DNA of 64,000 nt from Nitrosococcus watsonii C-113 (GTDB taxonomy: Bacteria; Pseudomonadota; Gammaproteobacteria; Nitrosococcales; Nitrosococcaceae). Under the pieces are notes generated by a model that was given only the letters and a program-made list of their open reading frames with translations, ran no database searches and had not been told where the DNA came from. The stretch is taken from contig NC_014315.1 in NCBI RefSeq assembly GCF_000143085.1, positions 2,200,001 to 2,264,000 on the forward strand. Reading direction: 5' to 3'. Position 1 is the first letter of the stretch, and each line of letters opens with the position of its first letter. The translations under genes and the position numbers were made by a program. Positions 1-64,000 of the stretch are shown piece after piece.

Positions 1-520
1 CCTCTAAATGATGGACGTTTCTGACAGGGCTCTTGGCCTGGCAAGCCTTAGCTCGAAAGGAAGAAAAATCATGTTCGCCCACCAGAAAAGCACCCGCTTC
101 CTTCATCTTAGTAACGGATAAAGGCTGACAATACCACGTCACGCGGCGATTCGCGATAGCTGGGCGCGTCCTGCGGTTAAGGACGATATATCGATAGTGC
201 CGCGCTATCGCCGAAAAGCGGGCATGAAAAGCCTCGTTCACCGGTTGCGCCCATAAAATGGCCACCTCCGGCGGCAGATTAGCATTGCCGCCAAAAACCC
301 AATGGTGCTCTAAACGGAAAGTGGTAGTGTCAAAATGAACCACCTGGGCCGCGGCATGCACCCCCGCATCGGTACGCCCCGCAGTGATGACAGTAACCGG
401 CTCATTAGCTACCGTGGAAAGAGCCCGCTCCAAAGTAGCCTGGACTGTACGCACGCCCTTTTGGGACTGCCACCCGGAAAAATTGGAGCCATCATACTCA
501 AGACCAAGCGCGATTCTCAT
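1..520 (-). CDS. truA: tRNA pseudouridine synthase A, partial (3' end outside window)
   Basis: TruA isomerises uridines 38-40 in the tRNA anticodon arm. Translating the minus strand from the ATG at 520 gives an open frame to the window edge, beginning MRIALGLEYDGSNFSGWQ, the family N-terminus. The catalytic motif GRTDAGVHA is present with Asp51 as nucleophile. About 173 residues are visible, so roughly two thirds of a normal TruA. There is no clear Shine-Dalgarno before this ATG, but the start matches the family. In related bacteria truA lies next to fimV; here about 2.1 kb of inserted sequence separates them. Confidence 0.93.
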   Translation of the reverse strand, partial: MRIALGLEYDGSNFSGWQSQKGVRTVQATLERALSTVANEPVTVITAGRTDAGVHAAAQVVHFDTTTFRLEHHWVFGGNANLPPEVAILWAQPVNEAFHARFSAIARHYRYIVLNRRTRPAIANRRVTWYCQPLSVTKMKEAGAFLVGEHDFSSFRAKACQAKSPVRNVHHLE

Positions 521-894
521 CAGGTTAGTTAGGGGGGGATTTAAGCACCCCGGAGAAAATTTATAATCATTTCCTCTTTACTATAACACTGCTGCCCCTA
601 AGCCTAGGGTGGCGCGCCCGCAGCCAAGCCCTGTACCCATGCACGCTGCCTACTTTGTCATTCTGAGACTCATTTCATACCGTTCTGCCGCGTATAGGCC
701 GAATATAGACAAGCTCTTATCCCCCCTTAATTAACGGGATGAGGTCAACAGGGTAGAGCGCCCCGGATTCCTAGATGGCCAAGTTCCTATTCCCGCCTGC
801 GCCACCGGTGCCGGCACAAAGATTCTGCCCATCGGTCTCTGGCGCCCGCTCCTTGAATTTTATTTTGACAATCAGTCATCTATTGGAGTCATGC
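521..894. other. intergenic region between truA and the cohesin-like gene
   Basis: This 374-bp divergent spacer should hold the truA promoter (minus) and that of the cohesin-like gene (plus). No consensus promoter, hairpin or RNA gene stands out. An open frame continues upstream of the next gene from 775, but its first 40 codons do not look like protein N-terminus material and have no ribosome binding site. Confidence 0.4.
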
Positions 895-1575
895 GTGCCA
901 AAAATTCTTACCATTTTACGAAAGCCTTTGATAGGCGCGGTATGCCTGCTGGCCTTCAGCGCCCCGGTCAACGCGGTGCCAATCCTCAGTTTTGAATTAT
1001 CCAACGCCGCGCCCCAGGTGGGCGATAGCCTGAGCGTCAACATTCGCGCTGCTGGTATGGCGGATTTGTATAGCTATCACCTCGGTGTTGGCTTCGATGC
1101 CTCAATGCTTGGATTGACCTCGGTCGCACCCGGGGGATTTCTCGCCAGCAGCGGGTTAACCCTCGGCGCGCTGGGCCTGTTTAGCTTTGACATTCCCTCA
1201 ACGGGGCAGGTAAGCAACATCCGCGACAGCCTGCTAGACCCGGTTCCTGGCGTTGCGGGCGGCGGAATTCTGGCCACCTTAACCTGGAAGATGCTTGCGG
1301 CCGGCGGCAGCGCCCTGAACTTTCTCAACCTGAACGCCCCCTTGGGCACCGGGGGATTAAATTCGATGGGCCAGGCGATTACGTTCGCCAGCGCGGCCCC
1401 GACAAACTTTACCGCGCTCGCACCCGTGCCGGCGCCGGGCAATTATCAGGTCACCACCACGGCGACGGTCGCCGGTGCCGGCGAAAGTAAAACCGCGGTG
1501 ACCACCGTGACGGTCAACCCCGTAAGCCAGCCCGAAGCGGTGTCCATGGGACTCAAGATACAGCGGGCGCCATAA
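895..1575 (+). CDS. secreted cohesin-domain-like protein with Ig-like C-terminus (possibly 5' part of a broken gene)
   Basis: I place the start at GTG 895, with GGAG at 885-888 six bases upstream. This gives MPKILTILRKPLIGAVC and a clear Sec signal peptide ending near PVNA. The next ~140 residues (VPILSFELSNAAPQVGDSLS onward, with an LATLTW motif) have the beta-sandwich pattern of cohesin-type domains found in exported proteins of Gram-negatives. The C-terminus carries a GNYQVTTTATV unit that is repeated, slightly altered, as GNYEIVTTATV in the next reading frame (1592-2590). The frame ends at 1575, but the neighbouring +1 frame is open from 1526, so the two may once have been one gene. No PEP-CTERM or sortase signal is visible. 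The function is unknown; adhesion or a surface scaffold is inference. Confidence 0.62.
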   Translation: MPKILTILRKPLIGAVCLLAFSAPVNAVPILSFELSNAAPQVGDSLSVNIRAAGMADLYSYHLGVGFDASMLGLTSVAPGGFLASSGLTLGALGLFSFDIPSTGQVSNIRDSLLDPVPGVAGGGILATLTWKMLAAGGSALNFLNLNAPLGTGGLNSMGQAITFASAAPTNFTALAPVPAPGNYQVTTTATVAGAGESKTAVTTVTVNPVSQPEAVSMGLKIQRAP

Positions 1576-1591
1576 TCGTAGTGGTTATCCC

Positions 1592-2590
1592 TTGCCCCAG
1601 GGGGAGAGGGCTCACCAGACAGCGTTTTTTAGTTTTTCCCCCAAGGACAAGAGTCAAGCCTACTCGGTGCGTTTTACGCAGACCATCACCCCCGATACGG
1701 GCCTGGAACTGAGCCCGTCCCTGGACGGGACCGTGATGGATATCACAGGGGGGAAAACGGATGACTTAACCCAATGGATCGTGACCACCGCAGAAGGGAA
1801 CTATGAGATTGTCACCACCGCAACCGTGGTGGAAACCGGGGAGAAGGTGTCCGCCCGCAATGAAGTACGCGTCATCGCCCCCGGCTCGCCGAGCATCATG
1901 GTAACAGGCCCCGTGGGAAGAGGCGCACTGAAACCGGACACCATCACGCCATTCACACTGGGAGCCGAGATCTTCGGCAAAGATGCTGATAAGGTTGAGG
2001 GGGTGACGGTCAAAGAAAACAGAACGGGTCAGCAATGGACGATGCAGGAAGGCTCTTCATCGCAAATCTATACTGTGGATATTTCCCTGGATACCCGCGG
2101 CATGGCCCCCGATGAGTGTTTCACCTTCCGCTCCATCGTGCATACCACCAAGGGGGAGGTGGTCTCCGAAGAGCAAAAGGTCTGTGTCACTGGACTGCCC
2201 CTGACAATGACGAACATTACGCGCGAGGAAATCAAGGCGGGATTCACCGCCCCCGATGGCACCGAGGTCGCTAAGGATGCCTTTACCGTTGAATTCAAGC
2301 CTAATGTTCTCGAATCACGAATCCGGGAGATTGTGGCCGCCCACGGCGGCATCATCATTGGCGCGAACCCGGACGACAAAAGAATTCAGGTCCGTCTGGC
2401 GCCGGCGCCCGCTTCCTTGGAAGCGCTGCTCAGAACCATGCATCAGATGTTACAACGTCCCGAAGTGGTCTGGATGAATCCCGAGTATCTCATCGATATG
2501 AACTTGTCTCTTAAAACCTCCGATCCCGAGCAGGATCGGCAGGGGTACCTCAAGCACATCCGGGCCGGTTACCTCGTGGGCCTTGGATAA
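1592..2590 (+). CDS. Ig-like repeat plus subtilisin-prodomain-like protein lacking a protease domain
   Basis: The first start codon in this frame is TTG 1592, and the frame is open further upstream to 1526. No convincing ribosome binding site or signal peptide exists, which supports this being the 3' part of the cohesin-like gene. Residues ~50-100 form an Ig/PKD-like unit (GNYEIVTTATV), followed by a second beta-rich segment. Residues ~225-305 (FTVEFKPNVLESRIREIVAA to RPEVVWMNPEYLI) match the pattern of prodomains that precede S8 (subtilisin/fervidolysin-type) proteases. The protein then stops after about 30 residues, with no Asp/His/Ser protease motifs. It is either a prodomain-like inhibitor or the remnant of a protease gene. 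A strong terminator follows. Confidence 0.5.
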   Translation: MPQGERAHQTAFFSFSPKDKSQAYSVRFTQTITPDTGLELSPSLDGTVMDITGGKTDDLTQWIVTTAEGNYEIVTTATVVETGEKVSARNEVRVIAPGSPSIMVTGPVGRGALKPDTITPFTLGAEIFGKDADKVEGVTVKENRTGQQWTMQEGSSSQIYTVDISLDTRGMAPDECFTFRSIVHTTKGEVVSEEQKVCVTGLPLTMTNITREEIKAGFTAPDGTEVAKDAFTVEFKPNVLESRIREIVAAHGGIIIGANPDDKRIQVRLAPAPASLEALLRTMHQMLQRPEVVWMNPEYLIDMNLSLKTSDPEQDRQGYLKHIRAGYLVGLG

Positions 2591-2600
2591 TAAAATAAAA

Positions 2601-2629
2601 AAGCGCCCAGGCTAATAGCCTGGACGCTT
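2601..2629. terminator. bidirectional rho-independent terminator
   Basis: A 13-nt arm AAGCGcCCAGGCT (2601-2613), loop AAT, and arm AGCCTGGaCGCTT (2617-2629) form a stem with one mismatch. The left flank TAAAATAAAA reads as a U-run on the minus strand, and AAATTTT follows on the plus strand. It lies between the convergent ends of the prodomain-like gene (plus, 2590) and fimV (minus, 2667) and can serve both. Confidence 0.85.
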
Positions 2630-2666
2630 AAATTTTGCTGCACTACTCGGACAGTTCAGATGATCA

Positions 2667-5117
2667 TCAAGAAGCCTTTGCTAGCTCGGCAAGCAGCCCC
2701 TTTCCTGTACCTCGCTGCTGCTCAGTGCCCTCAGCAATGACTTCTTCTAGCAGACCGCGGGCACCATCGGCATCACCCATATCCATATAGGCCCGCGCCA
2801 AATCCAACTTAACTTCCATCTCGTCCAGATCTTCCATGAGCGCCTTCCCAGGGAGGGAAGCTTCACCCCCGTCCTCTCCCAGGGTATCTACTGAAGCGGC
2901 AGGGTCGGCAGGTTCCAACGGGGTTGACTCTGGACCGTCAGCAGGGGTTTCTAATACTAACAGCCCGTGGTTACCTTCCTGTACTTCAAACTCTGGGGAA
3001 AAGAATGCTAGGGATTCTTCCGAATTTTCTACTTCCTTTATATTCTCTTCCGTCTCTAGCGGAGAAGAAAAAGACTCAAACTCTATAACCCTCTCTTCTC
3101 TCTCAGCCTCTACCGACTGATCCGTTATCCCATCATCCTGAATATTGGGCTTAGCCAACACCATCCCACCTAAATCAAATTCCAGGCCCGCCCCTTCTAC
3201 CTGTGTATTCTCCTCCACGGAAGCATCTTCTCTCGGCGCTGCCTCCTCCTCGGCAGGAGAAAATGGCGCCGCTAAAGTTTCATCAGAGAAGGAAGACCAG
3301 GGGTTTAAATCCGCAGAAGAATCTGAATCCTCCTGGATTATTTCATCATCCTTTTGACTCAAGGTCTCCTCGGGCATCGCTGAAGTCTCGTGATAATCCC
3401 CAGAGACAGCGCGCTCATCAGCCTCCATCGTACGCTCATGGTCCTCCGCCGGAAATACAACCGGGGAATCTGATAGGTCCATTCTATCGGCGTTTTCCTG
3501 AAACAGTTCAGAAGCTTGGACTGTTTCCTGGGCGAAAATTCTGGCAGGCTCATCTCCGTCCACTTCCTTTTCAAACATCCTTGGCGCCGATTCCTCGGTG
3601 CTTTCATCACGCTTGCGTAAACGTAAAGCCGCCAAAACTAAAAGCAGTACGCTACCCCCGCCAAGCAGGAGAAAATTCCTCAAACCCAAGGCACTAAGCA
3701 CTCCCTCAGGCTCGCTTACCTCTGCCACTGAAACAAACTCCTCGGCAGTTTTTTCCTGCTTAAGCACCCCTTCTTCCCCCGCCATCGGTGGAGAAGCAGC
3801 AAGCACGGGAGGCGTAGCCTCCGCAGCCTTTTCTCCTGAGGAAGAAAACGCCTCCTCCCCCGAAGAGGATAAGGTTAAAGCAGCAATTTCTTCCATCGAA
3901 GGCGCTAAAAATTCCAGCTTTTCAAATTTTTTATCTTGCGCTCCCACTAAGGTTTCCTTTTCCTTGGTTTCTGCTGGAATTTCCAACCCTGCGGGCCGAG
4001 CATCTTTCGTCGATAGCTGTTGCTGGAGGGTGTTGACTTGTGATTCCATTGCTTGGAGGCGAGCTTGCAGCGCTTCATTCTCCTGAGTCCGAGTTGCCAG
4101 GGCTTCCTGGGTTAAAGACAACAACGCCTGTAGATGGATATCCTCACTATTGCTCTCCTGGACTCCAGGCCCTTTCTCCTCAGACAATAAGGGCAGGACA
4201 TCCTCCCTAACAGCCAAGGGTTTGGCTTTACCTTCAGATTCATTTGTTGGGGCCTTCTCTTCCTGCGAACCCTCCGCCTCGAAAGCTTGCCTTTTGCTTC
4301 CTAATGCCGCCCAGGCTTTATTGTGCTGTTGTACTTGCTCCACCGCCTCGGCAAAGGTCAGCTTTAACGCTTCCTCTTCGGCTGGTATGTTGAGCATCCG
4401 TCCAACCTTCAGCCCATTAATATTACCGTGCAAAAATACATCCGGATTAGCCCATAGCAGAGCGAGCATCATCTGTTGGGGAGCAATCGAGGAACTAGGC
4501 CGCACCCGTTGCGCGATAGGCCACAACGTTTCGGCCGGCCGGATCGGCCCATAGACAGAGGAGTCCGCTTTAGCCGTTGAAGAAACCATGGCACTTTCAG
4601 CGATAGGCTCTGGAATCCGCACACTCCAGGTTTCTGCCTTTGGCGGTGTAACCGGCACCACGGGGTCTCGCACGCTTGCAACAGAACTCACAATGGCAGG
4701 ACCCGGCTCCATCAGGAAAGGAGGATCCAGCAATACGGTATACTCCCGCAGCAAGCGCCCCTGAGGCCAAGTTACCGCAACCAGAAAACCGAGAAAGGGT
4801 TCGCGAATAGGACCCTTCGAAGTCACTTCGATAACCGTTTCACCGGTCCCTTTACGCAGCGGACGAAAGCGGAGATTACCCAACACCAACGCTCGATCTA
4901 GCCCCGCCCGAAAAAAATCTTCGCTGGGCGCTAATTTCACATTAATATCTTCTAGCGCGGTCTCGCGCACCGCATGTAGGGGAATCTCTGCTCTAAACGG
5001 TTGATTTAACCCCGATTTCAGAGTGATACCCCCTACCCCTAAAGAATGCGCCTCCCAGGATGAAGAGGCTGCTAACAAACCGGCTACCGATACGCTGACG
5101 ATCGTCTTCCGCACCAT
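2667..5117 (-). CDS. fimV: FimV-family pilus-assembly/polar organising protein
   Basis: FimV/HubP proteins sit in the inner membrane at the cell pole. They organise type IV pilus assembly and polar landmarks through a periplasmic LysM domain and a cytoplasmic TPR region. The 816-residue product has a signal peptide and the family N-terminus (GVGGITLKSGLNQPFRAEI). It has a LysM-like segment around residues 195-245 (ETLWPIAQRVRPSSSI), a coiled coil near 335-375, and one membrane helix near 485-505 (FLLLGGGSVLLLVLAALRL). A long acidic low-complexity stretch leads to the FimV C-terminal motif (MEDLDEMEVKLDLARAYMDM). It is encoded downstream of asd on the same strand, a common gammaproteobacterial order. 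Confidence 0.93.
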   Translation of the reverse strand: MVRKTIVSVSVAGLLAASSSWEAHSLGVGGITLKSGLNQPFRAEIPLHAVRETALEDINVKLAPSEDFFRAGLDRALVLGNLRFRPLRKGTGETVIEVTSKGPIREPFLGFLVAVTWPQGRLLREYTVLLDPPFLMEPGPAIVSSVASVRDPVVPVTPPKAETWSVRIPEPIAESAMVSSTAKADSSVYGPIRPAETLWPIAQRVRPSSSIAPQQMMLALLWANPDVFLHGNINGLKVGRMLNIPAEEEALKLTFAEAVEQVQQHNKAWAALGSKRQAFEAEGSQEEKAPTNESEGKAKPLAVREDVLPLLSEEKGPGVQESNSEDIHLQALLSLTQEALATRTQENEALQARLQAMESQVNTLQQQLSTKDARPAGLEIPAETKEKETLVGAQDKKFEKLEFLAPSMEEIAALTLSSSGEEAFSSSGEKAAEATPPVLAASPPMAGEEGVLKQEKTAEEFVSVAEVSEPEGVLSALGLRNFLLLGGGSVLLLVLAALRLRKRDESTEESAPRMFEKEVDGDEPARIFAQETVQASELFQENADRMDLSDSPVVFPAEDHERTMEADERAVSGDYHETSAMPEETLSQKDDEIIQEDSDSSADLNPWSSFSDETLAAPFSPAEEEAAPREDASVEENTQVEGAGLEFDLGGMVLAKPNIQDDGITDQSVEAEREERVIEFESFSSPLETEENIKEVENSEESLAFFSPEFEVQEGNHGLLVLETPADGPESTPLEPADPAASVDTLGEDGGEASLPGKALMEDLDEMEVKLDLARAYMDMGDADGARGLLEEVIAEGTEQQRGTGKGLLAELAKAS

Positions 5118-5223
5118 TCATTTGCTCCCTAGTTTATAAAAGTCCAGAGCTTCGATCTAAGAATCAGCGCGGCGATCCCTTGAGGGCCTAATGAGTTAGA
5201 CTAGACATTCCTGGCAGGCTTCG

Positions 5224-6246
5224 TTATAGGTAATCCTTGATGAGCAATTCCGCAATTTGGATGCTATTTAACGCCGCGCCCTTGCGGACGTTATCGGCTA
5301 CAATCCAGAGGTCTATACCCCTGGGATGGGAAATATCTTCCCGGATACGCCCCACGAATACCGGGTCCCTGCCCGAAGCTTCGGTAACCGCCGTGGGATA
5401 TCCTCCATTGGTGTGCTCATCCAAAACCGTAACCCCAGGCGCCTGTTGCAGCAATGCCTTAACCTCGTCCGCGGTGATCTTATCGCGGGTTTCCAGATGC
5501 ACGGCTTCCGAATGCCCATAAAAAACCGGCACCCGCACCGCGGTTGGATTCACCAGGATAGACTCATCATCAAAAATTTTTCGTGTCTCCCATACCATTT
5601 TCATCTCTTCGCGGGTGTAACCATTCTCCAGAAAATCATCGATATGGGGCAATACATTAAAGGCAATTTGCTTGGGGTAAGCTTGGGGCGAAATAGGCCG
5701 CCCATTCAGCAGGGTGGAAGTTTGCTGCGCCAACTCCTCGATAGCCTCTTTACCCGTGCCTGAGACAGCCTGGTAAGTAGCCACATTAATTCGCTCGATA
5801 CCCACTGCATCATAGATAGGCTTGAGAGCCACTAGCATCTGAATAGTCGAACAATTCGGATTGGCAATAATCCCATGGTCCTTATAACCCTCAATTGCCT
5901 GGGGATTGACCTCGGGCACCACTAAAGGAATTCGATTGTCATAGCGAAACTGGGAAGTATTATCCACCACTACACAGCCCGCTGTCGCTGCTTTCGGCGC
6001 ATACTCGGCCGAGATTTTAGCACCGGCGGAAAACAAGCCAAGCTGCACCTTGGAAAAATCAAAGTCAGCCAGGTTTTCCACGATGATCTCATCTCGCCCA
6101 AATGAAAGTTTTTCCCCAGCGGAGCGCTCGCTCGCCAAGGGGTACACCCGGCTGACAGGGAAGCCCCGCTGGGCCAGGATTTCCATCATAGCCTGCCCCA
6201 CCGCGCCGGTGGCTCCAACGACAGCAACATCAAATGTTCTACTCAT
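5224..6246 (-). CDS. asd: aspartate-semialdehyde dehydrogenase
   Basis: Asd reduces L-aspartyl phosphate to aspartate semialdehyde with NADPH, feeding lysine/diaminopimelate, threonine and methionine synthesis. The 340-residue product has the nucleotide-binding GATGAVGQ at residues 11-18 and the active-site NPNCSTIQM with Cys132. The length fits the family, of the type found beside fimV in gammaproteobacteria. The ATG start at 6246 follows a GGAGTTTCT sequence. fimV follows after about 100 bp on the same strand. Confidence 0.96.
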   Translation of the reverse strand: MSRTFDVAVVGATGAVGQAMMEILAQRGFPVSRVYPLASERSAGEKLSFGRDEIIVENLADFDFSKVQLGLFSAGAKISAEYAPKAATAGCVVVDNTSQFRYDNRIPLVVPEVNPQAIEGYKDHGIIANPNCSTIQMLVALKPIYDAVGIERINVATYQAVSGTGKEAIEELAQQTSTLLNGRPISPQAYPKQIAFNVLPHIDDFLENGYTREEMKMVWETRKIFDDESILVNPTAVRVPVFYGHSEAVHLETRDKITADEVKALLQQAPGVTVLDEHTNGGYPTAVTEASGRDPVFVGRIREDISHPRGIDLWIVADNVRKGAALNSIQIAELLIKDYL

Positions 6247-6342
6247 AGAAACTCCGTTTTAGGTTAATATCCATGATCTTCCCTCCTTATAATAGTTATT
6301 ATCATAACCCGCCAAGGGCAGATTTTAAATTACCCTAAAGTT

Positions 6343-8109
6343 ATGACAAAACGAATCATCGCCCCGCTCGCTATGCCATTGCTATTGGTTTTATTTTCCC
6401 TCGGCAGGGCCTGGCTCAGCGAGCAGGGCAGCCTAGCCGCTGCGGGATGCGCTGGATGTCTTGTGGTTCCAACGATACAGCACGATCTGGCCTTGCTCGG
6501 CGTATTCCTGCTGGCAACGGCCTTGTGGTTAGGGTTACCCCGCTATATCCGATGGCTTGCCTGGTTAATACAAGGCGGGTTACTGCTCATTATCGTTGCC
6601 GATCTGGTCACCCTGGCGGCGTTCAACATGCGCCTGAGTTGGCGCGACGTGTTAAAATTCGGTGGAGAATGGGAGGCGGTACAGGGGTATTTAGGAACAA
6701 AAGCAACCGCCATCACCGGCCTCCTATGGCTTATTGGAGTCGGCATTTTACTGAGTAGCTGGGCCGCTCATCTGATGGCGGCACAACGCCTCGGCCAGAG
6801 TGGCCTGCGGGGAATCATCATAGCCGCCGCCATCTGTTTCTCCCTCTATGCTTTACCCACCACAATTCACCATCCTCTGCCCTGGCTTTATCGCAATGTG
6901 GTGGAAATCAATCTGCCAAGCGGCGTTGATCGAGCTTATAGCGAGGCGTACCGATCACAGGTGCTGGCTGCCCATTCCCCACCGCCCTTGCACTGCATCC
7001 AGGGCCGCGCCTTGAGGCGCAATGTGGTAATAGTGATCATTGAATCCTGGTCCTGGTATCATAGCCAGGACCGACTGGGAGTTATGAACGCCACCCCCCA
7101 GCTTGATCGCTTTGCCCGGCGGGGAACCCTGTGGACGCGGTTTTTCTCCAATGGCTTTACCACCGATCATGGCTTGATTGCCTTGCTGGGCGGCGTGGCT
7201 CCCCTACCCCCCGTTAACCGTTACCACAGCCTTGAGGGCTATACCGGCTTCGAAGAACTGCCGGACAGCCTGCCCCGACGGCTCGCCGCGGATGGCTATG
7301 AGAGCTATTTTTTCACCACCGGCGACCTGGGGTTTATGGCCAAGGGGAAATGGCTAAAGCGCTTGGGATTCCATAAGGTGGAAGGAGATAACCACCCATT
7401 TTACCAGGAGGCCCAGCGATTTAGCTTTAATGGGGCCCATGATGGGTGGTTGTATAACCGTTTTTTACAGTGGCTAGTACAGGAAGCCCCCCCCAAACGT
7501 CCTTATCTGGCAGTGCTGGAAACCGTCACCACCCATCCCCCCTTTGTCGATCCCGCCACGGGCCGCCAAGATGAGCTGACGGCCTTCCGTTTTGCCGACG
7601 CGCAGGTGGCTCGTTTTATCGATCACCTGGATAAGCGGGGTTTTTTTGAGGAGGGTCTGGTGATTTTGACCAGCGATCAACGGGCGCTAAGTCCCTTGCG
7701 AACGGCGGAGACAAAAGCCTTCGGACCGGCCGCACCCGCGCTACTGCCTTTGGTGGTGTTAGGAGGTTCTTTCGACAGCGGAAAACAAGTCACCACCGCC
7801 GCGCAAATGGCGGATATGCCAGCGTCTTTAGATTATTTATTGACTGATGGCGCTTGCCAAGAGGAAAGACGAGGCAATCTCTTTACCCAACCACCCCAGT
7901 CCCCGCGCTGCATCCTCCGTCCCCAAGGCAATCAACGGGATATTGTGGATGCCTATTGCGGCGACCAACACGCCCAAATCCAGCTTGAGGGGGATAAAAC
8001 CCGTATACTTCGAGGCACCCTTCCTCATGGGAAGGCGCTTATTGAGCAGATTAATATCCAGCGGATTGGCGCAGGAGCGCGGAAGGTTGAGTTCACCCAT
8101 ATCCTATAA
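6343..8109 (+). CDS. membrane sulfatase-fold enzyme (LtaS/MdoB-like phosphoglycerol transferase family)
   Basis: The N-terminal ~175 residues hold about five membrane helices. The rest is an extracytoplasmic alkaline-phosphatase-superfamily domain. Visible active-site elements are the metal ligand in VIVIIESWSW (Glu234), the Thr nucleophile in NGFTTDHG (273 or 274), and the substrate-side His398 in TVTTHPPF. The second metal site reads TSDQRALSP, with Asp445 followed by Gln446 where LtaS-type enzymes usually have Asp-His. Such enzymes move phosphoglycerol or phosphoethanolamine onto glycans or lipids in the periplasm; the substrate here is unknown. It is a single gene between asd and leuB, convergent with leuB. 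Confidence 0.75.
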   Translation: MTKRIIAPLAMPLLLVLFSLGRAWLSEQGSLAAAGCAGCLVVPTIQHDLALLGVFLLATALWLGLPRYIRWLAWLIQGGLLLIIVADLVTLAAFNMRLSWRDVLKFGGEWEAVQGYLGTKATAITGLLWLIGVGILLSSWAAHLMAAQRLGQSGLRGIIIAAAICFSLYALPTTIHHPLPWLYRNVVEINLPSGVDRAYSEAYRSQVLAAHSPPPLHCIQGRALRRNVVIVIIESWSWYHSQDRLGVMNATPQLDRFARRGTLWTRFFSNGFTTDHGLIALLGGVAPLPPVNRYHSLEGYTGFEELPDSLPRRLAADGYESYFFTTGDLGFMAKGKWLKRLGFHKVEGDNHPFYQEAQRFSFNGAHDGWLYNRFLQWLVQEAPPKRPYLAVLETVTTHPPFVDPATGRQDELTAFRFADAQVARFIDHLDKRGFFEEGLVILTSDQRALSPLRTAETKAFGPAAPALLPLVVLGGSFDSGKQVTTAAQMADMPASLDYLLTDGACQEERRGNLFTQPPQSPRCILRPQGNQRDIVDAYCGDQHAQIQLEGDKTRILRGTLPHGKALIEQINIQRIGAGARKVEFTHIL

Positions 8110-8127
8110 TCCAATCATCACCCAACA

Positions 8128-9216
8128 TCAATCGACGGTGTGAATTAGGGCCTCCACGACCGCATCCCCCATAGCGCCGGTGCTGACCTGGGTCGTGCCG
8201 GAGGAATAAATATCGGAAGTCCGCAATCCTTGGTCAAGTACGGTACCTACAGCCTTTTCAAGGCGGGTAGCCTGAATGGGCGCCTCGAGAGAATAACGCA
8301 ACATCATCGCTACGGAGAGGATGGTCGCCAGGGGATTGGCGATCCCCTGGCCGGCAATATCCGGTGCCGAACCGTGGATGGGCTCGTACATTCCCTTCCC
8401 GCTTTGATCCAGGGAGGCGGAAGGTAGCATTCCAATGGAGCCGGTCAGCATTGCGGCGCAATCCGATAAAATATCCCCAAACATATTCGTGGTCACCACC
8501 ACATCAAATTGCTTGGGGGCTCGAACAAGCTGCATGGCGGCATTGTCCACATACATATGACTAAGCTCCACGTCGGGAAACTCTGCGGCTACCTCAGTCA
8601 CCACCTCGCGCCATAGTTCAGTCGCCTCCAGCACATTGGCCTTGTCCACAGAACACACCCGGCGATCCCGCTTCATGGCGATGGTAAAGGCCACCCGGGC
8701 AATGCGTCGGATTTCCGATTCCTTGTAAACCAGGGTATTAAACCCTTGCCGCTCGCCATGCTCAAGGCGGCGTACCCCCCGGGGCTGGCCAAAGTAAATG
8801 CCGCCGGTTAACTCCCGCACTATCATGAGGTCAAGTCCCGATACCACCTCCGGCTTGAGGGTGGAGGCCCCCACCAATTGGGGATAAAGAATGGCAGGGC
8901 GCAGATTAGCAAACAGCCCAAGCTCGGAACGAATACCCAGCAATCCTTTTTCAGGGCGGACTTTGATATCCAGGGTTTCCCACTGGGGGCCCCCAACAGC
9001 GCCTAACAGGATCGCATCCGCATCCTGGGCCAGGGCAAGGGTTTCAGCAGGCAACGGAGTGCCTGTGGCCTCATAGGCGGCACCCCCAATCAGCCCTGAC
9101 TCCAGTACCCAATCCAGCCCCCCATGCTCCCGCAATGCCGCCAGTACCTTAACCGCCTCGGCAATAATCTCGGGACCAATTCCATCGCCCGCCAAGAGGG
9201 TGATTTTTTTACTCAT
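8128..9216 (-). CDS. leuB: 3-isopropylmalate dehydrogenase
   Basis: LeuB oxidatively decarboxylates 3-isopropylmalate with NAD in leucine biosynthesis. I start it at the ATG at 9216 ([18 protein letters not shown]), giving 362 residues, the normal size. A longer frame from 9288 would overlap leuD and adds 24 atypical residues. Family motifs include [18 protein letters not shown], the [10 protein letters not shown] catalytic region and the NAD loop with [12 protein letters not shown]. The gene begins 7 bp after the leuD stop, so the two are translationally close. Confidence 0.96.
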
Positions 9217-9223
9217 TCCAAGC

Positions 9224-9868
9224 TTATCCCTTCTCAAATAACCACGGAGCTTTAACCCGCCACCGCTCTTCGTAGGCACGAATCTCATCCCTATACTGCA
9301 AGGTTAGCCCAATCTCATCCAACCCCTCCATAAGGCAGTGCTTACGGAACTCATCAATGGTAAAAGGCATCACCTTCCCTTCAGGGGTCGTCACTTCCTG
9401 AGCGGGTAAATCGATCCGCAGGTGATAGCCAGGGGTCGCTTCGGTCTCCTTAAACAGCGTAGCTACCCTAGCTTCGTCCAAAATAATGGGTAAAAGACCA
9501 TTTTTAAACGCATTGCTATGAAAGATATCCGCGAAACTGGGAGCAATCACCACTCGAAAGCCATCATCCACCAATGCCCAGACTGCGTGCTCCCGGCTTG
9601 AGCCACAACCAAAATTATCTCGCGCAAGCAAAATGCTCGCGCCCTGGTAACGAGGCTGATTAAGGACAAATTCTGGATTGAGAGGCCGATGACGGCAATC
9701 CTTCCCAGGCTCCCCATGATCTAAGTAACGCCATTCATCGAATAAGTTGGGACCAAAGCCGGTACGCTTAATCGACTTTAGAAACTGCTTGGGAATAATA
9801 GCGTCGGTATCTACATTAGCCCGGTTGAGGGGGACCACTAAACCTTCTACTACCGTCAACGGTTCCAT
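9224..9868 (-). CDS. leuD: 3-isopropylmalate dehydratase small subunit
   Basis: LeuD pairs with the Fe-S subunit LeuC to isomerise 2- to 3-isopropylmalate. The 214 residues match the family: [20 protein letters not shown] at the N-terminus and the substrate-site [20 protein letters not shown] lies about ten bases before the ATG at 9868. leuC, usually immediately upstream, is not there; the upstream DNA leads to a divergent copper-protein gene. Confidence 0.96.
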
Positions 9869-10065
9869 AGCAAAGAAATCCTTTAAAGAGCCCTCATCTT
9901 AAACCAAGCCTGCTTTTTGCGCATCTTGCAAATGAAACATTGTTTTAGCATAAGAGGCTAACTACACTTTCTAGCAATGCACGGATCGGCTTACCGGCGC
10001 CTGATAAAACGTGGGTTTGCCGAAAACGCGCGCCATTACGCACCGCTATAGATAGGAGACAAACC

Positions 10066-10461
10066 ATGAATATCAATCATTTCTTGCAAACCCATCCTCA
10101 GAAACTCGCTAATATAGAAGGACTGACTGCTTGTATTAAATCCTGCTATGCTTGCTCGGAGGCCTGTACTCTCTGTGCTGATGCCTGCCTAGCTGAAGAA
10201 GAGGTCGCTCATCTCAGGCGCTGTATTCGGACATGCCTTGATTGCGCCGCCATTTGCGAGGTCACTGGACAGGTGGTAGCTCGGCAAGCTGAGGTAAACC
10301 CAAAATTGGTGCGCGCGCAATTAGAAGCATGTGTCACCGCCTGCAATATCTGTGCAATGGAATGCGAGAGCCATGCTGGACATCATGAGCATTGTGAGCT
10401 ATGCGCTAAATCCTGCCGCTCCTGCGAAAAGGTATGCCAAGAGTTTTTGGCTACCCTGTAA
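10066..10461 (+). CDS. cysteine-rich four-helix-bundle copper-storage-like protein (Csp/DUF326)
   Basis: The 131-residue product contains 19 cysteines spaced mostly as CxxxC and CxxC along predicted helices (TACIKSCYACSEACTLCADA, LDCAAICE, CNICAMECE, CELCAKSCRSCEKVC), plus a His-rich turn AGHHEHCE. This is the pattern of four-helix-bundle copper-storage proteins, which line the bundle core with Cys to hold many Cu(I) ions. There is no signal peptide or Tat motif, so it should be cytosolic like the Csp3 type. The ATG has TAGGAGAC about eight bases upstream. It stands alone, divergent from leuD. If the host is an ammonia oxidiser, a copper buffer for ammonia monooxygenase is a reasonable inference. 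Confidence 0.85.
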   Translation: MNINHFLQTHPQKLANIEGLTACIKSCYACSEACTLCADACLAEEEVAHLRRCIRTCLDCAAICEVTGQVVARQAEVNPKLVRAQLEACVTACNICAMECESHAGHHEHCELCAKSCRSCEKVCQEFLATL

Positions 10462-10982
10462 AGGAATATCTCCATCGTTTTTTTTTAATATTAAAATAAA
10501 AAGAGTGCCGGCGGAGGGAACTCTCTATGTCCGCCGGCCCCGCAACCAATATTTTGCTTGCCTTCCAAACGGATTTAAGCGCCATCTCTTCACTTGATGG
10601 ATGGGCTTATTTCTTGGCTATCGAATGTGAACAGGCGAGAATCGCCATTGCCAATGCTTTTGTTTTTGGTACCTGCCGGCAAACCATCCAAAATGATTTT
10701 CCCACGGCATTCATTCTCATAAGAACTACCATGTCTCTCCCCAGGCTAAATTAGCCCTCTGGTATTTGCTAAAATCTTTTTTTCGACGGCGCTTCAAATG
10801 GACTCGCCGGGCCAAGAAATATCTTCGGTTAACAAAAAAATATCTCTCCCTCTTAATAGGCTAGGTCATTAACTGCAGGTACACAAAAAAACCAGGTAGA
10901 GTATCTTAATCTATATATGGGGAAGCCCTTGTAAAGAAGTTTCCCTTACCTTATCCAGATTATTTTAGCGAGGAAGTTCAAA
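10462..10982. other. intergenic region with one strong inverted repeat
   Basis: These 521 bp lie between two plus-strand genes. Apart from the hairpin listed at 10507-10538 I see no gene. A 75-codon frame (10527-10754) begins inside the hairpin loop and has no ribosome binding site or recognisable content. The region directly before 10983 carries GAGGAAG, the ribosome binding site of the protease gene. Confidence 0.5.
10507..10538. repeat. 9-bp perfect inverted repeat (hairpin)
   Basis: GCCGGCGGA (10507-10515) and TCCGCCGGC (10530-10538) are exact reverse complements around a 14-nt loop. The left flank is T/A-rich (TTTTTTTTTAATATTAAAATAAAA), so a U-run would follow the stem only on the minus strand, where no gene is known to end. 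On the plus strand it could still stop or stabilise the copper-protein mRNA, which ends about 45 bp upstream. Confidence 0.6.
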
Positions 10983-12197
10983 ATGCCCACTGGAATCCGT
11001 ATTGGCCGCATTGCTGGAATTGGCGTTTATCTCGATTGGAGCCTATCTATCATTTTCTTTTTGCTTACTTTTAGCCTTGCCGTGGGCGTCTTTCCCCGCT
11101 GGCATCCAGATTGGGGGCCAGGCGTGACCTGGGGAACCGCTATCGCGGCAGCTACCCTTTTCCTTGTTTCAGTTTTTATCCACGAGCTTTCCCATGCCCT
11201 GATGGGCCGCGCCCATGGTATCGAGATTAAGCGTATCACCCTGTTTATTTTCGGGGGCATGGCTCACTTAGAGCAGGAACCTCACGCCTGGCGCGCCGAA
11301 CTCTGGATGGCCATTGTTGGCCCTATTACCAGTTTAGTACTAGGGGCAATATTTCTCTTTCTAGGCAGTCTCATCACCGGTCCGCTGGAAGTAGATACAG
11401 CCAATGCTGAACAGCTTTTTACCGCGTTAAGCCCCCTCGCCACCTTGCTATTCTGGTTAGGGCCGGTCAATATCATTCTAGGCCTCTTTAATTTGGTTCC
11501 AGGGTTTCCTTTAGATGGGGGTCGAGTACTACGGGCGCTCCTGTGGGGCATTAGCGGTAATTTCCGTCAGGCAACCCAGTGGGCATCCCGGGCTGGGCAG
11601 TTCTTTGCCTGGATGCTTATTATCACAGGGTTTGCCATGATATTGGGCTTTCAGGTACCTTTCTTTGGAACGGGTTTGGTAGGAGGGCTGTGGCTGGCTT
11701 TTATTGGCTGGTTCCTCAATAACGCTGCCGTGGCCAGCTACCAGCAACTGCTCGTACGGGAAGCACTGGAGGATATCCCTGTCTCTCGCCTCATGCAGAC
11801 CGATTTTATTAAGGTAACCCCCGACATGCGAGTCCGCACCCTGGTGGAAGAACATTTAATGCGTAGCGATCAGCGGGCTTTTCCCGTGGAGGAAAATAAC
11901 CGTCTGGCGGGAATCATCTCTATTCCAGACGTTCGCAAAATTAGCCGGGAGAGCTGGTCTCAGACCACTATCGGCAAAATCATGACGCCAGCAAGCAAAA
12001 TCGCCCTGACTTCGCCAAACGAAGGCGCGGCACAGGCTCTGTTTACCCTGGCCCAGCGTAATGTCAATCAACTGCCCGTGGTTGAAAATGGCCAAATACG
12101 CGGGCTTATTCGCCGGGAAGATCTACTTAAGTGGCTCTCCCTCCATGGGAAACACGCTCTTAAAGGTTTACAAGATAAACATACTCTCCCCGAATAG
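10983..12197 (+). CDS. site-2 protease family (M50) membrane metalloprotease with CBS pair
   Basis: The 404-residue protein has several membrane helices, the zinc motif HELSH at 67-71, and the third-ligand motif NLVPGFPLDGG with Asp178. This marks an intramembrane zinc protease of the Rip3/SpoIVFB group. Residues ~265-395 form two CBS motifs (VSRLMQTDFIKVTPDM and IGKIMTPASKIALTSP), which usually bind adenine nucleotides and gate activity. The substrate cannot be inferred. The UMF1-type transporter gene starts 34 bp downstream and may be co-transcribed. Confidence 0.9.
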   Translation: MPTGIRIGRIAGIGVYLDWSLSIIFFLLTFSLAVGVFPRWHPDWGPGVTWGTAIAAATLFLVSVFIHELSHALMGRAHGIEIKRITLFIFGGMAHLEQEPHAWRAELWMAIVGPITSLVLGAIFLFLGSLITGPLEVDTANAEQLFTALSPLATLLFWLGPVNIILGLFNLVPGFPLDGGRVLRALLWGISGNFRQATQWASRAGQFFAWMLIITGFAMILGFQVPFFGTGLVGGLWLAFIGWFLNNAAVASYQQLLVREALEDIPVSRLMQTDFIKVTPDMRVRTLVEEHLMRSDQRAFPVEENNRLAGIISIPDVRKISRESWSQTTIGKIMTPASKIALTSPNEGAAQALFTLAQRNVNQLPVVENGQIRGLIRREDLLKWLSLHGKHALKGLQDKHTLPE

Positions 12198-12231
12198 GGT
12201 CCGGAAACGTCTTTCAAATTAATAAAAAACC

Positions 12232-13521
12232 ATGACACAATTTGGCCATCATTCAGCGCCCGCTTCTAAAGCAAGCCTTATCTCCTGGGCTTTCTATGAT
12301 TGGGCTAATAGCGCCTTTGCCGCCGTCATCACCACCTTTGTGTTCGCTGCCTATTTTACCCGGCAAGTGGCGGAAAACGAGACTCTTGGCAGCGCCCAAT
12401 GGGGGAACATAGTAGGTATCTCCGGGCTTGTTATCGCCATTACGGGACCGCTCCTGGGAGCCATTGCCGACCAAGGGGGCCGCCGCAAGCCCTGGATCAT
12501 CGTCTTCACCTTATTGTGCGTCATAGCCACGGCGCTTCTATGGTTTATCAAACCCGCACCTGACTATGTGTGGTTGGCGCTGCTATTAGTGGGGCTAGGC
12601 ACCCTCGGCGCTGAGTTTGCTTTCATCTTTTACAATGCCATGCTGCCCGGATTAGCAGGACCGGAGTATGTAGGGCGGTGGTCCGGCTGGGGCTGGAGTA
12701 TCGGCTATGCGGGCGGCGTGGCCTGTCTAATCGTCGCCCTCCTTGCCTTCATCCAAGGGGGGAAGCAATGGTTCGGCCTGGACCCCGCTTCCGCTGAACC
12801 TATCCGCGCCACCTTCCCCTTGGTCGCAGGATGGTACTTACTATTTGCCCTCCCCTTGTTTTTCATTACTCCCGACACCCAAGGCACCGGCAAGCCCCTC
12901 TGGCGTGCAACCAAGGATGGAATGAGGCAGCTTTATAACTCCATTCGCCATGTACGCCAATATAGCGCTATCGTTCGCTTTCTTATTGCACGCATGTTTT
13001 ATATTGATGGTCTGGCAACCCTCTTCGCTTTCGGCGGTGTTTATGCGGCTGGAACCTTCCATATGAACGAACAACAAATACTCTTGTTTGGAATCGCCCT
13101 TAACGTTACTGCTGGCCTAGGAGCCGCGGCTTTTGCCTGGATAGACGATTGGATAGGCAGCAAGCAGACCATCTTGCTATCCCTAATTGCCTTAATTTTG
13201 CTGGCTACCCTAGTCTTGATCGTGGAAACTTCAGCCCTCTTTTGGACCTTTGGACTCCTGCTTGGAATATTTGTGGGGCCGGCCCAAGCCGCAAGCCGAT
13301 CTTTTTTAGCACGAGTGGCGCCGGAGTCCTTGCGCAATGAAATGTTCGGTTTGTTTGCCCTTTCCGGCAAAGCGACCGCTTTCCTAGGCCCCCTGCTGGT
13401 GGGCTGGATCACTTACCTGGCGGGCAGTCAGCGGATTGGCATGAGTATAATCGTTATTCTTTTTCTCATTGGTTTTGTGCTGATGCTAACCGTCCCAGCC
13501 GCTAAACAAACAGAAGAATAG
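12232..13521 (+). CDS. MFS transporter, UMF1/Atg22-like
   Basis: A 429-residue polytopic protein with about 12 membrane helices. The N-terminus SWAFYDWANSAFAAVITTF is the signature of the UMF1/Atg22-like branch of the major facilitator superfamily; yeast Atg22 exports amino acids from the vacuole, but bacterial substrates are mostly unknown. A cytoplasmic loop with LGAIADQGGRRKPW matches the MFS loop-2/3 motif. It follows the CBS protease closely and converges on the nicotinate phosphoribosyltransferase gene. Confidence 0.88.
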   Translation: MTQFGHHSAPASKASLISWAFYDWANSAFAAVITTFVFAAYFTRQVAENETLGSAQWGNIVGISGLVIAITGPLLGAIADQGGRRKPWIIVFTLLCVIATALLWFIKPAPDYVWLALLLVGLGTLGAEFAFIFYNAMLPGLAGPEYVGRWSGWGWSIGYAGGVACLIVALLAFIQGGKQWFGLDPASAEPIRATFPLVAGWYLLFALPLFFITPDTQGTGKPLWRATKDGMRQLYNSIRHVRQYSAIVRFLIARMFYIDGLATLFAFGGVYAAGTFHMNEQQILLFGIALNVTAGLGAAAFAWIDDWIGSKQTILLSLIALILLATLVLIVETSALFWTFGLLLGIFVGPAQAASRSFLARVAPESLRNEMFGLFALSGKATAFLGPLLVGWITYLAGSQRIGMSIIVILFLIGFVLMLTVPAAKQTEE

Positions 13522-13588
13522 AAAGGCAGCTCAAGGAGGGAAACATCGGTTTGCAGGAAATTCACTGAGTTTAAGATGACAAGGTCGG

Positions 13589-14974
13589 CTAGGAAGCGCC
13601 AAAGTGAGGGTCAAGCTCCACGGCTAATTCACGCTGAAGCTGTTCATTCGCTTGGCGCAATGAGTCGCTGACTGTCACGGGATATCCGAACTTCACGCGT
13701 TGCAACGCGTGAAGTTCGAGGGGCAACGCCGCCATTTGCTGGCGAGCGTGCTCCCGTGCGTCCGCCAGGGAAGTTCGTCCTCGCCCAAGCCGTTTACCTT
13801 GGCTCATGACCTGCTCAAGCAGCGGCTTGCCGGCTAAATTTTCCTCAAAGCGGGCGATAACATCCCGCTTCATCCTGTCGGCTTCAAAAAATCTGAAGAC
13901 TTGTTTACGGCCTGGCAAGAGTTCCTTGCTAGAAGATAGCTTCATCCGGGGCTTGCCCGCATACTCAACCAATTTATAAGAAAAATCAATCTCTGGCGCA
14001 TCTCCCGAAACAGCTAGTTGGGTTCCCACGCCAAACCCGTCGATAGGCGTTTGCTCTGCCAGCAGGGCTTGAATTTTATACTCATCCAACCCACTGGAAG
14101 CCACAATTCGTACCTGACTGAGTCCCCCTTCATCAAGCAGCCGGCGGGATTCCTTGGCTAGCTTGCCCAGATCTCCTGAATCAAGTCGAATAGCTTTCAC
14201 CTTGAAATCCTGGCCTAGCGCCTCTGCCAGCGCAATGACTTTACGAACTCCCGCCAAAGTATCATAGGTATCCACTAACAAAGTAGTGTCTGGAAATTCC
14301 TGAATAAAAGCCCGGAGGGCCGCATATTCACTCGGATGGGCTTGGATGAAGCTATGTGCCATCGTGCCCACCACTGGAATACCATAAGCACGGCCCGCAA
14401 AAACATTGGAGGTAGCATTCACGCCAGCCAGGTAACTAGTGCGTGCTATCTTTAGCGCCGCATCAGTCCCATGGGCGCGCCGTGAACCAAAATCCACCAC
14501 CTTATGGCCGCGAGCCGCACTCACTACCCTCGCCGCCTTGGTGGCCAGAACGCTTTGTAAATGAATTTGATTGAGAAGATAGGTTTCCACTAACTGGGCC
14601 TCTGGAAGCGGTGCAATCACTTGCACAACCGGTTCATTTTCAAACACCACCGTACCTTCCGGCACAGCAAACACATCCCCGGTAAAATGAAAATCCCCCA
14701 GTTGCTGGCAAAACCGTGGACTAAACCCTCCTGCTTCCTTGAGCCAATCGCGCTCCCCATCCGTAACATGAAGCTGCTCAAGATAACTTAGAATATTGTC
14801 GAGGCCCGCCGCCATTACAAAATTGCGGTTTGAGGGAAGTGTACGGAAAAATAATTCGAACACGGCGATGGCATTCATCTCTTCCGCATAATAAGACTGC
14901 ATCATCCTCAACTGGTAAAGATCCGTAAATAATGCACTTTGCTGGGGGATATTATCCTGCTGCTCAACTATCAA
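13589..14974 (-). CDS. pncB: nicotinate phosphoribosyltransferase
   Basis: This enzyme makes nicotinate mononucleotide from nicotinic acid and PRPP in NAD salvage. The 461-residue protein starts with TDLYQLRMMQSYY and FELFFRTLPSNRNF, the family opening. Other motifs are KVVDFGSRRAHGTDAAL, GTMAHSFIQAHPSE and the PRPP/product region IRLDSGDLGKLAKESR. The length matches the longer, Gram-positive-like NaPRTase branch more than E. coli PncB. The C-terminal coding part contains a perfect 32-bp palindrome (13687-13718). No terminator is apparent between this gene and the convergent MFS gene. Confidence 0.92.
   Translation of the reverse strand: MIVEQQDNIPQQSALFTDLYQLRMMQSYYAEEMNAIAVFELFFRTLPSNRNFVMAAGLDNILSYLEQLHVTDGERDWLKEAGGFSPRFCQQLGDFHFTGDVFAVPEGTVVFENEPVVQVIAPLPEAQLVETYLLNQIHLQSVLATKAARVVSAARGHKVVDFGSRRAHGTDAALKIARTSYLAGVNATSNVFAGRAYGIPVVGTMAHSFIQAHPSEYAALRAFIQEFPDTTLLVDTYDTLAGVRKVIALAEALGQDFKVKAIRLDSGDLGKLAKESRRLLDEGGLSQVRIVASSGLDEYKIQALLAEQTPIDGFGVGTQLAVSGDAPEIDFSYKLVEYAGKPRMKLSSSKELLPGRKQVFRFFEADRMKRDVIARFEENLAGKPLLEQVMSQGKRLGRGRTSLADAREHARQQMAALPLELHALQRVKFGYPVTVSDSLRQANEQLQRELAVELDPHFGAS
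13687..13718. repeat. perfect 32-bp palindrome inside pncB
   Basis: The half-site CGAACTTCACGCGTTG (13687-13702) is followed directly, with no spacer, by its exact reverse complement (13703-13718). It lies in the coding sequence and encodes ELHALQRVKF. It could form a cruciform or a 16-bp mRNA hairpin. Confidence 0.9.
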
Positions 14975-15082
14975 CGCTACCTGCCCTCCTTTTAAACTAT
15001 TTTTTTTAGCCTACACTAACAATTATAACTATTACGATGAAGATATGGAGATCCTAAACCCAGACAGATAGAGGAAATGGTC

Positions 15083-15244
15083 ATGCTCTCACTTGCAATA
15101 CTTTCTCTTATTATTGCCCTTGTAGCTATATTACTAGCATTCTTAGGCATTGCAGGAGCCAAATTCACAGAGTTTTTTGTTCTCATTTTTATTGTCGCTT
15201 TTATTTCGGCATTTATATTATGGAGACAATCGCCTCGCAGATAA
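15083..15244 (+). CDS. DUF1328/YtjA-like small membrane protein
   Basis: A 53-codon gene reading MLSLAILSLIIALVAILLAF, then FLGIAGA, a second hydrophobic stretch and the basic end WRQSPRR. Two membrane helices and the GIAGA turn are the hallmark of the DUF1328 (YtjA) family, found in many proteobacteria, with unknown function. An in-frame ATG exists at 15077, but AGAGG at 15070-15074 gives better spacing to 15083. It is a lone gene divergent from pncB. Confidence 0.82.
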   Translation: MLSLAILSLIIALVAILLAFLGIAGAKFTEFFVLIFIVAFISAFILWRQSPRR

Positions 15245-15588
15245 GCGCGACTAGAGATCAGGTAATGCCTGTAAAGTTGCGCTAGCTATTATCGGTATAG
15301 TAATAGCACAAGATTAGCTGCACTGTGCAAAGCAGCGAATGGGGCGTCCATCAGCGACCATAACAGCGCAAACGAGCCTGTTGATCTCTTTAGAAATAAG
15401 GAGTTTATTGCCAGAGAATAATTTTGAGCGCTAGAAGGTCGTGCCCTTATTACCGGTAAAAAAAGTAGGAGGTAACGAGTAGCTTCCTCCGGCTAAAGTT
15501 TACGATAATAGGCCGGAGAAAGCTCTCTGTTGAACGCATAATTTCTGTCTCTAGCCGCACTAAGAATACGACTATCTATCAGAAGAAA
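15245..15588. other. intergenic region, no feature seen
   Basis: This 344-bp spacer lies between the DUF1328 gene and the convergent 3' end of the Ter operon. No open frame, strong hairpin with U-run, or RNA gene was recognised. Confidence 0.4.
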
Positions 15589-16176
15589 TTATAAATGAGG
15601 ACGAATAGCAGGGAGCAGATCATTAAAAGTTCTACCGTTCGCATTCTCACCAATGGCATGCATTTTCCACTCCTCATTATGGCGATAAACCTTCGCCATT
15701 ATCTGAGCGTTGTGCTCTCCTTGGCAGCTTAGGTCATAGCGGGCAATTTCCGCGTTATTGCTATGATTAACCAGACGACAGAAAGCGTTTTTGACCCGGC
15801 TGAAATTTTGCCCGGTAAAATTGTTGACTACAAACACTAAACTTTTAACACTCACCGGAACCCGGGTTAAATCCACGATGATTTGCTCATCATCCCCTTC
15901 TCCTTCGCCCGTAAGGTTATCCCCGGTATGGGTAATACTTCCATCCTTACTTTGCAGCTGACGAAACCAGACTGCATCCAGGACATTGCCTGACTCGTCA
16001 AATAGCACGCAAGAAGCATCTAAATCGATTCGCCGACCATCGCCGCCAAAACCGAAGAGCCCCCTTTTCATCGTGTCCGCAGCATCCCAACCCACCCCCA
16101 TGATAATCTTACTTAAGGTCCCGCCACTCTCTTTTTCAAGAGAAATTTTTTGGCCTTTTACTAGCTTAACGGGCAT
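15589..16176 (-). CDS. TerD-family protein (TerZ-like), distal copy
   Basis: TerD-domain proteins are calcium-binding beta-sandwich proteins of the tellurite/phage/stress Ter systems. This 195-residue copy keeps the two acidic loops RIDLDASCVLFDE and [20 protein letters not shown] that bind Ca2+. It differs from the second copy (21372-21950) by a glycine-rich insert TMKRGLFGFGGDGR near residue 40 and several cysteines, as in TerZ/TerX-type members. It is the last gene of the minus-strand Ter operon, 64 bp after the TerC-like gene. Confidence 0.92.
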   Translation of the reverse strand: MPVKLVKGQKISLEKESGGTLSKIIMGVGWDAADTMKRGLFGFGGDGRRIDLDASCVLFDESGNVLDAVWFRQLQSKDGSITHTGDNLTGEGEGDDEQIIVDLTRVPVSVKSLVFVVNNFTGQNFSRVKNAFCRLVNHSNNAEIARYDLSCQGEHNAQIMAKVYRHNEEWKMHAIGENANGRTFNDLLPAIRPHL

Positions 16177-16240
16177 ATCTTCCTCTCCTTATAAAGAAAA
16201 TCACCATTATTCAAACAAGTAATTTTTTCTAAATTCTACA

Positions 16241-17263
16241 TCAACCCCTTTCATCTTGAAATGGATGCTTATTCCGATACCGAATAGAAGAAAGCAAGGA
16301 CAAACCGATGAAGGCCGCGCCAATCATCCCGGTAATCACTTCGGGTATGTGGACTTTAGTGCTTGCGAGCATGATGAGCGCCAAGGCACCAATGGCATAG
16401 TGGGCGCCATGTTCAAGGAAAACATACTCGCTTAGCGTGCCTTTGCGGACTAAGTATACCGTAATAGAACGCACAAACATGGCGCCAATCGCTAATCCTA
16501 GCATAATAATAATGACATCCTTGCTAATGGCAAAAGCGCCGATAACCCCATCAAAAGAGAAAGAAGCATCCAGCACCTCAAGATAGAGAAAACCCATCAC
16601 GCCACTACGCTTCGCCGCATGGGCAACCGCTTCTCCCGTTTCCTCTACCTCAAATAATCCAGAGGCACTGCCTACAATGACGAAGAGCATGACCCCGCTA
16701 ATTCCAGCTAGCATGGCGCCTAGTTTCTCCTCGGGTGGCAAAAAACTTTGGAGGGCCCATAAAACCCCCAGGGCAATAACTATCTCGATGGATTCCAGCT
16801 TGCCAATCCTAGATAATTTCTCTTCGGCCCGCCCCAACCAATGCAGTTCTTTTGTCTCATCAAGCAAAAAGGACAAAAATACCATTAATAAAAACATGCC
16901 GCCAAAAGCGGAAATATCTACGTGGGAGGCGTGCAAATGGGCGGAGTAAGTATCCGGATCATTAAGCGCCATCTGCGTCACTTCTAGCATCCCAATATCA
17001 GCAACAATGGCAACAATGGCAACGGGAAAAACCAAGCGCATTCCAAATACAGCAATCAGAATACCCCACGTCAGAAAACGAGCTTGCCACTTGGGGTCCA
17101 TATCCTTAAGCACAGATGCATTGACGACCGCATTATCGAAGGACAAGCTAATTTCAAGAACGCCTAGGATAGCAGCAATAAATAAACCGGCAGGCCCCCC
17201 CCATAGGAAAGCTGCTATTAAGCCTACCACAGTTACTAAAAAAGAATACCTGAAATGTCTCAT
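16241..17263 (-). CDS. TerC-superfamily (DUF475) integral membrane protein
   Basis: A 340-residue polytopic protein. Acidic motifs inside membrane helices, EISLSFDNAVVNASVLKDM (residues ~37-55) and DASFSFDGVIGAFAISKD (~211-228), are the paired signatures of TerC-like proteins. The long cytoplasmic stretch LLDETKELHWLGRAEEKL fits the DUF475 branch. TerC relatives are linked to metal (Mn, Ca or tellurite) stress and are thought to anchor Ter complexes to the membrane. It lies within the Ter operon, 47 bp after the C-C lyase gene. Confidence 0.9.
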   Translation of the reverse strand: MRHFRYSFLVTVVGLIAAFLWGGPAGLFIAAILGVLEISLSFDNAVVNASVLKDMDPKWQARFLTWGILIAVFGMRLVFPVAIVAIVADIGMLEVTQMALNDPDTYSAHLHASHVDISAFGGMFLLMVFLSFLLDETKELHWLGRAEEKLSRIGKLESIEIVIALGVLWALQSFLPPEEKLGAMLAGISGVMLFVIVGSASGLFEVEETGEAVAHAAKRSGVMGFLYLEVLDASFSFDGVIGAFAISKDVIIIMLGLAIGAMFVRSITVYLVRKGTLSEYVFLEHGAHYAIGALALIMLASTKVHIPEVITGMIGAAFIGLSLLSSIRYRNKHPFQDERG

Positions 17264-17310
17264 AAATTATTGATAATTAAAATTTTTTACGGTTCTATAA
17301 AGAGTAATTT

Positions 17311-18288
17311 TCAAGAGAAATTGCGAGTACAATCACAACTATTCAGCCGTTCGCAACAGACACCATAAAGCTCGGCTTGTAACAGCAATCGTTCCGCCCA
17401 CGCGCAATGGGTAGCCGGTTCAACCATTTGGCTATTGAGTTTAAACACGGCTGGTGCTCCTTTCTTAAGGGCGTGCTGCGCCAAATCCATATCTTTTTCA
17501 CAGACCCGATAGGCTCTCTCCACCACGGGTACTTGACTAGGATGAATAGCCGCCTTAGTAAGTAGGCCATGAGCGATATCTAGCATTATTTCACGCCGCA
17601 AGGTGGCATAATCATTAAGATACTCAAAAACCGGAGAAGAAAGCCCATAGCCTGCAGGACGAAAAGTCAAAATAACATCATTGATTATATTCCGTAGCGG
17701 CGTATCGTATATTGTTAAATGTTTAGGTCGCCTTAATCCCAACAAACGCAGGAGATCATTACCACCAATCCGAAGGCATAAAATGGGATTGCCCACATTA
17801 GCAAGTACCTTGCGAAACGCCTCCAGTCGCTCTCGGCTAAAGGCCACCTCCGTCTCAAGCGTAGGCATTAAAAGCAGATCGGGAATCTGGGCAGCCAATT
17901 CCGCGTAAACCGGTAGATTCTTCTCATCCACCTTGGGCAATACAAATCCATCTATCCTTCTAATTTCAGGATAGCGCATCAATTGAGACAGTATCTCGGG
18001 GTTGCGAGGACGAATAAAACGCAGCATGGAGGAAGGGCGAAGCTGTTCCAATACTCGCCGCAAATTAGCGAGCGCGGGAGGTAGCTCTTGTTCCAAAATG
18101 GAATCTTCAGTACATACCACAGCCGAACGTAGACCGGTAAGTTTTTGTTGATTGAGAATTCTCGCGATATCCTTCCGCGTAGCAGGCATATAAAGGGTAG
18201 CGCCAAGCTCCATATAATGGGGTATTTGGGCCTGCATCGGGTAGGCATTCGCCGTCAGTTGAGTGCTCTGGAATTGTGACGGGTACAT
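17311..18288 (-). CDS. CitE/HpcH-like C-C bond lyase of Ter biosynthetic module
   Basis: A 325-residue TIM-barrel protein related to HpcH/HpaI aldolases and citrate lyase beta subunits. Visible elements: MELGATLYMPATRKDIARIL at the N-terminus, DGFVLPKVDEKN, LMPTLETEVAF (metal/substrate Glu) and CLRIGGNDLL. This is the variant found in Ter operons (called C-C_Bond_Lyase in Pfam, from memory), where it is proposed to help build a nucleoside-like metabolite. The C-terminus ends in a Cys-rich segment (YGVCCERLNSCDCTRNF), which is unusual. It begins 26 bp after the StiP-like gene. Confidence 0.85.
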   Translation of the reverse strand: MYPSQFQSTQLTANAYPMQAQIPHYMELGATLYMPATRKDIARILNQQKLTGLRSAVVCTEDSILEQELPPALANLRRVLEQLRPSSMLRFIRPRNPEILSQLMRYPEIRRIDGFVLPKVDEKNLPVYAELAAQIPDLLLMPTLETEVAFSRERLEAFRKVLANVGNPILCLRIGGNDLLRLLGLRRPKHLTIYDTPLRNIINDVILTFRPAGYGLSSPVFEYLNDYATLRREIMLDIAHGLLTKAAIHPSQVPVVERAYRVCEKDMDLAQHALKKGAPAVFKLNSQMVEPATHCAWAERLLLQAELYGVCCERLNSCDCTRNFS

Positions 18289-18314
18289 GGCTTTTTTCTA
18301 GAGTTTATAGAATA

Positions 18315-19442
18315 CTACGTTGTTTTTATGGTTTTGATAAAAGCCACCGCATTAAAAGGCATATCCGGCTGATGCTCGACCACTACCCCCTTCTCTTCCG
18401 CCAATATTAATAAATGAGCGGTTTCCTCCGCCCCTGGGTCCCGCAGCAAAAGTCTTTCCGGAACACGACGCAACATCACCCGGGTTGCTTCCGCAATCCC
18501 CGGTTTAATATGATTGATATCCCCAACACCATAACTATCGATCCAACGGTTAAGATAAATCTGGGTTTGAGCATAACGCTCCCTGCGAGAAATAGAAGGA
18601 AAGGGCGCCACAATGTTAACATCCATTTCCGCTTCTATTTCATCCAGGAACCAATGACTAACATCATGCTGCTGTAAGTGCTCATAAAAAGTACAGCCGT
18701 GAAACTGCCCTGGCTGAATCTGGTAATTTAATATGGAACGAGAAATGAGTCCTGAAACCGGTGCATTGAGAATACCGGAAGGGATCACATAATCTTCGTA
18801 GGTCGCGGCAATATCCGCCACTCCGCCAATGTCAGAAATCACATAAAGCGTGTCTTTGAGCTGCTCCTGATGGCGGGCGTTCCAATGGGCAACGGCCCGT
18901 TTTAGCTCTTTTGTGATAACGCCTTTGGCTGTCCAAGCATCTACAAATACAACCCCAGCCGCCGGGCGCTGGTGCTCTCTTAACAAAAATTTTAAAGCTT
19001 GTTCATCAATGCCCCGATCTCGGATAATAGAAATGGAGTAATGCCGGGAATCTACTTGGAGGTGGCGGCTCAAAGCCCGCTGCAATAAAGCCCCGATGGG
19101 TGTACCCGCTCGAACCAATGATACCAGGGTAATAGGCGCCGATCGAGTATTAGCGATCCCTTGCGCCAGCCTCATCACTTCGGCAGCCAAACGGCCTTTA
19201 TGACGCTGAGTCAAGCTTCGGAATAAAGTCAAATAAGATTCGCTAGGCGGCGATTCAAAGCTGATCATCTCCGAATAATGCTTCTCACCCGATTGAATCA
19301 GGCGCTCCTTCTCTTGGATAGAGAAGAATTCAGCTTGGAGTGGCGTCAATAAGAATTGGCAATCAACCTGACGGTAACTTCCCGTGATAGGACAAAGCCC
19401 AGTTTCAATCCCAACAACGGGGCCATCTGCCGCCTGGCTCAC
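18315..19442 (-). CDS. StiP-family PRTase-fold protein of Ter module
   Basis: The 375-residue protein has phosphoribosyltransferase-like segments: ITLVSLVRAGTPIGALLQRA (~105-124) and the PRPP-loop-like GVVFVDAWTAKGVITKEL (~160-177). This matches the StiP family of Ter operons, often annotated 'cysteine protease StiP' but PRTase-like in sequence. The start is GTG at 19442 inside GTGTGAGCC, so its start codon overlaps the stop of the HAD gene by four bases (GTGA). That indicates translational coupling. The proposed role, from comparative genomics of Ter systems, is synthesis of a ribosyl or nucleoside-like compound. Confidence 0.82.
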   Translation of the reverse strand: MSQAADGPVVGIETGLCPITGSYRQVDCQFLLTPLQAEFFSIQEKERLIQSGEKHYSEMISFESPPSESYLTLFRSLTQRHKGRLAAEVMRLAQGIANTRSAPITLVSLVRAGTPIGALLQRALSRHLQVDSRHYSISIIRDRGIDEQALKFLLREHQRPAAGVVFVDAWTAKGVITKELKRAVAHWNARHQEQLKDTLYVISDIGGVADIAATYEDYVIPSGILNAPVSGLISRSILNYQIQPGQFHGCTFYEHLQQHDVSHWFLDEIEAEMDVNIVAPFPSISRRERYAQTQIYLNRWIDSYGVGDINHIKPGIAEATRVMLRRVPERLLLRDPGAEETAHLLILAEEKGVVVEHQPDMPFNAVAFIKTIKTT

Positions 19443-20182
19443 ACCCAGGCTTCCTGTTGAATTTGGCTATTTTGCGGTGTAAGCGCGTAATGACAAGCAC
19501 GGAGGAAAGGAATATCGGTCAAGCTGTCACCCATGCCAATAAATAGCGGTGGCTCCTCACAATGTTCGCGAATCAGCGTCATGATGTATTTCACGGCCCT
19601 GGCCTTATCCGCATAAGGAGGAAGAAGCGCCATATTATGATCATTGCGGTGAAACCTTCCGCCCATTTCCTGGACCCAAAGAGGCACCACCACCCCCTCG
19701 ACCGCTGAAAGTTGCTTAGGGCCGCCTTTGATAGAAAGATAGACGGGTATCCCTGCATCGTAAATAATACGAAACCGCAAATCTTCTACCTGCTCCGCCC
19801 GCTGATAGCCTTCAATCACTACAAGAAGATGCTGCATCCGCGGTTCCCAAATTAAGGCCTCTCCCCTAATGGTGCTCTCCCATTCCGGGAGTAAAGCACT
19901 ATTGGTATCCCACACCAATGCACCATGGCTGGTGATTCGATAGTTGGAAAAGAAAGGGGAACGAATTCTGCCCAGCGCTTCTAAATTGCGCCCAGTCACA
20001 GGAATCAAAGTGCAAGCTTCAAAGAGCCGCAACAATAATAGCTGCTCCTGGGAGTGGAAAGACAAGGGACGGCCTTCCCTATCGACCGCCGCTTCCGTCA
20101 ACGGACCCGGTGCCCGGCATTTACGTTGAGTCTGCAACAAAGTATCATCCAGATCAGAAAAGACAAAGACGGAACGCTTCAT
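19439..20182 (-). CDS. HAD-superfamily hydrolase of Ter module
   Basis: A 247-residue HAD phosphatase. Motif I is FSDLDDTLLQT with the Asp pair at 10-12, motif II VTGRN, the motif III Lys lies in ADKARAVKYI, and motif IV is GMGDSLTDIPF. The cap resembles Cof/sucrose-phosphatase-type HADs. The ATG directly abuts the TGA of the upstream PRTase gene (TGAATG) and the stop overlaps the next gene's start. A three-gene translationally coupled block results, consistent with one pathway. Confidence 0.88.
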   Translation of the reverse strand: MKRSVFVFSDLDDTLLQTQRKCRAPGPLTEAAVDREGRPLSFHSQEQLLLLRLFEACTLIPVTGRNLEALGRIRSPFFSNYRITSHGALVWDTNSALLPEWESTIRGEALIWEPRMQHLLVVIEGYQRAEQVEDLRFRIIYDAGIPVYLSIKGGPKQLSAVEGVVVPLWVQEMGGRFHRNDHNMALLPPYADKARAVKYIMTLIREHCEEPPLFIGMGDSLTDIPFLRACHYALTPQNSQIQQEAWV

Positions 20183-21307
20183 TCAACAATCCGATCCCGT
20201 TTTGGTAGCCACCCCCCAAATACTTCCACCCAGCTGCTCCGGAAGATTGTGATGACGTGCTAATTCGGCAAACTCATAGGCAATAATAACCTCTCTGCCA
20301 CGAGGAGGATTATGAAGATAGGTAGGGATACTTCCCCCATATTCATCTTTAAAACTAAGACTTTCGCCAATGGGTCCGCCCAAGCGAATAGGGGAACGGG
20401 TAGTGCTCTGAAACAGGACATCAAAGCCTTCTCTTTCCAACTGCTCCGCCCATAGAAAAGGTTGAAATTGAAACTCGCCGGTCCCTACAACAGACACCTT
20501 ACGTTCCTTTGGATAAGGACCATCTGGCATACGGAACTTCTTATCTCCTATCGCTATCCCCCGCCGGCCAGTCTGCTGGCAAGCTTGCGCCGTTGACTGA
20601 AATGCTTTGGTTTTTTCAGGTAAAGGAGGAGGTTTATATTTTACATTAGGAATAAACGAAAATACGCCTTCTAACAAACTAACAAAAGATACCGGCTTGT
20701 TAACATTGGTTTGAAATACCTGCTTTTGAGCGGGCGAAAGCCAGTTAACAATGGATACCACCACAATTTGCCGAATATGGGGTAGCACTTGTATCATTCT
20801 GTAGCTCAGCTCTCTCAGCGTCCGCCCTGTGCTGATTTCATCATCCACAAGAACCAAGGTTTGTGCTTGAGAAAATCGTTCACGAAAAACCGGCAAAGGT
20901 GGATAGAGGATATGCTCAGGCGCATGGCTGTGGGATTCATCAAAACACACCCATTCGGTGATCGGCAGGCTATGGCGGGTGGTGTGTTGAAAAACAATAT
21001 CACAGCGCTGTGTTTTTCGGACCAAACTATCTGCAACCCCCGCGCCCAAACCCGTAGCCGTTTCAGCCATACCGATAAAAATAGCGGGGCCAGGTATCTC
21101 TAAGAGAGGCAGAGCCAAGCGATTGTAAATATCCCGCATTCTCGAAGGCTGGCAAGGGATATGCTTGCCAAGCACTTTGGAAACAAACAAGTATCCGCGC
21201 TTGGGATTGATTCGGCTAGCAAAATCCAATAAATCGTTCAATGGGAAAAGGGTCTTGCGGACTTCAATGGTCAAAGTCCCCGCAGCAAGACGAATAGTAT
21301 GGCCCAT
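20183..21307 (-). CDS. phosphoribosyltransferase with TRSP domain (Ter module)
   Basis: A 374-residue two-domain protein. Residues ~30-200 form a type I PRTase: FIGMAETATGLGAGVADSL and the PRPP loop TLVLVDDEISTGRTLREL. The C-terminal ~110 residues hold the TTRSP motif (FQSTTRSPIRLGGPIGESLS) that gives the TRSP domain its name, and a preceding GTGEFQFQPFLWAE strand. This architecture is characteristic of Ter stress-response biosynthetic operons. It is the first gene after the large inverted repeat at 21318-21367, and it is coupled to the HAD gene. Confidence 0.88.
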   Translation of the reverse strand: MGHTIRLAAGTLTIEVRKTLFPLNDLLDFASRINPKRGYLFVSKVLGKHIPCQPSRMRDIYNRLALPLLEIPGPAIFIGMAETATGLGAGVADSLVRKTQRCDIVFQHTTRHSLPITEWVCFDESHSHAPEHILYPPLPVFRERFSQAQTLVLVDDEISTGRTLRELSYRMIQVLPHIRQIVVVSIVNWLSPAQKQVFQTNVNKPVSFVSLLEGVFSFIPNVKYKPPPLPEKTKAFQSTAQACQQTGRRGIAIGDKKFRMPDGPYPKERKVSVVGTGEFQFQPFLWAEQLEREGFDVLFQSTTRSPIRLGGPIGESLSFKDEYGGSIPTYLHNPPRGREVIIAYEFAELARHHNLPEQLGGSIWGVATKTGSDC

Positions 21308-21317
21308 TCAGTAACCC

Positions 21318-21367
21318 ATCTATTGTTGAGCGCGCAGCCATCCGCCGACGCGCGCTCAACAATAGAT
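21318..21367. repeat. 18-bp perfect inverted repeat between terD and PRTase genes
   Basis: The arms ATCTATTGTTGAGCGCGC (21318-21335) and GCGCGCTCAACAATAGAT (21350-21367) are exact reverse complements around a 14-nt loop. The hairpin fills almost the whole gap between the terD stop (21372) and the PRTase start (21307). No U-run follows on the minus strand, so it is not a simple rho-independent terminator. It may be an RNA processing, stabilising or attenuating structure that sets different levels for terB-terD and the biosynthetic genes. Confidence 0.9.
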
Positions 21368-21371
21368 ATCC

Positions 21372-21950
21372 TTAGCCAATATTGACGCCAAAATCCCTGG
21401 CTACGCCGGCTAATCCACCCGCATAGCCCTGGCCTACCGCCTTAAATTTCCATTCTTCGCCATGGCGGTAAAATTCCCCGAAAATCATGGCCGTTTCAAT
21501 GCTGGCATCCTCCGATAAATCATAACGGGCAATCTCTGCATTGTCAGCATTATTAACCGCGCGAATAAATGCGTTACTTACCTGGCCAAAATTTTGATTG
21601 CGGGACTCCGCCTCATGAATAGTGACCACAAAAACAACTTTTTTCGCCTCTGGCGGCATTTTAGAGACATCGACAATGATTCTTTCATCATCCCCTTCTC
21701 CCTCGCCGGTACGATTGTCCCCCGTATGGGTTACAGCGCCACTAGGATCGGTCGTATTGTTATAGAAAACGAAATGATTATCGCTTAACACCTTGTCGCT
21801 TTCGCCTAAAATAAGCGCACTGGCATCCAAATCGAAATCAGTGCCATCGGTAGAGCGAGCATCCCATCCTAACCCAAACGCAACCTCTTTTAGACCGGGG
21901 GCTTCTTTGCTCAGGGATACATTCTGTCCTTTCTGTAAGGTTACCGCCAT
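21372..21950 (-). CDS. terD: TerD-family calcium-binding stress protein
   Basis: The 192-residue single-domain protein matches TerD/TerE closely: [19 protein letters not shown]-type opening, [17 protein letters not shown] and [20 protein letters not shown], with the conserved Asp clusters that bind Ca2+, and the end [18 protein letters not shown]. It follows terB by 25 bp. Such proteins confer tellurite, phage-inhibition or oxidative-stress phenotypes in other bacteria; the in vivo role here is unknown. Confidence 0.94.
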
Positions 21951-21975
21951 TACTTACTCCTTATATCAGTCTTTT

Positions 21976-22428
21976 TTAAAGATCAAAATCAGCCGGATTC
22001 AATCCCAGCTCTGAGCAGATTTTGCTCACCGTTTTTCTTTCAGCATTGTCAAAATCACCGTCCGATGCTCCAATTGCGCAGCAAACCCGTACCAAAAGCC
22101 GGGCTTCCCCCTCTTTCTTTTTAACTTTACTGACCGCCTGAAGCGCATTGGCTTCGCCAATGGCTGGATCAAACTCGAATTGAGCAGAGAATTTTTCAAA
22201 CAGCTTGATAACATTCTCCGTGTCAAAAACCGACAATACCTCCGATGTTTGCAAAAAACCCATCATTTTTTGCTTCTCTTCAGGTTTGACAACCCCATCA
22301 GCATAAGCGACCAGGGTGCAGCCCGCAATTACGCCTTCAAGGAAGTCTTTATTCCTGATTTTAGTGGTCTCATTTTTCAAATTGGTAGAGACTTCGTTAA
22401 ATTTACCTTTTAACCAACTCAAAGCCAT
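21976..22428 (-). CDS. terB: TerB-family tellurite resistance protein
   Basis: A 150-residue helical protein with TerB motifs: VIAGCTLVAYADGVVKPEEK and CCAIGASDGDFDNAERKTVSKIC, two Asp-containing helix turns that create the metal site of the TerB fold. It starts at ATG 22428 behind an AGAGGTT ribosome binding site and is the first gene of the minus-strand Ter operon. The promoter should therefore lie in 22429-22846. Confidence 0.92.
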   Translation of the reverse strand: MALSWLKGKFNEVSTNLKNETTKIRNKDFLEGVIAGCTLVAYADGVVKPEEKQKMMGFLQTSEVLSVFDTENVIKLFEKFSAQFEFDPAIGEANALQAVSKVKKKEGEARLLVRVCCAIGASDGDFDNAERKTVSKICSELGLNPADFDL

Positions 22429-22846
22429 TATTGTGAACCTCTTTCTCGTTACAGTTGTGCCCCGAGGACGGTTGACATAAAAAATCCTGAATGCCAGACT
22501 TAAGAAGTTAAATATTCTTCATTGTTCCCGGGCCTAATATTATTCTGTTTAGACGACGTTAGGGCACCTAACAGATAGGTGGATATTCAGCAATGCTAAA
22601 TTAGCATATCTATGCTGTTTCAAAAAGCAAGCCTTCCCTGCTGACGGTAAATAGTTATCCTAATTCATGCAAGTAGCATATCACTACTATAGAAATCAGG
22701 AATTTATATGAAAAATCTTAAGAAGAAAAGTTTAATAAAATTATCACTGTGATTGCGGAATAGTTCAAGATAAGGGATTGTCTTGTTTATACACCAATCA
22801 CTAACGCTCTTTCTCTTTAGCTACTGTATATAGAGATATAAAAACG
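22429..22846. promoter_or_regulatory. divergent regulatory region between terB and the PagL-like gene
   Basis: This 418-bp spacer separates two divergent transcription units and must hold both promoters. A short dyad CACCTaacagatAGGTG lies near 22566. No consensus -35/-10 pair was clear enough to assign, and no gene is seen. Confidence 0.35.
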
Positions 22847-23389
22847 ATGAAGATGTTTTCAAAAGCGATGATGGGGGCCGTTCTAGTTTTCCTGACCTGG
22901 GACTACCCTGTATTGGCGGAAGACTCTCAGCCCGCCGCATTCAAAATCGGTAACGTTGAATTCCTTGCCGATGAGCCAAGCTACCTGGACTTTGGGGCTG
23001 GGGCCTTTGATATTGTTCATTCAGAAATTTCCGCCGCTGGTTATATTGAATACCGCTATGGAAAAAAACTATCCTTCATTGGCCCTGTTATGGGAATAAT
23101 GGCGAATACGGACGGGGGAGTGTTTGGCTACGGCGGCATCTACACTAATATTAAATACCGGAGGTTAGTTGCCACGCCGTTTTTTACGGTAGGAGGATAC
23201 CACCAAGGCGGGAGCAAGGATCTCGGGGGCACCTTTCAATTTCGCAGCGGCATAACTTTTGCTTATCAATTTGATAAGGGCTCTCGCCTTGGAGTACGCT
23301 TCGCCCACATCTCCAACGCCAGTATCCATGATAATAATCCTGGCGAGAATGAACTGCTTTTGACCTATTCCCTACCCTTAGCCTTTTAG
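22847..23389 (+). CDS. acyloxyacyl hydrolase, PagL-like lipid A 3-O-deacylase
   Basis: A 180-residue protein with a signal peptide ending near VLAED and an eight-strand beta-barrel pattern finishing in LTYSLPLAF (C-terminal Phe, as in outer-membrane proteins). The segment RFAHISNASIHDNNPGENEL carries the His-x-Ser pair (His154, Ser156) and nearby Glu residues (167/169) that form the catalytic site of PagL. PagL removes the 3-position acyl chain of lipid A in the outer membrane. hpnA begins 49 bp downstream on the same strand, so a shared role in outer-membrane lipid composition is plausible. Confidence 0.85.
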   Translation: MKMFSKAMMGAVLVFLTWDYPVLAEDSQPAAFKIGNVEFLADEPSYLDFGAGAFDIVHSEISAAGYIEYRYGKKLSFIGPVMGIMANTDGGVFGYGGIYTNIKYRRLVATPFFTVGGYHQGGSKDLGGTFQFRSGITFAYQFDKGSRLGVRFAHISNASIHDNNPGENELLLTYSLPLAF

Positions 23390-23438
23390 CCATGCTTCGG
23401 CAAGCCTCGCTCCAGGTACCTGCAGGAAAACAAGGAGC

Positions 23439-24428
23439 ATGACCAGCTTTGTTACCGGCGCAACCGGCTTTGTAGGTTCGGCGGTAGTCAAGCAACTGCT
23501 CGATGCGGGAGAAACTGTCCGGGTATTAGCCCGCTCCAACAGTGATCGGCGTAATTTGGAAGGGTTACCCATAGAAATCTTTGAAGGTGATCTTAAAGAT
23601 CAACGGCGCCTAGAAAAAGCGCTCCATGGTTGCCAAGCTCTTTTTCATGTGGCGGCTGATTACCGCTTATGGGCTCCCCGTTCGCAAGACTTTTATGATA
23701 CTAACGTCCGGGGCTCCGAGAATATCATCCACGCTGCGGCGGAAGCCGGCGTTAACCGTATTGTTTACACCAGTAGCGTCGCCACGCTGGGATTAAGCCC
23801 TGATGGTACGCCAACTGATGAGGAAACCCCCTCCAGCCTCGACACCATGATCGGCCACTATAAACGATCTAAATTTTTGGCTGAGGAATCAGTTAAGGAT
23901 CTGAGGCGCAGACTGGGGCTAAATATCGTGATTGTTAACCCCTCCACCCCTATTGGACCACGGGATATCAAACCCACGCCTACTGGCAGAGTCATTGTCA
24001 TGGCCGCCTCAGGAAACATGCCTGCCTACATGAACACCGGTCTCAACGTGGTCCATGTGGATGATGTCGCCGCTGGCCACCTCCTGGCCTTTGAAAAAGG
24101 CGGCATGGGTGAGCGTTATATTCTTGGAGGCGAGAACCTTACCCTGCATGATATTCTGGCAACGATCGCCCAGCTTACCCACCGCCGTCCTCCTAGATTC
24201 CGACTTTTACCTCACATGGTCTTGCCAATCGCTTACCTTGCTCAAGGCTGGGCTCGTCTGACCAACGGCAAAGAACCCATGACCACGGTTGACGGCGTGC
24301 GGATGGCAAAGAAATATATGTTTTTTTCTAGCACTAAAGCGGAGCAACTGCTAGGCTATCAGTCTCGCCCCGCTCAAGAAGCAATTCATGATGCAATTAG
24401 CTGGTTTCAGGCCAATAACTACCTGTAG
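23439..24428 (+). CDS. hpnA: hopanoid-associated sugar epimerase
   Basis: A 329-residue extended short-chain dehydrogenase/reductase. NAD-binding GATGFVGSAVV at residues 7-17, the catalytic YTSSVATLG and YKRSKF (Tyr/Lys pair), and FHVAADYRLWAPRSQDFYDT, which is characteristic of HpnA. HpnA enzymes are encoded in hopanoid biosynthesis loci and are linked to hopanoid side-chain sugars. AAGGAGC lies just before the ATG. No other hpn gene is in the window. Confidence 0.88.
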   Translation: MTSFVTGATGFVGSAVVKQLLDAGETVRVLARSNSDRRNLEGLPIEIFEGDLKDQRRLEKALHGCQALFHVAADYRLWAPRSQDFYDTNVRGSENIIHAAAEAGVNRIVYTSSVATLGLSPDGTPTDEETPSSLDTMIGHYKRSKFLAEESVKDLRRRLGLNIVIVNPSTPIGPRDIKPTPTGRVIVMAASGNMPAYMNTGLNVVHVDDVAAGHLLAFEKGGMGERYILGGENLTLHDILATIAQLTHRRPPRFRLLPHMVLPIAYLAQGWARLTNGKEPMTTVDGVRMAKKYMFFSSTKAEQLLGYQSRPAQEAIHDAISWFQANNYL

Positions 24429-24479
24429 ACTAGGCTAAAGAGATTCCTCCTCTGCTTCCGCTAGCGGGGATTACTTACT

Positions 24480-25226
24480 ATGTCCAATTCTTCGCGCTTT
24501 GTCGTCTGCACCTATAATTTATGGCAGGATGAGCGCTGGCCAGAGCGGCAAGAACCCTTGCGGCAATTCATCACGCTTCATCGACCGGACATTCTATGCG
24601 TGCAAGAACTTTGCCCCCAAAGCCAATCCTTACTGGATCAAACGCTCCCGACCCATCAACGGGTGGATGACCCCTTTGAAGGTTGGAAGAGAGAAAGCAA
24701 TATTTATTGGAATGAGTCGCTTTTCTATCTGCTCGAATATGGCGCGGAGAATATTGGAATTCTAGAGCAGTGGCGCCGCCTCTTTTGGGTCCGGTTACAA
24801 CCTCAAATTACTGGCGGACCGCCCCTCTTGGTGGCCACCGCCCACTACACTTGGCCCGGCAACCACCAAGAACGCAACGATAGAGTCAATGTACGCGTTG
24901 CCCAAGCTCTTAACACTGTCAAAATGCTGCGCCGACTAGCGACGCAGTCCTCACCATTGCTATTCATGGGGGATCTTAACGATCATTACTTACCCCTAAA
25001 AGTGCTCCAAGAAGGCGGCCTTACTGATTGTTTTACTGCTTTAGGCCGCATCCCCCAAATCACTCGTCCCGCTTATCCCACCTATGTTCACACGCCCCAG
25101 GTCGTTGACTGGGTACTCCACTGGGGACCCCTACAACCCATGACCAGCGATGTGGTGGATTTTTTTGTGGGAGATGTTGCCCCCTCCGATCATAAACCGC
25201 TGCTTGCTACTTATCGATGGGCATAA
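24480..25226 (+). CDS. endonuclease/exonuclease/phosphatase (EEP) family protein
   Basis: A 248-residue protein with the EEP fold: CTYNLWQDERWPE, metal-binding PDILCVQELCPQ (Glu), the catalytic MGDLNDHYLPL and the closing SDHKPLLATY (Asp-His). No signal peptide or added domain is visible, so the substrate could be a nucleic acid, phospholipid or inositol phosphate. It follows hpnA by 51 bp and may be in the same unit. Confidence 0.82.
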   Translation: MSNSSRFVVCTYNLWQDERWPERQEPLRQFITLHRPDILCVQELCPQSQSLLDQTLPTHQRVDDPFEGWKRESNIYWNESLFYLLEYGAENIGILEQWRRLFWVRLQPQITGGPPLLVATAHYTWPGNHQERNDRVNVRVAQALNTVKMLRRLATQSSPLLFMGDLNDHYLPLKVLQEGGLTDCFTALGRIPQITRPAYPTYVHTPQVVDWVLHWGPLQPMTSDVVDFFVGDVAPSDHKPLLATYRWA

Positions 25227-25253
25227 ACGCCCAATAGCGGCTTAGAGGCCCCG

Positions 25254-26705
25254 TTAGCTACGCCAGAATATTCGGGAAAATAGCACCAAAACCGTAAACA
25301 ACTCCAACCGGCCAGCTAACATGGCGAAACAGAACAACCATTTGTCCCCGTCACTCACGCTAGTAAAATTAGTAGCCACCTCTCCTAAACCCGGACCCAC
25401 ATTATTCAAGCAAGTAGCCACAGCGCCAAAAGCAGTGATCGGATCCATCTCCCCCGCCATAAGCAACATCATGAGAATAGTAAATAACAATAGATAAAGG
25501 GAGAAAAACCCCCATACGGCACTGGTGACTTCCTCGGGAACAGGCCGGCCATCAACCTTGAGTACCCGCACAATCTGAGGATGAACTAGCCGGTACATTT
25601 CCCGCCGGCCCTGCTTGATTAACAATAAGAAACGGATAACCTTCATCCCCCCTGCAGTGGAGCCCGCGCACCCCCCCATGAAACTGGAGAAAATAAGCAA
25701 CACAGGCAAAAACAAAGGCCAAAGTGAAAAATCATCGATCCCATAGCCCGTACTGGTAATCACGGAAATGGTTTGAAAAGTGGCATAACGAAGCGCCGTG
25801 GCAGGATCTGCATAAGTTTCAGAGAGGAACAAGGTAGCAGCAATGAGAATAATCAATGCCACCACCACCGCCAGAAACATCCGAATTTCACTCTGGCGCC
25901 AATAGAGATCAACCCGACCCTTGTGCAAAGCCAAATAGTGAATCCCGAAATTAATAGCGCCAAGCAACATGAAAACGCAGGCAATGGCTTCAATCAAGGG
26001 ACTGTTAAAATGCGCTAAACTGGCATCATGGGTGGAAAACCCACCGGTAGAGACGGTAGTCAGGCTATGGGCTATGGCATCAAACCAGGACATGCCCGCA
26101 AGCCAGTAAGCTGTCGCGCAAGCAAGCGTTAGCCCCCCATAAACGAACCACAAGGCGCGGGCTGTTTGAGCAATGCGAGGGGTAAGTTTTTCTCCTTTGA
26201 TAGGGCCCGGCGTTTCTGCCCGATATAATTGCATTCCCCCAATACCGAGCATGGGCAAGATGGCTACGGCGGTGACAACCATGCCGATACCGCCTAGCCA
26301 TTGCAGTTCCTGGCGCCAGAATAGAATCGAAGGAGGAAACTGATCCAAACCAACGATTACTGTCGCGCCCGTCGTCGTGAAAGCGGAAATGGCTTCAAAT
26401 ACGGCATCTGAAAGATCAAGGTGAGGCATAAAAAGAAAAGGAATCGCACTGATGAGACCGAGCACAAACCAAAACAGCGTAACAATGACAAAGCCATCCC
26501 TTCGGCGAAGGTTAAGTTCTTTATGGCGCAGTGGCCACCACATAGCCAGTCCCAACAGCAAGGAAATAAGCGACTCTATTGATAAATGAACCCATTCCCC
26601 ATCCTGATAGCCCACGGAAATAAGAAGAGGTGGGACAATCGCTACGCTGTAGATAAGTAGAAGAACGCCAAGGGTGCGGATAACCACAACTAAATTGAGC
26701 ATCAA
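25254..26705 (-). CDS. trkH: Trk-type potassium uptake protein
   Basis: The 483-residue product is a polytopic TrkH/KtrB channel subunit with four pseudo-repeated filter loops: SAFTTTGATVIVGLDQ, SLTTVSTGGFSTHD, SVITSTGYGIDDFS and ATCLNNVGPGLGEV. The motif GMQLYRAETPGP is typical. TrkH works with the cytoplasmic regulator TrkA, not encoded nearby. A second ATG one codon later is an equally possible start. It converges on the EEP gene. Confidence 0.94.
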   Translation of the reverse strand: MMLNLVVVIRTLGVLLLIYSVAIVPPLLISVGYQDGEWVHLSIESLISLLLGLAMWWPLRHKELNLRRRDGFVIVTLFWFVLGLISAIPFLFMPHLDLSDAVFEAISAFTTTGATVIVGLDQFPPSILFWRQELQWLGGIGMVVTAVAILPMLGIGGMQLYRAETPGPIKGEKLTPRIAQTARALWFVYGGLTLACATAYWLAGMSWFDAIAHSLTTVSTGGFSTHDASLAHFNSPLIEAIACVFMLLGAINFGIHYLALHKGRVDLYWRQSEIRMFLAVVVALIILIAATLFLSETYADPATALRYATFQTISVITSTGYGIDDFSLWPLFLPVLLIFSSFMGGCAGSTAGGMKVIRFLLLIKQGRREMYRLVHPQIVRVLKVDGRPVPEEVTSAVWGFFSLYLLLFTILMMLLMAGEMDPITAFGAVATCLNNVGPGLGEVATNFTSVSDGDKWLFCFAMLAGRLELFTVLVLFSRIFWRS

Positions 26706-26809
26706 TCTACGTCTCTTTGAATATGTATGAATTAATTTTCAAATAAAATATAACTTATATGTCAGATATTTTTTCTTGAAAAGACTGAAGTATCGTCACT
26801 AATGTCATA

Positions 26810-27181
26810 TCATAATAACGAGCAAGCCATTAAGGTAATGGCGGCCGCAGGAAATCGGTACGCCATCGAGTACATGCCACTGATTGGAGGTAAACTTTCC
26901 TTCAGTTCCCGGAAGAAGACACCCCTTGGAGATAACCGTTGAAGGAGCGCTTGCTCTTTGACAACCAAAGGCTGGGGTTTCGGTAAAAAGCGTTGCCGGG
27001 TAAAACCTGAGCATTGAAAAATGTCTTCAAGAGTGTATGGATATGCAAGCATCCTAAAATTAAAATGCCTCTGTATATTTGCACGGTCCGTGGTCATGCG
27101 GCCCCGAAGCACAGAACGTTGATCCAGGCTAAAGCCTTGAGGAGTCAGCGGGCAAGCCGCCTGCTTTAGATGGCGGTACAT
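26810..27181 (-). CDS. hypothetical protein (doubtful)
   Basis: A 123-codon frame beginning MYRHLKQAACPLTPQGFSLD and rich in Arg, Phe and Pro. I recognise no family, signal peptide or motif, and no good ribosome binding site. It lies in an 870-bp stretch between trkH and recD2 that looks degraded, so it may be a relic or chance frame. Confidence 0.25.
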   Translation of the reverse strand: MYRHLKQAACPLTPQGFSLDQRSVLRGRMTTDRANIQRHFNFRMLAYPYTLEDIFQCSGFTRQRFLPKPQPLVVKEQALLQRLSPRGVFFRELKESLPPISGMYSMAYRFPAAAITLMACSLL

Positions 27182-27307
27182 GACTCATTCATCAAACCTT
27201 TCTGCGGTCACTTATTCAAGTACCAACCGCTAACTTAGTCCTAACGCCCGTGGATTCTTAAATGACTATATTACGTAGAGATCCGCCTATCCAATACCCA
27301 GGGCTAA

Positions 27308-27505
27308 CTACTTATCAAGCCAAGAAACATTATCCTGATTGTCATCCACAACCTTGCCCAAGCTCACCGTATCGCTGATAATGTAACCGTGTTCTGGGTG
27401 CAGAAAGGTACAGTCCGATTACTCGAAAAAGACGGGGATGAAGAATTTTTAATTCACTTCAAAACTCAATTACCACAGCCTATTTTAATGGGGTACGGGG
27501 CTTAA
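27308..27505 (+). pseudogene. ORF remnant without start codon
   Basis: Sixty-five codons open between two stops, with no ATG before the last few residues. The translation (IHNLAQAHRIADNVTVFWVQ, then KGTVRLLEKDGDEEFLIHF) has protein-like composition but no family I can name. It reads as the tail of a gene whose front has been lost. Confidence 0.25.
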
Positions 27506-27574
27506 AGTAAAATTTATAATATCATTATTTTCAAATTCTTATAGACTGGACTCTGGCCACCCCAGCGGGCCAAT

Positions 27575-29758
27575 ATGAACACTTTCCACCCAGAATCTCT
27601 GCCTGAATATCTCACTGGCACCATAGAACGGGTTACTTTTCATAGCGAGGAAAGTGGATTTTGCGTCCTGCGAGTCAAGGTGCGTGGCGAGCGCGATCTC
27701 ATCACCGTGGTTGGTAATACCGCGACAGCCATACCGGGGGAATATGTGGAATGTCGCGGCGAATGGCTCAATGACCGCACCCATGGACTTCAGTTCAAAG
27801 CAAAACATCTGAAAGTCATCCCCCCCAGCACTCTCGAAGGAATTGAAAAGTATCTCGGCTCGGGCATGGTCAAAGGGATCGGTCCCCACTTTGCCAAGAA
27901 ATTGGTACAAACCTTCGGCGAACAAGTGTTCGAGATTATTGAACACAAAGCCGAGCGCCTCACCGAATTAGACGGCATCGGCCCCAAGCGCAAAGCGCGA
28001 GTCATTCAATCCTGGGCGGAACAAAAAGCTGTTCGCGCCATTATGGTATTTTTACAATCCCAGGGCGTGGGTAGCGCCAGGGCGGTTCGCATTTATAAGA
28101 CCTACGGCGATCACGCCATCGAACAGGTTCGCGAGAATCCTTACCGGCTGGCGTTAGACATTCATGGTATTGGTTTTAAAACCGCCGACAGGATTGCCCA
28201 ACGGCTAGGAATTCCCGCTGATTCCCTTATCCGCGCCCAAGCGGGAGTCCGCCATGTACTCCAGGAATTCGCAACCGAAGGACATTGCGCGATGGAGCGG
28301 GAAAAATTAGCGGACACAGCTAGTCAATTGCTGGAAATTTCCGTCCCTATTATCGAACATGCCATTGCCCAAGAAGTTACTGAAGGACAATTCATCGACG
28401 AGATTATTCATGACAAACCCTGCCTATTTCTTGCCTCTCTTTATCGTGCGGAAACAGGCATCGCCAAACATTTACAGCGCCTCCTTCAGAGTCTCCCCCC
28501 TTGGGGAGAGATCAATACGGATAAGGCTATTCCCTGGGTGGAAGAGAAAACAGGATTGCGCTTCTCCCCCTCGCAACGTGCGGCGGTTATACAAGCGGTC
28601 AGGGGCAAAATCACTGTTATTAGCGGGGGTCCGGGGGTTGGAAAAACCACTGTCGTTAATAGCATTCTCCGCATTATTCGAGCCAAGCAAATCCAGGTCC
28701 ACCTTGGAGCGCCTACCGGGCGAGCGGCAAAACGGCTTGCTGAGTCCACTGGACTTGAAGCCAAAACGATTCACCGTCTGCTTGAATTCGATCCCCATGC
28801 CATGGGTTTCAAGCATCATGGAGGCAACCCCCTCCACACTGATTTTATCGTTATTGATGAAGTTTCCATGGTCGATGTGAAATTGATGAATCAACTACTT
28901 CAAGCCATCCCCACGCATGCGGCATGCCTGCTAATAGGCGATAGAGACCAGTTGCCTTCGGTAGGGCCAGGGCAGGTATTAGCGGATATCATCGCTTCCA
29001 AAAAAATTACGACCGCCCATCTCACCGAAGTTTTTCGCCAGGCGGCCAACTCTAAAATCGTTGTCAATGCCCACCGAATCAATCAAGGAAAGATGCCTGA
29101 GAGAACCCATGAAGCGGCCCCGCTCAGTGACTTCTATTTTATTCCCACTGAGTCACCTGAAGCCATCCAGGATAGGCTCCTAGAATTAGTCACCACGCGG
29201 ATACCCAAACGCTTCGGCTTTGACCCCATTTGTGATATTCAAGTCCTGACCCCCATGAATCGGGGCAGTCTTGGAACACAAGCGCTTAATGCACTTCTGC
29301 AACAGCAATTCAATCCCCAAGCCGGCCCCAAAATCAACCGGTTCGGCTGGACCTTTGCCCCAGGCGACAAGATTGTTCAGACTGTCAATAATTATGACAA
29401 AGAAGTCTTCAATGGAGATATTGGCAGAATAACCCGGATAGATCCTGAGAAGAGCCTCGTGTATATCAGCATCGATGACCGCGAGGTAGAATACGAACTA
29501 GGTGAACTTGACGAAATTGCTTTAGCCTACGCTATCTCGGTGCATAAAAGCCAAGGTTCAGAATACCCAGCGGTTGTCATTCCCCTAGCTACCCAGCACT
29601 ATACCATGCTACAGAAGAATCTCCTCTACACGGGTGTTACCCGCGGCAAAAAGCTGGTCGTTATTGTGGGGCAGCCTAAAGCGCTTGCCATAGCCGTTAA
29701 AAAGTCCCATGCAACCTCTCGCCTGACCCATCTTTCAGCACGGTTAGCGAACAGTTGA
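27575..29758 (+). CDS. recD2: RecD2-type SF1B DNA helicase
   Basis: The 727-residue protein is the RecD2 form, not the RecBCD subunit. It has an N-terminal OB-like domain (GTIERVTFHSEESGFCVLRV), two helix-hairpin-helix stretches (VKGIGPHFAKKLVQTFG; LDGIGPKRKARVIQSW), Walker A GGPGVGKTT near residue 350, Walker B FIVIDEVSMVD, and the C-terminal SF1 motif VHKSQGSEYPAVVIPL. RecD2 is a 5'-3' helicase implicated in replication-fork and mismatch repair in bacteria lacking RecBC. That fits the AddAB-like pair at 36-42 kb. Confidence 0.92.
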   Translation: MNTFHPESLPEYLTGTIERVTFHSEESGFCVLRVKVRGERDLITVVGNTATAIPGEYVECRGEWLNDRTHGLQFKAKHLKVIPPSTLEGIEKYLGSGMVKGIGPHFAKKLVQTFGEQVFEIIEHKAERLTELDGIGPKRKARVIQSWAEQKAVRAIMVFLQSQGVGSARAVRIYKTYGDHAIEQVRENPYRLALDIHGIGFKTADRIAQRLGIPADSLIRAQAGVRHVLQEFATEGHCAMEREKLADTASQLLEISVPIIEHAIAQEVTEGQFIDEIIHDKPCLFLASLYRAETGIAKHLQRLLQSLPPWGEINTDKAIPWVEEKTGLRFSPSQRAAVIQAVRGKITVISGGPGVGKTTVVNSILRIIRAKQIQVHLGAPTGRAAKRLAESTGLEAKTIHRLLEFDPHAMGFKHHGGNPLHTDFIVIDEVSMVDVKLMNQLLQAIPTHAACLLIGDRDQLPSVGPGQVLADIIASKKITTAHLTEVFRQAANSKIVVNAHRINQGKMPERTHEAAPLSDFYFIPTESPEAIQDRLLELVTTRIPKRFGFDPICDIQVLTPMNRGSLGTQALNALLQQQFNPQAGPKINRFGWTFAPGDKIVQTVNNYDKEVFNGDIGRITRIDPEKSLVYISIDDREVEYELGELDEIALAYAISVHKSQGSEYPAVVIPLATQHYTMLQKNLLYTGVTRGKKLVVIVGQPKALAIAVKKSHATSRLTHLSARLANS

Positions 29759-29821
29759 AATGAAACACCCATCACCGTCCATCAGGAAAGTAGAAAATTA
29801 AAACTCCTTCCCGCAAAATGC

Positions 29822-30670
29822 TTATTTCGATTTTAATTTTTCGAAAGAAAGTATCCTATAGCGCAATAAGCCAAGGCGACTTGTCCATTCCGCTATCCCG
29901 GTTTCAACCTTAGCGGAAAGATCTTTAATTCCCAACTCTCCCCCAAGTGCGCGAAGAAAAGAATAGGTGGGAAGTGTATTCTCCGTAATATCCTTCTCTA
30001 TTCGCCCTTTAAAGCCCATGGCCTGGGCCAAGGAACGATATTGCGCCAAAGTATACTGCAAATTACAGCGGCCAAAAAATCCCCGTGCAAAGGGCCATCC
30101 TGAACTGAATGCCGTCAGCGGTGAAAAAAAATTTTGGGGAATAAAATCAGAAAGTGCAAAATACCCTCCTGGTTTAAGCACTCGCCAAGCCTCCGCAAAG
30201 AATTTACTCCTCTCGGGGAAATGGAAAATACACTCCACGGCTAAAACCACATCAAAGGATTGATCAGGAAAAGGCAACGCGCAGGCATCGCCTGCTTCAA
30301 AGTAAATGGTATTACCTGAGTGGGCCTTTACCTTTTCTTGTGCTCGAAGTAATTGCCGAATATCAATATTCAGTCCGATTAACTCCATGCCAGAGAAATT
30401 TTCATTTAAGCTCGCAATGGTGCCTCCAAACCCACAGCCCACATCCAAAATTCGCTGATTATTTTTCGTGTTGGCCGCAAAGTAAATCTTTTTAGTGAGA
30501 TTCTCTGCCGCCTGGGCAAAATCTTCCGGTGAAACTACCCCTTGTGGCGGTTCGCTCCAATAGCCCCAGTGGACATGGCGCCCAAAAGCAAGCTCTAATT
30601 TTGTGTTTTCTTGTTCTAGTTGCGCCAGCAGCAAATCAAAATAAGGGAGATGAATATCCTCGAATGTCAT
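29822..30670 (-). CDS. class I SAM-dependent methyltransferase
   Basis: A 282-residue Rossmann methyltransferase. SAM-binding motif I is ILDVGCGFGGTIASL near residue 95, followed by GLNIDIRQLLRAQ, the post-I acidic region EAGDACALPFPDQSFDVVLA and AWRVLKPGGYFALSDF. The N-terminal FGRHVHWGYWSEPPQG resembles small-molecule or sterol-type methyltransferases. The substrate is unknown. It is a single gene convergent with recD2. Confidence 0.85.
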   Translation of the reverse strand: MTFEDIHLPYFDLLLAQLEQENTKLELAFGRHVHWGYWSEPPQGVVSPEDFAQAAENLTKKIYFAANTKNNQRILDVGCGFGGTIASLNENFSGMELIGLNIDIRQLLRAQEKVKAHSGNTIYFEAGDACALPFPDQSFDVVLAVECIFHFPERSKFFAEAWRVLKPGGYFALSDFIPQNFFSPLTAFSSGWPFARGFFGRCNLQYTLAQYRSLAQAMGFKGRIEKDITENTLPTYSFLRALGGELGIKDLSAKVETGIAEWTSRLGLLRYRILSFEKLKSK

Positions 30671-30864
30671 CTGTTATTCCCATTAATTTTTTATATATGT
30701 CTGAAGAAAGTCATTCTGTAAAATAGCGCGCTAATGTCAAGAACAAATTTATATACTAGGACAATTTAAGTGTTTTTCAATTTAACGTTTATTTTATTTG
30801 GCAGCTACCTGCTCTCTGCGCTATCCTTACAGGTGTGTTTTATCCAAATTCTAAAATCAATATT

Positions 30865-31374
30865 ATGGCAAAACGGACGACGAAAAAGAAAACAGCTAAA
30901 AGCGCACACCAACAAGCACCACAGGTGAGCGAAGCAATATCCCGGGCTGAAAAGGCAATTACGCTAGCTCAGAAGAAACTGGACAAGGCTACAGAACAGG
31001 CCGATAAGGCAAAAGAGCGAGCGGCACAAGCCGTCACTAAAGCTAAAGAAACCAAGCGTGCTACCACACTAGCTGCGGCTGATCGAGCGCGCAAAGCCCT
31101 AGCTAAAACAAAAGAAGCCAAGCGTGAAGCGACAGGAGAATTACGCCAGGCAAAGGCGAATCTCAAAGCTGAGGACAAAGCGGAACGTGATCGCATTAAA
31201 TCTGAAGAACAAGCAAAGCGTCTGGCCGAAAAAAAGGCAATCGCTAAAACCCATGCTATCGCCGTTTTTGAGAAGAAATGGGAGCGGCAATGGGAACGTA
31301 AGCAACGTGCTAGAAAAACCGCTAAACGTAAGGTAAATTCTCCAAGCAAAGAGAAAAAAGCAACCGCGCTATAA
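30865..31374 (+). CDS. Lys/Ala-rich histone H1-like protein
   Basis: I start it at ATG 30865 (MAKRTTKKKTAKSAHQQAP), ten codons after the first ATG, because the product then begins with a basic tail as in histone-like proteins. The 169 residues are dominated by Lys, Ala, Glu, Arg and Gln. The middle is a long helical or coiled segment (KLDKATEQADKAKERAAQAV) and the C-terminus RKTAKRKVNSPSKEKKATAL is basic. Composition suggests DNA or RNA binding like bacterial H1 homologues, but no enzyme motif exists. A related-looking basic coiled protein is encoded at 42520-43092. Confidence 0.65.
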   Translation: MAKRTTKKKTAKSAHQQAPQVSEAISRAEKAITLAQKKLDKATEQADKAKERAAQAVTKAKETKRATTLAAADRARKALAKTKEAKREATGELRQAKANLKAEDKAERDRIKSEEQAKRLAEKKAIAKTHAIAVFEKKWERQWERKQRARKTAKRKVNSPSKEKKATAL

Positions 31375-31605
31375 GATAATTTCCTAATTTTAGATAAGAT
31401 CTTGATCCGGCATGGGCGGCAAGAGAAATAGAACTACTCCCGTAGACGGGCGGATTAAGTCTATCCTTTCCATACTACTCAATACCACTCATGCCGATTA
31501 AGTCTTCTATTACGGTGCGTCGCTTATTCAAAGCCTAAAGATGGCTTATGATTTTTATAACGCTTTTACCTTAAGCAAGATACGGCCCTAGTAGCAGGCA
31601 GTGGG

Positions 31606-32805
31606 GTGAATATTCGTTCTTATTACCCAGCCTCCACTTCAAAAAAACGACTCATTAGCTATTTATGGATTACTTCTACCTTAATACTTTTATTCAGCGG
31701 CTGCGCTCCCCAGCGCAGCTACGAGGCAGCCCTAATCCTGGCTGACATTGCAGCCCAGGAAACGCCTTCACAGTGGAAATCCACTACCTCTACCCCTAAC
31801 CAAAAAGAAATCACCTATAGGATCAGGAATCGTACCCATCGTGGAACAATTTACCTACCCGCCTCCGCACCTCCTCAAGCGGGCATCATATTAGTCCCTG
31901 GTATCTTTCCCCTGGCCAAAGATGACCCGCGCCTAATCGCCTTTGCCAAAACGTTAGCACGAGCTCGCTTTGCCGTGCTTACCCCGGAGTTAAAAGAATT
32001 TCGACACCTCCAAGTAAGGCCGGAACATCCGCGGATAATTGCCGATGCCCTGCTCTATCTGGCGAACCGTCCTAACCTAGTTCCTCCAGGTCATCTGGGA
32101 CTCGGGGCCTTCAGTTTCTCTGTGGGTCTAGCAATCATTGCCGCCCTCGAAGAAGATGCCCGTACCAAGGTGCAATTCATCCTTGGAGTAGGCGGCTATT
32201 ATGATTTGGAAACGGCTATCCGCTTTTTTACCACGGGTTATCTTTCAGAGAGCACTCATTACCCAAATCCCAGTGAATATGGCAAGCTCGTCTTTGCGGC
32301 AACCAGTCTCAACTACCTTGCCGATTCAACAGATCAAACGGTACTAGAGAAAATGATACAAATTAAAATCCACAATCCAGAGGCAGAAATCGTCTCTCTA
32401 GCATCGAGGCTAGGGGCGGAGGGAAAGGCAGTGTATATGCTCTTACATAATACCGATCCCAAAAAAGTTGCCGCCCTCATTCAGGCGCTGCCTTCAGGAA
32501 TGAGGCAGCTCATCAAAAACCTAAGTTTAAGCAATAAAGATTTAACCCAACTTCAAGCCCAGCTCTTCCTCATCCATGGTAAAAGCGATCCACTCATCCC
32601 TTATACTGAAAGCCTCGCCTTAGCCGGTGCTTTGCCTCCCAAGCAAACGAAAGTGTACTTAATAGAACAGGTACTCACCCATGTAGACTTTAAATTTCAA
32701 AGCCTCTTTACTCGTGCTTTCTGGACTGAGGAACTACCGGATCTATGGCGAATGTACCGGGTCATCTACGCCCTGCTCGGAAAACGGGCACAAACCGATC
32801 AGTAA
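31606..32805 (+). CDS. alpha/beta-hydrolase-fold lipoprotein
   Basis: A 399-residue protein starting at GTG 31606. Residues ~15-33 form a signal peptide with a lipobox LFSGC, so it is probably a lipoprotein. The hydrolase fold shows IILVPGIFPLAKDDPRL, a nucleophile elbow GAFSFSVG in which the usual second Gly is Ser, IHGKSDPLIPYTES (acid) and LTHVDFKF (His). The substrate is unknown. A second hydrolase gene starts 7 bp downstream, indicating an operon. Confidence 0.7.
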   Translation: MNIRSYYPASTSKKRLISYLWITSTLILLFSGCAPQRSYEAALILADIAAQETPSQWKSTTSTPNQKEITYRIRNRTHRGTIYLPASAPPQAGIILVPGIFPLAKDDPRLIAFAKTLARARFAVLTPELKEFRHLQVRPEHPRIIADALLYLANRPNLVPPGHLGLGAFSFSVGLAIIAALEEDARTKVQFILGVGGYYDLETAIRFFTTGYLSESTHYPNPSEYGKLVFAATSLNYLADSTDQTVLEKMIQIKIHNPEAEIVSLASRLGAEGKAVYMLLHNTDPKKVAALIQALPSGMRQLIKNLSLSNKDLTQLQAQLFLIHGKSDPLIPYTESLALAGALPPKQTKVYLIEQVLTHVDFKFQSLFTRAFWTEELPDLWRMYRVIYALLGKRAQTDQ

Positions 32806-32812
32806 ATAATTC

Positions 32813-33715
32813 ATGGCGCCCATAGAGACCCGATTCATTCCAGCGAATGGGCTTTACTTTGAGGTTGAACAATGCGGCCAGGGGGATCGGCTTGCCCTTT
32901 GCCTCCATGGTTTTCCTGAATGCAGCTATTCATGGCATCATCAAATGCCACTGCTCGCAGACCAAGGTTATCGCGTTTGGGCGCCCAATCTGCGCGGTTA
33001 CGGGCGTAGCTCACGCCCTTCAAAAGTAGCCGCCTACCGTACCAATCATCTCCTTGCGGATATGGTCGCGCTTATTAAAGCTTCCCGTTGCCGCTCCGTT
33101 TTGCTTATCGGCCATGACTGGGGAGCTGCTCTCGCCTGGTTATTCGCCATTAACAAAATCCATTCTTTAGAGGGCCTTATCATTATGAATGTGCCCCACC
33201 CCGCCCCCTTCCTTACATCCCTGACAACATGGCGGCAGTTAAGGAAATCCTGGTATATACTCTTTTTCCAAATTCCCTGGTTTCCAGAATGGCTGCTGAG
33301 CAGGCACAACGCCTGGCTCCTAGGTAAAACCATACGCTATCTGGCAGTCAATAAAGATCGTTTCCCCCCTGAGGTCATTCATATCTATCGCCGTAATGCC
33401 GCCCAGCCCGGCGCACTCCGAGCCATGATAAACTATTACCGAGCGCTGTTCCGAGAATTACCATGGCGCAAATATCATGGCTATTTACCGTTGATTGAAA
33501 TCCCCACTTTAATGATCTGGGGTGAAGAGGATTTAGCCTTAGGAAAAGAAACTACCTACGGAACCGAACGCTATGTGAGCGATCTTACTCTGCACTATCT
33601 TCCCGGCATCTCCCACTGGGTACAGCAGGAGGCGCCGGAGCAAGTTAACAGTATTATTATTGAATGGCTTGCAAGAAAGAAATTAAAACCTGCTCACCCT
33701 GTTGCGCAGCGTTAA
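32813..33715 (+). CDS. alpha/beta hydrolase, epoxide-hydrolase-like
   Basis: A 300-residue soluble hydrolase. HGFPECSYSWHHQMPLL contains the HGFPE oxyanion motif, LLIGHDWGAALAW holds the Asp nucleophile typical of epoxide hydrolases and haloalkane dehalogenases, and LPGISHWVQQEAPE carries the catalytic His. A cap domain lies between, with WPxF-like helices. It is probably co-transcribed with the preceding lipoprotein. The gene downstream, pyk, is 36 bp away. Confidence 0.85.
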   Translation: MAPIETRFIPANGLYFEVEQCGQGDRLALCLHGFPECSYSWHHQMPLLADQGYRVWAPNLRGYGRSSRPSKVAAYRTNHLLADMVALIKASRCRSVLLIGHDWGAALAWLFAINKIHSLEGLIIMNVPHPAPFLTSLTTWRQLRKSWYILFFQIPWFPEWLLSRHNAWLLGKTIRYLAVNKDRFPPEVIHIYRRNAAQPGALRAMINYYRALFRELPWRKYHGYLPLIEIPTLMIWGEEDLALGKETTYGTERYVSDLTLHYLPGISHWVQQEAPEQVNSIIIEWLARKKLKPAHPVAQR

Positions 33716-33751
33716 AAAAGACCCGTTGAACCTGTTTGCAAGGGACATTTC

Positions 33752-35230
33752 GTGATTTCAAAAAAGCAAAAAAAAGCAGGCCATGAATGGGATACTCCCT
33801 TCAAGTTTGAAAAAGATCCACGGGCCTGCCGTATCGTCTGTACAATCGGACCTGCCAGCCATTCGCCAGCTACCCTAGAAAAAATGCTGCTATCGGGAAT
33901 GAACGTCGCTCGTTTAAATTTTTCCCATGGCAACCATGAAAGTCATGGGAGAATCGCTCGCGCAATCCGAGAAGCCGCGCGGCGTCTTATGAAACCCGTC
34001 GCTATCCTCCAAGACCTTCAAGGACACAAAGTACGGGTAGGCAATGTTCAGCACCCACCATCCCTCTCCCTTAAGGAGGGGCAGGAAATCCTTTTAGGCC
34101 ATGGCGAAATGGTCTCCAGCAAGCGGATTGGTATTGATTATCAAGATATCATCCAATATGTCACGCCAGGCCAAAAAGTGTTTCTTGATGATGGTTCCAT
34201 TGAATTAGCAGTGCTCTCAGCAGAAGGGAATGACCTTCGCTGCCAAGTCAAACTTGGTGGCCAGCTCAGGAGTCGAAAAGGGGTGATCTTTCCCGATTCT
34301 CAGCTTAGCTTTCCTCTTCTTAACGAGAAAGATGCAAGCGATGCCCGCTTTGGCATCTCCCTTGATGTGGACATGGTCGCCATGTCTTTTGTTCGCTCGG
34401 CGACAGAGATTATTGAAATGCGCTTACGCCTTGCCGAATGGGGCCAAAAAAATTCATTTATTATTGCTAAGATCGAAGATCATAAAGGCATTGACAATCT
34501 CGACGAAATCCTGCAAGTCGCCGATGGCGTGCTCGTTGCCCGAGGTGATTTAGGGGTGACTCTGCCACGGGAGAAGGTCCCAAGCATCCAAAAGGCCATC
34601 ATCCAGACAGCCAATGCCTTTGGCGTTCCAGTCATTACTGCCACCCAAATGTTGGAAAGTATGACTCATCATGATAAACCTACCCGGGCCGAAGTTAACG
34701 ACGTGTACCATGCTGTCATTGGCGGTTCGGATGCGGTCATGCTATCTGGAGAAACGGCTTCAGGTCACTACCCCATTCAGGCGGTTCAGGAAATGAATCG
34801 TATTTGCCGGGAAGCGGAGAAAGAACTTCGAAATGTTAAGAGTGAAATCCCGGTACGGGGTAAACAAGATATGCACGATAAAATGGCCGCTTCAGCCGTT
34901 AATCTAGCCCACAATGCAAAGGCTCGCTGTATCCTGGCCTTCTCTCTTTCCGGTGCTACCCTGCGGGCGCTTTCTTCAGCCCGCAGCAGCGTTCCCGTCT
35001 ATGGCGTAGTGGTTGAAGAGCGGCTACTGCGGCAATTACTCCTGCATTGGGGGCATTCCTTGATTACCATGCCCCATGAAGAAACACTAGAAAATCTGAT
35101 CCGCCCTGCCCTTATACAGCTTCAGGAAGAAAACATCATCCACTCTAATGATCGAATCGTAGTCATGGCTAGCCAAGCAGAAGCTGGCGCGAAGGAAACC
35201 TATCTTTTTAAGCTCTACCTTTTAGAATAG
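33752..35230 (+). CDS. pyk: pyruvate kinase
   Basis: Pyruvate kinase makes ATP and pyruvate from phosphoenolpyruvate. The 492-residue product starts at GTG 33752, preceded by AAGGGACA. Motifs: RIVCTIGPASHSPATLEKML, GMNVARLNFSHG, the catalytic Lys region FIIAKIEDHKGIDNLDEI, VLVARGDLGVTLPREKVP and TATQMLESMTHHDKPTRAEV. Residues ~365-490 form the C-terminal domain. There is an N-terminal extension of about 25 basic residues. The enzyme is complete. Confidence 0.94.
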   Translation: MISKKQKKAGHEWDTPFKFEKDPRACRIVCTIGPASHSPATLEKMLLSGMNVARLNFSHGNHESHGRIARAIREAARRLMKPVAILQDLQGHKVRVGNVQHPPSLSLKEGQEILLGHGEMVSSKRIGIDYQDIIQYVTPGQKVFLDDGSIELAVLSAEGNDLRCQVKLGGQLRSRKGVIFPDSQLSFPLLNEKDASDARFGISLDVDMVAMSFVRSATEIIEMRLRLAEWGQKNSFIIAKIEDHKGIDNLDEILQVADGVLVARGDLGVTLPREKVPSIQKAIIQTANAFGVPVITATQMLESMTHHDKPTRAEVNDVYHAVIGGSDAVMLSGETASGHYPIQAVQEMNRICREAEKELRNVKSEIPVRGKQDMHDKMAASAVNLAHNAKARCILAFSLSGATLRALSSARSSVPVYGVVVEERLLRQLLLHWGHSLITMPHEETLENLIRPALIQLQEENIIHSNDRIVVMASQAEAGAKETYLFKLYLLE

Positions 35231-35308
35231 AATTCAAATAATTTAGTAATTCCCCTTCGCGCCATGACCCTATAAAAAGGGCTTTTTCTCGCCGCTATTT
35301 AAAAGCCA

Positions 35309-35890
35309 CTACCCGAAATAATCCGGTTCGTTCCCTGGCTTCCATTTAATATTGCAACCCATGCTAGGCCGCTGTTCACCAGAAATAGGCTGGCCAGCAA
35401 GCACTGCGTCAGCCGCTGCCCGGAGATCTTCACCTGCTATCGGTGCATCATTACCGGGCCGGCTAGCATCAAACTGACCCCGATAAACCAACTTATGATT
35501 TTTATCAAAGAGAAAGAAATCAGGCGTGCAGGCTGCCTTATAGGCCTTTGCAATTTCCTGTGTTTCATCATATAGATAAGGGAAAATATATCCCTGCGCT
35601 TCTACTTCCTCCGCCATTTTTTCTGGGCTATCGTCGGGATAGTTTTCCACATCATTGACGCTAATGCCCGCAATCGCCAAACCTTTAGGCTGGTATTCGC
35701 GGGCAAACTGGGAGAGCGCAGTGCTAATGTGTTTCACATAAGGACAGTGGTTACACATAAAAATGATCAACAAACCACTAGCTCCCTTAAAATCCGCCAG
35801 TGACACGGTACGCCCTGTCGCCGGTTCCAGTAATTGAAAATCCGGCGCCTGGGTACCCAAATCCAACATTATAGACTCAGTTCTAGCCAT
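35309..35890 (-). CDS. thioredoxin-family redox protein
   Basis: A 193-residue AhpC/TSA-type thioredoxin-fold protein: PDFQLLEPATGRTVSLADFK, the active-site FMCNHCPYVKHI with a CxxC at about residues 45-48, and TPDFFLFDKNHKLVYRGQFD. No signal peptide, so it is cytosolic. This group (thioredoxin domain with CNHCPYVK) is widespread, and its partners are unknown. It has a good AGGAGG ribosome binding site and converges on pyk. The next minus-strand gene upstream (35927) is 36 bp away. Confidence 0.88.
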   Translation of the reverse strand: MARTESIMLDLGTQAPDFQLLEPATGRTVSLADFKGASGLLIIFMCNHCPYVKHISTALSQFAREYQPKGLAIAGISVNDVENYPDDSPEKMAEEVEAQGYIFPYLYDETQEIAKAYKAACTPDFFLFDKNHKLVYRGQFDASRPGNDAPIAGEDLRAAADAVLAGQPISGEQRPSMGCNIKWKPGNEPDYFG

Positions 35891-35926
35891 TATTTCCTCC
35901 TTGGTGGAACAAAATCAATTAAACCC

Positions 35927-36145
35927 TTATTCAACTGAGCGGCTGTTTTCAACTTTCGTCAAAACAAGATTCGAATTATCCGCCCGTTGATAATAGGGGA
36001 GTGGCTGGTGTAATTCTTCAAACGCTTTATCCCGTTCTTCCATGGTCCGGTACCAACGGTAAGATTCCCACTCTTCGCCGAGCAAATGGGATGCCCGCAT
36101 GGTATCGCTAGAATGTAAGGTAATACGTATGCCAAATGGTTTCAT
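35927..36145 (-). CDS. small hypothetical protein
   Basis: A 72-residue protein (MKPFGIRITLHSSDTMRASH, then LLGEEWESYRWYRTMEERDKA) with charged, well-ordered composition and a plausible start behind AGGAAAG. No family is recognised. The Trp/Tyr/Arg-rich centre suggests a real small conserved protein. It sits between the AddA-like gene and the thioredoxin-like gene on the same strand. Confidence 0.6.
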   Translation of the reverse strand: MKPFGIRITLHSSDTMRASHLLGEEWESYRWYRTMEERDKAFEELHQPLPYYQRADNSNLVLTKVENSRSVE

Positions 36146-36288
36146 TCTTTCCTGCTCGCTTAGAAACTATTCTAATTTAAAGGGTCAATGTGTCTAATAA
36201 CAGGCGAATTATCACTATAATTACACGGTCATACCATCATACCTGAACATCGCAAAACGTGCCTTAGCAACTTCCCAACCGGGCATGT

Positions 36289-39200
36289 CTAAAAGATTTT
36301 TTTAGACCACCCCCACTCTCGCCAGCCACTTAGCTGAGGATAATAAAGCCCCAATCTTATTTTCTCCGTTTCAGGTGCTTTAAGTGCCATCAGGGCGGCA
36401 TAGCGCTCCAGTTGGGCGTGATAGCGCTCCTGTTCTCTATTGAGAAATTCCTCCCTATCGCCACCTTCATGAGTACCGGTTTTATAATCCACAATCCATC
36501 GAACCCCTGCCTCATCAATAAAGGTGCGATCAATAACCGCCCGAATAATTCGACCGTTTAAAACACCGCTCAAAGCATATTCATTCCGCGCCTGCCGATG
36601 GTTTGAAGCAAGAATCCAACGCCCTCGCGGATTTTCAAGAGTCTGCCCGAGTACTTCCCGGGCGCGCTCCATGGCATTTTCCATCTCATCAGCCACCACC
36701 CCCTGTTGCCTCAACGCCTGGCGCAAGGCAGGCGCAAGCGCCATGATCCGGGTCAAGCCCCAGTGCTCAGGACCTTCCTCGGCAATGATTTGAAGATAGC
36801 GGTGAACCACCGTCCCTATATGGCGAGCGGTCTCTCCCGCCCAATCAAATTCAATGGAATCCAAGGCAGGAGCCACCTCCGGTAAATCTCCGATATCCAC
36901 TCTAACTCCCGCCATAGGCGCGGGACATTGCCACTGGGTGCTTAGCCGGGAAATAAAGCCCGAGATTGGAGAATCCGCGAGATCCGTCCCTTCTTCTCTG
37001 ATCTCGGTTTCTCTTTGGAGAAGGGCTGCCGCTTCAAATTTTTCTTTTACCGCGGGCCACAAAGAAGCCAACAGAGATCGCTTTGAGGGCATTTTGGTTT
37101 TTTTACCCGTGTCATCCAGCTCCACCTGCCCAAGCAGATGCAGCCGGTGTTTTGCCCGCGTTACCGCCACATAGAGCAGGCGGCCATTTTCGAACTCTCC
37201 CTTTTCTTCATGGAGCCTTTTAATATGCTGATAGATAGAATCCTGCGATCCACCTACTCCGGTAATAGGCGCTAATAAGAGAGCACCCTTATTTCCTGCC
37301 GAATAATGGGCGGTCGGGCGCTCCGCCCAAAGCAGCAATTGGTGACTTTCATGACGGGGGGGACATCCTAGACCAGGCACAATCACCGTATCGAATTCCA
37401 GCCCCTTAGCTCGATGGATAGTCATAATCTGCAAAGTCTCATCCGCCTCCCTATCGGGTGGGGCAAAGAGCCGCGCTACCGACTCCTCCAGGGCTCTGAA
37501 ATCAAGAATCTCATCCGCCACGGCCTCCCCCTCCAGCAAATCCAGGTAAACGGAAGCCTCCTCCAATGCTATGGAGTCAGCCACACAAGCAGGTCCACCA
37601 AGGGCTAGCCATACTCCTTCCACCTGCCGGCGAGGCGAGGTTCGCCGGCGTTCTTCCAGTGCTTTGGCGAATACCTGACGGAGCCTGCCAAGCCGCTCCC
37701 GGCCTTCTTCGCTCAGCCGCTGAATACAAGCATCCTCCTGAATACGGTCCCAAATAGCCGCCTGCTTATCCTCGCCCGCCAGGACATAGAGATCCGCCAA
37801 GGTTAAACCGCACCAAGGGGCACGCAACACCGTCAGCCAACTGAGACGATCCCCCAGATGAAACAGGGCCTTGGTCAAAGCCAGTAAATCTTGCACGACC
37901 GGACGACTGCCCAAGGGCTCAATCTCCAAGGCCCGAAAACCCAAACCCGCCTCTCTCAGCAGAGGTACAATCCCGGCTAAATGACCCCGGCTGCGTACCA
38001 GAATGGCAATGGTGGAATTTGGTGTTGCCTGCCTGGTTTGCTGAATCAGGTGAACCACCCTTTCTGCTTCTGTTAGCGAGTCTTTTTCAAAAAAGGGATG
38101 AACCTGGACCGCCGGTGCCGCCAGAAGAGGATGAAAGGCATGGGACTGGCTATAAGGGACGGCGCCAGTGGCTATTTCCTGGGCCGCCGGCAAAATCTGG
38201 CGAAAAGACTGATTAACCCAATTTACAATGCCTTGCTGGGAACGAAAATTGACCGATAATGTTAAGGGCGTTAGGGGTAACTGCCCTATTCCTTGCCGCC
38301 AAGCCTGCAAATAAAGTCCCACTTCAGCCTCGCGAAAGCGATAAATAGACTGCATGGGATCGCCAACCACCAATAAAGTTCGCCCCTCACCCGCTTCCCA
38401 GCCAATAGTTAATCTTTCCAATAAGATGTACTGGCTGAGACTGGTATCCTGAAATTCATCCATCAGCAAGTGCCGAATCTGGTAATCCAAAGCCAAAGCC
38501 AAATCCGTGGGCGCCTCAGCCTCCCCCAGAGCGGCCACTGCCCGCTGGGCTACCTCGGTAAAATCCACTTCACCTCGCTCTTGGAATGCCAATTGCAATT
38601 GAGCTACCGCTAAGGGTAAGAGTTGAAATAGAGCCTCCATCAACTGCCATTGAGTTGCCGTGTAAGAAGCCGAAGGCAGGAAACGCAGATCATGCAGTGC
38701 ACAACGCAACGCCTCTTCTCCTTCCAGGCGCGCCAGAAAATCTAAAAAGGCGCGTTTTTGCTCCTTCAGAAATTGCTTCTCCTCCTGGCCGCGAGCAGCG
38801 CTAGGGGCGGGAAAGCCAATGTTTTTATTCGCTTGTCGGCGCCATTCGCCTCCATTCGTCAACAAAAGCTGGGACAGTCCTAGCCAATGGGGTAATGCCT
38901 CGGCCTGGGTTCCAGGCCGCTTCCAAAGATCGCGGCAAGCCTGAATAGGAGAAGCTGGAGCAGTGGTGGCAACCTTACCAGCAGCGAAACGGGCAAACTC
39001 TAATATTTCTGCCAGCACCGGCTCGGGACAGCAACGGCTAACCTGCTGCAATCCATCCTGGATAACCCCCTGAAGCGCTTCTTCCAGGAGCTCTCGCTGC
39101 AATTGTTCATTGCTAGCGAGATGACGCAACCATTGATCTCGCCGGGCAAGCATTGCCGAAAGCAACCGTTCGATTTTGCCCCAATTATTATTTAAATGAC

Positions 39201-39732
39201 GCAACAAGGTTTCCACGCTAGCGGACCATTCCGCGCCACTTTCCACCTCCGCCAAAGTTCTACGCGCAGCTTGGCGATAGAGACTTTCCGCATCTTCGGT
39301 AATTCCGGGCTGGGCGCCAAAGCGGGATAAAAGGGGCATCTGCCGGGTTAAACTGGCACAGAGGGAATCAATGGTCTGAATGCGCAAACGGGCAGGATGG
39401 TCCTCAAGTGACCACCCCATCCCTTCATCGCGGCGCCGCACTGCGCAAGCTAGCTCCCAAGTGGTTTTGGCTGGTTCAGCTTTTGGCGGTTGGCTCTCCT
39501 TGACACTAGCAAGGGCCTCTATGATTCGGTAGCGCATCTCCGCAGCCGCTTTGCGGGTAAAGGTAATGGCGACAATTTCCTCCGGCGCTTCCACCCGCGC
39601 CAGCAACATCAAGTAACGCTGGGTTAGGAGTTCCGTTTTACCCGAGCCGGCAGGCGCTTGCACAATGAAGGAGCCATGGGGATTGAGAGCCTGCCGCCGG
39701 GCATCGGCATCCGGAATGGACGAATCAACCAT
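36289..39732 (-). CDS. AddA/RecB-like helicase-nuclease (UvrD superfamily)
   Basis: I choose ATG 39732 (MVDSSIPDADARRQALNPHG), giving 1147 residues; the frame is open upstream, but those residues lie inside the preceding gene. Walker A is APAGSGKTELLTQRYL and motif II is LMDEFQDTSLSQ. Other SF1 motifs are VVGDPMQSIYRFREAEVG, TIHRAKGLEFDTVIVPG and YVAVTRAKHRLHLLG. The C-terminal nuclease shows WIVDYKTGTHEG. The protein resects DNA ends with the AddB-like partner encoded immediately upstream, and the two frames overlap by 8 bp (39725-39732). Confidence 0.9.
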   Translation of the reverse strand: MVDSSIPDADARRQALNPHGSFIVQAPAGSGKTELLTQRYLMLLARVEAPEEIVAITFTRKAAAEMRYRIIEALASVKESQPPKAEPAKTTWELACAVRRRDEGMGWSLEDHPARLRIQTIDSLCASLTRQMPLLSRFGAQPGITEDAESLYRQAARRTLAEVESGAEWSASVETLLRHLNNNWGKIERLLSAMLARRDQWLRHLASNEQLQRELLEEALQGVIQDGLQQVSRCCPEPVLAEILEFARFAAGKVATTAPASPIQACRDLWKRPGTQAEALPHWLGLSQLLLTNGGEWRRQANKNIGFPAPSAARGQEEKQFLKEQKRAFLDFLARLEGEEALRCALHDLRFLPSASYTATQWQLMEALFQLLPLAVAQLQLAFQERGEVDFTEVAQRAVAALGEAEAPTDLALALDYQIRHLLMDEFQDTSLSQYILLERLTIGWEAGEGRTLLVVGDPMQSIYRFREAEVGLYLQAWRQGIGQLPLTPLTLSVNFRSQQGIVNWVNQSFRQILPAAQEIATGAVPYSQSHAFHPLLAAPAVQVHPFFEKDSLTEAERVVHLIQQTRQATPNSTIAILVRSRGHLAGIVPLLREAGLGFRALEIEPLGSRPVVQDLLALTKALFHLGDRLSWLTVLRAPWCGLTLADLYVLAGEDKQAAIWDRIQEDACIQRLSEEGRERLGRLRQVFAKALEERRRTSPRRQVEGVWLALGGPACVADSIALEEASVYLDLLEGEAVADEILDFRALEESVARLFAPPDREADETLQIMTIHRAKGLEFDTVIVPGLGCPPRHESHQLLLWAERPTAHYSAGNKGALLLAPITGVGGSQDSIYQHIKRLHEEKGEFENGRLLYVAVTRAKHRLHLLGQVELDDTGKKTKMPSKRSLLASLWPAVKEKFEAAALLQRETEIREEGTDLADSPISGFISRLSTQWQCPAPMAGVRVDIGDLPEVAPALDSIEFDWAGETARHIGTVVHRYLQIIAEEGPEHWGLTRIMALAPALRQALRQQGVVADEMENAMERAREVLGQTLENPRGRWILASNHRQARNEYALSGVLNGRIIRAVIDRTFIDEAGVRWIVDYKTGTHEGGDREEFLNREQERYHAQLERYAALMALKAPETEKIRLGLYYPQLSGWREWGWSKKIF

Positions 39733-42463
39733 CCCTGTCCCCTTCTTTTTTATTTTTAGCAGCGCCACTGCGCAGCTCGTTAATCCGGCATAATCCAGGC
39801 AAAGCACAATAATCACAACTGTTAGCGTCCCGTGGCGCTACGGCCGCATACCCAGCCATCACCTCTGCCGCCAAAGCGTGGAGAACTTGCGACCATCGCG
39901 CTAATAGCTCTTCCCAACTGTCTAGACCGTCAGCAACACGAGTAAAAATAGCAACTTCGGGAATACTGCCCTCTTCTTTAGTAACCCCCAGATATTTCGT
40001 CTCTCCCCGGCGGACTTGCGCAAACAGGACGGCCGCCAGGGGTACCTTATGAGTGATACAATATAAAGGAAGCTGGGGCTCCTCAGGCCGCTCGCCAAAC
40101 CAGTGCCGGGGATTGGAGCGGCCAGTCTTATAATCCACAATAACCCGCTCACCGCTTTCCAGCTGATCAATCCGATCCGCCCTGGTGTCCAAACTGAGAC
40201 CACCCAGGTTTAGAGGCTGAGACTTCTCTTGATGCAGCACGGCAAAAGGGGGCCGCTGCTTGTCCCGCTCCAACCACTCCAACAACAATTGTTCCAACCG
40301 CTCCTGCTCTATAGCGGTAAATCGCTCGGTAAAAGTCTGGGGGCGTACTGCCGTTTGCGTAGCAATCGCTTGTTTTGCCGCCTTCGCTACCAGCGCCTGT
40401 AATTCTTCGGCGTTACAGGATAAAAGGGTATGTTGATTTTGCAATTTTTCCCACAAATATTGCAAAGCGACATGAATTAAAATTCCCTGGTCCAAAGCTT
40501 CTAAACCCACGCTGGGTTCTTCAAGTCTTTTAGCGCCAAGGCGATATTCGGCAAAAGCGCGGAAAGGGCAGGCAGCCTGAGCCTTAAGCAGTCCAGTGCC
40601 GCCTGCTACCTGGGTGCCTGCTTCCAGGGGAGGTCCCTGCGCATCGACCAAGGTTTCCATTCTCCCCGTTCGCTGGATTTCATTGACATAGGCATCAACC
40701 GAAGCTAATTGCAATCTTTCTGGAGGGACAGGCGCTAGCTCGGCAATAAGGGGGCTAGGCCGTAGATCCTTGTCCCCCTCCCGGCAGGGATGGCTGACAA
40801 TGACCATGGGCGCGCTAGCAAGCAAACGCTCCGTTACAACGCGGGTATATGCCAGCTCCCGCTCGGCGGAAGCATGGGGCAAACGATGGCGGCGCTGTAA
40901 ATCGATAGGTAACAGGGGATTAGGGCGAGGCGCCATCGGCCAAATACCATCATGTAGTCCCAATAGCCAGGCGGCGTCGAACTGCTCGCCAGCTGCTTCC
41001 AAAACGCCCATCACCTGAACCGGCACAATGGGGTTTTCGGGTTGAAACAAAGTTTCCATTAGAAGTCGCCGGAATTTTCCAATGGCCGCATTTTTTTTGA
41101 GGGAAGGCACGACCCGATCTAAGCTGGAAAAAGACTGTGTGCTTTTATGCCAAGCCGAAACCGCTTGGTATTCTTCACTGTCAAGGGGACGTTCTCCAGG
41201 CCAACCCAACATTTGAAGCCAGCGTGTAAAACTTTGGACCCAGCCACTCGGAGGCTGTCTTGCCGGCAACGAGTCAACTTCAGCTTTAAACTGCTGGAGC
41301 CCTTCTCCCAGGACAGGATACCCGTGGTGGGCAGCGTCTTCCTCCCGTGCTGTAATAGCAGCCTTCCATAAGCGTTCTAACGACACCGTTTCCTCTCGAG
41401 TCTTACGGAGATAAGCATCTAAAAGGGCGCGGTGAGAAAATTCCTGCTCTGCCGCACCCACAAAAGGCGAGCGCAAAAGCGCCCCCACCTCCGCCATGGA
41501 GAGTTCCCCTTTGCTAAGCTCCAAAATAAGCAACGCCGTATGCACCAAAGGACTATCCGCTAATGGCTGCGCCAAGGAAAGATTGTAAGCCCGTTCCATC
41601 CTCCCCCGGCCTGGCAGTACAGCTTCAGGATGAAAGACATCATCGAAAATGCGCGCCACCTGAGCCCGTAAAAATTCCAGCTCAGGGACAATGATTCCAA
41701 TCCTTTCTCGGGAAGAGTATTCTAACCTGCGCCGGGCCCAACGGGCCGCTGCAGTGATTTCTTCTATCGTATCAGCTAGGGCTACCCGCCTGGTTTGTTG
41801 CGCTTCACCCTGGTTGGCAAAAACTTGAAGCAAAACTCCCCGCTGTTCAAGAACGGTCAGAAACTCCTGTTGCTGGGGGGTGTATTCATCAAATCCCGCT
41901 AAGATGACCGTTTCCGGCAAAGGGGTCCGCCCTTCTTCCAGCATCCGCGCTACGGCATCAGGTAGACGGGCATTATCCAACCAATGATCCGCTCGGCAAT
42001 GGTCCTCAAAAATCTGAGCCCATTCCAGGAAAGCTTGGGTATCTTCCGTCAGAAAGAGGGTTTGGCCCGCCAGGGGTAGGCGCCAGGCGTGCCACAGCCG
42101 CCACGCTTCCTGGGCTGTACGAACCATGGCAGGAACTTGTAATAGCGCCCCGCTATGGGGCGAATCATAGATCACCCGCTCCCATAAACTTTGTTCCTGT
42201 AAGGGGCTAAGCAGGGTAGGGCTAGGACTATCCGCCTCAGTGAAAGTCACCGTTTGATGATCGTAACAGCGCTGCAGCCACACCGACCAAGGAAGAATTC
42301 GCGGCGTTTCCCAGACGGTCAATCCTTTTACTTGCTGGACTCGATCATAACGGTGTTGAAATTCCCGCGCCAAACGATTATTAATCGTTAGCAGGAGCGT
42401 CCCTGCTTCTAGTGCTGCAAAAACATCATCTTCACAAATCAATGGAATGGGTAATTTCGGCAC
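39725..42463 (-). CDS. AddB-like PD-(D/E)XK nuclease, DNA repair protein
   Basis: A 912-residue partner of the AddA-like helicase. Its N-terminus (GTLLLTINNRLAREFQHRYD) lacks a Walker A motif, as in the inactive-helicase subunit of proteobacterial AddAB. The C-terminal nuclease has VIVDYKTGRSNPRHW. An Fe-S 'staple' is visible as one Cys in AACPFRAFAEYRLGAKR and the cluster CDYCALPGLC near the end. Together with the AddA-like gene it should form a RecBCD-substituting double-strand-break resection enzyme; RecD2 at 27.6 kb fits that genotype. Confidence 0.87.
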   Translation of the reverse strand: MPKLPIPLICEDDVFAALEAGTLLLTINNRLAREFQHRYDRVQQVKGLTVWETPRILPWSVWLQRCYDHQTVTFTEADSPSPTLLSPLQEQSLWERVIYDSPHSGALLQVPAMVRTAQEAWRLWHAWRLPLAGQTLFLTEDTQAFLEWAQIFEDHCRADHWLDNARLPDAVARMLEEGRTPLPETVILAGFDEYTPQQQEFLTVLEQRGVLLQVFANQGEAQQTRRVALADTIEEITAAARWARRRLEYSSRERIGIIVPELEFLRAQVARIFDDVFHPEAVLPGRGRMERAYNLSLAQPLADSPLVHTALLILELSKGELSMAEVGALLRSPFVGAAEQEFSHRALLDAYLRKTREETVSLERLWKAAITAREEDAAHHGYPVLGEGLQQFKAEVDSLPARQPPSGWVQSFTRWLQMLGWPGERPLDSEEYQAVSAWHKSTQSFSSLDRVVPSLKKNAAIGKFRRLLMETLFQPENPIVPVQVMGVLEAAGEQFDAAWLLGLHDGIWPMAPRPNPLLPIDLQRRHRLPHASAERELAYTRVVTERLLASAPMVIVSHPCREGDKDLRPSPLIAELAPVPPERLQLASVDAYVNEIQRTGRMETLVDAQGPPLEAGTQVAGGTGLLKAQAACPFRAFAEYRLGAKRLEEPSVGLEALDQGILIHVALQYLWEKLQNQHTLLSCNAEELQALVAKAAKQAIATQTAVRPQTFTERFTAIEQERLEQLLLEWLERDKQRPPFAVLHQEKSQPLNLGGLSLDTRADRIDQLESGERVIVDYKTGRSNPRHWFGERPEEPQLPLYCITHKVPLAAVLFAQVRRGETKYLGVTKEEGSIPEVAIFTRVADGLDSWEELLARWSQVLHALAAEVMAGYAAVAPRDANSCDYCALPGLCRINELRSGAAKNKKEGDRDG

Positions 42464-42519
42464 TGCTGCGCCAAGAGGCTCTCCTTGGCAACTATATATG
42501 CTTATGTCTAAATTCGGAT

Positions 42520-43092
42520 TTACTCAACTTCAGCTTCTACCTCGCGACCTGCAAAAGCAGACTCTTTATTGGAAGATGAGCCGCCAGTAAACTGTTCCCA
42601 TTGAGACTCAAGGTCTTTTTTCCGAGCCGTGGCCTTTGTTTTTTTTCTGCGCCGAGGCTTATGGGGCGTAGCCGCTTTTTTTTCAAGCTTTTGAATCGCT
42701 TTCTCGATAGTTTGAAACTGCCGGGAACGTTTCTTAAGATCCGAAATTTCCTTTCTTAATACAGCGATCTCAGCACGCAGATCGGCGCTCTCCACCTTCA
42801 ACTCCGCGACTGCTAACCGTGCTTTTTCGAACCGGGTTTGCACTGCGGCAGTGGCCTTAATTTTTTGCTGCTCCCGTGCTTTCGTTAGCCGCTCCCTAGC
42901 CTTTGCAAGGCGGCCGTTCAAAGTATCCAGCTTTTTAATCCGGGAAGCCAATACTCGCCCCGCTCCTGTGATGGCTTTTTCATACTCAGCAGGTAATTTT
43001 TGCCGCACGGTGGCAAATTTAACCTCTAGCATTGTTACAGGATTTTCTGCCTGGGTATTTTCCATTTCAGGGGATTTTTTCACTCTGGCCAT
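42520..43092 (-). CDS. basic coiled-coil protein, unknown function
   Basis: A 190-residue Lys/Ala/Glu-rich protein. Residues ~50-140 form a long coiled coil (LAVAELKVESADLRAEIAVL), followed by a very basic patch HKPRRRKKTKATARKKD and an acidic tail. Composition resembles histone-like or AlgP-type proteins, and a similar Lys/Ala-rich protein is at 30865. There is no catalytic motif. It starts at ATG 43092 behind AGGAG. It is 56 bp upstream of the AddB-like gene on the same strand and may be co-transcribed with it. Confidence 0.72.
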   Translation of the reverse strand: MARVKKSPEMENTQAENPVTMLEVKFATVRQKLPAEYEKAITGAGRVLASRIKKLDTLNGRLAKARERLTKAREQQKIKATAAVQTRFEKARLAVAELKVESADLRAEIAVLRKEISDLKKRSRQFQTIEKAIQKLEKKAATPHKPRRRKKTKATARKKDLESQWEQFTGGSSSNKESAFAGREVEAEVE

Positions 43093-43271
43093 ATAAACTC
43101 CTTTCAGTCCATTCCAGTTTTAAATTCCAATGATTAATTTTAACGGCAATAGGCTAATAATTAAATCCTATTATGACGATTTAGTCGAAAAAATGAAATT
43201 ATTAGCAAAAAATGTTATCTGACCTTTAGAGCCTACCATTAGATAGGCCCCCCTTAATGCCTTAACATCGT

Positions 43272-43293
43272 ATCGGTTCAAAACCGATTTTTT
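43272..43293 (+). terminator. rho-independent terminator upstream of msrB
   Basis: ATCGGTT (43272-43278), loop CAA, AACCGAT (43282-43288), then a run of Ts to 43293. It is a textbook plus-strand terminator, yet no plus-strand gene is known upstream (42520-43092 is minus). A perfect TATAAT lies downstream at 43308. It may end a small RNA from 43093-43293 or shield msrB from read-through. Confidence 0.8.
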
Positions 43294-43307
43294 AAAATTA
43301 AAATAGA

Positions 43308-43313
43308 TATAAT
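43308..43313 (+). promoter_or_regulatory. probable msrB promoter (-10 TATAAT)
   Basis: A perfect TATAAT lies 31 bp before the msrB ATG. No TTGACA-like box sits at the right distance (the terminator U-run occupies that position), so the promoter would be extended-10, weak, or activator-dependent. The transcript would have a ~24-nt leader containing the ACGAGGATA ribosome binding site. Confidence 0.5.
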
Positions 43314-43343
43314 TGCTTAATAACTACTACGAGGATAATTGCC

Positions 43344-43892
43344 ATGAAAAGGATACCCATTCTCCCCCTTATGCTAGCCTTGTTGATCTCTAATACAATA
43401 TTTGCTGGAAATAGTGAAAAGGAAGGATTTAATGAAAACGCTTTTAACAAGCCCAGTCTGGAAGAGATCAAAGCTATACTAACTCCTCAGCAATACCAGG
43501 TCACCCAAGAAGAGGAAACAGAGTCGTCTTTTAATAATGCTTACTGGAATAACAAAAAGGCTGGAATTTACGTGGATGTCATTTCGGGCGAACCACTTTT
43601 TAGCTCAACGGATAAATATGCCTCGGGAACGGGATGGCCAAGTTTTACTAATCCGATCAACAAAAAATACATTGTTACCAAGGATGACTGGTCCTTCTTT
43701 ATGAAAAGGACCGAAGTGAGATCAAAATACGCGGATTCCCATCTCGGTCATATTTTTAATGATGGTCCTCCCCCGACGGGGCTGCGCTACTGTATCAATT
43801 CCGCGGCGCTGCGGTTTATTCCTATAGAAAAAATGCGGGAAGAAGGGTATAAAAAGTATTTAACCCTCTTCGATAAAGAGGGCGTTAAATGA
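43344..43892 (+). CDS. msrB: secreted methionine-R-sulfoxide reductase
   Basis: MsrB reduces methionine-R-sulfoxide in proteins. This 182-residue form has a signal peptide ([19 protein letters not shown]), so it works in the periplasm. Family motifs: [42 protein letters not shown] and the catalytic [11 protein letters not shown] with Cys150. The two zinc-binding CxxC pairs of many MsrBs are absent, and the resolving-Cys position in G-x-GWPSF is Thr96. Regeneration must therefore use an external thiol. It resembles the PilB-type MsrB domain. Confidence 0.93.
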
Positions 43893-44073
43893 ATATAGAA
43901 AAACCGTGCTTGCCCAGGGGGTATGAGAGAAACCGTCAAACAGACAAACTGGCGATATACTCTTTCCCCTCTGGTAGAAGGTTTCTTATCAGAAAGGTTC
44001 TAGAGTAAAGAGCAGTTCAGGATCAAATCCTAAGTAAATGAAGCAGTTTATGGCCTTTCCATCCACTGTAGAC

Positions 44074-44730
44074 TTACCGGCAAAACGGCCAAAACTGATA
44101 GAATTTCCGGCATTTGAAGCGATCCTCGCAGTGTCCCAGCTGACTCCCATACTTCCGGGCCTGCTGGGCTACCCGTTTAGCTACCCGCCGCAGGCGGGGT
44201 TTCCGCCGCCAGGCTCCCCGCTGGTAACCTCGGTGGCCTTCGTGGTAAGCCAGATAGAGATGCTCAGGATTCCGCTCGGAGATTCCTAATCGCCGGGCGC
44301 TAATATGATTATACCAACCGATAAAATCGAGAACGTCTTCCATATCGGCGCGGCTTTTAAACCAGCCGCCATTAGCACTTAAATAATCTTCCCAGGCAGG
44401 ATCCTGAATCTGACCATAACCATAGGCTGAAGAAGAACGGGGTAGGGGAATAAAGCCCAAAAACCAGCGCCGAGGTGGCCGGACATCCCCCCGAAAATTG
44501 GACTCTTGGCGGATAAAAGCCATAAAAACGGGTATCGGCGTACCCCACTTTTCTTCGGACTCCTTAGCATAATCATACCATTCCGGCTGCTTTTCAAAGA
44601 TAATACAGAGATTTGCCGTACTAACGGGCGGAGCATTTGCACAGCCACTTAACAAACTCATAAAAAAAAGGACAATAAAGCAATATTTAATAGATGGAAA
44701 AAATATCCGGCAGAAGGTTTCAAATCCCAT
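44074..44730 (-). CDS. lytic transglycosylase-like lipoprotein (SLT domain)
   Basis: A 218-residue lipoprotein: signal peptide with lipobox LLSGC near residue 30, then an SLT-type fold with the catalytic Glu in VFMAFIRQESNFRGDV, and AYGYGQIQDPAWEDY. These enzymes cleave the glycan strands of murein. The C-terminal ~45 residues are strongly Arg-rich (RGAWRRKPRLRRVAKRVAQQ), unusual for a periplasmic protein. It begins 11 bp after the ribose-phosphate pyrophosphokinase gene, so the two are probably co-transcribed. Confidence 0.85.
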   Translation of the reverse strand: MGFETFCRIFFPSIKYCFIVLFFMSLLSGCANAPPVSTANLCIIFEKQPEWYDYAKESEEKWGTPIPVFMAFIRQESNFRGDVRPPRRWFLGFIPLPRSSSAYGYGQIQDPAWEDYLSANGGWFKSRADMEDVLDFIGWYNHISARRLGISERNPEHLYLAYHEGHRGYQRGAWRRKPRLRRVAKRVAQQARKYGSQLGHCEDRFKCRKFYQFWPFCR

Positions 44731-44741
44731 CCAGTATTCAA

Positions 44742-45740
44742 CTAAGCTTCTAATAATTCAACGATTGAATTACCTGAATGAACGCATTGAATAGCATCCG
44801 CGAATAAGCTGGCCGAATCCACTATCCGCAATTTCTCCTTAATTATTTTCTCATTCAATCTGAAGGGAGGGATAGTATCTGCAATAATTATCTTTTCCAA
44901 AGCAGAGGCCGCGAGAATTTCATTAGCCTGCCCCACAAAAAGACCATGAGTCACCGCAGCATAGATTTTGTTTGCTCCCCGCTCCTGGCAAACTTCAGCG
45001 GCCCGAACCAAAGTTGTGCCGGTGCTCACTAAATCATCGATAATAATGGCGGTTCGATTTTTAACTTCACCCGCCATGGCCCCACCCCTCCTTACCATAT
45101 CGCCACTACGTTGCTTTTCCATAAAAGCAACAGTGACTTCTTTTCCCAGAGCCTTGCTCAATGCTTCCCGGAACTGCTCCGCTCGCTTCGTTCCACCTAC
45201 ATCCGGCGAAACAACTACCACTTTATCACTCTCTGAGAGGTTCGAAGAAGTTAAAAAATAATCAATGAACAGTTTTTTTGCTTCTAAATGATCGGTCCGG
45301 CAATTAAAAGCATTCTGAAAAGCAGCCAGATTATGAACATCCATAGCCAACACCCGATCGACCTGAACCGCCTCTAATAGTTTGGCCACATAACGGGTAG
45401 TAACCGGGTCACGGGATTGAGTTTTTCGATCCTTCCGGGTATAACAAAGATAAGGAAGCACCGCTGTCACCCGTTTGGCAGAGGCATCTTTCAAGGCACC
45501 GATAAAAAACAGCAAACGGCATAATTTATCATTGGCACTCTGCCACGAGTCACTGTAAAGGGATTGAATAACAAATACATCTTTTTCCCTCACATTAACT
45601 AAAGGACGGATTTTGTGCTCACCGTCCTCAAAATCCTTTTCTTCGCGTCTGGACAAGGCCACACCTAACCTCTCACTCACTTTTTGGCCAAAGGTAATAT
45701 CCATGCCGAGAGCAAATAGACACAAATCATTATGACTCAT
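44742..45740 (-). CDS. prs: ribose-phosphate pyrophosphokinase
   Basis: PRPP synthetase makes PRPP from ribose 5-phosphate and ATP. I start at ATG 45740 ([20 protein letters not shown]), preceded by AAGGAGATTTTATC; the longer frame adds ten residues with no ribosome binding site. The 332 residues show [20 protein letters not shown] (ATP loop), the flag region [12 protein letters not shown] and the PRPP loop [19 protein letters not shown]. The sequence is divergent from the classic 315-residue Prs, so this may be a second, specialised copy. Its neighbour is a murein transglycosylase, not a purine or ispE-type gene. Confidence 0.88.
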
Positions 45741-45862
45741 GATAAAATCTCCTTGACCAGTAAATTCCAACCAGCATAGGGGAAAACCACCCCGTCGCGC
45801 TTACCGAAATGGCCCATAGCGCCCTAATATTCCAATAGCTGCCGTATTTCTGGTAGTGAGGT

Positions 45863-47017
45863 TTAACGAGAAGCACTTATCCGGCTTCCAAGTTTTTTTA
45901 CCATCAATCGCATATAATCCTTATAGTCGATTTCACCCGCCAAGAGATCAAGATATCTTCTTACCATGCTCTTGCTATGGGGAAGTAAATTCACAAACAA
46001 TCGCTGCATCGGATCGGGAAAGACTAAATACCGCATCATACTCGCCTGGGAAAACAAGCTAACTATTGACTGATACTCTAGAAGGTAATGCGCCAAGGCG
46101 GTTTCAGGCCGCCCGGCACCAGCCGCTGTAGCAATGGCTTTAGCAGCCAATCTCCCACTCTGCATCGCAAAAGCAATCCCCTCTCCGGTAATGGGCTCAA
46201 CTAGGCCGGCCGCATCTCCCACCAAAAGGATATTGGCTCGTCCTGGATTCCGCTGATAACTCCCAAAGGGGAGATGATATCCCTTGCGGCGGATGTTGGG
46301 GAGAGGTCCGTAGTGCTGGTGGAGAAACATGTTAAATGTACTTTTTAGATCCTGATTCTTGGTCAGTAGACCCCCAACACCCACAGTCTGGGTTTCCTTT
46401 TTGGGGAATATCCAACCATAGCCCCACTTCGCCACGCCCAGATAAATTTCTGGATCAACAACAGTTTTTGTGGTTAGCTCAAGAGGAACTTCAATTTCCA
46501 GTCCTAGGGCGAGGTTCTTGTTAGAAGCGGTATGCAATAAAATTGCTTGAGCAATACGGCTATGGACCCCATCCGCGCCCACCACAAAATCTGTCTTAAG
46601 CATCTTTCCATTATTAAGGTGAACCGCTTTGCCATCAGCTGCTAGTGAAGTGACAACAACCCCCTCCAGAAGATAAGCTCCCGCCTCCCTTGCGAGCGCA
46701 GCTAGGCAAGCATCAAAGTGGATACGGGAAGTGAAAAAGAAAGGCTGGTGGTCATGAACCCCATTAAGATAATGGGTCTGATAATAAAGGTTAGCCCCTC
46801 GTGCTGTCCTTTCCACGACAGCCGGCCACTTATTTTCTCCAAATATCCGCATAAACTCTTTTCGCGCCCGGGCGCTCAACAGGCCACCGCAGAGTTTTTC
46901 ACGGGGAAAGTTTTTTCTTTCCACTAAGGCCACTTTAAGGCCCAAGGCGGCCAATTCATAAGCAGCAGCAGATCCCCCAGGACCAGCGCCTACTACAATT
47001 ACATCAAATATCTTCAC
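45863..47017 (-). CDS. geranylgeranyl-reductase-family FAD-dependent oxidoreductase
   Basis: A 384-residue flavoprotein. The N-terminal FAD motif is DVIVVGAGPGGSAAAYELA; other family motifs are REKLCGGLLSARARKEF, DFVVGADGVHSRIAQAI, WIFPKKETQTVGVGG and VGDAAGLVEPITGEGIAFAM. This family (ChlP/digeranylgeranyl reductase) hydrogenates isoprenoid chains. In a hopanoid-making or quinone-rich bacterium the substrate might be an isoprenoid or polyprenyl lipid, which is inference. It lies 122 bp upstream of prs on the same strand. Confidence 0.86.
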   Translation of the reverse strand: MKIFDVIVVGAGPGGSAAAYELAALGLKVALVERKNFPREKLCGGLLSARARKEFMRIFGENKWPAVVERTARGANLYYQTHYLNGVHDHQPFFFTSRIHFDACLAALAREAGAYLLEGVVVTSLAADGKAVHLNNGKMLKTDFVVGADGVHSRIAQAILLHTASNKNLALGLEIEVPLELTTKTVVDPEIYLGVAKWGYGWIFPKKETQTVGVGGLLTKNQDLKSTFNMFLHQHYGPLPNIRRKGYHLPFGSYQRNPGRANILLVGDAAGLVEPITGEGIAFAMQSGRLAAKAIATAAGAGRPETALAHYLLEYQSIVSLFSQASMMRYLVFPDPMQRLFVNLLPHSKSMVRRYLDLLAGEIDYKDYMRLMVKKLGSRISASR

Positions 47018-47560
47018 AATAAAAATACCCGCCAGAACGATACATGCTATATATCTCGGCTAGCCATTGCCGCTACGGCTTTCAGAACAGAATGCCACCT
47101 ATTGTAGGTAATGCAATGAAAGAAGAAAGTTTTTTGGATCAGAGCCTAAAAAATCCTATATTGGCGTTCCAAGGTACCAGCACAAACCCCCGTAAGAGAT
47201 TTTTATAGCCTGAAACACCGCGCTGGCTGGATTTAGTCTATGACAAATTAGATCCATTGGAAACGAATCGGTGTTTTAACCTATGGCGATTCTCCATCAA
47301 TTACTCCTCTGCGTAGTTAAAGCAGTGACACGGCACCGTTTTAGCTTGAAGAAAAGTAAAAAAAGGTCGCTGGTTAATATAGTCCTTGACATTTAGTTAT
47401 GTAGTAGGTTATCAGAGCGCAGAAATTTGAAAATCTATAACTGCTATTTACCTTAGCCATACAGGGTTTACTGTTATTATGAATTTATGTGAAAATTAAT
47501 ACGCTTTATGATAAGACTGAATAAATTCAATCACTTACCAAATATCAAAAAGGAAAAACT
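47018..47560. other. intergenic region upstream of the small lipoprotein gene
   Basis: This 543-bp AT-rich spacer has no gene. A TTGACA box at 47386-47391 with a poor TATCAG 18 bp downstream might be a promoter for the lipoprotein gene, but it would imply a ~140-nt leader. Otherwise nothing stands out. Confidence 0.35.
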
Positions 47561-47866
47561 ATGAAAACTAAACTTATGATAATGTCACTGCTGCTAGCAT
47601 GCGGTACCTGGCTAGCCGGCTGCGAGCAAGAAGGATCGGCCGAGCGTGCTGGTGAAACGATTGATCAAACCATGGAGGCGGCAGGTAAGCGCTTAAAAGA
47701 AGCTGGCCAGGCAGCCCAGGAAAAAACCGAGAACGCCTATGAAGCAACTAAAAAGAGCCTAGAAGAAGCCGGTGAGAATACCCAAAAAGCTGCCAAACAA
47801 GTACTTAAGAATACAGGGGAAGCTACCGAGAAAGCAGGCGAGTACCTTAAAGAAAAAGCTCAATAA
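47561..47866 (+). CDS. small amphipathic-repeat lipoprotein
   Basis: A 101-residue protein with a signal peptide and lipobox WLAGC (Cys21). The remaining ~80 residues form one long charged amphipathic helix with loose 11-residue periodicity (AAGKRLKEAGQAAQEKTENA; TGEATEKAGEYLKEKAQ). The pattern is that of LEA/apolipoprotein-like small bacterial lipoproteins, usually stress-linked and possibly envelope-stabilising. AAAAGGAAA is the ribosome binding site. Confidence 0.78.
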   Translation: MKTKLMIMSLLLACGTWLAGCEQEGSAERAGETIDQTMEAAGKRLKEAGQAAQEKTENAYEATKKSLEEAGENTQKAAKQVLKNTGEATEKAGEYLKEKAQ

Positions 47867-48510
47867 AACCACAAATTTTTAGGTAATAATCAGGTAAATA
47901 CTTTTATTACGGACTCGGCTGTAAATAGCGGTACCCGCTTGCATCATGCGCTTTGAACTGCTTATGCTAAATAAATCATAAATTAGCATTTAGTCGGATA
48001 ATCTATAGTTAGGTATCAATAACGAATAGGAGGGCAAGGTATCATCTTTTACATCCAAAACCAGATGCAAACTCCTCCTTATTTCTCTAATAATATTAAC
48101 GGAATATACTCTAAAGAGCATTAATATTCTTAAAGCTATGGAGTTCCAGGCAAACATAACTAGCCATTACTCCTACCAGTAACCCACCGTTACTAGAATT
48201 CTTGCGGCGAATATAGGCCAATATCCCAGCTAGCTTCTCAGAAGTAATCAAATAAATCGGCCCCAAAAGGGTATTCAGCGAGGCGTTTCTACCTAATAAG
48301 TAATCCTTAAAGGTATAAGGGATAAAAAGAAACGTCTGTCCCTAAGCAATATTAATAATAGCTGCTAGCCGAACATACATGGGAATATAGAACTTTTAGT
48401 CTATAATTTATAAAATCAATAAAACAGAGAGTCTTAAATATCTCAACCAATACGACACAGAAATCTATTTAAATGCTTTTAGTAGATTTATGATAAGGAA
48501 GATAATAGCT
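47867..48510. other. AT-rich interval, no supportable gene
   Basis: The 644 bp between the lipoprotein and EF-hand genes are interrupted by stops in all frames. A short minus-strand stretch near 48240-48345 translates to a protein-like string (FLFIPYTFKDYLLGRNASLN) but has no start and is cut by stops, suggesting a decayed gene. No RNA or terminator was recognised. Confidence 0.35.
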
Positions 48511-48855
48511 ATGAATCAACGCATATTTCCCATTAAATTAATCACCAAAAGAGTTTTTCTCATTTATGTCATCCCTTTATCCGGGATTCTCCTAAGCACG
48601 AATCTCCACGCAGAACGGCACTTATCGCAACTAAGCGAGGAGCAAGAGCAATGGATTGCGCGGCCACCTACCTTTTCAGAACTAGACAAAAATCTAGATA
48701 ACTACCTTAGTAAGGAAGAAGCAAAAAGCTGGAAAAAACTGTACTCTAAATTTGATGAGGTGGACAAGAATGGCGACCAGAAAATCGATCGTACTGAGTT
48801 TAACGATTTTGAAACCCAGCTTATAGAAGAATCTATTATGGAGTTTACCGAATAA
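48511..48855 (+). CDS. secreted EF-hand protein
   Basis: I prefer ATG 48511 (MNQRIFPIKLITKRVFLIYV); an in-frame ATG at 48490 would add seven residues. An N-terminal hydrophobic segment ending in LHAER suggests export. Two EF-hand loops follow: DKNLDNYLSKEE (imperfect) and DKNGDQKIDRTE (canonical, Asp/Asn/Asp at 1, 3, 5 and Glu at 12). It is therefore a small periplasmic calcium-binding protein of unknown partner. Confidence 0.8.
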   Translation: MNQRIFPIKLITKRVFLIYVIPLSGILLSTNLHAERHLSQLSEEQEQWIARPPTFSELDKNLDNYLSKEEAKSWKKLYSKFDEVDKNGDQKIDRTEFNDFETQLIEESIMEFTE

Positions 48856-49606
48856 AAAAAGGAGAATTATAGCTTGTTAAGACAGCAACAAAATTATTTG
48901 CATCAATAACCGCATAAAGGATCAAAAAAATAACATTATTCTGGTAAGAATTTTTACTAATATTATAGAGGTATAAGAATCTCCTGGTAAGTATCAGGAA
49001 TTCAGGCATTACCTACTTTCTACTCGCCCCCTCCAATCCCAGGTAAGTAGTAGGCATTTCTAAGGAAAGGGATTTCCAGTTAGCAATGCTGTAGAGATTC
49101 AACTTTATTGTGAAAACCTAAAAAACGGTATTGATGGGTTAGAATAGAGACTAAAGCCGATCGTTTGTAAAATACATTGAGGAACGCCTGCAACCTACGT
49201 ATAGTTTTGGAATATGGAGAGCGCTTTTCTCTAGAATAGTACCAGGATAATAACAGAACGGAAGGATTATCAGCGTAGAAAAGCAAGCATAACCTTTCAT
49301 CTTTGGTTCATCGTTAGCGTATTACTCGCTACAGGCAGAGAACTCCAGCACAGCTTTAACCATCTCTGACGCAAAAAGTTAAATCTCCAGAGACTTTACG
49401 TCAGATTACTAACACGGTTTTTGAGAGTATAATCTCTCTCAGGATTTATTTATCTCTCAGCCTAATAGCCTTCCGGCTAACCACCTACCTCGGTACCCAA
49501 CCAAAAAAAGTTGCAGCGGCTATTCAACCCCGCTATGGTTACAAAAATAATATTGCAAACAGCACAAGCCTTTACCCGTTAACCAGCTCGCGCAGGACAA
49601 GCACTC
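48856..49606. other. long intergenic interval, no gene seen
   Basis: These 751 AT-rich bp contain only short chance frames (for example 49080-49286 minus, with no ribosome binding site or known content). No hairpin with U-run and no structured RNA was recognised. Confidence 0.4.
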
Positions 49607-50884
49607 ATGAGAATTTACACTATTACCCTTTTAATCTTTCTCTTTGTCCCCCGCGCAATTCTTTATGCCGATACAGAAACCTATGGCTACCCAATCAATA
49701 ACCCTTATGAAGCTACCGTTATCGGTACTCCCAGCCAATTACAAGCCCCTCTCCCCAGTAAAATCAATATTACCCCCTTAGAGCTAACGGTTTTCAAAAA
49801 TCGTAAAACTCCAGAAATTCTTTGGTATACCGAAAGTTTGGAATACTCACTAGCTTCCCAAGAACAAAAAGCTCCCCTTGTTTTTGCTATTTCAGGCACG
49901 GGGTCTAGCGCCTCCTCGCCCGGTATGCAAATTTTACAAAAAATATTATATCAAGCTGGCTTTCATGTGCTTTCATTACCTTCTCCCACCCATCCAAATT
50001 TTGTTACTTCCGCCTCGACCTACTCGGTACCAGGCCATATTGTGGAGGACTCCGCAGATCTATACCGAGCTATGCAGCTTGCCTGGCAACAGGTAAGAAA
50101 TGACATTGAAATCACCGATTTTTATCTTACAGGTTATAGCCTCGGGGGAGCCCAGGCCGCATTTGTTGCCAAGATAGATGATAAAAAACAGATTTTTAAT
50201 TTTAAAAAAGTACTCATGATTAACCCTCCCGTGAGTCTGTATAATTCCGCCTCCATCCTGGATAAATTACTTACCAGGAATATTCCAGGAGGAATAGGGC
50301 ATCTGGACGACTTCATCAAAAAAGTGCTCAATCGATTAACCGAGATCTATCGAACTGGAGAACAAGTAGAATTCAACGATGCATTTTTCTATAAAGCATA
50401 TCAAAGATATGAACCTAGCAAAGAGACATTAAAGGCCATCATTGGGCTATCCTTCCGCTGGTCTGCGGCTAACATGATTTTCGTCTCCGACGTTATAACT
50501 AATTCCGGCTACGTAAAACCCAAAAATCTAGAACTTTCACTTACCGACTCGCTCACTGACTATTTTAAAGTTAGTCTCCGGATTGGTTTTCTTAGCTATT
50601 TCAATGAATACCTTTTTCCTTTCTTTGAAACGCTCCACCCGAGCCTGACACGAGATCAACTCATCCACAACCTCAGCCTCAAAAGCATCGAAGAGTACCT
50701 CAGGGAAAATAAGAAAATTGGTCTAATCACAAATGCCGATGATCCCATTCTTGCGCCTGGCGAACTCGATTTTCTACGAGACGTATTCCAATCCCGCGCC
50801 AAGATTTATCCCCGGGGTGGCCACCTGGGAAATATGGGATACCAGGATAATGTGGCTTATATAACGAATTTCTTTTTAAACTAG
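49607..50884 (+). CDS. exported alpha/beta-hydrolase-fold protein
   Basis: A 425-residue protein with an N-terminal signal peptide (MRIYTITLLIFLFVPRAILYAD). The hydrolase core has PLVFAISGTGSSASSPGMQI, the nucleophile elbow YLTGYSLGGAQAAFV, ITNADDPILAPGELD (acid) and YPRGGHLGNMGY (His), so all triad elements are present. Its mlaA neighbour begins 17 bp later. A lipase or acyl-transfer role at the outer membrane is inferred from that pairing, not shown by sequence. Confidence 0.8.
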   Translation: MRIYTITLLIFLFVPRAILYADTETYGYPINNPYEATVIGTPSQLQAPLPSKINITPLELTVFKNRKTPEILWYTESLEYSLASQEQKAPLVFAISGTGSSASSPGMQILQKILYQAGFHVLSLPSPTHPNFVTSASTYSVPGHIVEDSADLYRAMQLAWQQVRNDIEITDFYLTGYSLGGAQAAFVAKIDDKKQIFNFKKVLMINPPVSLYNSASILDKLLTRNIPGGIGHLDDFIKKVLNRLTEIYRTGEQVEFNDAFFYKAYQRYEPSKETLKAIIGLSFRWSAANMIFVSDVITNSGYVKPKNLELSLTDSLTDYFKVSLRIGFLSYFNEYLFPFFETLHPSLTRDQLIHNLSLKSIEEYLRENKKIGLITNADDPILAPGELDFLRDVFQSRAKIYPRGGHLGNMGYQDNVAYITNFFLN

Positions 50885-50901
50885 CCAAGGATAACCCATC
50901 A

Positions 50902-51669
50902 ATGAGGCGGCGCTCTACAATTACAAAGTTATTTTTTGCCCTACTGCTTGGCACTATTCTACAAGGCTGTGCTTCGCAGCCTCATCATGAAACGGCTCCC
51001 ATTATACCCCCCAAGCACTCTCTGAGCGAAATTCCAAAATCAGGAGAACTGACAATCATTGATGTCTACGATCCTCTAGAACCGGCCAATCGTGCGATAT
51101 ACTTTTTCAATTACCAATTTGACAAGTATATTTTCCTGCCAGCCGTCAATGCCTATGAGTTTATAACGCCGGATCTAGTGGAAAAAGGTATTTCCAATTT
51201 CTTTTCCAATATCAGAGAAACCATCAATTTTACCAATACCCTCTTACAGTTAAAATTTTCCAGAGCCTTAAAGACAGCGGCCCGTTTCATAATAAACTCA
51301 ACCATAGGAATCGCGGGTATTTGGGATCCTGCAACCCGCATGAAGCTCTATCAACACAGAGAGGATTTCGGTCAAACCCTTGGATATTACGGGTTAGGAC
51401 CAGGTCCCTATATTGTAATTCCTATCCTCGGTCCTTCTAATTTACGCGATGCCATCGGTCTAGCCGCTGACTCGCTGCTGCTTAATGCTATCCTGTCCAA
51501 TATTGATCATTATAATGAAATTCGGTTCTGGTTACCCTTCTATTTTGTTGAAAGCATCGACCGACGGCATCGTACTAGCTTCCGCTACTATAAAACAGGA
51601 TCGCCCTTTGAATACGACCTCATCCGCTTTTTATATCTAAAAGTAAGAGAAGCCAAGATCGCCAAATAA
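50902..51669 (+). CDS. mlaA: MlaA/VacJ-family outer-membrane lipoprotein
   Basis: MlaA removes misplaced phospholipids from the outer leaflet of the outer membrane and passes them to the Mla pathway. The 255-residue product has a lipobox ILQGC near residue 25. Family motifs: YDPLEPANRAIYFFNYQFDK, NFFSNIRETINFTNTLLQ, RFIINSTIGIAGIWDPATRM and EDFGQTLGYYGLGPGPYIVI. It is complete. The mlaFEDCB genes are not in the window. Confidence 0.93.
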   Translation: MRRRSTITKLFFALLLGTILQGCASQPHHETAPIIPPKHSLSEIPKSGELTIIDVYDPLEPANRAIYFFNYQFDKYIFLPAVNAYEFITPDLVEKGISNFFSNIRETINFTNTLLQLKFSRALKTAARFIINSTIGIAGIWDPATRMKLYQHREDFGQTLGYYGLGPGPYIVIPILGPSNLRDAIGLAADSLLLNAILSNIDHYNEIRFWLPFYFVESIDRRHRTSFRYYKTGSPFEYDLIRFLYLKVREAKIAK

Positions 51670-51769
51670 TTTATAGGTTGTAAGTAGATAAACCAGATTT
51701 TCCAACTATAAATAAAACACGCTGCCGGCTATCCTTTTCCTATCTCATGGACCATGGAGAAAAATTAAA

Positions 51770-52156
51770 ATGCAGAGCCCTCCCAATAATAAATTACCTC
51801 CCTGCCCCACTAGTCCCAATTGTGTATGCAGTGATTCAGCCACAAGAGATGGACAGCATTACATTGAGCCTTATTATTTGCAGGTTAACCCTCCAGAAGG
51901 ATGGGATATATTGAAAAAGATTATCGGCACACTGCCCCGAACAACGATTATTTCATTCTCCAGCCATTACCTGCATGCAATAGCTAAAAGCCGTATCTTC
52001 CGGTTTGTCGATGATCTGGAATTTCAGCTGCGTCCACAGCAGAAAATTATTGCTCTTCGTTCGGCTGCCCGGCTAGGATACTATGATTTTGGGGTTAATC
52101 GAAGCCGAATTGAGAAAATACGCAACCAACTCCGCCTCCAAGAAATCATACGATAG
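51770..52156 (+). CDS. DUF1499-family protein
   Basis: A 128-residue protein with the DUF1499 opening LPPCPTSPNCVCSDSATRDGQ, whose two-Cys NCVCS is a family hallmark, and the ending FRFVDDLEFQLRPQQKIIAL, LRSAARLGYYDFGVNRSRIE. The function is unknown; members are often encoded near envelope or lipid genes. There is no signal peptide. It is in line with mlaA, 100 bp downstream. Confidence 0.9.
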   Translation: MQSPPNNKLPPCPTSPNCVCSDSATRDGQHYIEPYYLQVNPPEGWDILKKIIGTLPRTTIISFSSHYLHAIAKSRIFRFVDDLEFQLRPQQKIIALRSAARLGYYDFGVNRSRIEKIRNQLRLQEIIR

Positions 52157-52357
52157 CATGATTGTCTTGCGAGCAGCATCACGGACTAGAAACAATGCAG
52201 AATATACTAACCTCCGACACCGCTTCTCTGCTGGTTGTGAATTGCCATCAATGACTGGGGAGTGTCGCCGAATAGGATTTCCTCCGCGCACAGCCCATGA
52301 GTTGTTCGCCCTTATGTCCCAAAGGTTTGATACCAAAAACTACACTAAGGAGGAATG

Positions 52358-53071
52358 ATGGAAACCGGTGAAATGATTCTAATTGGCGCAATAGCTTTTA
52401 TCATTATAGTTGCAGTTGCGCTCGTTTATGCTTGGTTCTCCCTAAATGGACTTATTAAAACTACCATTGAAAGATATGGCACCCAAATCACCCAAACCAG
52501 AGTGCGGGTTTCCACTGTTAAAATTGCACCCACCGCCGGCAGGGGAACCATATCCCAGTTAACCCTTGGCAATCCTCTTGGATTTTCTAGCCCCAGCCTC
52601 ATTACCTTAAACACCATCAATATTAAAATTGATGCCAGCACCCTGAGGCAGAATCCCATTATCATTAAGGAGATTATTTTCTGCTCACCTCAGGTATTTT
52701 TTGAAATTAATCTCTCTGGCAAATCCAATATTGGCGTCTTGAGGAAAAATATTATTACGGCAGGTGAATTTACCCCGCTAAGGCTTAAACAGGCAGGTAA
52801 AAAAGAGATTAAGCTAATTATTCGGCAGCTAACCATCGAAGAAGGACAAATTCACGCAGCAATTAGCGGATTAGAAGATCGTCAACTAACAGGAAAACTG
52901 CCTCAGCTCCAATTAACCGATATTGGGAACGAAAAAGGGGGATTCTCCCCCAGAGAAATGACAGGAGAAATAGTAGCAGCGCTTATCAACCCGGTAGACT
53001 CAGCCGCTTCTGAGCTGCGAGCAAAAACAGAAGAATACTTAAGCCATGCATTCCAAAGAATAAAACGCTGA
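52358..53071 (+). CDS. membrane-anchored AsmA-like protein
   Basis: I start at ATG 52358; the ATG at 52355 is only 1 bp from the AAGGAGG sequence at 52348-52353. A single N-terminal membrane helix (LIGAIAFIIIVAVALVYAWF) is followed by a beta-rich periplasmic region (FSSPSLITLNTINIKIDAST, IIKEIIFCSPQVFFEINL). That pattern matches the N-terminal repeat of AsmA/DUF748 proteins, which bridge membranes and carry phospholipids. The ~237 residues are short for AsmA. Its position after mlaA supports a lipid-transport role. Confidence 0.72.
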   Translation: METGEMILIGAIAFIIIVAVALVYAWFSLNGLIKTTIERYGTQITQTRVRVSTVKIAPTAGRGTISQLTLGNPLGFSSPSLITLNTINIKIDASTLRQNPIIIKEIIFCSPQVFFEINLSGKSNIGVLRKNIITAGEFTPLRLKQAGKKEIKLIIRQLTIEEGQIHAAISGLEDRQLTGKLPQLQLTDIGNEKGGFSPREMTGEIVAALINPVDSAASELRAKTEEYLSHAFQRIKR

Positions 53072-53231
53072 TAGTGGCACCCACTCTTTTTTAAATTTAG
53101 AACTTAAGAGGGAGATGGCCACTCAGAAAAAATATCTTCATATCGTTTCTTCTCGTGCAGGACCCTCCTTTTCCGGCATCAAATGTCAATTTTCCTTTGT
53201 ATACAACCTTTTTGCCTAAACGACCGCCCGC

Positions 53232-53516
53232 CTATTGAGTTTCTAATAGCACAATCTGCGCAGATATTTCTTCTCCGGAAGTTTCTCTCCCATCCATCAC
53301 CACCTTACCTTCAGCAACCAAATACCCATCACTGCCGTACACTCTAGCAGGTGAAAGGATACCAAACTGGGCAAGAGGGCCATCGGCACTATAGCGAATG
53401 ACATTTTCCGCGCGTCCCCTCTTAAAATACTCAGACCCAGGTCCGCACGATAAAATGAGCCCCAAAAGAGAAATACAGAAGAAAAATGCCACGTATAGAA
53501 TACTTTTCTTAAGCAT
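53232..53516 (-). CDS. small hypothetical lipoprotein
   Basis: A 94-residue product with a signal peptide and lipobox LILSC (Cys24), then a ~70-residue beta-rich domain (ADGPLAQFGILSPARVYGSD). No family is recognised. It converges on the AsmA-like gene and has the AGGGA ribosome binding site. Confidence 0.65.
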   Translation of the reverse strand: MLKKSILYVAFFFCISLLGLILSCGPGSEYFKRGRAENVIRYSADGPLAQFGILSPARVYGSDGYLVAEGKVVMDGRETSGEEISAQIVLLETQ

Positions 53517-54131
53517 CTAATCCCTCCCTGTCATCCTTCACCCCCATCAGCAAGCAAAGCGTGCTTGTGGGATTCCAACGATGCGGAACAATAAAAAATG
53601 CCTCTTATAATCGCTATCACTAGGCTATTGGCTTTATCCCTAGCCCACTCCTAAAACCGGTCTCCTTTATAAAACAATAGTGCAGTAAACTTCGATCATC
53701 AATAAATTCGAACTCACCGCCATAGCGTAACCCTTCATTGCTGAAGATCGAAATAAGTATCTAAGTTCAAATTTAGCGAGTATATTTTCAAACGCTCCTT
53801 TAAAGGCTGGCTAGCCTGGATAATTCGCGAAGGGAAATAGAAAAAAAGCAAAAAAATCCTGAAAATGCAAGTGCCGAAGCCGATCAACAAGAAAATCCTG
53901 CCGTGACAGAATGCAGCCAGACTTCCTTCGAGTTTCGATCCGTTAGTTGAAACTGATTTTATAAGATAAGGATAATTCACTAGGCTGGGAAAAGCCCTTC
54001 CCGAAGATAAACTTGTTAGTGGCAGCCTGCTTTCAAGGGTCCAGGCGAAAAGAAGGGGTCTGCCTGGTATGGCGGACCCCTGGATAAAAGATGTATGCTA
54101 GATGGATTCTAGTTCTAGTTGAGCGCTGGCC
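53517..54131. other. intergenic region with possible gene fragment and a terminator
   Basis: No complete gene is seen in 615 bp. A plus-strand frame without a start codon, ending near 53958, reads LASLDNSRREIEKKQKNPEN and could be a gene tail. The terminator of the next minus-strand gene lies at 54055-54080. Confidence 0.35.
54055..54080 (-). terminator. rho-independent terminator of the 54132-55286 gene
   Basis: GGGGTCTGCC (54055-54064) and GGCGGACCCC (54071-54080) pair over ten positions, one being a G-U or T-G pair, around the loop TGGTAT. On the minus strand the stem is followed by CTTCTTTTC, a weak U-run. Confidence 0.7.
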
Positions 54132-55286
54132 TTAGCGAGCGGGACGCTCCTCAATCTCCCCATCGGCGGGATCGTAGAGGATAAAGCCCTCCATCTGACC
54201 GAGCATGTGCAGTGTGGTGCCTGTTTGGGCGATGCCCACCTCTTCCCCGATGCCGTAGGTGGTGGCCATGACCCCGAGCAGCCCGGCCTCTTCGGTGACA
54301 ATGCTCTCGTCAATGTTGAAGGTCTTGCGGTTATCGGCACGCTCACAGACGCTGCCCTTCATCGCCTTGACCTTGAAGCGGGCCACATCGCTTTTGAGGC
54401 TGGCGGCGGAGAAGTTACGCCCATTGTTCTGCATCTCATCGAGCAGCCCCTGATGCCAGCTGTCTATGCACTGGTAGGCGCCGGTGTATTTAACTTCCTG
54501 CTCGTTCCAGACGTTAAACTTCAAAAAGCTGAAGTGGTATTGCTGCTCTTCGGTCAGGTCCTGATTGCAGGAGGCCAGGGTCAGCTCATTGCGCTGGACA
54601 TCAAACCCACCCATCTCTCTGCCCGCTGGGGTAAATTGACTAATGAGCTTTTTGGGGCAGGCTTCGTATTCGCTGCCATTGAGGTCCAGTTGACCCGCAT
54701 CGGCGACCACGCATGCCTCCCCATTGTCGCCCACCAGGCAGCGGAAGCCCCAGGCGTTGTACTCATAGGCGGTTCCCTGGGAGGCATCGACCACGGTGGC
54801 GGTGCCAACCAGATGGTTCCAGCGAATTTCACTGGCCCCGGCGCTATCCACCGCCCAGCATTGCAGCTCGCCGGTATGGGTGGCGTTCTCGGGCAAGGAG
54901 ACCTTGCTGGGGGTGGCATGTTCACCACCACTGAGACCTATTTTATCCAGGTAGCGCTGGTTGGTGGCGGTGGGAAAGGGCGGCACTTGGTAGGTCCCGT
55001 TGCCATCCCGGGCGCTGAGCCAGATGGGTTGAAACTTGGTCAGCTTGATTTGAAAATCAGCAAAGTGCTTGGTGCCGTTTTTCCAGTAGCACTTCAAACT
55101 CACCGAATCGGAGTAATCATTTTGGAGACGAATAATCGTATTGCGCTCTCCACTCACATCGATTTTCGGGAACACCAAGAGGCTGCCTTTCTCGGAGGTA
55201 TTGGCCCGGTCTAGCGCCAGGGCGGAGGTGCTTAGCATGGAGGCGGCTACAACCGCGCTCATCATAAGGGTAGTGTGTTTCATCAA
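54132..55286 (-). CDS. secreted protein of unknown function, GC-rich
   Basis: A 384-residue product with a clear signal peptide (MMSAVVAASMLSTSALALDR). The mature region contains seven or more spaced cysteines (SLKCYWKNG, GELQCWAVDS, WGFRCLVGDN, YEACPKK, YQCIDSWH, GSVCERADN) and a beta-rich pattern suggesting a disulfide-bonded extracellular protein. I know no family function. Codon third positions are much more G/C-rich than in the flanking AT-rich genes, and a long antisense frame results from that bias. An IS630 element lies ~540 bp upstream. Horizontal origin is plausible. Confidence 0.75.
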   Translation of the reverse strand: MMKHTTLMMSAVVAASMLSTSALALDRANTSEKGSLLVFPKIDVSGERNTIIRLQNDYSDSVSLKCYWKNGTKHFADFQIKLTKFQPIWLSARDGNGTYQVPPFPTATNQRYLDKIGLSGGEHATPSKVSLPENATHTGELQCWAVDSAGASEIRWNHLVGTATVVDASQGTAYEYNAWGFRCLVGDNGEACVVADAGQLDLNGSEYEACPKKLISQFTPAGREMGGFDVQRNELTLASCNQDLTEEQQYHFSFLKFNVWNEQEVKYTGAYQCIDSWHQGLLDEMQNNGRNFSAASLKSDVARFKVKAMKGSVCERADNRKTFNIDESIVTEEAGLLGVMATTYGIGEEVGIAQTGTTLHMLGQMEGFILYDPADGEIEERPAR

Positions 55287-55822
55287 ATGTGCTCCTTAGC
55301 ATTGGTTGTCTGGGTGCGCCTGTCCCTGCGCCGTGTTGGCCCTGCTACGCCCTTCTCAAGCGTGTTTACTCATCAGGTATCCCCTTTTTCTGTGGGAAGC
55401 TCTGTCCTTGACATCCCTTGTCTGCCCCTAGACATTGCTAAGTCCATGCCAAACCTTCTAAGCCCTTGTTACTACACACCATTCCTATCCCCCGCACCCC
55501 GGAAAGACCCTCTCCTCCCCCCGCTCCCCCTCGCTCCTTGTTTCAGCTATGTAACACTTCTACCCCCCACCCCCTAAAAACACTAACAATCGACCTCAAT
55601 TCAATCCCTTACCTCTCCCCTCCCCCTTGTCAACTTCTCTGTACAGAAGGCGGACTAAGGGGTGTGTTGAATAAGACCCTCAGGGAAGGAGCCATAGCCC
55701 AAAGGGGGACTGTCGTCCCGCTTGGCCAGCGCTATGGGGCTGAGAAATGAGGCTTTTAGGTATCGAGGCCGCTAGGGTGGGATATCGGGTGCCCGGTATA
55801 ATAGGCCGCTGAGGGGCATGTA
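55287..55822 (-). promoter_or_regulatory. G-rich upstream region with quadruplex-type runs
   Basis: No gene is seen in these 536 bp upstream of the secreted-protein gene. On that gene's strand, 55489-55530 contains five G-runs (5, 6, 3, 4 and 5) separated by 3-7 nt, which fits the G3+N1-7 quadruplex consensus. More runs of 6+5 lie at 55563-55574 and of 4+5 at 55617-55626. The role is unknown. Confidence 0.5.
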
Positions 55823-55862
55823 TAGTTATTTCATTTAATTATGGGACATGTTATGCTTTAGC

Positions 55863-56174
55863 ATGACTTATTCACTTGATTTGAGAGAGGCCGCGCTCTC
55901 GTACATAAAAAACGGCGGCAGTAAGGTTGAAGCATCCCGTCTTTTCGGTTTTTCCCGCTCTACTCTATACAGATGGCTTGATATGGAAGATTTAACCCCG
56001 AAAATTCATGGTTCGAGAGATCGCAAGATTGATAAAGAGGCTTTAAAGAAACATGTTAAGGACCATCCCGATATGTTCTTGCATGAGCGTGCTGAGATTT
56101 TTGGCGTTGCTGTGAGCGGAATGCACTATGCGCTCAAGCGCTTGGGCATCGTAAAAAAAAGAGCGCGGGTATAG
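55863..56174 (+). CDS. IS630 transposase, N-terminal frame (OrfA)
   Basis: From ATG 55863 (MTYSLDLREAALSYIKNGGS) this 103-residue frame encodes helix-turn-helix DNA-binding domains: KVEASRLFGFSRSTLYRWL and VSGMHYALKRLGIVKKR. It stops at 56174, just after an A8 run (56153-56160). The catalytic part continues in the +1 frame. Fusion by ribosomal or transcriptional slippage on the A-run would give a protein of about 285 residues. Confidence 0.9.
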   Translation: MTYSLDLREAALSYIKNGGSKVEASRLFGFSRSTLYRWLDMEDLTPKIHGSRDRKIDKEALKKHVKDHPDMFLHERAEIFGVAVSGMHYALKRLGIVKKRARV

Positions 56175-56187
56175 CGAGCGCTGTACT

Positions 56188-56721
56188 ATGAAAAGGCAGG
56201 AGTATTTGGAAAAGCTCCGCGCCGAGCATCGCATGAGGGGCTTTAAGAACCTGATTTACATTGATGAGACTGGCTTTGATGCGCCTTGCTATAGAGATAT
56301 GGGCTGGGTAACAAAGGGGCAAAAAATTCTTGGTCTTGTGAGCGGAAAACGCAAGCGCAGAACCAATCTGATCATGGCGCAACGTCACAATGCATCGGGA
56401 CGTCAGAAAAAATGGCTGGCTCCCATCCTTTTTGAAGGCTCATGTACAGCAGCTCTTGTGGAAACATGGATTGAGCGATGCCTGATGAAAAAGCTGGATG
56501 AACCCACCATCATCGTCATGGATAACGCCAGCTTCCACAAGCATAAACGTATTCAGAAGTTCGTGGCGCCGGCTTATCACATGGTCATACCATTGCCGCC
56601 TTACTCGCCAGACTTTAACCCCATAGAAAAAACATTCGGCGCCATGAAAAAAAGGAGAAAATCCATCCCTCAAAACACAACAATCGACCAACTTATATTG
56701 TCTTATAATTCAATGAAATGA
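56188..56721 (+). CDS. IS630 transposase, catalytic frame (OrfB)
   Basis: The frame holds the full DDE catalytic domain: first Asp in NLIYIDETGFDAP, second Asp in IIVMDNASFHKHKR, and Glu in PYSPDFNPIEKTFGAMKKRR. ATG 56188 is a possible independent start, but the frame is open back to 56155 in the A8 run. Read through from OrfA it yields the usual IS630 junction (KKERGYSERCTMKRQEYLEK). The stop codon lies inside the right terminal repeat. Confidence 0.9.
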   Translation: MKRQEYLEKLRAEHRMRGFKNLIYIDETGFDAPCYRDMGWVTKGQKILGLVSGKRKRRTNLIMAQRHNASGRQKKWLAPILFEGSCTAALVETWIERCLMKKLDEPTIIVMDNASFHKHKRIQKFVAPAYHMVIPLPPYSPDFNPIEKTFGAMKKRRKSIPQNTTIDQLILSYNSMK

Positions 56722-56982
56722 CTATATACCCCGTAGCCTGAAGAAGTGAACCCACTAACCCATACATGGGCCAGGAGGTGCGAAAAGATTAAAAAAAAAG
56801 CGGAATTAATAATGCTGCGGCATCGAGCAGCAGTGGATGAAAATCCACCAGAGATGTTAGCTTAAACGCAATACGCCTGAGTTATAAGCAACCCAAAGTA
56901 GAAGACAATGTTTTTCTGGCGAATCACCCCTGAAAGGTTAGATAGAGTGCCAAAGCGATGATCTCCTGCCTGCTACTCCTGC

Positions 56983-58080
56983 TCAGCTATCTTCAACCAC
57001 AATATTAGGAAATTGAGTATTTTGGGCTTTCGCCTGCAAGGAAAGTTTAGCTGCGATATGGCGAGCAATATCCCGATAGATATGAGCAATTCGCCCTTCC
57101 GGATCAGTGGCGACGCTGGGATGACCACTATCCGCATCTTCCCTGATACGTTTATCAAGAGGAAGTTGTCCTAAAAGAGTGACCCCGTACTGGACGGCCA
57201 TACGCTCTCCTCCCCCTTCACCAAAAATTGGCTCTTCCTGCCCGCACTGGCTACAAATATGGATGCTCATATTTTCCACGATCCCCAGTACCGGAACTTT
57301 GACCTTCTCGAACATCCTAAGCCCCTTACGGGCATCCAAGAGGGCAATATCTTGGGGCGTGGTCACAATTACGGCGCCACTGACGGGCACTCGCTGAGCT
57401 AAAGTAAGCTGGATATCTCCGGTTCCTGGCGGCAGATCCACCACTAAATAATCCAAATTCCGCCAGCTAGTATCCCCTAACAGCTGTTGCAAGGCAGAAG
57501 TCACCATGGGCCCCCGCCAAATCATGGGTTCTTCCTCGTCGATGAGAAACCCGATCGACATGGTCTGAATCCCATAGCTCATTACTGGTTCGATTGACTT
57601 GCCATCCCGGGATTCGGGCCGTTGCTGAACACCTAACATACGGGGCTGGCTAGGACCATAAATATCAGCATCCAGCATCCCCACCTTGGCGCCTTCAGCC
57701 GCCAAGGCCAAAGCTAGATTGACCGCCGTTGTAGACTTACCCACGCCCCCCTTACCCGAAGCCACTGCAATAATGTTTTTAATCTCCGGATAGGGTTTAA
57801 CCCCCTGTTGAACTTTATGGGTAACGACTTCCCAGCCAACCTTCACCTCGGTATGAGTAACTCCCTCCAGAGAGGCGGTTGCCTTTTGAATAGCCGCCAC
57901 GAGTGCTGGAATATAGCCTTTGGCGGGAAATCCCAGCTTGATCTTTAAATTGACCTTATTACCGTCGAGGACAATGGAATCCACCGCTTCCGCAGAGACC
58001 AAATCCTGCTCTAAGTAGGGGTCATGATAGCTCTTCAGAGCCTCTTCAATTTGAGTTTGGGTAACCATAGCAATATTCAT
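56983..58080 (-). CDS. apbC: Mrp/ApbC-type iron-sulfur cluster carrier ATPase
   Basis: A 365-residue P-loop protein. The N-terminal DUF59/MIP18-like domain (SYHDPYLEQDLVSAEAVDSI) precedes the deviant Walker A ASGKGGVGKSTTAVNLALAL near residue 105. Other features are DADIYGPSQPRMLG, DYLVVDLPPGTGDIQLTL and the C-terminal CSQCG pair that binds a bridging Fe-S cluster. It carries Fe-S clusters to apoproteins. GGAG precedes the ATG at 58080. It is divergent from metG, a common gammaproteobacterial arrangement. Confidence 0.94.
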   Translation of the reverse strand: MNIAMVTQTQIEEALKSYHDPYLEQDLVSAEAVDSIVLDGNKVNLKIKLGFPAKGYIPALVAAIQKATASLEGVTHTEVKVGWEVVTHKVQQGVKPYPEIKNIIAVASGKGGVGKSTTAVNLALALAAEGAKVGMLDADIYGPSQPRMLGVQQRPESRDGKSIEPVMSYGIQTMSIGFLIDEEEPMIWRGPMVTSALQQLLGDTSWRNLDYLVVDLPPGTGDIQLTLAQRVPVSGAVIVTTPQDIALLDARKGLRMFEKVKVPVLGIVENMSIHICSQCGQEEPIFGEGGGERMAVQYGVTLLGQLPLDKRIREDADSGHPSVATDPEGRIAHIYRDIARHIAAKLSLQAKAQNTQFPNIVVEDS

Positions 58081-58248
58081 TAATCTCCAAAGGCGTTTTT
58101 GTGGGAGATACCTAGCTAGGAAAATGGAATAGGAACGTAATTTCCGAGTATTTTACTACAGTATTCTTTAGTCGTCACATCCATCAGGATGCTAGCAGAG
58201 AGTAAATTTGATATCTTATAGGGTTTTCAGTCCCCACTAAATTTATAT

Positions 58249-60273
58249 ATGCCGCGTAGGATTCTTGTTACCAGCGCCCTCCCTTATGCCAATGGTCCTA
58301 TTCACCTTGGCCACTTGGTGGAGTATATCCAAACCGACATCTGGGTCCGCTTTCAACGTATGCGCGGCCATGAATGCTATTATGTCTGTGCTGACGATGC
58401 CCATGGCACGCCTATTATGCTACGGGCACAACAAGAGGGGATCACCCCCGAAACGCTGATTGAGCAATGCAGCCAAGAACATCAAGCTGATTTTGCCGAT
58501 TTTGCCATCAGCTTTGATAGCTACTACAGCACTCATTCAGCAGAAAACCGCGCCCTCTCGGAAACTATTTATCTTCGTAACCGGGACAAGGGACACATCA
58601 CTACCCGCATCGTTCGACAAGCCTATGATCCTATCAGGGAGATGTTCCTACCTGATCGCTTTATTCGCGGCACCTGCCCCCGCTGCAATGCCCTCGATCA
58701 ATACGGTGATAACTGCGAGGTCTGCGGAGCAACCTACAGCCCCACCGAATTAAAAGAAGCGATTTCAGTGCTCTCTGGCACACCGCCAATAGAGCGGGAA
58801 TCCGAGCATTATTTTTTCAAGCTTAGCGACTTTGAACCCTTATTGAAGAGATGGACCCAAGGGGGCCACCTTCAGTCGGAAATGGCCAATAAATTGAATG
58901 AGTGGTTTGAGGCGGGATTGCAAGACTGGGATATCTCCCGGGATGCTCCCTACTTTGGTTTCCCTATCCCGGATAGCACTGATAAATATTTTTACGTTTG
59001 GCTCGATGCGCCCATTGGCTATCTGGCCAGTTTCAAGCATCTTTGCGACCGTGAAGGGCTTGATTTTGATGCCTTCATGGCCCCCGACAGCACCGCCGAA
59101 CTTTATCATTTTATTGGCAAAGATATCCTCTATTTCCACGCCTTGTTTTGGCCCGCCATGCTGCATGGCGCTGGCTTCCGTTTACCCACAGCCATTTTTG
59201 CCCACGGCTTCTTAACCGTCAACGGCCAGAAAATGTCTAAATCCCGGGGAACTTTTATCAAGGCTCGCACCTACCTCAACCACCTAAATCCAGAGTACCT
59301 GCGTTATTATTTTGCCGCCAAATTAGGCAGCGGCATTGAGGATCTAGACCTGAATTTCGATGATTTTATGGCTCGAATCAATGCTGACCTAGTAGGTAAG
59401 GTGGTCAATATCGCCAGCCGCTGCGCGGGTTTTATCAACAAGCATTTTCAAAATCGTCTTGCGGATCGATTGGCAGAGGAATCGCTATTTCAAAAATTTG
59501 CCGCCGCCAGCGAACACCTTGCCCAACACTACGAATCCCGGGAATTTGGCCATGCCATGCGTGAAATCATGGCCCTTGCGGATCAGGCTAACCGCTATAT
59601 TGATGAGCAACAACCCTGGGTAGCTATTAAAGATCCAGCACGAAAACTGGAAGTCCAGGAGGTATGCACCCTTGGGCTCAATCTCTTCCGGCAATTAATA
59701 ATTTACCTCAAGCCAGTTTTGCCGGTAACAGCGGAAAAAGCCGAAGCATTTTTTAATGACCAGTCCCTTACCTGGACCGATGCCGATACGCCCATCCTTA
59801 ACCATACTATTAATCGTTTTGAACCCTTGTTGATCCGTGCTGAAAAAACAAAGATAGAGGCCATGATTGAAGACTCCAAAGAACATCTGGAACAAAATAC
59901 AAATGTAGTAAAACCGAACACTCTTTTGGCTGAACAGCCTATCGCCGAAACCATTCAGTTTGAGAGTTTTGCCAAGCTCGACTTACGAGTCGTCCGCATC
60001 CTGAAGGCGGAACACGTGGAAGGAGCCGACAAACTTCTGCGCCTGGAACTGGATTTAGATGGCGAGACGCGCCAAGTCTTTGCCGGAATCAAAGCCGCTT
60101 ACGCACCCGAAAATTTGGTTGGCCGCCTCACGGTGATGGTTGCCAATTTGGCCCCTCGGAAAATGCGCTTTGGAATCTCCGAAGGCATGGTGCTGGCAGC
60201 GGGTCCGGGAGGTAAAGAGATTTATCTGCTTAACCCAGACGAAGGAGCCCGCCCTGGAATGCGGGTTAAATAA
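58249..60273 (+). CDS. metG: methionyl-tRNA synthetase
   Basis: The 674-residue enzyme has the class I signature [20 protein letters not shown] (HLGH), the zinc knuckle [19 protein letters not shown] and the second signature [15 protein letters not shown]. The C-terminal tRNA-binding OB domain ([20 protein letters not shown]) begins near residue 575, so it is the dimeric full-length form as in E. coli. There is no visible T-box or SAM riboswitch in the 168-bp leader. rsxA follows 14 bp downstream. Confidence 0.97.
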
Positions 60274-60287
60274 GCATAGGTTTCTCC

Positions 60288-60869
60288 ATGAGCGAATATG
60301 CCCTCATTTTAGTCAGCACGGTGCTAGTCAACAATTTTGTGCTCGTGAAATTTCTAGGACTCTGTCCCTTTATGGGGGTCTCCCGTAAGCTAGAAACAGC
60401 GATAGGCATGGGACTGGCGACAACTTTCGTACTTACCCTGTCCTCAGTGTGCAGCTATTTAATTAATGAATACCTACTGATGCCCTTGGGAATCGAATAC
60501 CTGCGGACTATCGCCTTTATTCTGGCCATTGCTTTTGTAGTGCAATTTACGGAAATGGTCGTCCATAAAACCAGTCCACTCTTGTATCAGGTATTGGGAA
60601 TTTTTTTACCCCTGATCACCACCAACTGTGCGGTACTGGGAGTGGCTCTGCTAAATATTCAACACCAACATAGCTTCCTATCCTCGGCCCTCTATGGCTT
60701 CGGTGCTGCTGTTGGCTTCTCTCTGGTATTGATCTTATTTGCCGCCCTGCGTGAACGGATTGCGGCAGCAGAAGTGCCCCAGCCTTTTCAGGGCCCTGCC
60801 ATCGGGCTGATTACTGCCGGGCTAATGTCCATGGCCTTCATGGGCTTTGCCGGATTAGTCAAAGGATAA
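60288..60869 (+). CDS. rsxA: Rnf/Rsx electron-transport complex subunit A
   Basis: RsxA/RnfA is one of two antiparallel membrane subunits of the ion-pumping Rnf/Rsx complex, also involved in SoxR reduction in E. coli. The 193-residue, six-helix protein is full-length: [53 protein letters not shown] and the GLVKG end. rsxB, normally the next gene, is absent here; 419 non-coding bp and an unrelated secreted-protein gene follow. Confidence 0.94.
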
Positions 60870-61288
60870 CCTCTGGGGCTACTGCTCTTAGCGGTGCCTG
60901 CCTGGGACACAAATAGCCGTATAGCTCCTGTCTCCACCCCCCTCCTTCCCCTACTAACCACGGTAACCATAACCACTTCCGGCCTCCTGCCTGCCCATAC
61001 AACATTGCTGTTCTTAGACTTTACTAACCTGGCTGCTAAAGCCGCGGCCTTTGAATTATCTGCATGGAGATAAGCCATTTCACTTTTGAAATTTTCTAAT
61101 ACCCAAGGCAAATTTCAACTCTCTCAGGTGCCGATATTGTTAATAACCCATTTGTAATTAATTTCACAAAATCCCGGTATCAAACTTCCTGGTAAGCATT
61201 TTTCTGGAGCCGTATCCTTAAATCAAAGTCACAGGATTGACCGAAACTTCTGGAGGATAGTCATTCTATTACCACGAGGATACGACTC
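60870..61288. other. intergenic region downstream of rsxA
   Basis: In this 419-bp spacer the plus strand is pyrimidine-rich to ~61000. A 60-odd-codon frame continuing after rsxA (LLLLAVPAWDTNSRIAPVST) has no start and does not resemble RsxB. The GTCACAGG/ATTGACC segment before 61289 may include the promoter of the secreted-protein gene, but nothing clear was assigned. Confidence 0.35.
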
Positions 61289-61858
61289 ATGAATACTTAC
61301 CATCTAACAAAGGTTAAAAAAGATTACCCGCTGCTGCTCGCACTATTCCCGCTCTTGCTGGCTTTTGCCTCTCAGCCAGCATTCGCCCACAGTGGCGCAA
61401 CGGGCTCCTCAAGAACCAGCAATGTCACCCTTAACAATGGCAGCTGGCAAAATATCTTAAGTATTCCTGTTCTTCTATCACAACACACCCATTATTGCAC
61501 TGTCGTGGGCAGTGCGGACGCAAGGCATGCCAGTGGCAACGCTGGTGACCATCAATACGACTTTGGCCTTAGCCTTGACGGCGCGGTTCCAGCAGCCGCA
61601 GTCACCCGCACGGTTGAACTCAACGACAACCCTAGCGTTGATGATCCCAATGTGATCGAAGTCGGCAGCACCGCTTTTTTCACCGTCCCGGCTGGCGTAC
61701 ATACTTTCCGTTGGCAGGCCAGAAGATCGAACGGGAATGGAAGTGCCGTAGTGGATGATGCGTCGATGACCATTAATTGCTTCAAGAAACGGCTTGGATT
61801 TATCATTCTACCGCCTGTCATACCTTTACCTCCTGTCATTGAAAATCCTGCCCAATAA
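61289..61858 (+). CDS. secreted protein of unknown function
   Basis: A 189-residue protein with a signal peptide cut near PAFAHSG. The mature domain is beta-rich (SSRTSNVTLNNGSWQNILSI; GVHTFRWQARRSNGNGSAVV) with two cysteines (HYCTVVG, TINCFKK), and ends in a Pro-rich tail LPPVIPLPPVIENPAQ. The shape suggests a small jelly-roll-like exported domain. I recognise no family. The ATG is preceded by ACGAGGA. A strong terminator directly follows. Confidence 0.72.
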   Translation: MNTYHLTKVKKDYPLLLALFPLLLAFASQPAFAHSGATGSSRTSNVTLNNGSWQNILSIPVLLSQHTHYCTVVGSADARHASGNAGDHQYDFGLSLDGAVPAAAVTRTVELNDNPSVDDPNVIEVGSTAFFTVPAGVHTFRWQARRSNGNGSAVVDDASMTINCFKKRLGFIILPPVIPLPPVIENPAQ

Positions 61859-61867
61859 GGGCAGCTT

Positions 61868-61900
61868 GGCATCCCTCCTTGCGTCATAAGGAGGGATGCC
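61868..61900 (+). terminator. rho-independent terminator, 13-bp perfect stem
   Basis: GGCATCCCTCCTT (61868-61880) and AAGGAGGGATGCC (61888-61900) are exact complements around loop GCGTCAT, followed by CCTCTTTGATT. It ends the 61289-61858 transcript. The right arm's AAGGAGGG is a Shine-Dalgarno-like sequence sequestered in the stem, but the next ATG (61937) has its own AGAAGGAAA. Confidence 0.8.
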
Positions 61901-61936
61901 CCTCTTTGATTAGCTAATATCAGAGAAGGAAATATT

Positions 61937-62860
61937 ATGAACCCTCGCCTAGCAATGGTACTTATCATCGGGTTACCCATCGCCGTATTGTTTTTAGCGA
62001 GATCTCACGCTGCCAGCCCTCCACCAGCTGTTGCTCCCCATGCCAAGCAGCAGGCTATTACCCATCCTAAACTAACTGTTCGGTATAAAAAAGGCTTGTT
62101 GAGCGCCGAAATTCACAATGTTCCCCTGGCTAAAGTTTTGCATGAGTTTGAGACTAAAGCGGGACTACAAAGCCATTTCAACGATTCGAAACTGGCAGAT
62201 CATCCTATATCGGTAAGTGTGACCGAGGTTCCTCTAGCAGAAGCCCTTAAAAGAACACTCAGGGGGTTCTCCTATGCCCTGCACCATACGGCGGATCACA
62301 ATATTATTCTCCTTTTGTCAACTCCACCAACACTAGCCCACACTGGCCCTCTATTGGGTACCGCAACATTTAAACAGTCTGCTTTAGATCCCTTGTCTAA
62401 TTCCAATAATACTGCCAAAGATGAACCCCAGTCTCTGGATGAATTTCAGCCCCTTGTAGAGGAGGATTCAGCAGAAAGTATAGAGGATGAAGAAGGTGGG
62501 AAGGCAAGCGCATCCATTCGCTCGGCAAAAGAAGAAGAATATAACGAAAAATTATTCCAACGGGCAATCGCTGCCCTGCAATCTCCCCATAAAAATTTGT
62601 ATCCGGAAGCCATCAATCAGCTGGCGACTTTGGATGACCCCCGCGCAGCTAGCGCGCTCGTAGAAAGAGTGACTAATGATACGCTAACGGTGAAGGAGCG
62701 ACTTCATGCCATTGGAGCGCTTTGGCAACATGCGGTAAATTTTAGTTCTGCCGAGGCAATAGCCACGGAAACCTTGAAGGAACTTACTCGGGAAAAAAAC
62801 AAAAATATTAGCTATATTGCTGCTCAAGCATTAAATGAAATGCAACAGCATTTACAATAG
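61937..62860 (+). CDS. exported protein with STN-like and HEAT-like regions
   Basis: A 307-residue protein with an N-terminal signal or anchor (MVLIIGLPIAVLFLARSHA). Residues ~45-125 (LSAEIHNVPLAKVLHEFETK, then ISVSVTEVPLAEALKRTLRG) follow the secretin/TonB short N-terminal (STN) pattern. An acidic linker leads to residues ~205-305 of alpha-helical HEAT-like units (NQLATLDDPRAASALVERVT; ISYIAAQALNEMQQHL). It may be a periplasmic scaffold. It begins 36 bp after the terminator and shares direction with its neighbours. Confidence 0.72.
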   Translation: MNPRLAMVLIIGLPIAVLFLARSHAASPPPAVAPHAKQQAITHPKLTVRYKKGLLSAEIHNVPLAKVLHEFETKAGLQSHFNDSKLADHPISVSVTEVPLAEALKRTLRGFSYALHHTADHNIILLLSTPPTLAHTGPLLGTATFKQSALDPLSNSNNTAKDEPQSLDEFQPLVEEDSAESIEDEEGGKASASIRSAKEEEYNEKLFQRAIAALQSPHKNLYPEAINQLATLDDPRAASALVERVTNDTLTVKERLHAIGALWQHAVNFSSAEAIATETLKELTREKNKNISYIAAQALNEMQQHLQ

Positions 62861-62919
62861 ATTTGTAAAATGATGTGGTAAAGATTTGCACCCGGCGGAA
62901 CAGCCATAGAGGAATAGGC

Positions 62920-64000
62920 ATGTTTTCGATAAAGCGTCTAATTTTTATCTTTCTAATTTTGACTCTGATAGGAGCCTTTTTCCATTTCGGAGGGCCGCAG
63001 TACCTTGACCTGGAAAGATTGAAGGCGCATCAAGAACAGCTCCAGCAAATGATTGCCGGGGCGCCGGTGGTTTCAGTGTCGATATTTTTTATTTCTTACG
63101 TTTTAGTTGCCGCCCTCTCATTACCGGGTGCTGCGGTGATGACCATTGCGGGAGGGGCTTTATTCGGTTTAACCGCTGGTACTGTTATCGTTTCCTTCGC
63201 CTCAACCCTAGGCGCAACTCTGGCGTTTTTGTCTTCCCGCTTTCTATTTCGAGACTCCCTTCGCCAACGTTATGATAAGACAGTTCAACGAGTGGATGAG
63301 CGGATCGCCGTCGATGGTCCCTTTTATCTTGCTAGTTTACGGTTGGTACCGGTTTTCCCTTTTTTCGTGATCAATATTGTCATGGGGCTAACCGGAATTC
63401 CCATCTGGAGATTTTATTGGGTAAGTCAGCTCACCATGCTTCCAGGCACGCTTGTCTATGTAAATGCGGGTACTCAGTTAGCGGCGATCCAAAAAGTGGG
63501 CGATATCTTGTCGCTCCCGCTGCTTTTATCCTTCCTGTTGTTGGCTCTGTTTCCTCTGATTGCCAAATTTTTATTGGCACTTTTCAAACGCGCCCGACTT
63601 TATAAGCGATTCACCAAGCCTAAGCACTTTGACTACAACCTGTTAGTGATCGGTGCCGGTTCGGCGGGCTTGGTATCAGCTTATATGGGTGCAACGGTCA
63701 AGGCTAAGGTTGCCTTGATTGAACGGGATAAAATGGGCGGCGATTGCCTCAATACCGGCTGTATCCCGTCTAAGGCATTGATTAAATCATCACGGATTGC
63801 TGAGGCCATGCGTCAGGCGGACCGTTACGGTTTGCCTGCAAACAATCCACCAATTCCATTTGCGCCGGTAATGGAGCGCGTACAAAAGATCATTAAGCAA
63901 ATAGAGCCCCATGATTCGGTGGAGCGTTATACCCGCCTGGGGGTAAATTGCTTGCAAGGAGAGGCGAGGCTTATTTCACCCTGGGAGGTGGAGATAAAAG
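62920..64000 (+). CDS. VTT/TVP38-type membrane domain fused to FAD disulfide oxidoreductase, partial
   Basis: From ATG 62920 (AGAGGA at 62908-62913) an open frame runs off the window. The first ~230 residues are membrane helices with the TVP38/TMEM64 (VTT) pattern (AALSLPGAAVMTIAGGALFG; LRLVPVFPFFVINIVMGLTG). From ~235 a class I pyridine nucleotide-disulfide oxidoreductase begins: YNLLVIGAGSAGLVSAYMGA and the redox motif GGDCLNTGCIPSKALI with its CxxxxC pair. It resembles mercuric reductase/dihydrolipoamide dehydrogenase relatives fused to a VTT domain. The electron acceptor is unknown, and the C-terminal half is not visible. Confidence 0.9.
   Translation, partial: MFSIKRLIFIFLILTLIGAFFHFGGPQYLDLERLKAHQEQLQQMIAGAPVVSVSIFFISYVLVAALSLPGAAVMTIAGGALFGLTAGTVIVSFASTLGATLAFLSSRFLFRDSLRQRYDKTVQRVDERIAVDGPFYLASLRLVPVFPFFVINIVMGLTGIPIWRFYWVSQLTMLPGTLVYVNAGTQLAAIQKVGDILSLPLLLSFLLLALFPLIAKFLLALFKRARLYKRFTKPKHFDYNLLVIGAGSAGLVSAYMGATVKAKVALIERDKMGGDCLNTGCIPSKALIKSSRIAEAMRQADRYGLPANNPPIPFAPVMERVQKIIKQIEPHDSVERYTRLGVNCLQGEARLISPWEVEIK

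Follow-up and report, generated by a model that had tools for sequence, protein, structure and literature searches.

The window analysed here is a stretch of 64,000 nucleotides from Nitrosococcus watsonii C-113 (contig NC_014315.1), in which eight open reading frames (ORFs), all on the minus strand, span positions 15589–22428 (table 1). Pfam matches, each above its cut-off, identified TerB, TerD, PRTase_2 with TRSP, StiP with PELOTA_1, C-C_Bond_Lyase, DUF475/TerC and a further TerD, so that TerB, TerD and TerC-superfamily proteins stand in one operon with the PRTase_2-TRSP, StiP-PELOTA and C-C lyase enzymes, as in a Ter system with a metabolite module. The HAD phosphatase of such a module is represented by a protein without a Pfam match at 0.001, which scored 32.4 bits against NCBIfam HAD-SF-IIB (model cut-off 41.8) and carries DLDDT and GDSLTD motifs. 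Intergenic gaps measure 25, 64, 0, −4, 26, 47 and 64 nt. As the PRTase and HAD genes abut and the HAD and StiP genes overlap by 4 nt, the first-pass annotation was right to call three genes translationally coupled; its eight-gene, single-strand layout and its gene identities were also borne out, the HAD assignment through motifs and a match below cut-off.

Table 1. Genes and features of the ter operon and its downstream neighbour in the window.
Feature	Coordinates	Strand	Evidence
terB, operon gene 1	21976..22428	-	PF05099 1.8e-23
terD (first TerD)	21372..21950	-	PF02342 1.4e-85
Intercistronic stem-loop, 18-bp perfect arms, 14-nt loop	21318..21367	-	inverted repeat, folding, covariation
PRTase_2 + TRSP enzyme, APRT-like predicted fold	20183..21307	-	PF15609 4.9e-65, PF12500 2.5e-12
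HAD (IIB-like) phosphatase	19439..20182	-	NCBIfam HAD-SF-IIB 9e-8 (below model cut-off); motifs
StiP + PELOTA_1 protein; predicted PRTase-like fold + L7Ae-like domain	18315..19442	-	PF11202 7.5e-100, PF15608 4.4e-30
CitE-like TIM-barrel C-C bond lyase	17311..18288	-	PF15617 1.7e-98
TerC-superfamily membrane protein, DUF475 type	16241..17263	-	PF04332 2.8e-112, PF03741 1.3e-19
Second TerD, divergent	15589..16176	-	PF02342 3.8e-53
pncB, nicotinate phosphoribosyltransferase, next gene downstream, not operon member	13589..14974	-	NF006696 657.8 bits

The same gene order was found in five further genomes of the family, with all eight genes in three of them and seven, without HAD, in two. Such recurrence is far beyond chance, and apart from the missing HAD gene the order is retained in all six family genomes. 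On the terB side the same epimerase and endonuclease genes follow in 6/6. None of the eight operon proteins matched the PADLOC 2023 models at E 0.001, and on this ground and that of the constant neighbours we rejected a mobile defence island. On the other side, pncB is single-copy and adjoins the operon in the four same-genus genomes examined (4/4). A search for pncB in G277 and G278 did not find it; given this absence and its distance of 614 nt from terD in the window, we rejected pncB as a pathway member and regard it as a neighbour only.

All operon ORFs are intact, and dN/dS of the eight genes against G275 ranges from 0.007 to 0.22; the Ter metabolite module is here under purifying selection. 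Within that comparison, evolution is slower in terB and the first terD than in the enzyme genes. G277 and G278, small-genome relatives of the same family, lack HAD in the operon, and a search of the rest of their genomes did not find it, while PRTase, StiP and lyase remain. The retained core in these two relatives is PRTase-TRSP, StiP-PELOTA and C-C lyase, and key enzyme motifs are preserved even in genomes of 1.8–2.0 Mb. The patchy losses (HAD in these two genomes, ATP-grasp across the clade described below) and the faster evolution of the enzyme genes could be taken as signs of an enzyme module in decay, with only the TerB, TerD and TerC proteins functional. Such decay is quite improbable, however, in view of the intact frames, dN/dS values of at most 0.22, the preserved motifs and the constant gene order.

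Between the first terD and the PRTase gene lies a perfect 18-bp inverted repeat that the first-pass annotation had overlooked. In each of the six family genomes this hairpin stands between terB-terD and the enzyme genes (z −4.1 to −7.0), and none of the 24 other folded gaps of the family's operons fell below z −2.5. Gene starts at two loci (L078, L080) were placed by hand, in frame, matching those of the window. Aligning five of the six family sequences (L082, whose gap differs, was excluded) revealed two-sided changes at 6 of the 18 pairs. Outside the family, where the gaps of L006 and L011 were too long and were excluded from folding, four of eight folded terD-PRTase gaps had no strong hairpin. 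No Rfam family matched the hairpin at E 1 or better, and over positions 15000–22900 there was one sub-threshold match, away from the hairpin. The stem in the window is continuous and displays no visible kink-turn signature. The probable effect of the stem-loop is a higher level of terB-terD mRNA than of enzyme mRNA.

We found no Ter-type ATP-grasp gene at positions 5001–35000 of the window, in agreement with the first-pass annotation, which had reported it absent from the operon and its flanks. It had also stated that such a gene elsewhere in the genome, if co-regulated with the operon, would turn the locus into a standard, dispersed Ter system. PF15632 is a poor genome-wide detector, since 12 of 14 control genomes have a match above its cut-off, and we therefore built our own profile from six genuine ATPgrasp_Ter proteins linked to Ter genes. 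This profile identified no ATPgrasp_Ter in the N. watsonii C-113 genome or in five family members (0/6), so the dispersed case was checked and not found in the own genome. The PF15632 match in this genome (29.8 bits) was rejected as a true ATPgrasp_Ter, being weak, located in a 1074-aa ORF that is CarB-like by size, and produced by a model that is also positive in most controls. A Pfam scan covering two families, ATPgrasp_Ter and ATP-grasp_4, placed the genome's only matches to either in that same frame. TerY, for which the first-pass annotation had proposed a genome search, was likewise absent: TerY_C was found in 0/6 family genomes, own genome included, and was detected in the positive controls G619 and G685.

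When 29 StiP proteins were placed in a tree, the window fell in a 17-row clade (support 98/98), and no row of this clade has a cluster-linked ATP-grasp. Eight genomes had StiP matches above cut-off, to which the set was restricted, and seven of them were followed; G195 was excluded (StiP cut short, genome 58% complete). The lyase family comprised the eight matches above 200 bits. G318 was left out (99 bits, broken lyase), and a search of its stretch for StiP found none. The first-pass annotation thus stands on gene identities, operon structure and the absence of ATP-grasp, but the suggestion that this absence is remarkable is weakened, as it is common to the whole clade. The missing ATP-grasp therefore has the look of variation between lineages rather than of a system that is damaged or out of the ordinary, and by these data ATPgrasp_Ter is not a defining component of the Ter metabolite module. 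G581 has no ATP-grasp gene although it is placed within the ATP-grasp group of the tree, and absence there could be simple decay.

Applied to the 17 clade genomes, the ATPgrasp_Ter profile gave nothing above 56 bits in 16. In the remaining one, Thiococcus, a true ATPgrasp_Ter gene (125.7 bits) lies apart from any recognised Ter genes, which shows that dispersal of ATP-grasp does happen. In Halomonas G687, also inside the clade, a PylC-like protein exceeds the Pfam ATPgrasp_Ter cut-off (44.6 versus 29.1 bits). Both G687 matches to our profile (55.1 and 22.3 bits) were rejected as substitutes, the first being the PylC-like protein in an apparent polysaccharide cluster. We also rejected the matches in G193 (18.6 bits) and G690 (33.7 bits in a 40-aa open frame, an ambiguous fragment). 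The Thiococcus and G687 cases would suit a dispersed standard system, in which a gene outside the operon encodes an ATP-grasp of a different family for the same step of the usual chemistry. We hold this to be unlikely, since the profile was negative in the own genome and five family members and the sole matches in the two Pfam families scanned sit in the CarB-like frame. The ATP-grasp role could here be filled by an unrelated ligase elsewhere.

The predicted PRTase_2 model resembles APRT (Z 12.4) and the protein carries the PRPP motif DDEISTGRT, combining a predicted PRTase fold with its motif; its sequence retrieved nothing convincing among solved structures (best E 0.27). For the StiP model, of moderate quality (mean pLDDT 78, 11 sequences), the CriT region of Bcs3, which uses PRPP, gave Z 11.6 across 199 residues, and HGPRTs reached at most Z 9.4. 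The PRTase fold of StiP is seen in this predicted model only; Foldseek alone was weak, its best match being an aminotransferase (TM 0.22), and Pfam matches of the 11 StiP members included no PRTase family up to E 10. D168 of StiP is invariant and followed by a non-acidic residue, so that only the first Asp of the PRPP DD motif is kept. The motif is split in CriT as well, its two residues being D680 and E818, according to the accessible part of PMC10299916. In our own reading, the StiP motifs SLVRAG and VDAWTAKG fall at PRTase loop positions. The Pfam name of StiP and the invariant His248 and Cys250 (11 sequences) instead suggest a cysteine protease that processes a peptide or a Ter protein and transfers no ribosyl group. 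We doubt this strongly. The predicted PRTase-like fold and the loop motifs argue against it, as does the description, in the available text of PMC5571608, of a PRTase from a Ter operon whose C-terminus is a PELOTA domain. No protease was among the fold matches listed, which does not exclude a protease fold. The model favours the published PRTase assignment over the label 'cysteine protease'.

When StiP was searched against solved structures by sequence, only L7Ae/eL8/Snu13/S12-type matches were returned, all to its PELOTA half (best E 0.0014). The L7Ae match, the covarying hairpin at its conserved position and the citation of the RNA-binding PRTase PyrR in the reference list of PMC5512222 allow one to imagine StiP-PELOTA as an additional, PyrR-like regulator, whose L7Ae-like domain would bind the stem-loop and adjust enzyme expression to product level. 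With a continuous stem, no kink-turn signature or Rfam match, and a role in mRNA stability or partial termination being enough, this would be very surprising.

The reading we lean towards is a Ter stress-response operon that belongs to the chromosome and is inherited vertically, with a lineage-wide reduced metabolite module and the following pathway. PRTase_2-TRSP and StiP, both with predicted PRTase folds, would draw on PRPP to form a ribosylated intermediate, whose side chain would have a C-C bond made or broken by the CitE-like lyase. HAD would remove the 5'-phosphate, a step that another phosphatase could supply. ATP-grasp, in this scheme, would act late and only in other lineages, as a ligase that decorates. 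The predicted nucleoside-like metabolite may signal to TerB and TerD under the membrane, together with the TerC-like protein. It is conceivable, though we would not count on it, that this branch has its own ligase-free Ter signal route, with StiP moving phosphoribose from PRPP in the manner of CriT and with a 5'-phosphatase, HAD, that is optional. In that case PRTase-TRSP, StiP-PELOTA and lyase would be the three enzymes of the true minimal Ter pathway, and ATP-grasp elsewhere would merely decorate a finished molecule.

The cluster illustrates how small a Ter pathway can get, and it is a normal, long-inherited system and no freak, with fewer enzymes for its predicted small molecule than the best-known versions. 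A naturally reduced pathway, with three enzymes in the smallest relatives, can be rebuilt in fewer steps and hints at which enzymes cannot be spared. It is also a caution against defining Ter metabolite systems by the presence of ATP-grasp. The conserved stem-loop is a concrete handle for expression testing.

The Ter nucleoside-like-metabolite module was predicted by Anantharaman, Iyer and Aravind in 2012, a source we know via citing papers. In their accessible text, later papers still speak only of a 'predicted nucleoside-like' compound (PMC7824862, PMC8115787, PMC5512222), in line with the first-pass annotation's nucleoside-like product of undefined chemistry. TerB, TerD, TerC-like proteins, two PRTases and HAD are described together in the parts available of PMC7824862 and PMC5512222, and in the latter two PRTases in Ter systems are already proposed. 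Ter modules without ATP-grasp are not discussed in the text covered by our literature search, though the 2012 source, which lay outside it, may discuss them. As far as the citing papers describe the 2012-type module, the window shares its TerB, TerD, TerC-like protein, two PRTases, HAD, StiP-PELOTA and C-C lyase, but is without ATPgrasp_Ter and TerY_C, has a TerC of DUF475 type, and is confined to eight genes on one strand. G619, G659 and G662, which we take to be enteric, have a two-strand layout similar to the Klebsiella ter locus. That locus consists, in the accessible text of PMC8115787, of two operons, with 14 putative biosynthetic genes including terXYW opposite terZABCDEF. Like the window, Klebsiella-type loci have these enzyme families next to TerD, TerB and TerC genes, but they differ in their two strands and in an ATP-grasp upstream of the PRTase gene. 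Halomonadaceae Ter clusters (L004–L008, L011) resemble the window in their PRTase-HAD-StiP-lyase block and in having no ATP-grasp in the stretch, but contain extra TerD genes, in some a TerA-like gene, and TerY/vWA in four of six loci. A further parallel is Bcs3 CriT/CrpP of Haemophilus influenzae b, which combines PRPP-dependent ribose-5-phosphate transfer with a HAD phosphatase (accessible part of PMC10299916). Bcs3 serves capsule polymerisation, is no Ter system and has no sequence match to StiP, and the likeness is one of fold only; the StiP model resembles its CriT region and both have a HAD phosphatase partner.

The eight genes of the Ter operon share one strand, as the first-pass annotation had described; they lie on the minus strand in the order terB, terD, PRTase_2-TRSP, HAD, StiP-PELOTA, CitE-like lyase, DUF475/TerC and a second TerD, with successive junctions of 25, 64, 0, -4, 26, 47 and 64 nt. 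The HAD gene was identified by an NCBIfam match under the model cut-off together with HAD motifs. Elsewhere in this genome (3.37 Mb, 3 contigs), a separate gene encodes a TerD domain fused to an HSDR_N (type I restriction) nuclease-like domain; its neighbours are a nucleotidyltransferase, the substrate-binding partner of that enzyme and, by our reading, SbcCD-like genes. G277, a same-family genome, carries a shorter copy.

Coordinates of the operon and associated features (window positions unless a contig or locus is named)
Feature	Position	Strand
Eight-gene Ter operon	22428-15589	-
DUF475/TerC gene	16241-17263	-
terD-PRTase inverted repeat	21318-21367	
Further inverted repeat, 14-bp arms	13687-13718	
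Further inverted repeat, 13-bp arms	61868-61900	
pncB	13589-14974	-
terB-side neighbours	22847-25226 (family loci L078-L082)	
TerD-HSDR_N gene	C1:2712297-2713595 = L106:8798-10096	-
Shorter TerD-HSDR_N copy, G277	L108:9826-10620	
ATPgrasp_Ter gene, Thiococcus (G684)	L118:9147-10385	

The same annotation had noted that the operon lacks an ATP-grasp gene and that a co-regulated one located elsewhere would make this a dispersed standard system. The Pfam ATPgrasp_Ter model gave a single match in the genome (29.8 bits), within a 1074-aa open frame that is taken, from its length, to be CarB. This match carries little weight because, of 14 well-known control genomes, 12 have PF15632 (ATPgrasp_Ter) matches over the model's cut-off; such matches alone are no proof of a Ter enzyme. 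ATP-grasp_4, the other Pfam ATP-grasp family covered, had no more than a weak match in this genome, again in a frame of that length. A genuine ATPgrasp_Ter is found in L009, a Ter cluster of Pseudomonas neustonica (G692), and similar ATP-grasp genes adjoin Ter genes in G619, G659, G662, G317 and G074. The profile that we built from these six proteins matched nothing in our genome, three same-genus genomes (G274-G276) or two same-family genomes (G277 and G278), confirming the absence from the operon and revealing no dispersed copy. A TerY_C search that was positive in G619 and G685 likewise found none in the six family genomes.

In all, we ran the ATP-grasp profile on 25 genomes, three of which (G074, G619 and G692) supplied profile sequences and were matched by construction. 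The other 22 comprised one with a high-scoring gene (G684, 252 bits by profile and 125.7 bits by Pfam ATPgrasp_Ter), three with weak or partial matches (G687, G690 and G193) and 18 with none. The profile does find members outside its own input, namely the G684 gene and a second G692 gene (345 bits). The match in G687 (Halomonas) is PylC-like, yet reaches 44.6 bits, above the Pfam ATPgrasp_Ter cut-off. In a maximum-likelihood tree of 29 StiP rows, with long branches for L075, L076 and L077 and a root drawn for display only, the window falls in a 17-row group (support 98/98) without linked ATP-grasp, comprising its own family (6), Nitrococcus, Thiococcus, Halomonadaceae (6), G068, G056 and G193. 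Three changes on this tree account for the linked-ATP-grasp label; shuffled labels needed 6.4 on average, and none of 500 shuffles reached so low a number. Several loci, including L002, L003 and L087, have short flanks, for which the whole-genome profile search compensates. Given this grouping and the genome-wide search, the absence of ATP-grasp is a trait of the clade: what had drawn notice is a property of the lineage, not special to this operon. Within the ATP-grasp group, G581 (L084) has a Ter cluster that lacks the ATP-grasp gene; its closest relatives by StiP carry this gene upstream of the one for PRTase.

Several side observations concern these relatives. Around the genuine Thiococcus ATPgrasp_Ter gene no Ter gene was recognised within about 9 kb, and the Ter cluster of the same genome has no ATP-grasp. 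Pseudomonas neustonica has two Ter metabolite clusters, L009 and L120, each with an ATP-grasp. When the TerC slot of the window was compared with L002, L004, L006, L009, L011, L083-L086 and L088, best matches were DUF475-type in its own family, G193, G056 and G074, and classic TerC in Nitrococcus, Halomonadaceae, Pseudomonas and f173 genomes.

The operon is further reduced in G277 (2.0 Mb) and G278 (1.85 Mb), where the spacing from PRTase to StiP is 132 and 75 nt, respectively, and no HAD was recognised in between. The window HAD as query found no match anywhere in these two genomes, nor in G013 and G117, and is kept at 75-88% identity in the three same-genus genomes. StiP, PRTase and lyase motifs are still present in G277 and G278, which leaves PRTase-TRSP, StiP-PELOTA and the lyase as the enzymes shared by all six family operons. 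Gene order is conserved in all six, the missing HAD aside. Against G275, dN/dS (Nei-Gojobori) ranges from 0.007 (terB) to 0.22 (PRTase) within the operon, with pncB at 0.13; synonymous sites are saturated or nearly so in more distant comparisons. From the low dN/dS and kept gene order, we read purifying selection as acting on the enzymes as well as the Ter proteins. Epimerase and endonuclease genes flank the terB side in all six genomes, which indicates vertical inheritance; the window also has a PagL-family gene there. The downstream neighbour pncB (nicotinate phosphoribosyltransferase) is single-copy in each of the four genomes of the genus, this one included, and was not found in G277 or G278.

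The gap separating terD from the PRTase gene contains a perfect inverted repeat with 18-bp arms, which the first-pass annotation did not mention; among perfect inverted repeats with a 3-20 nt loop it is the longest in the 64-kb window. Two further long perfect short-loop repeats occur there (see table). The hairpin folds at -37.8 kcal/mol (z -6.2); when the window was folded in 6392 tiles of 84 nt, only 4 equalled or exceeded this stability. Each of the six family genomes has a strong fold in this gap (z -4.1 to -7.0), whereas none of the 24 other gaps folded from these operons passes z -2.5. Two-sided changes affect 6 of 18 stem pairs in five sequences, which are widely divergent. Outside the family, four of eight folded terD-PRTase gaps passed z -2.5 (L002, L008, L073 and L074) and four did not (L003, L004, L005 and L007). 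The stem is followed by a T-rich stretch in G277 and G278, and the hairpin therefore probably acts as a partial terminator or stabilises the mRNA 3' end.

The predicted PRTase_2 model (pLDDT 85) aligned with adenine PRTases (Z 12.4, 2.9 Å, 174 residues). The predicted StiP model (pLDDT 78) aligned with Bcs3 residues 639-954 (Z 11.6, 3.8 Å, 199 residues), followed by HGPRTs at Z 9.4 and lower. Passages of PMC10299916 describe CriT, residues 599-1036 of Bcs3, as having a PRTase-like core that uses PRPP for O-linked ribose-5-phosphate transfer, after which the HAD phosphatase CrpP takes off the phosphate. Two results speak against a PRTase fold for StiP: Foldseek alone placed an aminotransferase on top (E 9e-4, TM 0.22), and no Pfam PRTase family was found for 11 StiP members up to E 10. 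The predicted PRTase fold of StiP would in any case be no proof of function. The current Pfam label of StiP, 'cysteine protease', appears to be a poor fit. The PELOTA half of StiP is L7Ae-like by sequence.

The general scheme outlined in PMC7824862 is of a nucleoside-derived signal, TerB/TerD sensing and a TerC membrane response. Here, one or two PRTase-fold enzymes would perform PRPP-dependent ribosylation, the lyase may do side-chain chemistry, and the HAD or a substitute phosphatase would carry out 5'-dephosphorylation; TerB/TerD, together with the TerC-like protein, may sense the product at the membrane. Only anatomy, absences, selection and predicted folds are established for the operon, and we infer all chemical steps of the pathway. 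The reduced operon shortens the list of enzymes needed for the predicted Ter metabolite. It is real, looks functional and is a reduced form, shared across its clade, of an already known type of system.
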